Virus record (IMG/VR): IMGVR_UViG_3300030116_005478
Coordinates: 1 to 32,630 of that record
DNA length: 32,630 nt
Origin: a virus
Direction: 5' to 3' (one strand)
Shown here: in pieces, positions 1 to 32,630 of the stretch
How the letters are laid out: every line of letters begins with the position of its first letter
Position numbering within the stretch: position 1 is the stretch's first letter
The notes under the pieces: model-generated
Told to the model about the DNA's origin: nothing
Seen by the model: only the letters and a program-made list of their open reading frames with translations
The model's database searches: none
Program-made: the position numbers and the translations under genes

Positions 1-1
1 T

Positions 2-868
2 GCAGGAGGTGTTGGTGGTTTTAGAGATGGTAAGTTTGATTTAAAACGTGCGTTAACAAGTGGTCTTACAACTTATGGTATAGGGAGTTTAGCAAGAGCT
101 GCAGGTACTCCTGTTGGTCCGGAAGGCGGTGGAGTTCAAACAGTTCAAGCTGGTCCACAAACTGCCGTTGATCCAGTATCGGGCGCTGTTCCTAGCTCTA
201 GTAGTTATTATGTTCCCGACGCTGCAACTGTCGGACGTGCAGGAGTTCCAGCAGGACAAGGAATTACTAGCACAGCTCCTCCTATAACAACAAATCCCGC
301 TGCTGTTGATCCAAGTCTAACTGGGATAGATAGATTACAAGCAGAAGCAGTTGGCACAGGACAAAGGATTGGTGACACATTTAGTAATATTGTTTCAGGA
401 AATGTTGAGAGTGGAAAATTAATTGCTCCTACTCTAACAACTGTTGGAGGTATAACAGCTACAAAAGCTGGCGATGAGTATGCTAAACAACAAGCAGAAT
501 ACAAAGCTTTAACAGCGGCAGATGCAGCAGAAAAAGAAAGAAAACGTAGACTAGCTTTAGAAGCTATAAAAAGAAACCCATTTGGTTACAACGAAGGTGG
601 TGTGTCATCACTTCCTGCTAGATATTTAGATGGTGCAGGTGATGGTATGAGCGATTCAATACGAGCCAATATAGGTGGTATGCAAGAAGCAAGATTAGCT
701 GATGGAGAATTTGTAGTCCCTGCCGATGTAGTGGCAGACCTTGGTAACGGTTCCTCAAATGCAGGAGCTGAAAGATTATACTCCATGATGGATAGAATTA
801 GACAGGCACGTCATGGAACAACAAAACAACCGCCTGAAGTAAATGTAAATAAAGCATTACCAGCGTAG
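2..868 (+). CDS. Virion-associated protein, 5' end outside window
   Basis: The reading frame is open from base 2 to a TAG at 866-868, so the gene enters from the left and 288 C-terminal residues are visible. The ATG near 602-650 is internal; the frame upstream is clean and has the same composition. The visible part is Gly/Ala/Thr/Pro-rich, then has a basic helical stretch (AEKERKRRLALEAIKRN), then a conserved-looking C-terminus with the motif LADGEFVVPADVV followed by GAERLYSMMDRIRQARHG. I recall this 'DGEFVxPADVV' ending in structural-module proteins of marine phages; its function is not known to me. It lies 10 nt upstream of the next gene, whose SD (AGAGGAAAAG) follows its stop, so the two are probably co-transcribed. 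Virion role is inferred from neighbours. Confidence 0.7.
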   Translation, partial: AGGVGGFRDGKFDLKRALTSGLTTYGIGSLARAAGTPVGPEGGGVQTVQAGPQTAVDPVSGAVPSSSSYYVPDAATVGRAGVPAGQGITSTAPPITTNPAAVDPSLTGIDRLQAEAVGTGQRIGDTFSNIVSGNVESGKLIAPTLTTVGGITATKAGDEYAKQQAEYKALTAADAAEKERKRRLALEAIKRNPFGYNEGGVSSLPARYLDGAGDGMSDSIRANIGGMQEARLADGEFVVPADVVADLGNGSSNAGAERLYSMMDRIRQARHGTTKQPPEVNVNKALPA

Positions 869-878
869 AGGAAAAGAT

Positions 879-1799
879 ATGGTACAACAAGTAACCCAAG
901 TAACGAGTGAAATACCTGAGGTATTAGAACCTTATTTTACGGGCGACCCCGATGCAGGTATAACAGGCATAATGCCGAAAGCCCAAGAACTATTTGGGAA
1001 AGGTTTTGATCAAGTATACGGAGCAGGAGCGCAGTCTCTTATGGGTCTCGGTGGTATTGCTCCAATGTCAGCCTCACAGCAAGAACTTGGTAGGCAAATA
1101 GCAGGACTAGAAGCGCCGGGAGCATTTACTACAGCACAACAGGCTCAAGAAGCAGGTATTCAAGGCTTATTGGCAGCGCCCGGAAGGTTTGATTCAGCGG
1201 CAGCTCAAGCTTATATGTCACCGTTTATGGAAAATGTTGTTGACATAGAACAAAGAAAAGCAATTGATGCTGCAAAGAAAGCTCAACTGGATGCTAACTT
1301 AGCGTCAGCTAGACAAGGCACGTACGGTGGCGCAAGACAAGCTCTTTTAACAGGGGCTAGAGAATCAGGGCTTAGAACGCAACTTGGTGATATACGATCT
1401 AGAGGTTTACAAGCAGCTTTTGAAAATGCTCAAAAACAGTTTGGAGCAGATCGTGCTGCACAGATAGCAGCAGCTCAAGGATTAGGTACACTGGGACAAC
1501 AACAAGGAGCATTAGGAGTTCAACAACAAGCAGCAGAACTAGACCGACTCAAAACACTCGGTGCGTTTGGAGACTTAGAAAGAGCTATAATGCAAGAAGG
1601 CCTAAGCGCAGAAGGCGCATTTCAAAGACGTAGAGACGAGTTTGGACAACAGCAACTAGGTAACCTTGCAAACATCTTGCGTGGTGTACCAACAACAGAC
1701 ACAACACAAACAACTGCAGTGCCTCCACCAAGCTTTGCATCACAACTAACAGGTCTTGGTATTACAGGTCTAAGTTTAGCTAAATTATTAGGGGGTTAA
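879..1799 (+). CDS. Ala/Gln-rich virion-associated protein (306 aa)
   Basis: The ATG at 879 follows an SD-like AGAGGAAAAG. The protein is almost wholly alpha-helical in character, with many Ala, Gln and Gly. Around residues 108-114 it has AYMSPFMENVVD, followed by a helical repeat-like region (SARQGTYGGARQALLTGARESG). The C-terminal third is Gln-rich (GQQQGALGVQQQAAELDRL, then FQRRRDEFGQQQLGNL), and the protein ends in a Gly/Leu-rich tail. I recall the 'YMSPFMxNVVD' and 'GGARQA' patterns from marine phage structural modules, where these proteins lack an assigned function. No signal peptide, catalytic motif or transmembrane segment is evident. It could be an internal or ejected head protein or a neck/tail component. 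The next gene starts 2 nt after its stop. Confidence 0.65.
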   Translation: MVQQVTQVTSEIPEVLEPYFTGDPDAGITGIMPKAQELFGKGFDQVYGAGAQSLMGLGGIAPMSASQQELGRQIAGLEAPGAFTTAQQAQEAGIQGLLAAPGRFDSAAAQAYMSPFMENVVDIEQRKAIDAAKKAQLDANLASARQGTYGGARQALLTGARESGLRTQLGDIRSRGLQAAFENAQKQFGADRAAQIAAAQGLGTLGQQQGALGVQQQAAELDRLKTLGAFGDLERAIMQEGLSAEGAFQRRRDEFGQQQLGNLANILRGVPTTDTTQTTAVPPPSFASQLTGLGITGLSLAKLLGG

Positions 1800-1801
1800 A
1801 A

Positions 1802-3574
1802 ATGATTCCGCAACGAGGTCTAACTACTATATTAAAAGATAAAATGGCTAATATAGAAGCCAAGGCTAGAGCTTTTTTAATGTCAGATGACAAAATAGGT
1901 TTTATAGCAAAACTTATGCAAGATAGCCCTACCGAAGTTGCTCCTATTGTGAACGCAGGAAGAAGAATAGCAGGTGAACAAAAAGCTATGATGATGGCGC
2001 AAGCTCAAGGCACACAACCTTCAGTCACAGAAAACAATTTAAAAGCAATTACAGAGCCTGTAACTGTCGCTAGAAGTGGTGGAGCCATTTCATCTTTACC
2101 AATAAAAGATAGTATGTTTAGAGCAGCAGGTGGTGGTATTGTTGCGTTTGCAAATGGTGGTGGTATACAACCAAATTTTTATCCGGGACTACCGGGTGTA
2201 AATAGGGCGCAAGCAATAGAAAATGAAAAAAGAAAAAGAATTATGGAGGCTGAAAGAGAAGCTAATAAACAAGGTAAAACTCTATTTGCGCCTAGAAGAA
2301 ATCCGGGTTTTGTAGATTTCCTTGGAGAAGATAGCCCGATAACCACACCTTCATTACCTCCCGGTCAAGCATACACGCCGGGTATATTTGGTTTAATGCG
2401 AGGACAGTTAGCAAATCAAAAAGCTGCTGAAGCCGTGGATACACCTAGACCTCAGTTGTCACAAGCTGACATACAAGCTATTGCTTCAGGTGATAAAACA
2501 GCACAAGACGTAGATTTATCAAGAGCGGCTGATATAGACCCATTGAAGGACGCTATGCTCAGTGATGACCAAGCTAAATTGACTGATTTACAAAGATTAG
2601 AAAAATTTGCTGGAAGTGGAGATACAGGAAAAGGACCTAAAAATTTATTGAAGGACGATTTTACTCCAACAATGGTTGATACAGGTTTAATGGGGAAAGA
2701 AGAAAGAAAAGCACCTGACAGAATACAGTTTGAGTTTACAGATGCGGACACATTATTAAAAGAAGCTCAAGAAACAGCCGATAGTATATTTAAAAAAGTA
2801 GAAGGCTCAGATGACTTTGCAAATCCAGAAAAAGCGGTTGCAGATACACGAGCATTTTTTGAGAAGTCTGGTGTAGATTTAACTAACGCAGCACAAAAAG
2901 CAGCTTTGGATAAGCAAGAAGCATTATTAGCCAAGGATAAAAAAGAAGGTGCTATGTATGCGTTACTTGAGTTTGGTTTTGGTTTAATGGCAGGTAAAAG
3001 CCCAAATGCTTTAACTAATGTGGGAGAAGCAGGTAAAGCAGTAGCGCCAAGACTATTCCAGTTACAAAAAGATATAAGAAAAGGCAACGAGCGTTTAACA
3101 GATGCTAGACTTAAATTAGCAGAATTAGAAAATGCTCAAAAAATGGGTATAGCTAAAGTTTCTATGGAAAGAATAGAAAAAGAGAAAGAAAGAATAGCTA
3201 GAGCAAACGACAGATTAATGCAAACTAAAGCTTCATTTATTAACTCTTTCATGCAAAACAGAAGGATGTTAGAAACTTCTAAACTTAGCGCAATGACAAA
3301 TCTACAAACTGCTCAGATGAGAGTTGAGGCGCAAGATAGAGCAACGCAAGCTCAACTTGATAAGGTCACTAGAGCGAAATTGGTAGATGACGCACTGAAA
3401 TTACCAGAACCAGAAAGAACAGAACGTTTAGAAGAAATTTCAAGAGCGTACATTAGACCAGATCCTTTTGCGAGTCTTGGTGAGCGACTTAGGACGGCTG
3501 GTAAGGGAGTAGGACTAGAAGATAAAGAAATTACTGCTTTGGAAAATAGGTTAGGACTAACACAAATAAAATGA
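1802..3574 (+). CDS. Virion-associated protein with Gly-rich motif and coiled coil (590 aa)
   Basis: The ATG at 1802 is preceded by GGGGGTTAAAA, and the 3' end overlaps the next start as ATGA (3571-3574). Near residues 104-122 is a Gly-rich segment (MFRAAGGGIVAFANGGGI). A disordered, charged middle follows. Around residues 385-415 is a hydrophobic Gly-rich stretch (LLEFGFGLMAGKSPNAL), and about 420-520 is a long Lys/Glu/Ala coiled-coil region. The hydrophobic segment inside a soluble protein would fit an internal virion protein that meets the host membrane during DNA ejection, but that is inference. I recognise the 'GGGI' and 'GLMAGKSPNALTNVG' patterns from marine phage structural clusters; no enzymatic domain is seen. 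Confidence 0.65.
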   Translation: MIPQRGLTTILKDKMANIEAKARAFLMSDDKIGFIAKLMQDSPTEVAPIVNAGRRIAGEQKAMMMAQAQGTQPSVTENNLKAITEPVTVARSGGAISSLPIKDSMFRAAGGGIVAFANGGGIQPNFYPGLPGVNRAQAIENEKRKRIMEAEREANKQGKTLFAPRRNPGFVDFLGEDSPITTPSLPPGQAYTPGIFGLMRGQLANQKAAEAVDTPRPQLSQADIQAIASGDKTAQDVDLSRAADIDPLKDAMLSDDQAKLTDLQRLEKFAGSGDTGKGPKNLLKDDFTPTMVDTGLMGKEERKAPDRIQFEFTDADTLLKEAQETADSIFKKVEGSDDFANPEKAVADTRAFFEKSGVDLTNAAQKAALDKQEALLAKDKKEGAMYALLEFGFGLMAGKSPNALTNVGEAGKAVAPRLFQLQKDIRKGNERLTDARLKLAELENAQKMGIAKVSMERIEKEKERIARANDRLMQTKASFINSFMQNRRMLETSKLSAMTNLQTAQMRVEAQDRATQAQLDKVTRAKLVDDALKLPEPERTERLEEISRAYIRPDPFASLGERLRTAGKGVGLEDKEITALENRLGLTQIK

Positions 3575-6500
3575 CCCCAAAAGAAAAATATAGAGCTTTA
3601 GGAGAGAATTTCTTAAAAATATACCGCTCTCCAGAATATGGACCTGAAGTTGCTCAACAGTATTTGGCTTCTTACAACTTAGACTTTGAAAGCCTTAACA
3701 AAGCCATAGATGCTACAGATGATGAGACTACTTTTAGTGAGTTTATAGATCAGGTTCAAGAAGGGTTTAAAGGTATTATTCCCGGTGCGGCAGGTACAGT
3801 CGAGACTGCGGCTGTTGGTGCTTCTGCATTAGCAGATGACGAGGGCTTTGTAACAGAAAAAGGTATCCGTGATACAGCATCAGATGTATTAAGACCATTG
3901 AAAGAATTTGCAGCTCCAGAAGCAGGGTTTGAAGAATCTGCTGGTAGAAAGATTGGTGAAGGTTTAGGTTCATTTTTATCTTTTGTAGGTTTAGGATTAA
4001 TACCCGGATTTGGTAAAGCAGGACTAGCAGGGTTTGCCGCAGCTACAGGAGCAGGTGAAGCACGTTTACGTGCAGAAGCAGAAAATGCTACTCCAGAACA
4101 AATTAGTGATGCGACATTCCGTGGAACTTTTGTTGGTCTATCAGAAGCGCTTGCTCCTGCTAAAGTTTTAGGCCGTATTAAACGAACTAAAGAGGGAGCT
4201 ACAGCAGTAAATAAAGCTGTTGATAGAATATCCAGTGCTGCTATAACGGGAGGAATAGAAGGCGCACAAGAAGCTGCCGCAGGTATAGCTCAAAACTTTA
4301 TAGCTCAAGACATATATAAACCGGAACAAGAATTAGTAGAAGGTCTTGGGGAAAACTTTACGATTGGAGCCACAGTTGGTGTAATAGCACAAGGATTATT
4401 TGATTTAGCCATACCACGTGCAACAAAAACTGCAAAAGCTACCACAGAAGAAAAACCTGCTACTCAAGAAGATACAGAACCTGCAAAGATGCCTACAGTA
4501 CAGGAAGAGTTATTTCCTGATGATAAAAAACCTAGTAGAGCTGAATTGTCAGAAGTGTCCAAGAAAGAAAGAGAACTAAATAAAGAAGCATTTGGGCTAG
4601 ACGTGTCTCAAGAACAATTAAAACGTGCAGACTTTAGAGACCTTGAAAAAGAAAAAACAGATCAATTCATCATAAAAGAAATTAAAAATACAAGAGATGA
4701 GTTTGATATGTTCCAGCGTGAGAACCAAAGGCTTGAGGCTGCTTTTAATAAATCAAAAGATACAGCGGAACGAAACAGGTTAGGAAAACTAGGCCAAGAG
4801 AATTTTGCTACTATGGCTACATTAGAGCAAAAGATAAACACGTTAAAAGAACAGGCCGCTAAACGCAGGATTGCTAAATCTAAGTATGAAAGACCGACAA
4901 CTCCAAAAGGACAAGCAGAGCTTGATTTCTCTGGCACTTTAGAAGACACAAGAGACCCAGTTAAAGCCCCACTACCCAAAGCCACGGCACTAGGTGGATT
5001 AGACCCAAATGTAAAATTAACTCCTGAACAGGAAGATTTTTTTATACAAGAAAGAACTAAAGCAGCCGTAGGGAAAAAAACAAAGGGAGAGGTTTTATCT
5101 GCTGAAGAAAAAGTATTAGCAGATGCAAGAGATAGAGAAATAAGACAGACAGAAGTTGACTTACAACAAACAGGGGTGCAAAAAAGAGTACCACCCTTAG
5201 TATTAAAGTCTCCTGAAGATGTTGTGTTAGGCACTCGTCAACAAGAGCAAGAATTATTGGAAGATTTAGAAGGTATAAAAAGTATTAGACAAAAGCAGTT
5301 AGATGAATTAGAGCAAGAAATAGCTAATACCACTGATAGAAATGCAAAAAGAAGGCTACAGAGAAGATTTAACAGAGTTGCTGAAGATATAAAAGGTATA
5401 AATGAAAGATTACCTCAACAACTTTTTGATGTAAGTAGAGCTAAAGATGAGGCAGTGCCGACGCCAGAAGCACCCCAAAAAATAACTGAAGCAGATTTCA
5501 AAGAGATGGGCATAGGAGCCACAAACAAAAGTCTGCGTAAAAAAATACTTGGTAAAAATTTAGATAACCCAGATGAAAGAGCTGAAGTACGTGATGCTTT
5601 AAACACATATGTGCAAACTGGCAATAAAAGTGAAGGGTTACGAAACCGAGTAGAAAGTTATTTAGCTAAACCTGTATTTGCAGAACAACTATCCTTGGGT
5701 TTACCACAACCAGTAACTCCAACACCAGAACCAGTAACTCCAACACCAGAACCAGTGGTAGAAGAATTATCGGCAGAAGATCAAGCTGCTATAGAACAAG
5801 AGTTACAGGCAGAACAAGCAGTGGTAGGACAAACAAAACTAGAAGGGAAAGGAGATCTTCCTATAGGAGAGATTTCTCGTCCTGTTCCATTAGAAGTTAC
5901 AAAAGATTTTAAAAAAGCTTTTCCTAAAACGGCCACAGAAACAGAAGCTGTGAGTGAATCAATGGAGGGGTTAGGAAAGTCTTTAGAAAAGTTTATTAAA
6001 AGAATACGTAAAGCAAGAGAAGAAAAGAAAGAGAAAGAAGCTAAGAAAAAACTTACAAAACAAGAACAACAAGAGTCTTTACAGACTGCTATAGTTGCAA
6101 CTCCTCTAAACGAATATATACAAAGACAACACAAAACAAAAACCCTAAATGAAGATAGAGAGTTAGAATATTTTGCAGCAGATTTGTACGTAGAGGGAAG
6201 AACTAAATTAGGTAAGATAAACCTAACTGACGTTGAGACTGGTCCAAAAAGAAGAGTAAATACAATAAAATACTCTGGTTTAACTAAAACCGAAAGAACC
6301 GTTTTAGAAAGCTTAAATGAAGAACAAAAAACAAAAGTAGATAATAAAGTTCTTGAACTGATAGCTACCGAAGAAAAAGCAGAAAAGTTTCAAGAGAGGC
6401 TAAAACGAGAAAAAGAAACTAAAGAAGCTGAACTAAAAGAAGGTAATACACACGTAAAAGCTATCGTAAAAATAAAAAATGAAATTATAAAAGATTGGAA

Positions 6501-9500
6501 AAATGCTCCTAGGATAGATGTTGTACCGAATGAAAACAGACTTCCTGCAAAAATACAAACTTACTTAGAAAACAAGCGTAACGATGATTATCTTAATACC
6601 ATTAATAGAGTAAGAGGTGTGTTTGATGCAGAAACTAATACTGTTTACTTAGTAGCCAACGCACTTAAAGCTAATAACCAACAAGTTGCAGAAACTATAT
6701 TACATGAGTCCATAGGACACTTTGGTTTACGTGCTGTGTTAGGCGATAAATACAAAGAAACGATGCAAAAAATCTACAAAGACGGTAATAAAGAATTACA
6801 ACAAATAGTAAATACCATGATGCAGACAGAGGGTTTATCAAAAGAATCTGCTGTAGAAGAATTAATAGCCGATAGCGCTGAAAAGTTAGCTAGTGGGAAT
6901 AACATAATATCTACTTTAAAATCACTTGTTAACAAAACAATTGTTTTGATTAAAAAATTCTTGAGGGATAATTTAGGTATTAAAATATCTGACAATAAGA
7001 CTGTAGAAGACTTAGTGGCTAAATCACTAAACTTTGTTATAAATGGTAGGAAAATAGAATTAGATAAAATAAAAAGAAGTCCATATGCGGCAGAAATAAT
7101 GCTACAAAGTGTGGCGTTAGATGCACCGGGTACTCTTGCTATAGAGAATTTGCTTTCTAAAAATATTTCTAACAAAGGTAATAATAAAGTATTCAAAGAG
7201 TTCGTAGAAAAAAATTCTTCTGTTACTGATATGAAAGGGTTTTTCTCTAGGGCAGCGGCTAGGATAGAAGTAGAAGTAGGTTTTAAAGGTGCTTCAGTAG
7301 AACGTAAATTAAAGAAACTATATAACGGAGCAATTAGAAACGTATTAGGTGATATAAGACCTGACTTGTTTTTAACAATGGCTGAACACTCAGATACATT
7401 AGGAACGGCTGTTATGAAGCAAGGTAAGTTGATGTTCTCAAAAGAGACTGGATGGCAAGCCGTTAAAGATAAAGATTCTTTGTTTGAAGCATACCAACAA
7501 ATCGCTGATTTTGGACAGCAAATACGTGACCCACAAAAAGCTATGGATGTAGTTAGTGATGTGTTAGTCGCAGTAAGAGCAAATGAACTTAAAAAATATA
7601 GAAAAGATATACCTGAAGAATTGTTACCTTCTCAAGATGCTATTAACGCAGGGTTAAAAGTACGAGAAATGTATCCTCAGATACAAAAAATAGAAAATAC
7701 ATTAAAAAATTACAGATTTAATTTAATAGATGCCTTAGTAGAAGCAGGGAGTATATCAAAAGATAAAGCTGATTTATGGAAAGCGGCCTCAGGATACATA
7801 CCTTGGAACCGTCTAAAAGATGAAGATGTTAGTAGGTTTGAAAGAGAGCCTAAAAAAGTTATAAGAGAATTAGTAACCAGAACTGACACACGTAAGTTAG
7901 AAGGTAGTAAAGCAGAAATAAATAACGTGATGAGTAATATGGTTGGGTTGTCTTTTTGGATGGTTAATAGTGCAGTGCGTAATCACGCCGCACTTAGTTT
8001 AGTTGATACATTTGCAAAACCACAAAAAGATGGTGGACTAGCTACGTACGAAAAAGGTGTTTTAGTTGAAGGCGCTAAAAAAGTTAAAGGTATAGCAGAA
8101 AATGCGTCTCAAGATCAACAAGATAGAACAGTGCAAGTATATAGAAATGGTAAAAGAGAGTTTTATGAATTTGCTGATATATTAGACGTATATGCCTTTA
8201 AAGGTTTAGAAGTACCTACTTCAAAAATTATTGACGGATTTACTCTTGCATCTAATGCTCTAAGAAAAGGTGTTACAGCTATGCCTGAATTTGCGTTTAG
8301 TCAGTTATTTCAAGACGCATCACGTGCATATGTATTGTCTGGAACTCAAAATCCTTTTAGGACGGCAAGTGGTGTAGTTAACCCATTAGCATATTTTTCT
8401 TCTAGGTTTTTAAAAGATCCAACGATTGAAAAATTACGTAGTTTTGGGATAACTGGGTCTTATGATTTGATGCACGGTAAAGCACAAAAAGAAATAATGA
8501 AAGAGTTTAATTTAAATGAGAAAAAACCTTATGATGCTTTACTAAACCCTCTTTCTAAAACATTTGATTTCTTAGAAAATTTCTCAATAGCATCGGATGC
8601 TAACTTACGAAAAGCTATATATGAACAAACATTAAGAGAGACTAAGTCTGAAAGATTTCCTGACGGTGATATATTGGAGGCTAGATACAGAGCGCAAGAG
8701 ATAATTAATTTTAAACGACAAGGCGCCAATAAAACCGTAGCTGTTGCAAGACAGATTGTGCCATTTTTAAATGCGTATATACAGGGTATGAGTGTCTACT
8801 ATAGAACAATGATGGGAGAAGGAATTACTAACCAAGAAAAACGTGCGGCATTTAATTTATTCCTAAGTTCAGCAGCTAAACTAACGGCTTTAAGTTTTTT
8901 ATATGCCACATTAGTTGCAGGAGATGAAGAATATGAAGCACAAGAAGATTATATAAAAAACAAAAATTTCTTTATACCGGGTACACCGTTAAAAATACCT
9001 GTTGCTCCAGAAATAGGTTTTTTATTTAAAGTTTTACCCGAAAGAACATACAGTTACATAGCTAGTCAAGGAACAGAAAGACCACAGGATGCAACTAAAT
9101 TTTTTGAGGCTATGAGAACAGCTTTTGTTGATAGTTTTAGTGGCCCAAACTTAACTCCTCAATTACTTAAAACCCCTGTCGAGTTACTCGTAAATTATTC
9201 TTTCTTTAGAGATGCTCCTATCGTACCTACACGATTAAAAAATTTAGAAGAAGAGCTTCAATTTACTTCATCTACGTCAGAGTTTTCTAAATTTATAGCG
9301 CCATATATGCTGGGTAATCCCATACAAATAGATTATTTTATAAAAGGTATGTTTGGCATATTAGGAGGAAACGTATTATACGCAACTAACTTAATAACTG
9401 CGCCAAATAGAAGAGATTTTAACTATTATGAAATACCGATTGTAAAAACATTCACTCGTGATGCAATACCGTCTGGTCTTAAATCAGAGTTTTATGCTCT

Positions 9501-9804
9501 TAGAGATGATATGGACAGAGTAGCAGATTCAGTTCGTCAACTATCTTTAAACCCTGCCGATGCCGATAACTTAATAGAATATTTAAGTAAGGATAACAAC
9601 TACGATAAGCTTTACATATCTAAAATATTAGATAGCGTACAAAGACAATTATCTATGTCCAGAAGAGCAAAGCGAGATATTGAAGCAAGTAAAGATTTAT
9701 CCAGTGAGCAAAAACAAGAACTTGTTAACAGAATAGACGAGCATGACAATATGCTTATAAGGTCTATAAACATACCTAAAATTAGAAAATACCTAGGGTA
9801 CTAA
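3571..9804 (+). CDS. Giant polyvalent virion protein with zincin-like and LPD38-like regions (2077 aa)
   Basis: This is the largest gene in the window and the last of the plus-strand block, coupled to its predecessor by ATGA. Visible architecture: residues ~120-290 are Gly/Ala-rich and hydrophobic (GLGSFLSFVGLGLIPGFG); ~300-700 are charged coiled coil; ~714-727 are a PVTPTPE tandem repeat linker; ~790-900 are Lys/Glu-rich. HESIGHFG at 1045-1052 is followed by EELIAD at 1096-1101, an HEXXGH plus EExxAD arrangement that could ligate zinc. From ~1540 on is a segment like the large-polyvalent-protein domain LPD38 (ALRKGVTAMPEFAFSQLFQD). Such multi-domain proteins in tailed phages are thought to be packaged and delivered with the DNA, with protease or anti-defence roles. 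Delivery and peptidase activity are inferred; the position in the structural block supports a virion protein. Confidence 0.75.
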   Translation: MTPKEKYRALGENFLKIYRSPEYGPEVAQQYLASYNLDFESLNKAIDATDDETTFSEFIDQVQEGFKGIIPGAAGTVETAAVGASALADDEGFVTEKGIRDTASDVLRPLKEFAAPEAGFEESAGRKIGEGLGSFLSFVGLGLIPGFGKAGLAGFAAATGAGEARLRAEAENATPEQISDATFRGTFVGLSEALAPAKVLGRIKRTKEGATAVNKAVDRISSAAITGGIEGAQEAAAGIAQNFIAQDIYKPEQELVEGLGENFTIGATVGVIAQGLFDLAIPRATKTAKATTEEKPATQEDTEPAKMPTVQEELFPDDKKPSRAELSEVSKKERELNKEAFGLDVSQEQLKRADFRDLEKEKTDQFIIKEIKNTRDEFDMFQRENQRLEAAFNKSKDTAERNRLGKLGQENFATMATLEQKINTLKEQAAKRRIAKSKYERPTTPKGQAELDFSGTLEDTRDPVKAPLPKATALGGLDPNVKLTPEQEDFFIQERTKAAVGKKTKGEVLSAEEKVLADARDREIRQTEVDLQQTGVQKRVPPLVLKSPEDVVLGTRQQEQELLEDLEGIKSIRQKQLDELEQEIANTTDRNAKRRLQRRFNRVAEDIKGINERLPQQLFDVSRAKDEAVPTPEAPQKITEADFKEMGIGATNKSLRKKILGKNLDNPDERAEVRDALNTYVQTGNKSEGLRNRVESYLAKPVFAEQLSLGLPQPVTPTPEPVTPTPEPVVEELSAEDQAAIEQELQAEQAVVGQTKLEGKGDLPIGEISRPVPLEVTKDFKKAFPKTATETEAVSESMEGLGKSLEKFIKRIRKAREEKKEKEAKKKLTKQEQQESLQTAIVATPLNEYIQRQHKTKTLNEDRELEYFAADLYVEGRTKLGKINLTDVETGPKRRVNTIKYSGLTKTERTVLESLNEEQKTKVDNKVLELIATEEKAEKFQERLKREKETKEAELKEGNTHVKAIVKIKNEIIKDWKNAPRIDVVPNENRLPAKIQTYLENKRNDDYLNTINRVRGVFDAETNTVYLVANALKANNQQVAETILHESIGHFGLRAVLGDKYKETMQKIYKDGNKELQQIVNTMMQTEGLSKESAVEELIADSAEKLASGNNIISTLKSLVNKTIVLIKKFLRDNLGIKISDNKTVEDLVAKSLNFVINGRKIELDKIKRSPYAAEIMLQSVALDAPGTLAIENLLSKNISNKGNNKVFKEFVEKNSSVTDMKGFFSRAAARIEVEVGFKGASVERKLKKLYNGAIRNVLGDIRPDLFLTMAEHSDTLGTAVMKQGKLMFSKETGWQAVKDKDSLFEAYQQIADFGQQIRDPQKAMDVVSDVLVAVRANELKKYRKDIPEELLPSQDAINAGLKVREMYPQIQKIENTLKNYRFNLIDALVEAGSISKDKADLWKAASGYIPWNRLKDEDVSRFEREPKKVIRELVTRTDTRKLEGSKAEINNVMSNMVGLSFWMVNSAVRNHAALSLVDTFAKPQKDGGLATYEKGVLVEGAKKVKGIAENASQDQQDRTVQVYRNGKREFYEFADILDVYAFKGLEVPTSKIIDGFTLASNALRKGVTAMPEFAFSQLFQDASRAYVLSGTQNPFRTASGVVNPLAYFSSRFLKDPTIEKLRSFGITGSYDLMHGKAQKEIMKEFNLNEKKPYDALLNPLSKTFDFLENFSIASDANLRKAIYEQTLRETKSERFPDGDILEARYRAQEIINFKRQGANKTVAVARQIVPFLNAYIQGMSVYYRTMMGEGITNQEKRAAFNLFLSSAAKLTALSFLYATLVAGDEEYEAQEDYIKNKNFFIPGTPLKIPVAPEIGFLFKVLPERTYSYIASQGTERPQDATKFFEAMRTAFVDSFSGPNLTPQLLKTPVELLVNYSFFRDAPIVPTRLKNLEEELQFTSSTSEFSKFIAPYMLGNPIQIDYFIKGMFGILGGNVLYATNLITAPNRRDFNYYEIPIVKTFTRDAIPSGLKSEFYALRDDMDRVADSVRQLSLNPADADNLIEYLSKDNNYDKLYISKILDSVQRQLSMSRRAKRDIEASKDLSSEQKQELVNRIDEHDNMLIRSINIPKIRKYLGY
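5710..5751 (+). repeat. Two tandem 21-bp units encoding PVTPTPE
   Basis: A 21-bp unit (starting CCAGTAACTCC) occurs twice in perfect tandem inside the giant virion gene, and a third copy begins at 5752. It encodes two PVTPTPE units, a proline-rich spacer between the charged N-terminal coiled coil and the following acidic segment. The DNA-level identity suggests recent slippage duplication. Confidence 0.85.
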
Positions 9805-9809
9805 AAAAA

Positions 9810-9842
9810 CCCCCAGTAAAGTGTCCGCTCTCTACCGGGGGG
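9810..9842 (-). terminator. Rho-independent terminator for leftward transcripts
   Basis: A CCCCC run at 9810-9814 pairs with a GGGGG run at 9837-9842, with a few further pairs inside (AGTA against TACC). Read on the minus strand the hairpin is followed directly by seven T residues (9803-9809), the classical intrinsic-terminator layout. It lies about 80 nt beyond the last minus-strand gene (stop at 9924), so it would end leftward transcription before it runs into the virion block. On the plus strand no T-run follows. Confidence 0.7.
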
Positions 9843-9849
9843 AAAGATG

Positions 9850-9892
9850 CCTTTCTAATTTTCGGTGAAGGAGAGCCAAAAACCTAGAAAGG
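9850..9892. other. Long inverted repeat at the convergent gene junction
   Basis: CCTTTCTA at 9850-9857 is the exact reverse complement of TAGAAAGG at 9885-9892. Inside, TTTT(C)GG and CCAAAA can extend the helix. The element lies just after the plus-strand virion gene ends and beside the minus-strand terminator. It may protect the 3' end of virion mRNA or slow polymerase from the left; no T-run follows on either strand, so a simple intrinsic terminator is unlikely. Confidence 0.5.
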
Positions 9893-9923
9893 ACTTTCAT
9901 ACTTATTTATAATAGTACAGATT

Positions 9924-10127
9924 TTACCATTCTATTCTCCAACATCGCAACCCATACCTATTTTTATCTACAACTTGTTTGCATATGACGTTATATTTAC
10001 GCCTATATGCCTCTGCTAAAACATATTCTTGAACTGGTTTTACATTTAAACAGGGTATGAAAACTGACGTGCCAACCTTAAAATCATTCCAAGATATCCT
10101 CACTGGAAGACCCATTATCCGTATCAT
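9924..10127 (-). CDS. Small conserved-looking phage protein (67 aa)
   Basis: This is the last gene of the leftward block. Its ATG at 10127 lies inside the 3' end of the primase-helicase gene (44-nt overlap, another frame) and has GAGGG eight nt upstream, which supports that start over the internal ATG at 10115. The sequence is basic and aromatic (RISWNDFKVGTSVFIPC, later YGLRCWRIEW). The WNDF-KVGTS-FIPC plus terminal GxRxWR pattern looks like a compact beta-rich domain seen in marine phages; its function is unknown to me. Small size, basic charge and location beside the primase would fit a nucleic-acid-binding accessory protein, but this is only inferred. Confidence 0.6.
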   Translation of the reverse strand: MIRIMGLPVRISWNDFKVGTSVFIPCLNVKPVQEYVLAEAYRRKYNVICKQVVDKNRYGLRCWRIEW

Positions 10128-12948
10128 TTGTAAGTCCCTCTATGTCAAAACTATCTAGTTTCTTAGTATTAAATTCAAGACATCTAACACTATTTGATGC
10201 ACTAGACAATGATGTACCTGCCAGTAATCTCTTCTTTTTAATCCCTATGTAAGACCCACTTTTCTTATAATCTAGTAAAGAGTCCTCAAAACTTACGTAA
10301 TTTCTACTGCAATACTGCTGATACATACTCTTAGATACATATAATCTGTTCTCATCTTTCTCTAATCTAGCCACACAAGATGTTCTAGGTTCTTTTATTG
10401 CGCCCATATCTAACCCAGTGCGTTTATCTTTACCTACGTTAACAACTGTAATACCTAATGGATGCGAGTTTAAAAACGCCCCTAGTATCTCTCCATACTC
10501 TGTTAAAGAATCTTTGTTACTCTTTCTGCTATGGTTAATTAAATTAACACAGTAATCAAGCACAGGTTTTATAGGTATGTCATGTAGTCCTAAGTCTTTT
10601 GCTATCATTCCACCTGTCAATGCAACTGCCGCACCTGCTGACCAAAATCTTTCAGTGTTTTTTATATTGGCGGCTCTGTCCATCATCTGATTTACTTCGT
10701 TTAACTTAGCGATCACATCTGGTAAATTGTTCACACAATGATATATGTACGGTTTTATTGCGTGTCCGTAGTGCTTACTTATTCTGCCAAAATGAGCCTT
10801 TGACCATGTTGGGTCATTAAATTTATCTACTGGCAACTTATCTTCCAGTATACGCATTAATTCGGCGTCGGGAAAAGCCTTAATAGATAACAGTTTGTCT
10901 CGTATTCTGGTATTAGACGTAGATACTACAGGAATAGACCAAGTTGTTTTGTTTAATCTTTCTCTATTTGCTTTGGCATCCATTCTGTTTTTACCACGAC
11001 CTGATGTAATGTCGTAGATGAGATTACTCATCATCTTCGGCTCCATGTTTGTTATTTCATCAATAGTCGGTGTTAGGCTTTGCATAGAACCTAGTCTTTG
11101 CATCCTAGAGTTGTGTGTATCATCCCACTTCAAAACTAATGCTTTTGGGTTTCCATAAATACTATTTAGCAAATGTAACACTGAGGATTTACCTGCCCCA
11201 CTTCCCGGAGATATTAAGTTATATAACAACCCATCTAACATACCATCTCCCACAAACTTCATGAGAGGACCACCAAAACCTAGAAAGAATGCAAAAGCCT
11301 TACCAATTCTATCTTCGTGTGCATAAGCATTTATAATGTCTTTCCATGTATGAAAGTCTCCTTTTTCATGAAACATGGGTGTTAGTATCAGTGTAGGTAT
11401 CGTTGGAGGACTGTAAGATGGCTCTGCTTGTCCAACTTTTATTTCTTTATCGCCATATACAAATACACTATCTTCTTCGTGCCATCCAAATTGTCGCCTA
11501 GCTACTTCTGCTTTCTTTTCATTTTGTAATTTTTCTACTGATTTGTTTACATATTGCATAAGATAATCCTGTCTTTTTCCTAAAGCTGTTATACCATGAA
11601 ATGATACCGCCGCTAAGAATTTATCTTTAGCTAACGTAGAACTCAAAGGCACTATGAACTCTCTTACCCCATCTTTAGGTAAATGTAACCTAATTAAGAT
11701 GCTTTCGCCATCTTCTGGGTCATGTATTCTCTTTACCACATACAAATCATAAGGATAAACACATATATTTTCAGGCGGTTCTTCTTCACTTTTTTTAATT
11801 TCTATATATACTCCACCTGCAGGGGGTCTGTTAAATCCACGTGGAGGAATAGGTATTTCATATGTCTGTTCTTCTTTGGTGACAGCATTTTCTTCTTTGA
11901 CTATGTAGTCTTCTATTTTAGATTTTATAAACTCTTTACCTAACACAACAGGAGAAGTTATCTTGTGTTGACACCCTTCACATCCACCCGGATTCAAAGT
12001 TTTAAATGTCTCACATTTATATGGTCCTTTAGTTTTTGATGCTTTATAAAATGCTTCTTCTTCATTGTATTGTGGGTGTTTGTTAGACATTACCCGAATA
12101 GCTTTTGATCTATCTGTGCATACTTCTGCTATAGACAAAACTGCTCTCCACATAGGTTCTTCTAAAGATTCTTGATTACCATATGCGTACACTATCTGAG
12201 CGCATCCAACACCCTCCATAGACTTTTTAAATATTGTTTTAAAATCAGTTTTAAAATTACCTTGTAGTTGTTTAGTTAAAGGGTCAGTGTAATCTCTAAA
12301 ATCTTTTTGTCGTAGTTGATCAAATAAAGATATTGAACTATAGCCACTTACTGCGTTTTCTATTTGTTCTAACTCTACAGGTTCACCTTTTCTACGCACA
12401 ACAACTGGTTTTGGTGTGCCACTCTTAAAATTAAACGTGTCCGGCACACGTAAAATCCTAGCATTATCAGCCGTTACGTTTGAATCAGCAGAGAACTTTT
12501 TATCTGTGCATAAAGCTTTTAAACTTTCAGCAATTGGTTTCCATGTTTCTTTTAATATAGGCGCAGTTAAAACCCAGTAAACATGTATGCCGTTACCAGA
12601 ATCTACTAGTAAAGATGGTTTAGGTAAATTTGCTTCTTTACGAAAAACTTTAAACGCTTTTAAACCATCGGACTTTGTTTCGTAATCTTTATTAGGTCCG
12701 CAGTCTATGTCCATAAAAAAACATTTAAGTTCTTTAGAGTTTTCCTGTGACCTACTACTATCATCAGTAAATGACGCTAAAGCGACATACGCATCACTTT
12801 TTCTTTCAACTATTCCTTCTGTATCTTTAACTAATTCATCAACAGTTCTATAAAATCTATCCTTATTGTTTTTTCTTTTTATATCTGTAGAACAATAGAA
12901 ACCGTTAGTCGGTAATACAAAAGAAAGAAACTCTTTCTTTGTAAGCAT
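10084..12948 (-). CDS. AEP-type primase fused to DUF927-like helicase (954 aa)
   Basis: It is predicted to prime and unwind phage DNA. N-terminal archaeo-eukaryotic primase-like features are FFMDIDCG at 77-84 (metal-binding Asp pair), SGNGIHVYW at 117-125 and ARILRVPDTFNFK at 163-175, as in RepB/AEP-type phage primases. Residues ~245-330 resemble a primase C-terminal helical segment and end in a Cys cluster (C312, C323, C326). The C-terminal half is a P-loop helicase of the DUF927 plasmid/phage type, with Walker A GSGAGKSS at 582-589 and a Walker B-like TPTIDE at 626-631. GGGGATT precedes the ATG at 12948. The upstream HTH gene is 32 nt away. With the neighbouring PolA, SNF2 helicase and SSB-like protein it would form a largely host-independent replisome. 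Activity is inferred from motifs. Confidence 0.85.
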   Translation of the reverse strand: MLTKKEFLSFVLPTNGFYCSTDIKRKNNKDRFYRTVDELVKDTEGIVERKSDAYVALASFTDDSSRSQENSKELKCFFMDIDCGPNKDYETKSDGLKAFKVFRKEANLPKPSLLVDSGNGIHVYWVLTAPILKETWKPIAESLKALCTDKKFSADSNVTADNARILRVPDTFNFKSGTPKPVVVRRKGEPVELEQIENAVSGYSSISLFDQLRQKDFRDYTDPLTKQLQGNFKTDFKTIFKKSMEGVGCAQIVYAYGNQESLEEPMWRAVLSIAEVCTDRSKAIRVMSNKHPQYNEEEAFYKASKTKGPYKCETFKTLNPGGCEGCQHKITSPVVLGKEFIKSKIEDYIVKEENAVTKEEQTYEIPIPPRGFNRPPAGGVYIEIKKSEEEPPENICVYPYDLYVVKRIHDPEDGESILIRLHLPKDGVREFIVPLSSTLAKDKFLAAVSFHGITALGKRQDYLMQYVNKSVEKLQNEKKAEVARRQFGWHEEDSVFVYGDKEIKVGQAEPSYSPPTIPTLILTPMFHEKGDFHTWKDIINAYAHEDRIGKAFAFFLGFGGPLMKFVGDGMLDGLLYNLISPGSGAGKSSVLHLLNSIYGNPKALVLKWDDTHNSRMQRLGSMQSLTPTIDEITNMEPKMMSNLIYDITSGRGKNRMDAKANRERLNKTTWSIPVVSTSNTRIRDKLLSIKAFPDAELMRILEDKLPVDKFNDPTWSKAHFGRISKHYGHAIKPYIYHCVNNLPDVIAKLNEVNQMMDRAANIKNTERFWSAGAAVALTGGMIAKDLGLHDIPIKPVLDYCVNLINHSRKSNKDSLTEYGEILGAFLNSHPLGITVVNVGKDKRTGLDMGAIKEPRTSCVARLEKDENRLYVSKSMYQQYCSRNYVSFEDSLLDYKKSGSYIGIKKKRLLAGTSLSSASNSVRCLEFNTKKLDSFDIEGLTNDTDNGSSSEDILE

Positions 12949-12965
12949 AATAATCCCCTAGGTCA

Positions 12966-12980
12966 GGGGGAGTTACCCCC
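12966..12980. promoter_or_regulatory. GGGGG/CCCCC hairpin between HTH and primase genes
   Basis: A GGGGG run at 12966-12970 and a CCCCC run at 12976-12980 flank a 6-nt loop, directly after the HTH stop codon and 18 nt before the primase ATG. On the plus strand it is followed by CTAATTTTTT, so it could terminate antisense transcripts. On the minus strand it lies in the primase leader and may tune primase translation or mRNA processing. Confidence 0.4.
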
Positions 12981-13214
12981 CTAATTTTTTAATTTAGCAA
13001 CTAACTTTTCTACCTGTTTGATGTGCGGGTCTTGAATTGTAGTAACGCCTTTAAACCAATTATAGACCGTCATGCGAGTAACACTAAGATACTCGGCTAC
13101 ATCATTTACAGGTATATCGTTTTTTACACAAATTAAACCTAGTTTTACACCTAACAAATCTGAGTCAGCTTCATTGACTGCGTTAACAAATTGTATAGAG
13201 TAACCTTTTGACAT
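12981..13214 (-). CDS. Small HTH DNA-binding protein (77 aa)
   Basis: It is a Cro/XRE-like single-domain protein. The segment VNDVAEYLSVTRMTVYNWFKG (about residues 36-56) fits a helix-turn-helix with a recognition helix TRMTVYNWF. The ATG at 13214 follows GAGGAGTGATAT; that SD is embedded in the acidic end of the SSB-like gene, so translation is probably coupled. The protein sits between the SSB-like and primase genes, which suggests an autoregulator of the replication operon or an origin-binding factor. It is one of several small DNA-binding proteins here that could recognise the repeats at the right end; no specific match can be made by eye. Confidence 0.7.
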   Translation of the reverse strand: MSKGYSIQFVNAVNEADSDLLGVKLGLICVKNDIPVNDVAEYLSVTRMTVYNWFKGVTTIQDPHIKQVEKLVAKLKN

Positions 13215-13217
13215 ATA

Positions 13218-14087
13218 TCACTCCTCGTCGTCGTCCCACTCATCAATAACTTTTTCTACATCAACCTTAGATGGAGCCTCTTTTTCTTTTTTATTAGCGA
13301 CTTTCTTAGGCTCAACAGACTCAGAGGGTTCTTCTACTTTAGAAACCGTCTCTTGTTTCTGTTCTATTTTTGCAGTTTGATTAGCTGACATGGTAACTAA
13401 CCTTTTTACCTCATCAGATTCAGACTTCTCAAGCGCTACATCAAACTCGTCATTCTCTAATAAACGTACAGGCTTGAAAGTTATCTTACCAATACCAGAA
13501 GTATCAAAACGCATCTCTGTTACTACAGACATAATAGGTGCGCCCTGTGTAGCAATACGTCTTGCATATGCTTGTAAAGGCCATTTGTTGTTTTCACCCT
13601 CACCAAAAATAGACTTAGCAGGTACATTCAGTTGATAAACAGGACCGTTAATATCGCCTTCCAATACAACAGCAATACGTTGTTGGAATCTACAAGCACG
13701 GCTCTCTCCTTGCCCAGAACCCTTGATATTTTGTGGGCAATCTACACAGTTTTTAGCCTGTGGGTTTTCAACTTTTGGGTCTGGTCTTGAACCATCAGCC
13801 GACCAACAATCAGGCGCAGATACTACACCTTTCTTATACGCCCCTGCATAATAAATCCTAGAGACATGTTCAGATGCACCAACAATAACGACGTTCATGG
13901 CACGGTCCTCATTACAAGCAACTTCCTTACCATCAACCATCATGCGCCATACACCACCTTCAATAGATATACGCCTAATCCCAGAACCACCAGAACCGCC
14001 CATTAGTGATTTTGTTAAATCATCTACACCACCTTTTTTACGTATGTGGTCGGGTAGTCCTTTTTTAAATATTGTGATATCACTCAT
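13218..14087 (-). CDS. Putative phage single-stranded DNA-binding protein with zinc-like Cys set (289 aa)
   Basis: The sequence suggests an SSB role: the C-terminal ~70 residues are a charged linker (Lys/Glu/Ser/Pro) ending in a strongly acidic aromatic tip (DEWDDDEE), like the protein-docking tails of bacterial SSB and T7 gp2.5. The body has alternating beta-type segments and four cysteines (C94, C114, C117, C132) spaced like a zinc site, the middle pair as CVDC. It resembles proteins annotated only as hypothetical beside replication genes of marine phages. The start at 14087 has GGGAGAGTGTA upstream. It lies between the GTG-started helper gene and the HTH/primase genes. Single-strand binding is inferred from the tail and context; no OB-fold motif can be confirmed by eye. 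Confidence 0.55.
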   Translation of the reverse strand: MSDITIFKKGLPDHIRKKGGVDDLTKSLMGGSGGSGIRRISIEGGVWRMMVDGKEVACNEDRAMNVVIVGASEHVSRIYYAGAYKKGVVSAPDCWSADGSRPDPKVENPQAKNCVDCPQNIKGSGQGESRACRFQQRIAVVLEGDINGPVYQLNVPAKSIFGEGENNKWPLQAYARRIATQGAPIMSVVTEMRFDTSGIGKITFKPVRLLENDEFDVALEKSESDEVKRLVTMSANQTAKIEQKQETVSKVEEPSESVEPKKVANKKEKEAPSKVDVEKVIDEWDDDEE

Positions 14088-14106
14088 TACACTCTCCCAT
14101 AGTTAA

Positions 14107-14493
14107 TTAAGTTTTTCTGCGAACTGTTACAGCATAACGACTGTCCACGTTGAGTCCCGGAGGTAACTTATCGGGGTTCTCCTGTAAAAACTGACTCATA
14201 TTGGATTGCGCTATACGTTTCTCTAGTAACTCTAAGACGTTGTTGTCTTTTATAAATTGATACATAGACTCCCAATCAGTCGTATGGTATCTTTTAGCCA
14301 CACGTCTTGTTACTGTGCCATAATCTGTGCGTAAACTTTCTGCGCCTGTTTCTTTACAAACTTCAAGAAGTTCGTTTTCTATCACACGTAAAGCTTCTTT
14401 TAATTCTTCGTCCCTTTTCTCAAACTCACTCTTGAGATCAGCACGTTTATCTCTAATCTTTACGTAGACCTTTACTAATTTATCTACTTTCAC
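14107..14493 (-). CDS. Coiled-coil replication-module protein, Gp157-like in layout (128 aa, GTG start)
   Basis: The start is GTG at 14493, with a strong AAGGAGAGTCGA in front, so this non-ATG start is well supported. Residues 1-45 form a Lys/Glu helix (coiled coil). The middle has a beta-like strand (TGAESLRTDYGTVTRR), and the end is a conserved-looking segment (NMSQFLQENPDKLPPGLN). The order 'long helix, then a short beta hairpin with TxxGTVxRR' resembles phage Gp157-like proteins often encoded next to recombination or SSB genes. It is the first gene after the promoter at 14524-14552, so it and the SSB-HTH-primase genes can be expressed separately from the upstream operon. Molecular function is unknown; an accessory role in DNA metabolism is inferred. 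Confidence 0.6.
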   Translation of the reverse strand: MKVDKLVKVYVKIRDKRADLKSEFEKRDEELKEALRVIENELLEVCKETGAESLRTDYGTVTRRVAKRYHTTDWESMYQFIKDNNVLELLEKRIAQSNMSQFLQENPDKLPPGLNVDSRYAVTVRRKT

Positions 14494-14523
14494 TCGACTC
14501 TCCTTTTTAAAACACGTTCGTAA

Positions 14524-14574
14524 ATACTACAACCTACTTTATACATTGTCAATCATCTTCTAAAATATTTTTAT
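14524..14574 (-). promoter_or_regulatory. Leftward sigma70-type promoter with UP element
   Basis: On the minus strand TTGACA (14547-14552) and TAGTAT (14524-14529) are separated by exactly 17 bp. Directly upstream, 14562-14572 reads AAAAATATTTT, which fits the distal core of the E. coli UP-element consensus (AAAWWTWTTTT) at every position; the proximal AAA box is AGA. The SNF2 stop codon TGA is nucleotides 2-4 of the -35 box. The promoter would drive the GTG-started gene, SSB-like protein, HTH and primase-helicase. No right-end palindrome lies near it. Confidence 0.65.
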
Positions 14575-16096
14575 ATAAATCGACAAGTTTATTATGTACA
14601 TCAATTTTTGACTGTAGCATTTTGTACATTTTCTTTTCTGCATGAGACCCTTGTAAGTGTACGACAGTACATGGATTCTTTTGACCTGCCCTGTGTACTC
14701 TTGCGTTTGCTTGTAAATAAGTTTCTACAGACATGACAGCAGACCAATATACCACTACGTTTGCGGCGTGTAGCGTTACTCCATGCGATGCGGCTTGCGG
14801 TTGTATGACTAAAACTCTAGGGTCTTTCGTTGTTTGGAACTTGTTAAATATTTCTGTTCTATTGTTTACCGTAACTCCACCATGTATCACATCACACGTA
14901 TACTTGTTTTTAAGTAAATAATCTTCTATAAGATTTATCGCATGACGGTATGGTGCAAACACGATAACTTTGTGACTTGCCTCATCAATAACCTCAGTCA
15001 ACACTTGTAGCCTATTAGATACATCAAACTCTACTGTGTCTCCATTGTCCGTGTATACTGCACCACAAGATAATTGTAGAAGTTTGTTTAAGTTTGCAGC
15101 GGCATTAACAGAGGTTATTTCTTCTCCGGCTGCGATAGTCATCATGTCTTTTCTCATACGTTCATAATATTTAGACTGTTGTTTTGTAAGAGAAACTTGT
15201 CTGGTTGTGTAAGTCATGTCTGGTAAGTCCAAACAATCTTCTTTTGTAAAACGTATTGCAGGTTGTAATGCTTTGTGGACTATATCCTCTGCTTTTTCTT
15301 TTGGTAGCCATATAAACTGAGATACTTTATACATGACAAGATCTTTGAACGTACCAAAATATTTAGGTACATTAGCGGGACTTATAATTCTAGCCAGACC
15401 ATACGCATCTGTGGGAGATTGCGACGCAGGTGTGCCTGTTAGCATCCATACCCACGTGTGCGGTTTTATTACTGAGTTTAGTATCTTCCATCTTTTTGTG
15501 GTAACCGTTTTGTATGCGTTTGCTTCGTCTACTACTATGAGGTCAAACTCATTGTTATTTACTGCATCTCGTATAATCTGCAACCCATCATAGTTACATA
15601 TTACAAATTCAGCATCAGAGTTTACAACCTCTATCCTTTTTTCTCGTGAATAGCTATGGGCTATCGCTACCGACCTATGGATAGCAAATTTAAATAGGTC
15701 TCCACCCCATGCAGACTGCATGATAGATAGAGGACATAACACTAAAACTCTTTTAATAAATCCTAGTTTCATTAAATAATCAGCCGCCCATATTACACTA
15801 GCTGTTTTACCCGTGCCTTGTTCGTTAAAAACAAACGCACGACGATTTAATGTCAGGAATGAAGATGTTTCTTTTTGATGTTCAAACGGTTTGAATTTAC
15901 CGCCCCATTTGTAGTTTTTACATATCGGACTAGGGACGTTTTTTATTTTTAAGTTTTTTAAAACTTGTGCTTCTTCTAAACCCCAATTTACTAGTACCTC
16001 GTTAGAAGAAAGTGATTTGCTTTTTGGTATAACTTCTGTGATTTTGTTTGGCTGGCGTACTTTTAGTAGCAAAGCCTTGTTGTCTATGATCTCCAT
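14549..16096 (-). CDS. SNF2/SF2-type DNA helicase/translocase (515 aa)
   Basis: It is an ATP-dependent DNA translocase of the SF2/SNF2 type common in phage replication modules. Visible motifs are Walker A EQGTGKT (92-98), LVLCPLS (motif Ia, ~118-124), VVDEANAY (Walker B, DEAN box at 190-193), LTGTPAS (motif III, 219-225), VIVFAPYR (motif IV, ~377-384), and QAASHGVTLHAA with ARVHRAGQ (motifs V/VI, residues ~434-472; arginine-finger region RVHRAGQ). The length is typical of short phage SNF2-like helicases without extra DNA-reading domains. The ATG at 16096 has AAAGGAGAGCGTT upstream. Possible jobs are fork remodelling, recombination or replication initiation. Its 3' end doubles as the -35 and UP region of the next promoter. 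Confidence 0.9.
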   Translation of the reverse strand: MEIIDNKALLLKVRQPNKITEVIPKSKSLSSNEVLVNWGLEEAQVLKNLKIKNVPSPICKNYKWGGKFKPFEHQKETSSFLTLNRRAFVFNEQGTGKTASVIWAADYLMKLGFIKRVLVLCPLSIMQSAWGGDLFKFAIHRSVAIAHSYSREKRIEVVNSDAEFVICNYDGLQIIRDAVNNNEFDLIVVDEANAYKTVTTKRWKILNSVIKPHTWVWMLTGTPASQSPTDAYGLARIISPANVPKYFGTFKDLVMYKVSQFIWLPKEKAEDIVHKALQPAIRFTKEDCLDLPDMTYTTRQVSLTKQQSKYYERMRKDMMTIAAGEEITSVNAAANLNKLLQLSCGAVYTDNGDTVEFDVSNRLQVLTEVIDEASHKVIVFAPYRHAINLIEDYLLKNKYTCDVIHGGVTVNNRTEIFNKFQTTKDPRVLVIQPQAASHGVTLHAANVVVYWSAVMSVETYLQANARVHRAGQKNPCTVVHLQGSHAEKKMYKMLQSKIDVHNKLVDLYKNILEDD

Positions 16097-16127
16097 AACG
16101 CTCTCCTTTAAATACTCGTATAGACCA

Positions 16128-16144
16128 AAGTAACATTTTTACTT
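16128..16144. promoter_or_regulatory. Inverted repeat upstream of the SNF2 gene
   Basis: AAGTAA (16128-16133) and TTACTT (16139-16144) form a perfect 6-bp inverted repeat around a 5-nt centre, in the 60-bp gap between the HNH-like gene and the SNF2 gene. A -10-like TATACG lies just downstream on the minus strand, but no well-spaced -35 box is visible. It may be an operator; evidence is limited. Confidence 0.3.
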
Positions 16145-16156
16145 AGTCAGAGAACA

Positions 16157-16432
16157 TTATACTTTTTTCTTTTTATAATTGCGAGATCTATTTTTCTTTT
16201 TTGATTCTATTTTGTATCCGTCTTTGTTTGTGCCACCTTTACTTAATGGTTTTTTGTGAGATATGTCTTTGCCTTCACGTTTATCTGCCTTACCGTTTTT
16301 ATTTTTGTCAGGATATTTTTTATCCATAGCACGTCTAGCACGTTGACGTTCCATGCGGTTTTTATGTTCACCACGTGCTTTTTGTTTTTTATATTCTTTC
16401 TTATAAGGTCTAGGTTTATTTACGTATGGCAT
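16157..16432 (-). CDS. Small very basic HNH-like protein with EF-hand-like loop (91 aa)
   Basis: The ATG at 16432 is chosen over 16450 because GGGAGAGC lies nine nt before it and it starts one nt after the upstream stop. The protein is extremely basic (Lys/Arg-rich throughout). Residues 42-53 (DKNKNGKADKRE) match a calcium-binding EF-hand/dockerin loop at positions 1, 3, 5, 6, 9 and 12. Right after it, DISHKKPLSKGG (56-67) with N69 and a late NR pair resembles the core of an HNH endonuclease, but the usual CxxC zinc ligands are absent. It could be a minimal HNH nicking enzyme or a degenerate DNA-binding derivative. It sits between a RecB/Cas4-like nuclease and the SNF2 helicase, which fits a role in DNA processing. 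Confidence 0.6.
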   Translation of the reverse strand: MPYVNKPRPYKKEYKKQKARGEHKNRMERQRARRAMDKKYPDKNKNGKADKREGKDISHKKPLSKGGTNKDGYKIESKKKNRSRNYKKKKV

Positions 16433-16433
16433 T

Positions 16434-17111
16434 TTAATCTGCTCTCCCATTGTGAGGACAACTTAATACAGCACAATAATTTTTACAAGTAAAGTTTGGT
16501 TTAGCATTCCACGTATCTGATTTAAAAGAGTCTTCTAAATTATCTGTATTTTCAAACCAGTATGACCAACTCTCTTCCTGATCTTCTGCTTTGTAGTTAG
16601 CTTTTATAAAATCTTTAGATATGACAAATAATAAACCTGCTTTTACTTTCTTTATTTTAGGGAAATGTTTAAAGATTGCCAAGGATAATATTTCTAATTG
16701 CTTTACATCCGCATACTTACTGCTTTTCCCTGTTTTATAATCAACGAGATATGCTTTATCGTCACCTAAAACTATCAAATCTGCGATACCTCTCCACCAC
16801 ACATTCTTACCAAAAAACCCACAAGGTTCTAAGTCTCTGGTTAATCCCATGCGATATTCGCATAATCGGTCACCCTGTATTTCTTTTAATTTAGACAACA
16901 TACCACTCAAGTAATCTAATTCTTTTGGTAATGACACGTTTTCTTTTAAATGATCTTCGGCTACTTTGTGTACTCTATTACCAAATGTAAGTGCTTCTGT
17001 CTGTGGTTCTACAAAGTCTTTTGCAACTTTTAAATGATAATATTTTTTAGGACACATTTTGTACATACTCAATGCCGAGTACGACCACGAATATTTTTTA
17101 GGTGTCTCCAT
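16434..17111 (-). CDS. Cas4/RecB-like PD-(D/E)XK nuclease with Fe-S cysteines (225 aa)
   Basis: It is predicted to be a DNA exonuclease of the Cas4/AddB-like group. Nuclease motifs in order are the H48 region (GNRVHKVAEDH), D111 (GIADLIV), DYK at 124-126 (LVDYKTGKS) and QLE at 138-140. C20 near the N-terminus and three C-terminal cysteines (C209, C213, C218) reproduce the 1+3 arrangement that binds a 4Fe-4S cluster in Cas4 and AddB. The gene overlaps the end of the polymerase gene by 14 nt; the SD is weak, so translational coupling is likely. In a phage without a visible CRISPR array it most likely works in recombination or end processing. Confidence 0.85.
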   Translation of the reverse strand: METPKKYSWSYSALSMYKMCPKKYYHLKVAKDFVEPQTEALTFGNRVHKVAEDHLKENVSLPKELDYLSGMLSKLKEIQGDRLCEYRMGLTRDLEPCGFFGKNVWWRGIADLIVLGDDKAYLVDYKTGKSSKYADVKQLEILSLAIFKHFPKIKKVKAGLLFVISKDFIKANYKAEDQEESWSYWFENTDNLEDSFKSDTWNAKPNFTCKNYCAVLSCPHNGRAD

Positions 17112-18918
17112 AACTTTTACCTGAACCTAGTTCACAATCGAGAGGTAAATCTTTGCACCAATTAGGGCGCCACTTCATACATTCTTCAACGTATGCTAAT
17201 CCCTCATCTACTTCTTCTTCTTTTACTATACAAGCTACTGCATCATGAACTGTTAATACAACCTTATATTTATTAGCTATTTTTGCCATCTGTTGAGCAA
17301 CTACACATCGTGCCAAAGCCTGACATACGTTCTCTATAAGTTTACCACCATATATACTTGTTGTGGTGTCTCTGGCCTTATAAGAATATTGAGCTAACCC
17401 TTTTTTATCTGTTGTGATAAAAAGTCCTCTGTATCTTTGCCATAGTTTATTTGGTAATTGGAATCCTTCTTCAATTGGGTCAAACAACAATGCTCCCTCT
17501 CTACCTAAAGTGTTTCCTGTTTTATCCAAGATACTTTGTAAACACCTGTCAGCTTGTCTCCATAACTCTGATATTTTGCCATATTTGGATCTGTAAACGT
17601 CTACTATATACTTACACTCTTCCTGAGATACGTTTACACCAAATGTTTTTAGTTGGTCTCTAAAACGCACCGCACCCATACCATAACCACAGCCAAGAAT
17701 CGTGGTCTTACCTACAAATCGTTCTTCTTTTGTTATCTCTTCGACAGGTTTACCGTAGATAGACTTTGCCATTATTTTATATACATCTTCTCCATTTTCA
17801 AAAGCCTCTACCAAATCATCTTGTTCAGCTAACCACGCTAATATCCTAGCTTCTATTTGAGAAGAGTCTGCATCTATGATTGTGTATCCCTCTATTGGTA
17901 TTATCGCTTTTTTTAGTTTGTTTGCGTGTTCTCCACGAGAAGGTAAGTTTTGTAAATTTATTTTGTCGTCTCCTCCCCACCTGCCTGTATGCGCCGCATA
18001 GTATCTCAACGGAACTGGCATCAAACCTCTGTTTGCTATGTCAATAAATCTATGTGTTCTAGTTTCTTCAAGAGTGGTCTTGTTAGCTAAACGTGCCGTA
18101 ACTAAATCACGCACCTTTTCATTCTCATGCTCTGCTAACTTTTTAAACTCTTCGTCAGTCTTTGCAAACGCCCATGCTTTATTACCAGTACGTGCAGATA
18201 TCTTTGTGGGAGGTTCTATATATTTCCCCAGCAGAGCTGCAAATTTATCATTACTCATGAGATCTTCTTTTGATACGTTTGCTTTTGTCAGCAGCGAAAG
18301 CTTTTTCTTTGAAGTCTCCTGTAAATGACTTGTCAGAAGTTCAACATTAAGCCTTAATCCCGGTTCGGTAAACATCTTCAATGTTATGTCTATAATCTTG
18401 AGTTCTTTTGTCGGGAATCCAGTATGCAGATGGGTGAATAAATCATAAGTAAGTTGTACGTCATTGCGACAATACTGAGCATACTGTTTTAGTTCAGATG
18501 GGGTAAAATCTAGTCTGCGTTTACCTAACGCTTCGTGTACCTCTAAACCTTTTTCGCCAAGGTTATATTTATTAGCCAAGTTCGCAAGACTAGCAGATTC
18601 AAATACACCGTTTACAGCACGTGCCATACACAATGTATCTAGCAGTTTGTATGGGTGTATATCAAAATACCAAGACAGAATCGCCCCATCAAACATAGTG
18701 TTGTGTGCCAACACCATAGCGTTATCCCAATCAAATTGAGACAACCATTCTTTTGTTTCTTCTTTAGTTCCAGAAAACCATTGAGTGTTTTTTTCATTAA
18801 CTTTTAACGCAACACCAACTACTTCAAACCTATCGTCACGTATATATTCTTCTGTGGTTAATTTAGATAAACTAAACTTCTTGTCGTAGTAGGTCTCAAA
18901 GTCTATTGTTATCAGCAT
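17098..18918 (-). CDS. polA: Family A DNA polymerase with 3'-5' exonuclease (606 aa)
   Basis: It is the replicative polymerase of the phage. The ATG at 18918 is preferred to one at 18984 because MLITIDFETYYD is exactly where the exonuclease domain should begin; neither start has a good SD. Exonuclease motifs are DFET (D6, E8), HNTMFD (N73-D77) and YCRND (D153). Polymerase motifs are TGRW...LQNLP (~311-326), motif A DSSQIEAR (D351), motif B GKTTILGCGYGMG (K404) and motif C TVHDAV (H558, D559). The position equal to E. coli Pol I Phe762 is Leu408, and the usual Glu after the catalytic Asp in motif C is Ala560. No 5'-3' exonuclease domain is present. The gene overlaps the winged-helix gene by 23 nt and the nuclease gene by 14 nt. 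Confidence 0.92.
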   Translation of the reverse strand: MLITIDFETYYDKKFSLSKLTTEEYIRDDRFEVVGVALKVNEKNTQWFSGTKEETKEWLSQFDWDNAMVLAHNTMFDGAILSWYFDIHPYKLLDTLCMARAVNGVFESASLANLANKYNLGEKGLEVHEALGKRRLDFTPSELKQYAQYCRNDVQLTYDLFTHLHTGFPTKELKIIDITLKMFTEPGLRLNVELLTSHLQETSKKKLSLLTKANVSKEDLMSNDKFAALLGKYIEPPTKISARTGNKAWAFAKTDEEFKKLAEHENEKVRDLVTARLANKTTLEETRTHRFIDIANRGLMPVPLRYYAAHTGRWGGDDKINLQNLPSRGEHANKLKKAIIPIEGYTIIDADSSQIEARILAWLAEQDDLVEAFENGEDVYKIMAKSIYGKPVEEITKEERFVGKTTILGCGYGMGAVRFRDQLKTFGVNVSQEECKYIVDVYRSKYGKISELWRQADRCLQSILDKTGNTLGREGALLFDPIEEGFQLPNKLWQRYRGLFITTDKKGLAQYSYKARDTTTSIYGGKLIENVCQALARCVVAQQMAKIANKYKVVLTVHDAVACIVKEEEVDEGLAYVEECMKWRPNWCKDLPLDCELGSGKSYGDT

Positions 18919-19138
18919 CTCGGACAATCGAATAAAAGTTCGTAGGTTTCTTAGAGTTTCTAAGTGCGTGTGTATATCGAACATAGATGATATTATGTTC
19001 TAACAAAATCGGCAAGTACCTTCTGATACTTCTTACACTTAATTTTAATCTTCGTGCTAACTGCTTTACAGACAATGCGTAGTTTCTTTCTAAACATCGA
19101 AACACTTGCAACTGTCTACTCGTATGCGGTCTCCTCAT
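18896..19138 (-). CDS. Winged-helix/HTH DNA-binding protein (80 aa)
   Basis: The segment ALSVKQLARRLKLSVRSIRRYL (about residues 21-43) is a helix-turn-helix with recognition helix VRSIRRYL, followed by a helix-wing pattern (PILLEHNIIYVRYTHALRN) as in winged-helix regulators. The reading frame begins with GTG-ATG at 19141-19136; AAGGAG stands eight nt before the ATG at 19138, so that start is used, though GTG is possible. It overlaps the VRR-NUC gene upstream by 23 nt and the polymerase gene downstream by 23 nt, placing it in a tightly coupled cluster. A regulatory or origin-binding role is inferred; the target site is unknown. Confidence 0.65.
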   Translation of the reverse strand: MRRPHTSRQLQVFRCLERNYALSVKQLARRLKLSVRSIRRYLPILLEHNIIYVRYTHALRNSKKPTNFYSIVRDADNNRL

Positions 19139-19436
19139 CACGTATACTCCTTAACATATACTCCACATCACTTATGTTGTTTTCATTAACTATCATAGCC
19201 ATACCACCTGCGCTCATGATGTCGGACAAGTTCTTGCTCTGTAAAGCCGTGGGTTGGTTTCCTTTTGCTTTACATTCGATACCAAAAAATATACCACGAT
19301 AACAACCAACGATATCAGGCACACCACTTCTACCGTAACCACCTGTCATAGGATAGAAATAGTATGCCTTGTGTTCTTTCAGTATCGCTACTACTTTATT
19401 TTTAACTTTCTTCTCAGGTGTCATCGGGTGATTCAT
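19116..19436 (-). CDS. VRR-NUC domain nuclease (106 aa)
   Basis: It is a compact single-domain VRR-NUC enzyme of the PD-(D/E)XK superfamily. The catalytic pattern is visible: GYGRSGVPDIVG (Asp41), then FGIECKAKGNQPT (Glu54 and Lys56), then a Q-x-x-x-L-type helix (ALQSKNLSDIMSAGG). Length is typical of phage VRR-NUC proteins, which in related families act as structure-specific nucleases, including Holliday-junction resolvases. The start is uncertain: ATG at 19436 (inside the upstream gene, 23-nt overlap, poor SD) or ATG at 19424 preceded by GGGATGAA. It lies among polymerase and helicase genes, fitting branched-DNA resolution during replication or packaging. Confidence 0.88.
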   Translation of the reverse strand: MNHPMTPEKKVKNKVVAILKEHKAYYFYPMTGGYGRSGVPDIVGCYRGIFFGIECKAKGNQPTALQSKNLSDIMSAGGMAMIVNENNISDVEYMLRSIRDEETAYE

Positions 19437-20088
19437 CCCATAGACTATAATCCCATGACCCTTTTTTTATAATGTCTTTTAGTTCTTTTTCTTTTTTCCT
19501 AACCAATTCAGTTGTTGACATACCAAGAGATAAACCTTTTCTTTGAAGTTTTCTTTTTATTTCATCTAATGACTTCTTCCCTAGTGATGGTATATGTAAT
19601 ATTTCATTTTCAGTACGTTGGACTAAATCAAGAATGGTATGAATACCCTCTTTGTATAACGCTTTTGCTGGTCTACGTGAGTCAAAGTGAAGGACAGACC
19701 CTATTTGTCTTGAAAGCAAAGGGTCGTATTTTAAAGTTGACTCTCTTCGTTGTTTCATACCATCTACTATATGTGTATGTAACCCATCAATAATTTCATT
19801 AATCAAAGGGTCCATTAAAATTTTAGTTTCAAAAGTAAACTTATGCTTAAACATAGCTTTTTCAATTTGCTTGATAGATATGTCGTTAATATTTGGCACA
19901 CAATGTAATAGTTGCTTTGGTGAAAATTGTACTAAGTCTCCGATATAAAAAATACCATAAGCTTTTAACGAATTGTTTATTCTAACCGATAAACCTAGAC
20001 TATCTATTGGTATCAAATAATGACCTGCAGGTCTATTCGATTCTTCGTAAATTTTTTCTCGTAATTTTTGTTTTTTATTCATAGCCAT
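19414..20088 (-). CDS. Tandem RNA polymerase alphaCTD-like protein (224 aa)
   Basis: Two copies of the RNA polymerase alpha C-terminal DNA-binding domain stand in one chain, with no alpha N-terminal domain. Domain 1 (about 26-80; SVRINNSLKAYGIFYIGDLV) and domain 2 (about 121-190; DLVQRTENEILHIPSLGKKS, then GLSLGM) both resemble E. coli alphaCTD; domain 2 is nearly identical over the second half. By E. coli numbering, domain 1 keeps R265 (R36), N268 (N39) and S299 (S71) but has Asn at G296 and Ile at K298. Domain 2 keeps R265 (R139), G296, K298, S299 and E302 (170-176) but has Lys at N268. Residues 81-120 link the domains, and a charged tail follows. It probably binds UP-like DNA or partners of host RNA polymerase; activator, decoy or inhibitor roles are all possible. 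SD is GGGGGTGGGTT before 20088. Confidence 0.88.
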   Translation of the reverse strand: MAMNKKQKLREKIYEESNRPAGHYLIPIDSLGLSVRINNSLKAYGIFYIGDLVQFSPKQLLHCVPNINDISIKQIEKAMFKHKFTFETKILMDPLINEIIDGLHTHIVDGMKQRRESTLKYDPLLSRQIGSVLHFDSRRPAKALYKEGIHTILDLVQRTENEILHIPSLGKKSLDEIKRKLQRKGLSLGMSTTELVRKKEKELKDIIKKGSWDYSLWDESPDDT

Positions 20089-20098
20089 AACCCACCCC

Positions 20099-20356
20099 CT
20101 ATTTTTCTAAGTGTTCAATTAAATACGACAATACGTGATGCGCTTTTTTAATGTCTTGTAGTCCACCCTTACCTTCGATGTCTTTAACATTAACTCGTGA
20201 TAAATAATGAATCGTTGTACCGAGTAGGTAGCCTTTGAATTGCGCCGGGGAAAGCCAAGACTTCAACACCTCCCAAGGTGTTATTGTAAGATTGGTATAG
20301 TGCGAACCACCAACTTGCTTGTCTCCTGCTTTTTCTTCCTTGTCTTTAAATATCAT
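20099..20356 (-). CDS. DUF3310 (SaV-like) protein (85 aa)
   Basis: The pattern GGSHYTNLTITPWEVL, then FKGYLLGTTIHYLSRV, then LQDIKKAHHVLSYL matches the short phage family DUF3310, whose core is 'HY..I.P.E...... F..GN.IKYl.R...K....Dl.KA..Yl'. It has sometimes been annotated as a nucleotide kinase-like SaV protein; its biochemical role is not settled. The ATG at 20356 is chosen because AAGGAG lies six nt before it, whereas the ATG at 20362 abuts the SD. It overlaps the upstream 60-aa gene by 11 nt, so expression is coupled. Confidence 0.85.
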   Translation of the reverse strand: MIFKDKEEKAGDKQVGGSHYTNLTITPWEVLKSWLSPAQFKGYLLGTTIHYLSRVNVKDIEGKGGLQDIKKAHHVLSYLIEHLEK

Positions 20357-20528
20357 CACCATCTCCTTCTAGTTGTTCAAACTTTCTAACTATAAGCTTT
20401 TTTACAAAATCTTTCATAACGAACCTGTATCCTAACTGTTCAAGTTCTTCTGAAAACTCAGCCACGGACATACTTAAAATCTCCTCGTGTAGCCTTTCTA
20501 TAATTTCTTGATTTGCATCATTGCTCAT
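20346..20528 (-). CDS. Small acidic helical protein (60 aa)
   Basis: I do not recognise this protein. It is acidic and helical (EIIERLHEEILSMSVAEFSEELEQLGYRFV), with a short basic stretch (MKDFVKKLIVRKFEQL) and an acidic tail (EGDGDD). The ATG at 20528 follows AAGGAGCGAAC. It overlaps the glycosyltransferase gene by 11 nt and the DUF3310 gene by 11 nt, so it is clearly part of the operon. Function unknown. Confidence 0.6.
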   Translation of the reverse strand: MSNDANQEIIERLHEEILSMSVAEFSEELEQLGYRFVMKDFVKKLIVRKFEQLEGDGDDI

Positions 20529-21345
20529 GTTCGCTCCTTAGTGTGTTTAAATCTCCTTCAAAAGAATGAGTGCCAATATGTTTCAAATGAATATTAAGGT
20601 CTACAAAAACTTTACCACCATGCTCTCGCCACAACTCACAGAAATGATAGTCTTCAGATAGTAACGCCCCTGTGCCATCTATACTTGTGTCAAAGTATTG
20701 TCGTGCGATTGGTTTTATATATTTACCAGTTGGGTCTTGAAGTGTTGATGACCTATACTCTGGCACGTGCTGTTCTAACTTTTCAAACACTTCTCGTTTA
20801 ATCAACATAAACCCTGTACCTGCATGACGTACTTCTAGCAAACCGCTCTTATCTAGTTCTACTTTTGTTTTACCATGAGGTAAGTTAAGCACAAACTCTG
20901 ATGCGTAGTAGCTTAAATCTTTTCTGTTCATCTCAACAGCTTGTCTAACTCTATCCCAACTAATTTCTTTTTTAGGATACAAAGCACAAACTATATCTCT
21001 ATCAGCATCAAGTAATCTGCCCACAGCATCAGCTTCAAAATACATATCCGCATCAATAAACATCAAGTGTGTGCAGTCGGTGTTCTTTAGGAACATACGT
21101 ACCAACTCGTTTCTGGCTCTTGTAATTAAAGACTCGTTCATCAAGTTCGCAAGGAACGCTTCGACCTTTCGTTCACGTAAATTATTTATTGTGTTGATTG
21201 TTGCGATTGTGTAGTGTCCTGTACACATACCACCGTACATTGGTGTAGCTATGAGGATTGATTGTTTCTTTGTTTGCTCTCCCACGTTGACGTTCATTTC
21301 AGAAACATAATCCCCAATCGTAAATGGCTTATCTTCTACTTGCAT
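20518..21345 (-). CDS. GT-A fold glycosyltransferase-like protein (275 aa)
   Basis: The N-terminal nucleotide-binding strand and turn (SILIATPMYGGMCTG, residues 29-43) and the metal-binding DxD in THLMFIDADMYF (D98, D100) are typical of GT-A glycosyltransferases. Residues ~165-185 (RHAGTGFMLIKREVFEKL) and LLSEDYHFCELWREHGGKVFVD (~229-250) match the acceptor-side 'GaGfmLi+R' and 'sEDyyFc' motifs of this fold, and a late H-x-G (LKHIGTHSF) follows. It could add sugars to phage DNA bases, virion proteins or host surface glycans; the donor sugar cannot be read from sequence. GAGGAGGAGTAGATA precedes the ATG. Its position in the metabolism block, not among tail genes, makes DNA or host-glycan modification slightly more likely than virion decoration. 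Confidence 0.85.
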   Translation of the reverse strand: MQVEDKPFTIGDYVSEMNVNVGEQTKKQSILIATPMYGGMCTGHYTIATINTINNLRERKVEAFLANLMNESLITRARNELVRMFLKNTDCTHLMFIDADMYFEADAVGRLLDADRDIVCALYPKKEISWDRVRQAVEMNRKDLSYYASEFVLNLPHGKTKVELDKSGLLEVRHAGTGFMLIKREVFEKLEQHVPEYRSSTLQDPTGKYIKPIARQYFDTSIDGTGALLSEDYHFCELWREHGGKVFVDLNIHLKHIGTHSFEGDLNTLRSEHEQ

Positions 21346-21348
21346 TAT

Positions 21349-21627
21349 CTACTCCTCCTCCATTCTATAATCTGAACCTGCAAAGGTGTCATGATGATCG
21401 CCTTGTTCTAAACCGTCCCAACTTGCCGATAAAGAATTCAACAACCAAATCATATCGCTTCTTGTTTTTATGTCGTGTTTAGTTACGCTTAAATTATGTC
21501 CATTGTAACTAGGGTCTTCTCCCCTAGAAGCGTTGTTGTATTCTCTCAAAAGTTTTTCAGCTTCACGCTTTGAAGTAAACGCTTCAAAATAACCTTCCTT
21601 TCCTGCTTCGCAAATATAAATAATCAT
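21349..21627 (-). CDS. Uncharacterised small protein (92 aa)
   Basis: I do not recognise a family. The sequence begins with a beta-type strand (MIIYICEAG), then FEAFTSKREAEKLLREY, a pattern of short regulatory or adaptor folds, and ends with an acidic tail (MEEE). The aromatic-rich middle (MIWLLNSLSASWDGL) suggests a folded domain. The ATG at 21627 is preceded by AAGGGGTAGGGT. Its stop lies three nt before the glycosyltransferase ATG, and the end of this gene supplies that gene's SD. Confidence 0.6.
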   Translation of the reverse strand: MIIYICEAGKEGYFEAFTSKREAEKLLREYNNASRGEDPSYNGHNLSVTKHDIKTRSDMIWLLNSLSASWDGLEQGDHHDTFAGSDYRMEEE

Positions 21628-21642
21628 ACCCTACCCCTTTCA

Positions 21643-21861
21643 TTAATGGTCTTTATATAAAAACATACACATATGCTCTTTCATCAGCCACGGATAATCG
21701 TTTATGTCACGCTCTGCATGACCGAGTCTGTAGCCATCGTCTTTACCAACTGTGTAAGCTTCTGTCCATAAATCAAATACAGAGCCATTGTAATTGTCCA
21801 TGAACACCCAACAAATAAATACACCCAAAACAAACGTAATGCTAGGTAATAACTTTTCCAT
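21643..21861 (-). CDS. Small N-terminally anchored membrane protein (72 aa)
   Basis: Residues 5-21 (LPSITFVLGVFICWVFM) form one transmembrane helix or uncleaved signal anchor. A polar domain with several acidic and His residues follows (DDGYRLGHAERDINDY), ending in MKEHMCMFLYKDH. The SD GGGGAGG is at ideal spacing before the ATG at 21861. Downstream and upstream genes are closely packed, and it overlaps the winged-helix gene by 20 nt. Possible roles include superinfection exclusion or inner-membrane remodelling, but nothing in the sequence decides. Confidence 0.6.
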   Translation of the reverse strand: MEKLLPSITFVLGVFICWVFMDNYNGSVFDLWTEAYTVGKDDGYRLGHAERDINDYPWLMKEHMCMFLYKDH

Positions 21862-22138
21862 AATACCTCCCCTTTTTTATCGGCGGTCTTGACACAATAG
21901 ATGGGTCTATACCTTGTTTTATTCTTAATGCAAAGAAATATTTATTCTTGTGTGCGCTATCTTCTTGCACCGCAATTAAAAATCCATCATCAACTAGTTC
22001 TTTCATAACAGACCTAGTATGCCCTACGTGTACACCAAGACCTTGTGACACCTCAGTAGGATGGTATATTGTGTCTTCTGGTCTTCTTCTTACGTAATCT
22101 ATTATTCTTTGTTTTACTGATTTCGCAGGTCGTTTCAT
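21842..22138 (-). CDS. Winged-helix DNA-binding protein (98 aa)
   Basis: The segment HPTEVSQGLGVHVGHTRSVMKELVDDGFLIAV shows helix-turn-helix plus wing spacing like MarR/ArsR-type regulators: TEVSQGLG and GHTRSVMKELVDDG are the two helices, followed by a beta wing (FLIAVQED...KYFFALR). The ATG at 22138 is used because GGAGG stands six nt before it; longer versions start in the overlap with the upstream gene. The N-terminus (MKRPAKSVKQRIIDYVRRRP) is very basic. It overlaps its upstream neighbour by 86 nt in another frame. Likely a phage transcription regulator; target unknown. Confidence 0.65.
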   Translation of the reverse strand: MKRPAKSVKQRIIDYVRRRPEDTIYHPTEVSQGLGVHVGHTRSVMKELVDDGFLIAVQEDSAHKNKYFFALRIKQGIDPSIVSRPPIKKGRYYGKVIT

Positions 22139-22409
22139 TAAAATCCTCCATTTGTTTTTCAATTACACGGACTTCTTGTGGTGTAAGATACACCCAGTAT
22201 ATTCTATCCGTTAGTTTTCTACCCCATCCCTCTATCTCACTACCTCTGTCTATCATATGTAACATACACATTTTAGACCAAAGTAAATCAGGAAAAGGAG
22301 GGGCGCTTAATTTAAGATTATGGTCTAAGCAAAAGAAAGTGCCTGTCTTGTAGGCATCATCAAGATATTCAAACCGAAATCTATATTTAAAATAATCTGA
22401 ACCGTTCAT
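22053..22409 (-). CDS. Uncharacterised protein (118 aa)
   Basis: The ATG at 22409 is supported by GTGAGGTAATC. The sequence is aromatic and folded-looking (MNGSDYFKYRFRFEYLDD, GTFFCLDHN, DRIYWVYLTPQEVRVIEKQ). Its basic C-terminal tail (KTKNNRLRKKKTRRHNIPSY) is encoded in the region shared with the winged-helix gene's 5' end. No family recognised. The basic tail could bind nucleic acid, or may simply be tolerated because of the overlap. Confidence 0.55.
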   Translation of the reverse strand: MNGSDYFKYRFRFEYLDDAYKTGTFFCLDHNLKLSAPPFPDLLWSKMCMLHMIDRGSEIEGWGRKLTDRIYWVYLTPQEVRVIEKQMEDFNETTCEISKTKNNRLRKKKTRRHNIPSY

Positions 22410-22416
22410 GATTACC

Positions 22417-23631
22417 TCACACAATCTTTTCAGTCAGTACCCAAGAGTTTAGTATATCAATACGTTTACCAAAACCTGCCACAAAGTCCTCGCCAGACAC
22501 ATCAATCATAGACATACACTTTCTCACACCTTCTGGTAAGTCATCGTATGATTTGTATATATCAGATACAAACTTTGAGTCGTCATATCTGTAACTAGCG
22601 CAGTTGTCATCAGAATTCCAGTTCAAACAACGCTTGTACTCATTGTCATAACCAGTAAAGGTTTTAACTTGTTTTGTATTTTCTAAAAAAGAATATACCT
22701 TATAAGATTCATCGGATAGTTTCGTAACCCAATACACGTTAAATGGTCTGTCACCGTGTTTAACATACTTCTGATACTTAGGTAAACTTTTCTCCACAAC
22801 AGATTTTAGTGAGTCAGAAACAAAAGCATCTTTGGGTACATTGTGATTTGTCATAAGATTCGTAACCTCTTTACACATATCCATAGTTGTACGACCACTT
22901 AATCCATCTGCTTCAAAAGACTCAAGTAGTTTCTTTTCATATTCATTTACAGATTTCCCGACAAAATCCAAGTTCAACCCCACAATCTCCTCATAACTAT
23001 AAGGACGTAGGTGTTCTGTAACCTCTTTGATAATTTTATTTTTTGTTACAGACCTAGTGTAGTTCTGCCCTCTTTTTTTCATAGGACGTAGGTGTGTATA
23101 AAGATAATAACTTAGAAAAGTTTTTCCACTAGATTGAACCTCATGGTTTTTAATTGCTAACTGCATCAATGGTCGTATGACACTTTCGTTTGAACGATGC
23201 TCTGCATCATCGGCAGAAAAATTAGCGATGTGTACATCATTCACACCAGAAGCAGTTGTTAATTTTTTTACAGCATCGGGATTAAAAAACTTACGGTCAA
23301 AAATCCACAAACGAACAGCATCGTTTAGATTATTTTGGACAAACGCATAGTCGTCAATGTTATGGTCAGGTGACCGCTCGATGGTATACAACACATCATC
23401 TATAAAGTTTTTAACAAGCTTCTTGCAGTCAGCTTCGTCTAAGTTTTTACTACGTTCTTGATATTGATATGTAGAAAAACCGTTGTATTCTGGGTCTTGT
23501 AATACAACCCACCCACCATCATTAGAAGACCCAATTGGTAAATATTTATCTACAAAACCTAACTCAGATTCTTCGATACAAACCTCAGAATACTTTGTCG
23601 TAACGCTATAAGTGTTTTTACGCTCGTTCAT
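22417..23631 (-). CDS. Uncharacterised protein, pair member A (404 aa)
   Basis: No known domain is visible. The protein is soluble, neutral to acidic, and rich in Tyr, Asp and Lys. Notable parts are WVVLQDPEYNGFSTYQYQER near the N-terminus, a helical middle (NNLNDAVRLWIFDRKFF), VQSSGKTFLSYYLYTHLRP around 165-185 (GKT here is not in a proper P-loop), and a C-terminal beta-type part with FNVYWVTKLSDESYKVYSF. The ATG at 23631 follows AAAGGAGAGCAAAT. It is encoded 27 nt after the 346-aa unknown gene. Both are unusually long for unknown genes of this segment, which suggests a functional pair. Confidence 0.6.
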   Translation of the reverse strand: MNERKNTYSVTTKYSEVCIEESELGFVDKYLPIGSSNDGGWVVLQDPEYNGFSTYQYQERSKNLDEADCKKLVKNFIDDVLYTIERSPDHNIDDYAFVQNNLNDAVRLWIFDRKFFNPDAVKKLTTASGVNDVHIANFSADDAEHRSNESVIRPLMQLAIKNHEVQSSGKTFLSYYLYTHLRPMKKRGQNYTRSVTKNKIIKEVTEHLRPYSYEEIVGLNLDFVGKSVNEYEKKLLESFEADGLSGRTTMDMCKEVTNLMTNHNVPKDAFVSDSLKSVVEKSLPKYQKYVKHGDRPFNVYWVTKLSDESYKVYSFLENTKQVKTFTGYDNEYKRCLNWNSDDNCASYRYDDSKFVSDIYKSYDDLPEGVRKCMSMIDVSGEDFVAGFGKRIDILNSWVLTEKIV

Positions 23632-23657
23632 ATTTGCTCTCCTTTTTAAAATTAATT

Positions 23658-24698
23658 TTAGTATTCGTAATCTACGCTAACAACTTTTGTGTAATACTTA
23701 CGGCTAGGTTCAGTCTCCACAGTTGTCTTGTACCCACCGTCGGACAATACTTTTACAGTATAAACTGCGATATCTTCAAAAGTAAAGTCTCTCTCAAACG
23801 ATGAGAAAGAACCTCGACTCTCTCTACATTTAATATACATGTGACACAACAAAGCAACTAATCTATTGTAATTAGTTGGGTTATCTTTAATCTTGTCTAT
23901 GTAGTCATAAAAACCTACAGAAGCAAGATACTCTCCTTCATCTCCAATATTATTTGGAAATTTTTGTTTATACCCATCTAAATTATAATAGCGTTGGATA
24001 ACAAGTTGCATGGCTTCAAGTGGCGGATTACTACCATTATGTAAATACTTCCCTGCGTACTTCTCATAAAACTTATCAGAGACAGGTGCGCCACCAGACA
24101 TCTTGTGCATAGAGTTGAGATACGTGAGAAGAGGTTTGAGTCTGTCACGTAGCTTTCTCATTCTACCTTGGTCAACCGCATCACGATATATTTTCACAGG
24201 GGCGTCCATAAAGTAAGTACCTTTGTAGTCACTTTTAATCCTGTCTTTAGATGGAGTCCAATGGTCATTAGGTCTTATAGGATTACCACGAAGTAAATAA
24301 AATGTGTCATCCTTTTCAAGTGGATATTTGATATCTCTTGCGCCTGTTATCCACAGTCGGTTGTGACGTTTAACACATTCCATATGAGTATAAGAACTTA
24401 TAAATTCAGCAGTAGAAAGAGTATCCCAACAACCTATACTAATCCCCACAATACCATCATCACGATAGGTCACAATTTCTGTATTACCATAACACAAACC
24501 AATACAATTTATTAACTCGTATGGTTCATCTTCTCGTTTAAAGTTATAGGCTTTAAGAGTATGATGACAATTTCTTCTATTACCTATCGGTCTCACATCC
24601 TTTTTTCTACCTCTGATAGGTTTTGTTGTGTCATACAATCTTTTCGCACAATCATAGTTACGAATTATTTCTCTTGCCGTGTATGCGTTTCCAAACAT
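23658..24698 (-). CDS. Uncharacterised phage protein, pair member B (346 aa)
   Basis: The N-terminal ~150 residues include RPIGNRRNCHHTLKAYN, LCYGNTEIVTYRDDGIVGIS and GCWDTLSTAEFISSYTH. The pattern 'LxxTxIVTxxxDGxxxxxxGxWxTxTTxxxI' is one I recall in widespread phage proteins without known function. The middle holds a helical region (LRDRLKPLLTYLNSMHKMSGG), and the C-terminal part is predicted helical with Tyr-rich segments. The ATG at 24698 has AAGGAGAGTGATAT upstream, just after the small membrane protein gene. No catalytic signature is clear. It may work with the adjacent 404-aa protein. Confidence 0.6.
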   Translation of the reverse strand: MFGNAYTAREIIRNYDCAKRLYDTTKPIRGRKKDVRPIGNRRNCHHTLKAYNFKREDEPYELINCIGLCYGNTEIVTYRDDGIVGISIGCWDTLSTAEFISSYTHMECVKRHNRLWITGARDIKYPLEKDDTFYLLRGNPIRPNDHWTPSKDRIKSDYKGTYFMDAPVKIYRDAVDQGRMRKLRDRLKPLLTYLNSMHKMSGGAPVSDKFYEKYAGKYLHNGSNPPLEAMQLVIQRYYNLDGYKQKFPNNIGDEGEYLASVGFYDYIDKIKDNPTNYNRLVALLCHMYIKCRESRGSFSSFERDFTFEDIAVYTVKVLSDGGYKTTVETEPSRKYYTKVVSVDYEY

Positions 24699-24701
24699 AT
24701 A

Positions 24702-24875
24702 TCACTCTCCTTTATCTTTTTTAATTTTAGCTAACTCGGACAGCAACGTAGCAAGTGCATCTATTGTTCCATGCACCATCATTCTAACTTGCACTATCTT
24801 TTTGTAGATAGTCATATGCAGATAGATAATGTACGTCACTAACAAACTAATAATAATCGCCACTTCATCATTCAT
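24702..24875 (-). CDS. Small single-span membrane protein (57 aa)
   Basis: It reads from ATG 24875 to TGA 24702. GGAGGAACTGA gives the SD six nt ahead, and the start overlaps the upstream stop as ATGA. Residues 5-22 (VAIIISLLVTYIIYLHM) are one transmembrane helix, followed by a short helical cytoplasmic tail (TIDALATLLSELAKIKKDK). It is easily missed because of its size, but the SD, the overlap and the clean frame support it. The role is unknown; small phage membrane proteins often affect exclusion, lysis timing or host membrane enzymes. Confidence 0.65.
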   Translation of the reverse strand: MNDEVAIIISLLVTYIIYLHMTIYKKIVQVRMMVHGTIDALATLLSELAKIKKDKGE

Positions 24876-25066
24876 TCAGTTCCTCCAATCTTTGTATCAG
24901 GTTTAACAACTTCGGACATGAGAACACGTTTACACAAAAGAGTAATAGTCTGGCTGTAATTTAACTCCATGCCTAACTCACCCTCTAGTTTCTTTTGTGC
25001 TTTATCAACAAGCTTACGTGCATCTTTGCGTATTAATAACGCTTTGTAATTTTTAGACATTGGCAT
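24872..25066 (-). CDS. Ribbon-helix-helix-like small protein (64 aa)
   Basis: The sequence shows a short strand then two helices: YKALLIRKDARKLVDKAQKKL, then LNYSQTITLLCKRVLMSEV. This resembles Arc/CopG-type ribbon-helix-helix DNA-binding proteins, which act as dimers on palindromic operators. The start at 25066 is chosen because AGGAG stands seven nt before it; ATG at 25084 lies upstream of the SD. It overlaps the upstream membrane-protein gene by 14 nt and the downstream one by ATGA. If it is an RHH protein, it is a reasonable candidate to bind the palindromes at the right end, but this is inference. Confidence 0.5.
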   Translation of the reverse strand: MPMSKNYKALLIRKDARKLVDKAQKKLEGELGMELNYSQTITLLCKRVLMSEVVKPDTKIGGTE

Positions 25067-25292
25067 TACTTTTCTCCTTTGCATCGGCTTTTAATTCAAC
25101 AACATCGGACACGTGTTGAATAACAAACATAGTACAGATGCCACCAAAACCAAATATGACTGCACATGACTTTAATACATCATATAAACCATAGTCGGCT
25201 ATCCCCTCAAACATCATACCTGCGGTAAAAAATACAAGACCCCAGACAAGAAACAAACCTAGTACATCAAGTGTTGTTTTAATCTTCTTCAT
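25053..25292 (-). CDS. Two-helix membrane protein (79 aa)
   Basis: Residues 9-29 (VLGLFLVWGLVFFTAGMMF) and 41-58 (SCAVIFGFGGICTMFVI) are two hydrophobic spans. A basic N-terminus (MKKIK) and a charged C-terminus (ELKADAKEK) suggest both ends inside the cell. The ATG at 25292 directly follows the upstream stop, with a G-rich GGGGGGGTGTAA ahead. It has no family I recognise. Together with the 57-aa and 72-aa proteins it makes three small membrane proteins in this segment. Confidence 0.6.
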   Translation of the reverse strand: MKKIKTTLDVLGLFLVWGLVFFTAGMMFEGIADYGLYDVLKSCAVIFGFGGICTMFVIQHVSDVVELKADAKEKSNANV

Positions 25293-25598
25293 TTACACCC
25301 CCCCTATTTTTACAAAATCGTGATTATATATATTAACTTCTCCGTCGTGATGACCTCCGTGCCAAGAACCCACTTTAAACATTAATTCTTCTTCGCCATG
25401 CACTTCTTGACCAAGTTTAGTGAGTCGAATACCCAGAACTATACACGGTACATCCCAATCTTGCGCCCAAACTGATGCAATATGTGTTTTAGCATCTATG
25501 TTGTTTTTCTCGCATATTTTTCTTAAATTCCAAACTGAACGCCTAGGTTCAAATACAGCTTCAACAAAACCAACTTTAGAATAATCAATATCACTCAT
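25293..25598 (-). CDS. Uncharacterised small protein (101 aa)
   Basis: No family is recognised. Visible parts are EAVFEPRRSVWNLRKICEKN, a hydrophobic core (VWAQDWDVPCIVLGIRLTKL) and a His/Gly-rich loop SWHGGHHDGEVNIYNHDF, which could bind a metal (four His within about 15 residues). It starts by ATGA overlap with the upstream zinc-ribbon gene and abuts the next start. The His-rich loop is the only feature that hints at chemistry; no catalytic motif is clear. Confidence 0.55.
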   Translation of the reverse strand: MSDIDYSKVGFVEAVFEPRRSVWNLRKICEKNNIDAKTHIASVWAQDWDVPCIVLGIRLTKLGQEVHGEEELMFKVGSWHGGHHDGEVNIYNHDFVKIGGV

Positions 25599-26038
25599 AC
25601 CTTCTCCTTCTGTTTAATTAAATCTAACAACTCATGAGCCAAATCCAACCTACCTCTCAACATGTCGTAGTGTGATGAGTGTAAACGGACGTCAGACTTA
25701 GCGTTCTCTATTGCCCTCATAACATCTTGGTTCATGACAACTTCTCTCTCTAACAACTTCACTATCACTTCGAGTAAATTAACCATCAGTATTTCCTCCG
25801 TTGTTTTGCCATAGTGCTTTGGCGGTATGCCACTTTCATTTGGCGGTACTAATGTTCCACAGTCAATTTTTGGTATTTTAAATTTATGGTAACAATCGTT
25901 ACAACAATCAATTGTTGTGATTCCGTCCCATGCAAACTCCCAATCATCGAGTGTTAGTTCATCAGTTCTAAAAACTTTATTGCAACCTTCACAGGTAACA
26001 GTATCGTCTTCAACGATTTGATTAAGATATTCAGCCAT
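25595..26038 (-). CDS. Zinc-ribbon/coiled-coil protein (147 aa)
   Basis: The N-terminal part carries two CxxC knuckles (TCEGCNKVF, C16/C19, and DCCNDCYHKF, C46/C49) about 26 residues apart, typical of a treble-clef or zinc-ribbon fold. Residues ~78-145 form a helical, charged coiled-coil-like segment (LLEVIVKLLEREVV, then RLDLAHELLDLIKQKEK). The SD AAAGGAAATACTG is upstream of the ATG at 26038, and the stop of the upstream gene overlaps as TGATG. It may bind nucleic acid or act as an adaptor; function is unknown. Confidence 0.6.
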   Translation of the reverse strand: MAEYLNQIVEDDTVTCEGCNKVFRTDELTLDDWEFAWDGITTIDCCNDCYHKFKIPKIDCGTLVPPNESGIPPKHYGKTTEEILMVNLLEVIVKLLEREVVMNQDVMRAIENAKSDVRLHSSHYDMLRGRLDLAHELLDLIKQKEKV

Positions 26039-26511
26039 CAGTATTTCCTTTCAGGTAAAGTGTCCTCATCAACTTCTTTAAGACTAGGTCTGTTTAAATC
26101 AAAGTCAAAGTATTCGCCCTCATCTTCATCGTAGTAATACTCATCTCCATTCTCATCGCACGTGGTCATCTTTGGTGCGAGGTTACGGAAACTACCCCAC
26201 CCATCATCAGGGACTTCGATTCTGTAATCATAGAATTGTTCTTCTATGTATTCGGGTATGACTCTTTCAAAAAACTGTCGAGCAGAATCATAACAGTCTC
26301 TAACAAACCAACCATCTAGTTGGTCTAAATCTCTAACCTTTACGATGGTGTCGAGTGGAACAGTTACATCCCCAAAGTCTTCTGTATTAAGATGAATTGT
26401 CCCAGTTATACGAACAAGTATGTACTTGTTCTCTTTAGAATAACTACCAAACGTAACGACCGATTTTGGGTTATCTAAACATTCCTCAATGTGTTGTCGT
26501 ATCTTACTCAT
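26038..26511 (-). CDS. Acidic uncharacterised protein (157 aa)
   Basis: It is strongly acidic, especially the C-terminal third (CDENGDEYYYDEDEGEYFDFD), after an SH3-like or beta-rich middle (KYILVRITGTIHLNTEDFGDVTVPLD). Such Asp/Glu-rich phage proteins sometimes mimic DNA, but no family match is visible and mimicry is only a hypothesis. The ATG at 26511 follows GAGGAGAGCAA and overlaps the upstream stop as ATGA. Confidence 0.55.
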   Translation of the reverse strand: MSKIRQHIEECLDNPKSVVTFGSYSKENKYILVRITGTIHLNTEDFGDVTVPLDTIVKVRDLDQLDGWFVRDCYDSARQFFERVIPEYIEEQFYDYRIEVPDDGWGSFRNLAPKMTTCDENGDEYYYDEDEGEYFDFDLNRPSLKEVDEDTLPERKY

Positions 26512-26753
26512 TTGCTCTCCTCGTCGTATTCATTTACAAAATGATAGTGCAAGTCAATCAGCTCTTTAAATACACCCTTACAGAAATGGTGAATACTGTC
26601 TAGCATTTCGCCATCATTCAAACCATTACGCTCTTGGTCTTCTATCATATCCAATATCTTTGTACAAACTCTTAGGTTACCTAGTCCATACAATTCCTTT
26701 TTCGTCCATTCGTCGAAGGGTTTAGTCTTTCCGTTTTCTTTGTCTTTACTCAT
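26508..26753 (-). CDS. Uncharacterised small acidic protein (81 aa)
   Basis: A helical, mostly polar protein with segments WTKKELYGLGNLRVCTKILDMI and IHHFCKGVFKELIDLHYHFVNEYDEE. No domain recognised. The ATG at 26753 is preceded by AAAGGAGAGCAG, and it is the first gene after the metallopeptidase-VWA gene (gap 19 nt). Its stop overlaps the next start by ATGA. Confidence 0.55.
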   Translation of the reverse strand: MSKDKENGKTKPFDEWTKKELYGLGNLRVCTKILDMIEDQERNGLNDGEMLDSIHHFCKGVFKELIDLHYHFVNEYDEESK

Positions 26754-26772
26754 CTGCTCTCCTTTAGTTAAA

Positions 26773-28032
26773 TTAAACTTCTACATCTACGTGAACACTC
26801 GTGCCATTGTCTGCTTGGATATACTTGTCGGTAATACCCCAGAAGACAGGACAGTTCCAACCACTACCCCAGTTCGGTACATGACCATCTGTGAACATAA
26901 TGACTGACTGTGGTCTCATCTTGTTGTCGTTTATGTACTTGGATACACACGATGGGTCAGTACAACCACCACCTGCGACTTTTGTAGATGCGATTAGATT
27001 TTCTAGTTCGCTTTGTTGATACGTTTCGACAGGCGTGTAAACATCTCCGTCCCAGTACATCAAGTCAATCTTCTCTGGTGCAATGTCCTTACAGATAGCG
27101 GATATCTCTCCGAGGAACGCAGATATTTCTTCCTGAGTAACCGAGCCTGATGTATCTACACCAATCACAATCGGCCCTGCGTTTTCACTAACAAGAGATG
27201 GCATGATGATGTCCTGTGAAACCCACCTACGGTTTGGTTTGCGCCACGAGGAAACATCTTTACGTGAGTTGTAATTACTGATGAATGACCGGAGCATATC
27301 TCGCCAGTTAATCTTAGGCTCAAGTATCTCTGTCACACTTCTCGCTACCTTTGCTGACACCATCTCCGCATATGCTTTACCTTGTCGCAATGCTTCTTCG
27401 ATGCGTTGGTCTAGTGCTTCCTGTGCGTTGGGGTCATCAGACCTTGCTTTCGCTTCTTCCCACATATGGTCATCAAGTGTCTGTCCTTTACTGCTACCGC
27501 TTTGGTCTTGGTCACCCTGTTCAGAGTCACCACTAGTGGCTTCTCCATCTCCTCCTCCTCGTTTAGATTTACTGCCGTTGAAGATATCATCGAATATCTT
27601 TTTAGTATCCAACACTCGACCATATTGGTAATACTTGTCGTCACATACTCCACCCTCGATAGGCTCTAAGAACTTCTCCGATGGGTCTATCTCGTACTTC
27701 ATTGTGAGATTAATGACATTGTCAGTAGCCAGATTGGTAGACATAGCGCACTTAAGAAACAAGGCTCTCCATACTGTCATATGCTTGAACGCCACGTGCA
27801 TGACCTCGTGCATAATCAAGTACCGCAACTGTGCATCAGTAAGTTTGCGTATGAACTCGATGTTGAGATAAACATTCAAACCATCAGTCGCACCTGTTTT
27901 TATCTTGTGGTCTTTGTCTACTGCATGAAACAGACACATCATAATCACAGCGGAAAACATGACCGTACGTGGGTCATTCATCAATACGACTTTCTGTTTG
28001 GTTATTCTTCTAATAGCTTGTTGCTTTGTCAT
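26773..28032 (-). CDS. Metallopeptidase-like/VWA protein, CobT-like (419 aa)
   Basis: It combines an N-terminal zincin-like metallopeptidase region and a C-terminal von Willebrand A-like domain, as in the DUF2201/VWA-like group. HEVMHVAFKH at 75-84 is an HExxH zinc motif; GVDTSGSV at 291-298 is a MIDAS DxSGS; and VIMFTDGHVPNWG near the C-terminus completes the VWA fold. A Gly/Ser/Asp-rich linker (about 157-190) joins the halves. It is encoded with a MoxR-type AAA+ ATPase (29023-30141), and this pairing is well known from MoxR-VWA and CobS/CobT chaperone-like complexes that remodel protein or insert metal. The ATG at 28032 is preceded by AAAGGAGAAGTT. The real substrate in this phage is unknown. 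Confidence 0.85.
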   Translation of the reverse strand: MTKQQAIRRITKQKVVLMNDPRTVMFSAVIMMCLFHAVDKDHKIKTGATDGLNVYLNIEFIRKLTDAQLRYLIMHEVMHVAFKHMTVWRALFLKCAMSTNLATDNVINLTMKYEIDPSEKFLEPIEGGVCDDKYYQYGRVLDTKKIFDDIFNGSKSKRGGGDGEATSGDSEQGDQDQSGSSKGQTLDDHMWEEAKARSDDPNAQEALDQRIEEALRQGKAYAEMVSAKVARSVTEILEPKINWRDMLRSFISNYNSRKDVSSWRKPNRRWVSQDIIMPSLVSENAGPIVIGVDTSGSVTQEEISAFLGEISAICKDIAPEKIDLMYWDGDVYTPVETYQQSELENLIASTKVAGGGCTDPSCVSKYINDNKMRPQSVIMFTDGHVPNWGSGWNCPVFWGITDKYIQADNGTSVHVDVEV

Positions 28033-28045
28033 AACTTCTCCTTTC

Positions 28046-28969
28046 TTATTGACCTAGACCATACTTACTTACAACATCTTCAAGTGAACGCTTTGTAGCA
28101 TGACGGACACTATCACTATCACGACACATCTGTGCATCACGACCATTAACAGCTTGCCGTAAGTCAGATATCAACTTCGTAATCTTCGGGTCATCAGTTA
28201 GATTCAAAGAGTCACCGATATCACAGATGTCATGTATATTACCCAACAACGTGTCTCTGAATGTTTGATGATTCTTGAGTCCTTGCTTAGTCTTAACAGG
28301 TACAGGTAAATCCTCAAGACCCTTGATTGCTTTGTAAACTACATCTTGGATTCTATCTACCACATCTTCCATTGACGTTGCCAACTTTTCTGTCATGGTA
28401 GCTATCATATCGGACTCTAACTTCTGTCTGACTTCCTCAGTAGCTTGGACATGAAACGAACCACTAGGAACAGGACATTCCTCTAGTCTGTATCTAAACT
28501 TGCGCTTGATTTCTTGTGCGCTTGGATACTCTCCACGTGTGACAAGATTATTCAGTAAGAATATGGAAGATGCCACAGACTCCTCATAGTTTGTCTCATC
28601 TGTAAAGTCATCAATCAGTTTCTCAAGTTTATCTAGCATAGGGTTTATCTGCTCACAAAATGGTATGTAATTACTAAACTTCATAATTCTCCAACCACCT
28701 TTCTCAAACACGTTTGTATTCGTGTTGACAAAGTCACGAACCACATTGATTTGTTGACCTATTGCTTTGAACCTTTCGCATTGGGGGAACAATATCTTGT
28801 TGTAATTACCACCCTTGGTCTTGGTTTGTTTCTGCTCATCAATCTCTGCGGATACATTCTTGTCTAGCTTTCTACCTGTGTATGCGGACACATTTAGTTT
28901 CACAAGAATACAACGCTTGAAAAGATTAGATGTAGCTTGAGGTGTTACGGTATCAAATATCTTTGACAT
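28046..28969 (-). CDS. Partner of the MoxR-VWA pair, possibly DUF3150-like (307 aa)
   Basis: It is a mostly helical soluble protein encoded between the AAA+ and the VWA genes. The start (KRCILVKLNVSAYTGRKLD) and the 'KILFPQCERFKAIGQQINVVRDFV' segment resemble, to my recollection, DUF3150-type proteins found beside phage or ICE CobS/MoxR ATPases; this assignment is tentative. The middle has helical stretches (MLDKLEKLIDDF) and the end is basic (RHATKRSLEDVV). AAGGAGAGCATT precedes the ATG at 28969. The conserved order ATPase - this protein - VWA suggests it is the third subunit or the adaptor of the complex. Confidence 0.6.
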   Translation of the reverse strand: MSKIFDTVTPQATSNLFKRCILVKLNVSAYTGRKLDKNVSAEIDEQKQTKTKGGNYNKILFPQCERFKAIGQQINVVRDFVNTNTNVFEKGGWRIMKFSNYIPFCEQINPMLDKLEKLIDDFTDETNYEESVASSIFLLNNLVTRGEYPSAQEIKRKFRYRLEECPVPSGSFHVQATEEVRQKLESDMIATMTEKLATSMEDVVDRIQDVVYKAIKGLEDLPVPVKTKQGLKNHQTFRDTLLGNIHDICDIGDSLNLTDDPKITKLISDLRQAVNGRDAQMCRDSDSVRHATKRSLEDVVSKYGLGQ

Positions 28970-28997
28970 AATGCTCTCCTTAGTTAAGTTAAAAAAT

Positions 28998-29018
28998 TGT
29001 AGAAGTCAGACTTCTACA
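28998..29018. repeat. Palindrome copy 1 (after MoxR gene)
   Basis: Arms TGTAGAAGTC and its reverse complement flank a single A. It begins four nt after the MoxR stop. On the minus strand it is followed by ATTTTTT, so this copy also has the form of an intrinsic terminator or attenuator between the MoxR and 307-aa genes. Confidence 0.9.
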
Positions 29019-29022
29019 CAGA

Positions 29023-30141
29023 TTACTTAGTGAAAATCCAATTCATCTCCATTGCACGTTTCTGGAACGTGTCGTTGTCGATTGCGATTTCCTGCTTCTT
29101 ACTACTCATGATTGACCGATAGAATACAGCTTCCCACTCGTCCTTGAACTTGTCACGCATCATGTACTGACACAATGCTGTGAGTGTATCCTCTGCTGTT
29201 GTGACAATAGCTTTAGTCATCAACATACATTGAACCATCGTATCTTCAGGGATAGGTGCGGTCTTAGGATTAGATAACAGATTACCCCAGTCTGGTAACT
29301 TGTAACCCATCTTGACCTCGGTCATCAGGTCTACACCACTAAGCGTACCAATTGCGCCACACAGAGATGCGGTCAACTCTTCCTCATCTAGTTTGTCGTT
29401 CGCTTTGATGATGTCACTCGCCGCTTCAAGTGTGTACGGACACACAAACATATCTGTGCTAGGTTCTCTGCTTGGGTTGAAAATACGCTTACTGTCAGAC
29501 CCATCTAGGTATGACTCCAAACAGTCAGGATGATTACGCACAAACATAATGACCTCTGGTGCAATATCATTATCCAACGCATACTCCATCCAACTATCAG
29601 GCTCGACAAACTCCTTGCCATTCTCATCTACACCAATACCTGCGTGTGGCTTACGTACCAACACCTTTATAGTACGTCTACGTTGATGAGCCTTGAGTGT
29701 GTCCATCAATCCATCACTCGCACAGTTTGTAGTGGCAAACACTAGCGAACCCTCTGGCAGATAATTCATACCTTGTCTACGTTCTTGGAGGATTGGTAGT
29801 ATGCCGTTGAGTGTACCCTGCGGTGCTTTACCCAACTCATCAAACATAATTAACTGTGGCTTGTCGTCCTGAAAACCCAACAAATGATTTGGTGCAAATA
29901 CTGTGACGTGCATACCATTCATCTCAATGACACGTGGCATTTGAATGTCACCCACATCTAGCGTAGTACAGTCAATAATGTTGTATCCCATCTTGTCGCC
30001 ATAGTAATTCATTAGCGAATAAAAGATAGCAGACTTACCAATACCTGTCTCGCCTTCGAACAAAAACGTACGCTCATGACCCAATACTTTGATTAGGTTA
30101 CTCGCACCACGCAAACTTACAGAATGATTGTATCCAATCAT
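29023..30141 (-). CDS. MoxR/CobS-like AAA+ ATPase (372 aa)
   Basis: It is a MoxR-type AAA+ ATPase. Walker A is GETGIGKS (30-37), Walker B is LIMFDE (97-102) and sensor 1 is ATTN (136-139); the segment after Walker B (LGKAPQGTLNGILPILQERR) is characteristic of MoxR/CobS proteins. C-terminal helices match a lid domain. These ATPases usually act with a VWA-domain partner, here encoded two genes downstream. The ATG at 30141 has AAGGAGAGTCAA upstream. A strong promoter (30210-30238) and palindrome copy 2 lie in its leader, so the triad can be controlled separately from the small genes to its right. Confidence 0.88.
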   Translation of the reverse strand: MIGYNHSVSLRGASNLIKVLGHERTFLFEGETGIGKSAIFYSLMNYYGDKMGYNIIDCTTLDVGDIQMPRVIEMNGMHVTVFAPNHLLGFQDDKPQLIMFDELGKAPQGTLNGILPILQERRQGMNYLPEGSLVFATTNCASDGLMDTLKAHQRRRTIKVLVRKPHAGIGVDENGKEFVEPDSWMEYALDNDIAPEVIMFVRNHPDCLESYLDGSDSKRIFNPSREPSTDMFVCPYTLEAASDIIKANDKLDEEELTASLCGAIGTLSGVDLMTEVKMGYKLPDWGNLLSNPKTAPIPEDTMVQCMLMTKAIVTTAEDTLTALCQYMMRDKFKDEWEAVFYRSIMSSKKQEIAIDNDTFQKRAMEMNWIFTK

Positions 30142-30170
30142 TTGACTCTCCTTAATTTAAGATTAAAAAA

Positions 30171-30190
30171 TGTAGAAGTCGACTTCTACA
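30171..30190. repeat. Palindrome copy 2 (MoxR leader)
   Basis: A perfect 20-bp palindrome, arms TGTAGAAGTC and its complement, with no central base. On the minus strand it is followed at once by TTTTTT. It begins about 13 nt after the predicted transcription start of the promoter at 30210-30238, so it is placed to act as an operator or as a leader attenuator. Confidence 0.9.
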
Positions 30191-30209
30191 CACCACACTA
30201 CATACACAT

Positions 30210-30238
30210 ATGATATATGTATACATTTACAATGTCAA
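30210..30238 (-). promoter_or_regulatory. Leftward sigma70-type promoter before MoxR gene
   Basis: On the minus strand TTGACA (30233-30238) and TATCAT (30210-30215) are spaced by exactly 17 bp. The TGA stop of the upstream 42-aa gene is nucleotides 2-4 of the -35 box. A TTATTTT tract lies upstream but is about 5 bp too far for a standard UP element. Palindrome copy 2 lies directly downstream. Confidence 0.65.
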
Positions 30239-30363
30239 TTCCTCCTTTCTCTAAAATAAGCTTCATTCTTCACTACCCATTTCATGAACCATCTCTGAAA
30301 ACACAACCAATGTTGTATTCTTTTGGGCATTGCTACAATAACCTCCACTAATAACTTAGTCAT
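30235..30363 (-). CDS. Very small basic protein (42 aa)
   Basis: It reads from ATG 30363 to TGA 30235 and overlaps the stop of the 58-aa gene as TGATG. GGAGGGAGGGTG precedes it. The product is hydrophobic-then-basic (MTKLLVEVIVAMPKRIQHWL, then FQRWFMKWVV). It may be an amphipathic or membrane-associated peptide. The stop lies inside the -35 box of the MoxR promoter. Function unknown. Confidence 0.5.
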   Translation of the reverse strand: MTKLLVEVIVAMPKRIQHWLCFQRWFMKWVVKNEAYFRERRN

Positions 30364-30539
30364 CACCCTCCCTCCTTTCTTATTTTTTCTATTTCAGCAT
30401 TTACTACATAATCATGAGCGATTCTCTTAAGTTCTTCTCTTCTTTTGAATCTCGCTTCCGCTTCTCGGTGTCTGCGTTCATGCTCAAACATAAACGCTAG
30501 GTGTTTAAGACCAAACCCACAACTCCACTTCTTCCTCAT
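30363..30539 (-). CDS. Small basic coiled protein (58 aa)
   Basis: It reads from ATG 30539 (AAAGGAGAGGAGAAGTG ahead) to TGA 30363. The sequence is highly charged and helical (FEHERRHREAEARFKRREEL). The start overlaps the upstream stop as TGATG, and the end overlaps the next gene the same way. The clean frame, SD and overlaps support it as real. No family recognised; the charge would suit RNA or DNA contact. Confidence 0.55.
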   Translation of the reverse strand: MRKKWSCGFGLKHLAFMFEHERRHREAEARFKRREELKRIAHDYVVNAEIEKIRKEGG

Positions 30540-30709
30540 CACTTCTCCTCTCCTTTGTACTCACAATAAACATCACACCCAATTTCATAAATTTCATTAA
30601 TGGTTTTACCTCGGCAAATTAAATGGGCTATCTTTCTACGAGATAGCGGTGAAGCTACAAAACCATAGAACCCGAACAGCCGTTGCACGGCATTAATTTT
30701 TTCTTCCAT
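30539..30709 (-). CDS. Small uncharacterised protein (56 aa)
   Basis: It reads from ATG 30709 to TGA 30539, with GGAGATAAGAG as the SD. Sequence segments are INAVQRLFGFYGFVASPLSR and RKIAHLICRGKTINEIYEIG; the latter has a helix-turn-helix-like look but is too short to call. It ends in a charged tail (EYKGEEK) that carries the SD for the next gene. Confidence 0.55.
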   Translation of the reverse strand: MEEKINAVQRLFGFYGFVASPLSRRKIAHLICRGKTINEIYEIGCDVYCEYKGEEK

Positions 30710-30712
30710 CTC

Positions 30713-30919
30713 TTATCTCCCATATAAATCTCTGTATGCTTCAATAACTTGCTTTGCAGACAAATCAAGTTTAGCCATTACTTCTCTCACTTGTTGCTTG
30801 GATATAGTATCCATTTCAATTTGGTCAAATATCTCTTCAACATCATCAGTACTGATTCCAAATCGCTGTGCTACTCTCAACGCTACATCTACTGCTACAT
30901 GACTGTGTGATAAATTCAT
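30713..30919 (-). CDS. Uncharacterised small helical protein (68 aa)
   Basis: The ATG at 30919 has TAAGGAGAGCGTA upstream. The sequence is acidic and helical (DVALRVAQRFGISTDDVEEIF, VREVMAKLDLSAKQVIEAYRD). The two 'helix - short loop - helix' halves might form a small HTH or a protein-binding module. No family recognised. Confidence 0.55.
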   Translation of the reverse strand: MNLSHSHVAVDVALRVAQRFGISTDDVEEIFDQIEMDTISKQQVREVMAKLDLSAKQVIEAYRDLYGR

Positions 30920-30929
30920 TACGCTCTCC

Positions 30930-31109
30930 TTATTTTTTATGAACAGTTTTTAAATCATCGGTGTTTGTGATTAACTGTGGTGCGCCCTTGTTGTAGGCAC
31001 ACGCCACCGTACGTGTAGGTGCAACGAAACACGCAGGACAATACTGATACCCTGCTTTCCATCTTCGTTTCGCTACTCGGACACCACACCTACACGTGTA
31101 TCTACGCAT
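30930..31109 (-). CDS. Small zinc-ribbon protein (59 aa)
   Basis: It reads from ATG 31109 to TAA 30930. Two metal-binding knuckles are visible, TCRCG (C6, C8) and YCPAC (C24, C27), with a further C37. The N-terminus is very basic (MRRYTCRCGVRVAKRRWKAG). This is a small treble-clef or ribbon protein likely to bind nucleic acid. Its start overlaps the upstream 75-aa gene by eight nt. Confidence 0.6.
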   Translation of the reverse strand: MRRYTCRCGVRVAKRRWKAGYQYCPACFVAPTRTVACAYNKGAPQLITNTDDLKTVHKK

Positions 31110-31329
31110 GATAGTATTTCGCTTTGATAGGTTTCAGCGGTATCACTCTTTTCACACCCTTGTCATTCAGAAACACATCACGCTCGGACATGACGAATGG
31201 CACGTTGCCATCGTGCGTAGTCGTTCCTCTACGTTCGATTACTTTCACTTTATCAAGTGCTTTTACTGCTTTGGTCATGGCTTTCATTTCAGAAAACTGC
31301 TCAGGGGTTACAAAATCTTTGAATGTCAT
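31102..31329 (-). CDS. Uncharacterised small protein, first gene of the leftward block (75 aa)
   Basis: The ATG at 31329 is chosen because AAGGAGAGCATT lies directly before it. Longer in-frame starts (up to 31446) run through palindrome copy 3 and give an atypical Cys/Arg-rich N-terminus, so they are unlikely. The protein is basic (VKALDKVKVIERRGTTTHDG, then KRVIPLKPIKAKYYHA). No family recognised. As the first leftward gene after the control region it may be an early, host-directed protein, but that is inference. Confidence 0.6.
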   Translation of the reverse strand: MTFKDFVTPEQFSEMKAMTKAVKALDKVKVIERRGTTTHDGNVPFVMSERDVFLNDKGVKRVIPLKPIKAKYYHA

Positions 31330-31400
31330 AATGCTCTCCTTCGAATAAAAATAAATAAAAACAAATTGACACAAACAGAGTGTCGATGAACACTTAGGTC

Positions 31401-31418
31401 GTAGAAGTCGACTTCTAC
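31401..31418. repeat. Palindrome copy 3 (upstream of first leftward gene)
   Basis: A perfect 18-bp palindrome GTAGAAGTC/GACTTCTAC with no central base; the outermost T of the left arm is C here, and CAC follows the right arm as in most copies. It lies in the leader region about 70 nt before the first leftward gene and has no T-run after it on the minus strand. Confidence 0.9.
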
Positions 31419-31428
31419 ACGTGGACAC

Positions 31429-31457
31429 ATAAATGCTCATCGCCACCCTGTTTTCAA
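31429..31457 (-). promoter_or_regulatory. Possible weak leftward promoter
   Basis: On the minus strand TTGAAA (31452-31457) and ATTTAT (31429-31434) are 17 bp apart. Palindrome copy 3 lies just downstream, as at the promoter before the MoxR gene. The -10 box is poor, so this call rests mainly on the shared layout. Confidence 0.3.
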
Positions 31458-31806
31458 AATGGCTAGTTCCTCTGCTACTTCTCCGCAGTTCATGGTATTG
31501 AGGTTAGGAACAAAAGACGTCAAGATGCTGTAGTGCCAACACGACAAACTCGACACAACAAATCGTGCTACAACAAAGTGACGTACGGAGGTACTCACAA
31601 CGAACTACAAACAAAGGGAGGGTAACCAGAAAAAAGCTTACTCCGGCAAACAAGAAACAGAGGACTAAACCGCCCGAAACACAAAGCGTCAAAGTCTTGA
31701 AACCAGTTTCACCAATGGAGAGCGGATATCGAAAGAGTCCGCATGTAACTGAAGAACCAGTCATAGCCTGTATGAATGTAGAAGCGATGCCCCTACTCCG
31801 TACCCT

Positions 31807-31829
31807 GTGTAGAAGTCTGACTTCTACAC
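31807..31829. repeat. Palindrome copy 4
   Basis: The same arms as the other copies, with a central T, extended by one matching base pair on each side (GTG...CAC). Its centre lies 53 bp from that of copy 5, about five helical turns. Both copies are downstream of the promoter at 31915-31943. Confidence 0.9.
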
Positions 31830-31859
31830 GAAAGGCGTTTCCAAATTTTTAAAGAGCGA

Positions 31860-31882
31860 GTGTAGAAGTCTGACTTCTACAC
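31860..31882. repeat. Palindrome copy 5
   Basis: Identical core to copy 4, with central T and flanking G and C pairing. It starts about 26 nt after the predicted start site of the strong leftward promoter at 31915-31943. Confidence 0.9.
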
Positions 31883-31914
31883 CTTTAACAACCAACAACC
31901 AACCAATACTTCGT

Positions 31915-31943
31915 ATTGTATCATATTTATATGAGATTGTCAA
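31915..31943 (-). promoter_or_regulatory. Strong leftward sigma70-type promoter
   Basis: On the minus strand TTGACA (31938-31943) and TACAAT (31915-31920) are separated by exactly 17 bp, a nearly consensus promoter. Downstream lie palindromes 5 and 4; the nearest GTTCCA repeat starts 27 bp upstream of the -35 box. It probably drives the leftward early genes from the control region, with a long leader up to the first gene at 31329. Confidence 0.7.
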
Positions 31944-31970
31944 TAGGGGGTGAGCCGATTTTGTTAATCC

Positions 31971-32327
31971 TGTTCCAAGCGTTCCAAGTTTGTTCCACCC
32001 TACGGAACGATAGTTTTGTCATATATATCATGAGGTTACGTGCGATAGTGTCAGCCTGTTCCGCTGTTCCACCCTAATACAAACACCTGCCGAGAGGGTC
32101 GAATGAAGAGTTTCAACCACGACATCTTTGATACCAGTTATGGGAGGTCGTTCGTATATGTTACCTTTTACAATAATAATAATAATAATAATAATAATAT
32201 CTTTTAGAATCAAAAACTTAGGTGCAAAAAAGTCTGTTCCACCTCTGGAACGCACGTAAACTTTCTTCAATAATATCAAGTGCTTAGAGTGTTCCACAAT
32301 CTGGAACAGGCTGGAACAGCTGGAACA
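31971..32327. repeat. Array of twelve GTTCCA/TGGAAC motifs
   Basis: The hexamer-heptamer (T)GTTCCA or its complement occurs about twelve times in 357 bp. Forward sites begin at 31971, 31981, 31991, 32057 (variant GTTCCG), 32065, 32235 and 32290; reverse sites at 32004 (variant CGGAACG), 32246, 32302, 32312 and 32321. Two clusters of three are spaced 9-11 bp apart, near one helical turn. Three face-to-face pairs occur (31991/32004, 32235/32246, 32290/32302). It resembles an iteron or operator array. Confidence 0.85.
32172..32198 (+). repeat. (AAT)9 microsatellite
   Basis: Nine perfect AAT units lie inside the GTTCCA array. The run is wholly A/T and easily melted; beside repeated protein-binding sites it is a candidate DNA-unwinding element of an origin. 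Confidence 0.95.
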
Positions 32328-32348
32328 ACGACATCATATGTATATAAG

Positions 32349-32370
32349 GTGTAGAAGTCGACTTCTACAC
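32349..32370. repeat. Palindrome copy 6
   Basis: A perfect 22-bp palindrome: the common 20-bp core without a central base plus a flanking G-C pair. It lies 22 bp after the last TGGAAC repeat. Together with copy 7 it brackets a 45-bp AT-rich segment that contains TATAAT (32395-32400, plus strand) and TATAAA (32393-32398, minus strand). Confidence 0.9.
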
Positions 32371-32415
32371 TACTTTAGTGTGACTTTGCGTATTTATAAT
32401 CTAGTATTTATATGA

Positions 32416-32436
32416 TGTAGAAGTCTGACTTCTACA
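32416..32436. repeat. Palindrome copy 7
   Basis: The standard arms with a central T. It is followed by CGG, and the outer extension pair is absent on the left. Its centre is about 66 bp from that of copy 6. No well-spaced -35 box accompanies the AT-rich -10-like sequences between the two copies. Confidence 0.9.
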
Positions 32437-32542
32437 CGGTTCACTTTGACTTATCACACTTACCTCAACAACTTTGTGTGTAATTTATTTTTTGCGATGT
32501 GGATTTGGTTCGTAGCTTGACTGAACTTGACAACTCTTGATG

Positions 32543-32625
32543 GAACTGGCTTCGAAGAAGCCCGCCGTCCGAAGGACGGCGAGCAGGGCGACGCTGTGGC
32601 GACGCCCTGCTTTTGACACCAGTTC
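32543..32625 (+). ncRNA. GC-rich multi-hairpin element, possible structured RNA
   Basis: Three adjacent hairpins: GGCTTC/GAAGCC around GAA (32548-32562); CGCCGTCC/GGACGGCG around GAA (32563-32581); and GCAGGGCG/CGCCCTGC extended by CGC/GCG around TGTG (32583-32610). An outer pair, GAACTGG (32543-32549) and CCAGTTC (32619-32625), could close them into a cloverleaf-like junction, sharing two bases with the first hairpin. It is far more GC-rich than its surroundings. Transcription is not shown; it could instead be a terminator cluster. Confidence 0.45.
32583..32614 (+). terminator. Intrinsic-terminator-like hairpin
   Basis: GCAGGGCG and CGCCCTGC form an 8-bp stem, continued by three pairs after an A-A mismatch, with loop TGTG, then TTTT (32611-32614) on the plus strand. 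It would end a rightward transcript. No plus-strand gene is visible just before it, so it may terminate a short non-coding transcript from the control region, or belong to the larger folded element. Confidence 0.55.
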
Positions 32626-32630
32626 TCTGC

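Follow-up and report, generated by a model that had tools for sequence, protein, structure and literature searches.

Phage proteins aimed at the function of the C-terminal domain of the host RNA polymerase alpha subunit (alphaCTD) include Alt and ModA of T4 and Rac of phiKMV-like phages (PMC2988021, PMC7552054). Alt and ModA modify R265, a residue crucial for UP elements and for CRP, and polymerase treated with ModA loses UP and CRP contact (PMC2988021); Rac-dependent cleavage removes the alphaCTD (PMC7552054). These proteins act as enzymes, modifying alpha or bringing about its cleavage, and none of them is an alphaCTD homologue. The second alphaCTD surface of interest, the 287 determinant, is the contact for CRP AR1 in E. 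coli and is complete in Gammaproteobacteria only (PMC12531629).

Other phages encode the domain itself. Bacillus phage vB_BmeM-Goe8, a member of the Herelleviridae that is not related to the phage described here, carries gp005/gp073 (YP_009849950, YP_009850177) near both genome ends; the product is annotated as 'RNA polymerase subunit alpha' and consists of a single alphaCTD (PF03118, 4e-22) that lacks the alpha N-terminal domain (NTD) and stands behind an unrelated N-terminal region. In Ruegeria phage vB_RpoS-V16, gp23 (AWY09459) likewise has an alphaCTD and no alpha NTD, with the single domain forming the N-terminus of a 288-aa protein. We found no description of free phage alphaCTDs in the open-access literature searched.

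Here we describe a phage protein with two alphaCTDs in one chain, encoded in a 32,630-nucleotide stretch of DNA that we refer to as the window. The gene and its parts are as follows:

19414..20088, minus strand: tandem alphaCTD protein, an open reading frame of 224 aa with an ATG start (ORF list and Pfam)
19819..20016, minus strand: domain 1, aa 25-90, predicted alphaCTD fold (alignment, structure model, residues)
19729..19818, minus strand: linker, aa 91-120, predicted to be helical at low confidence (structure model)
19516..19728, minus strand: domain 2, aa 121-191, with an RpoA-type DPxLxR lead-in and GLSLGM end (alignment, structure, residues)
19651..19701, minus strand: hypervariable block, aa 130-146 (17 residues), lying over the 261/265 region of domain 2 (identity comparison)
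19417..19515, minus strand: C-terminal tail, aa 192-224, ending in KDIIKKGSWDYSLWDESPDDT and truncated in contig L005 (alignment)

The start codon is preceded by AGGGGGTGGGTTATG. The sequence-only reading of this gene had proposed two tandem alphaCTDs without an alpha NTD, and profile searches bear this out. The alphaCTD family PF03118 (RNA_pol_A_CTD) matches the 224-aa protein at 1.8e-27 (95.3 bits, cut-off 23.8), and a separate search places two matches, at 19852-20022 and 19543-19680, each over the cut-off in its own right. No alpha NTD is present in the protein, and the NCBIfam rpoA models match it by their CTD part only, far below cut-off. Aligned with E. coli alphaCTD, domain 1 scores 101 and domain 2 scores 153, compared with maxima of 42 and 47, respectively, over 200 shuffles, and the top PDB sequence matches are E. 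coli and related alphaCTDs (best E value 3.6e-13, domain 2). The match to the helix-hairpin-helix (HhH) family HHH_5 is far weaker than that to PF03118, and Pfam reports no ADP-ribosyltransferase or acetyltransferase domain of the T4 Alt/ModA or Rac type. Domain 2 also matches NCBIfam PRK07758, a short, single-domain cellular protein of 95 positions, at 38 bits, far below the family cut-off.

Structure models agree with this assignment: compared by Foldseek with crystal and cryo-EM structures of E. coli alphaCTD, both predicted domains match at TM 0.85-0.89. The domain 1 model (pLDDT 89), built together with 15 further alphaCTD sequences taken from phage loci, superposes on E. coli alphaCTD at TM 0.89 and 0.8 A (8y5t) and TM 0.88 and 1.1 A (1lb2_E). 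Domain 2, modeled at a pLDDT of about 75-89 within the whole protein, matches the E. coli alphaCTD bound to CAP and DNA (3n4m_C, TM 0.88, 1.0 A). The whole-protein model, made from four relatives, has a pTM of 0.42 and is too weak for the relative placement of the two domains.

The phage domains thus share with the RpoA CTD its fold, its helix order and most of its core residues, domain 2 having in addition the RpoA lead-in and end motifs given above; they differ from it in lacking the NTD, in being present twice per chain, and in dividing the DNA-contacting and activator-contacting faces between the two copies. RpoA is a closer match to either domain than the two domains are to one another (the tree itself is weak), as would be expected of a host-derived mimic. 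Domain 2 is closest to RpoA of Gamma- and Betaproteobacteria (37 of 69 residues identical in E. coli), which suggests such an RpoA as its source; this speaks to the source only and does not settle the host.

In E. coli alphaCTD, residues R265, N268, G296, K298, S299 and E302 contact UP-element DNA. In the window, domain 1 has R265, N268 and S299, and domain 2 has R265, G296, K298, S299 and E302. To see which of these are held, we compared the four distinct full alleles available (the window, identical to L001; L002, identical to L003; L004; and L005, identical to L006). Domain 1 invariantly keeps R265 (R36), N268 (N39), K271 and S299; it has lost C269 and the GKK residues G296 and K298, and E302 is also missing in three of the four alleles. 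Its 287 patch is gone (E286 to P/S, V287 to K, E288 to Q, G315 to E), as are its sigma-contacting 261 residues (E261 to G), which domain 2 keeps in part. In domain 2, T285, E286, E288, G315, E273 and the GKK residues G296 and K298 are invariant, and two positions of the 287 patch are unlike E. coli (V287 is N, R317 is S). C269 is absent from domain 2, N268 is replaced in all four alleles (K/D/D/D), and R265 is present in the window only, the other three having I, I or A. The full 265 determinant (R265, N268, C269, G296, K298, S299, E302) is therefore found in neither domain alone.

Of the DNA face, domain 1 retains the first half; domain 2 retains most of the activator-contact face. The split of UP-contacting residues described in the sequence-only reading is thus correct for the window, but its domain 2 R265 is allele-specific. 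Because domain 2 lacks R265 in three of the four alleles, and R265 and N268 are invariant in domain 1 only, the notion of a single full DNA face formed jointly by both domains is weakened; the conservation of domain 2 points instead to the activator-contacting (287) surface. The loss of G296 and K298 from domain 1 means that its UP affinity may be weak. A function in contacting DNA or activators is plausible from sequence, modeled structure and residue conservation, and the redirection or blocking of host polymerase that had been proposed would fit with it.

The R265 of domain 2 in the window depends on a 2-aa insertion within the hypervariable block, which is part of what the alignment identifies as the DNA/sigma face of that domain. 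The block is only 13-27% identical in amino acids to every relative, and the 50-nt window 19650-19699 is about 50% identical in nucleotides to every relative, with flanking 50-nt windows mostly at 72-100%. An origin by frameshift was considered and rejected, as other frames restore no similarity.

The tandem form occurs in seven other IMG/VR contigs: an identical ORF in L001 and relatives in L002-L006 and L016. One of these contigs is cut such that domain 2 alone remains. Of 45 PolA relatives whose contigs extend 1.5 kb or more upstream of polA, six have the tandem gene, three a single alphaCTD and 36 neither in the available stretch. Immediately ahead of the SNF2 helicase gene, cousin phages L161, L162 and L166 have a single alphaCTD gene distinct from the tandem one, a form found in seven contigs; it keeps R265, N268, C269 and S299 but not K298, a pattern near that of domain 1. 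It is located as follows:

L161 8354-8644; L162; L166 8229-8540; L212-L218: single alphaCTD gene of cousin phages

Beyond these, free alphaCTDs are encoded in unrelated phages (L021/L024/L032/L048/L059/L105/L112, L065/L068, L096, L107, L110, L047 and L039), as well as in Goe8 and Ruegeria V16. The single alphaCTDs of the uncultivated phages (L021/L024/L112, L065, L096, L107, L110 and L161/L162/L166) also lack an NTD but have one domain, and the L021, L024, L065, L096 and L107 proteins combine R265, N268 and GKKS in that single domain. A further phage protein, encoded at 1032-1772 (minus strand) of L083, fuses sigma-70 region 4 (8e-15) to an alphaCTD (2e-23). Salmonella and Acinetobacter 'phage' records also gave RpoA matches; these were set aside, being near-identical to host rpoA and taken to be ordinary bacterial genes. 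As to a bacterial source or a cellular tandem form, two scans of bacterial genome contigs, using exact short-peptide patterns only, gave no relative. The free double alphaCTD had been called unusual; the free alphaCTD is a recurring feature of phages and so is not unique to this one, but the doubled form was seen solely in the present group.

The tandem gene sits in a slot within a gene order common to the relatives (GT, DUF3310, slot, nuclease, HTH, PolA, Cas4-like, SNF2), flanked as follows:

20099..20362, minus strand: upstream gene, DUF3310 (PF11753; Pfam)
19116..19436, minus strand: downstream gene, Hjc-like nuclease (weak Pfam match; start probably at 19424, judging by the empty site)
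19425..20100, minus strand: cassette as delimited by comparison with the empty site of L129, with the junction ambiguous by 2 nt

In L129, a 60 kb contig, the slot is empty: the missing piece measures 676 nt, and the DUF3310 stop overlaps the nuclease start as ATGA. L129 and the window are otherwise close (PolA 93%, DUF3310 98% and nuclease 96% identical, neighbours mostly 90-98%), and PF03118 has no match anywhere else in the L129 contig. In L132-L134, close kin of L002, the slot is occupied by an unrelated ORF of 217-237 aa, to which Pfam assigns no function:

L132 1542-2195; L133 505-1218; L134 3464-4177: unrelated slot ORF

Its agreement with the tandem gene is limited to the first few residues, MAMNK. 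A faint alphaCTD likeness of this ORF, seen by eye, was rejected after profile comparison gave a probability of 1-3% and Pfam found nothing.

Exchange of the gene between lineages is indicated by fourfold-degenerate sites. Between the window and L002, 53 of 56 such sites are identical in the tandem gene, compared with 60 of 148 in polA and 71 of 162 in SNF2 (Fisher ~1e-13 and ~1e-12, respectively); a lesser yet distinct excess is seen against L005 (37/46 vs 90/166, p 0.001), and none against L004, the genome-wide sister. The N-terminal and domain 1 part is identical to L002 at 24 of 24 fourfold sites, and its amino acid identity is 92-98% to L002 and L004 and 82% to L005, with polA down to 69%. 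This excess implies that the gene moves between phage lineages, most clearly for its N-terminal and domain 1 part. We conclude that it is an accessory, mobile and dispensable cassette, a property that was not part of the sequence-only reading.

The transcriptional setting was examined at the following promoter:

14524..14574, minus strand: sigma70-type promoter TTGACA-17-TAGTAT with the near-consensus UP element ATAAAAATATTTTAGAAGATGA (13/14; motif match)

The UP element, at 14553-14574, lies directly 5' of the promoter hexamers. The UP consensus is nnAAAWWTWTTTTnnnAAAnnn, and a 13/14 match to it is reached at 9 of ~45,000 positions, and the element, already pointed to in the sequence-only reading, is real as judged from its match and its position. 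TTGACA with a -10-like hexamer is also present in L004/L016 and L002 and is lost in L005; the UP element lies partly within the coding end of SNF2, and its conservation in relatives may be due in part to coding constraint. Strong sigma70-like promoters are found at 14552, 30238 and 31943 (minus strand), and promoter-like sites overall in the window are not above chance. Six related contigs of 43-60 kb contain neither a T7-type RNA polymerase (PF00940 search, in which the T7 positive control was detected) nor a sigma region 4. The phage probably uses the host polymerase throughout, which argues against a total shut-off of that enzyme and for a biasing of it.

Several other features of the window were observed. 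A perfect 20-bp palindrome, TGTAGAAGTCGACTTCTACA, occurs three times (30171-30190, 31400-31419 and 32350-32369; one copy with 1 mismatch), as against 0 of 100 shuffles, with a one-base-longer variant at 28998-29018. All copies are located close to where the minus-strand gene cluster begins, one of them just downstream of a strong promoter (30238-30210), and this family is a probable phage operator or terminator; it was not found in the relatives' contigs searched. The gene at 26773-28032 belongs to PHROG 1314, named 'HNH endonuclease', but Pfam finds a DUF2201 metallopeptidase-like and a VWA-like domain, so that the PHROG name is probably wrong; an AAA ATPase is encoded nearby (29023-30141). 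A run of AAT trinucleotide repeats (32167-32250) lies in a doubtful ORF near the contig end, and Rfam found nothing in the window. The source phage is marine. Its replication genes (10084-30141) are distant kin of those of Pseudomonas phage Rollin, KPP25-like phages and Rhizobium RHph_TM phages (PolA 31-35%, primase-helicase 26-27% identity) and have no near relative among GenBank phages.

Taken together, we tentatively favor a reading in which the tandem alphaCTD is a polymerase-free mimic of the alphaCTD pair of RNA polymerase that modifies host transcription, most likely as a decoy for UP DNA or activators. Lacking an NTD, the protein cannot enter polymerase in the usual way, which makes decoy the most likely action. 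Domain 1 would contact DNA via its invariant R265 and N268, and domain 2 would present the activator-facing surface of a gamma- or betaproteobacterial alphaCTD (T285, E286, E288, G315, E273). The protein may thereby occupy UP-type (AT-rich promoter) DNA, alphaCTD-binding host activators, or both, such that UP- and activator-dependent host transcription would be lowered and host polymerase freed for the phage. We infer each of these elements, namely DNA binding, activator binding, decoy action, benefit to the phage and timing, the last from the place of the gene in the replication-gene strand. The partition of surfaces between the two domains, held across alleles, speaks for a decoy, as does the existence of phage precedents that attack alphaCTD (T4 Alt/ModA, Rac), although these are enzymes rather than homologues. 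The alphaCTD fold of both domains, the closeness of domain 2 to gamma/beta RpoA, the cassette behaviour and exchange of the gene, the single alphaCTD of the cousins and the finding of no T7-type polymerase or sigma region 4 in the six relatives count in its favor as well. Against it, the phage's own UP-type promoter would also be affected by a UP-DNA decoy, the 287 patch of domain 2 is not identical to that of E. coli, domain 1 is without G296 and K298 and so may have weak UP affinity, the allele comparison covers four distinct full alleles only, and the gene lies among replication genes, in no obvious host-takeover region. A broader version, that phages have repeatedly captured the RpoA alphaCTD as a stand-alone weapon, with one copy here holding promoter DNA, the other holding host activators, and the variable block adjusted to different hosts, is doubtful.

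The complementary surfaces could also serve activation of phage transcription, with one domain on phage promoter DNA and the other holding a host activator or polymerase factor. The apparent use of sigma70-type promoters of the host, one of which carries an almost perfect UP element, and the lack of a T7-type polymerase or sigma factor in the six relatives would suit such a recruiter. L129, however, does without the protein even though its neighbours, including the gene below the UP promoter, are mostly >90% identical, so its promoters work without it, and the 261 residues for sigma contact are not kept in domain 1 and only partly in domain 2; we consider this reading unlikely. We also rate as unlikely an antagonist of host defence or of another host factor unrelated to polymerase, in which the alphaCTD scaffold would act as a sponge and the variable block would stem from an arms race. 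A slot shared with other genes, transfer between lineages and a surface block that is hypervariable are what one usually sees in host-interaction genes, and BREX PglW has a weakly matching domain; that match (E 2e-4) covers the HhH part only, no substantial match to a defence family was found, and a variable block in the alphaCTD DNA/sigma face is compatible with a transcription role too. It is improbable that the protein has lost its transcription role and, as a double HhH DNA-binding protein, aids the adjacent nuclease, PolA or helicase: DNA binding is common among HhH folds, and the gene stands in the replication cluster directly before the Hjc-like nuclease, HTH protein and PolA, but it is cleanly absent from L129, where those genes stay 93-96% identical, and domain 2 keeps activator-face residues specific to alphaCTD beyond those of HhH folds, and the HHH_5 match is much the weaker one. 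A functionless captured rpoA fragment, decaying or neutral, is very improbable: each domain has lost some classic alphaCTD residues and the gene is dispensable, but no complete copy has an interrupted ORF, the N-terminal region with domain 1 is better conserved than polA, and both the invariant surfaces particular to each domain and the exchange between lineages point to selection.

Known phage attacks on alphaCTD act by modification or removal, and a free doubled alphaCTD would instead be a homologous competitor. The tandem protein offers a natural separation of the alphaCTD DNA and activator surfaces onto two domains, and the window and L129 form a clean natural plus/minus phage pair for the role of the gene. 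Free alphaCTDs of phages are currently annotated as 'RNA polymerase subunit alpha', as HTH proteins or not at all, and their recurrence in unrelated phages suggests a general strategy. If true, the reading in which the two copies split these surfaces between them would represent a homologous-decoy route to transcriptional takeover.
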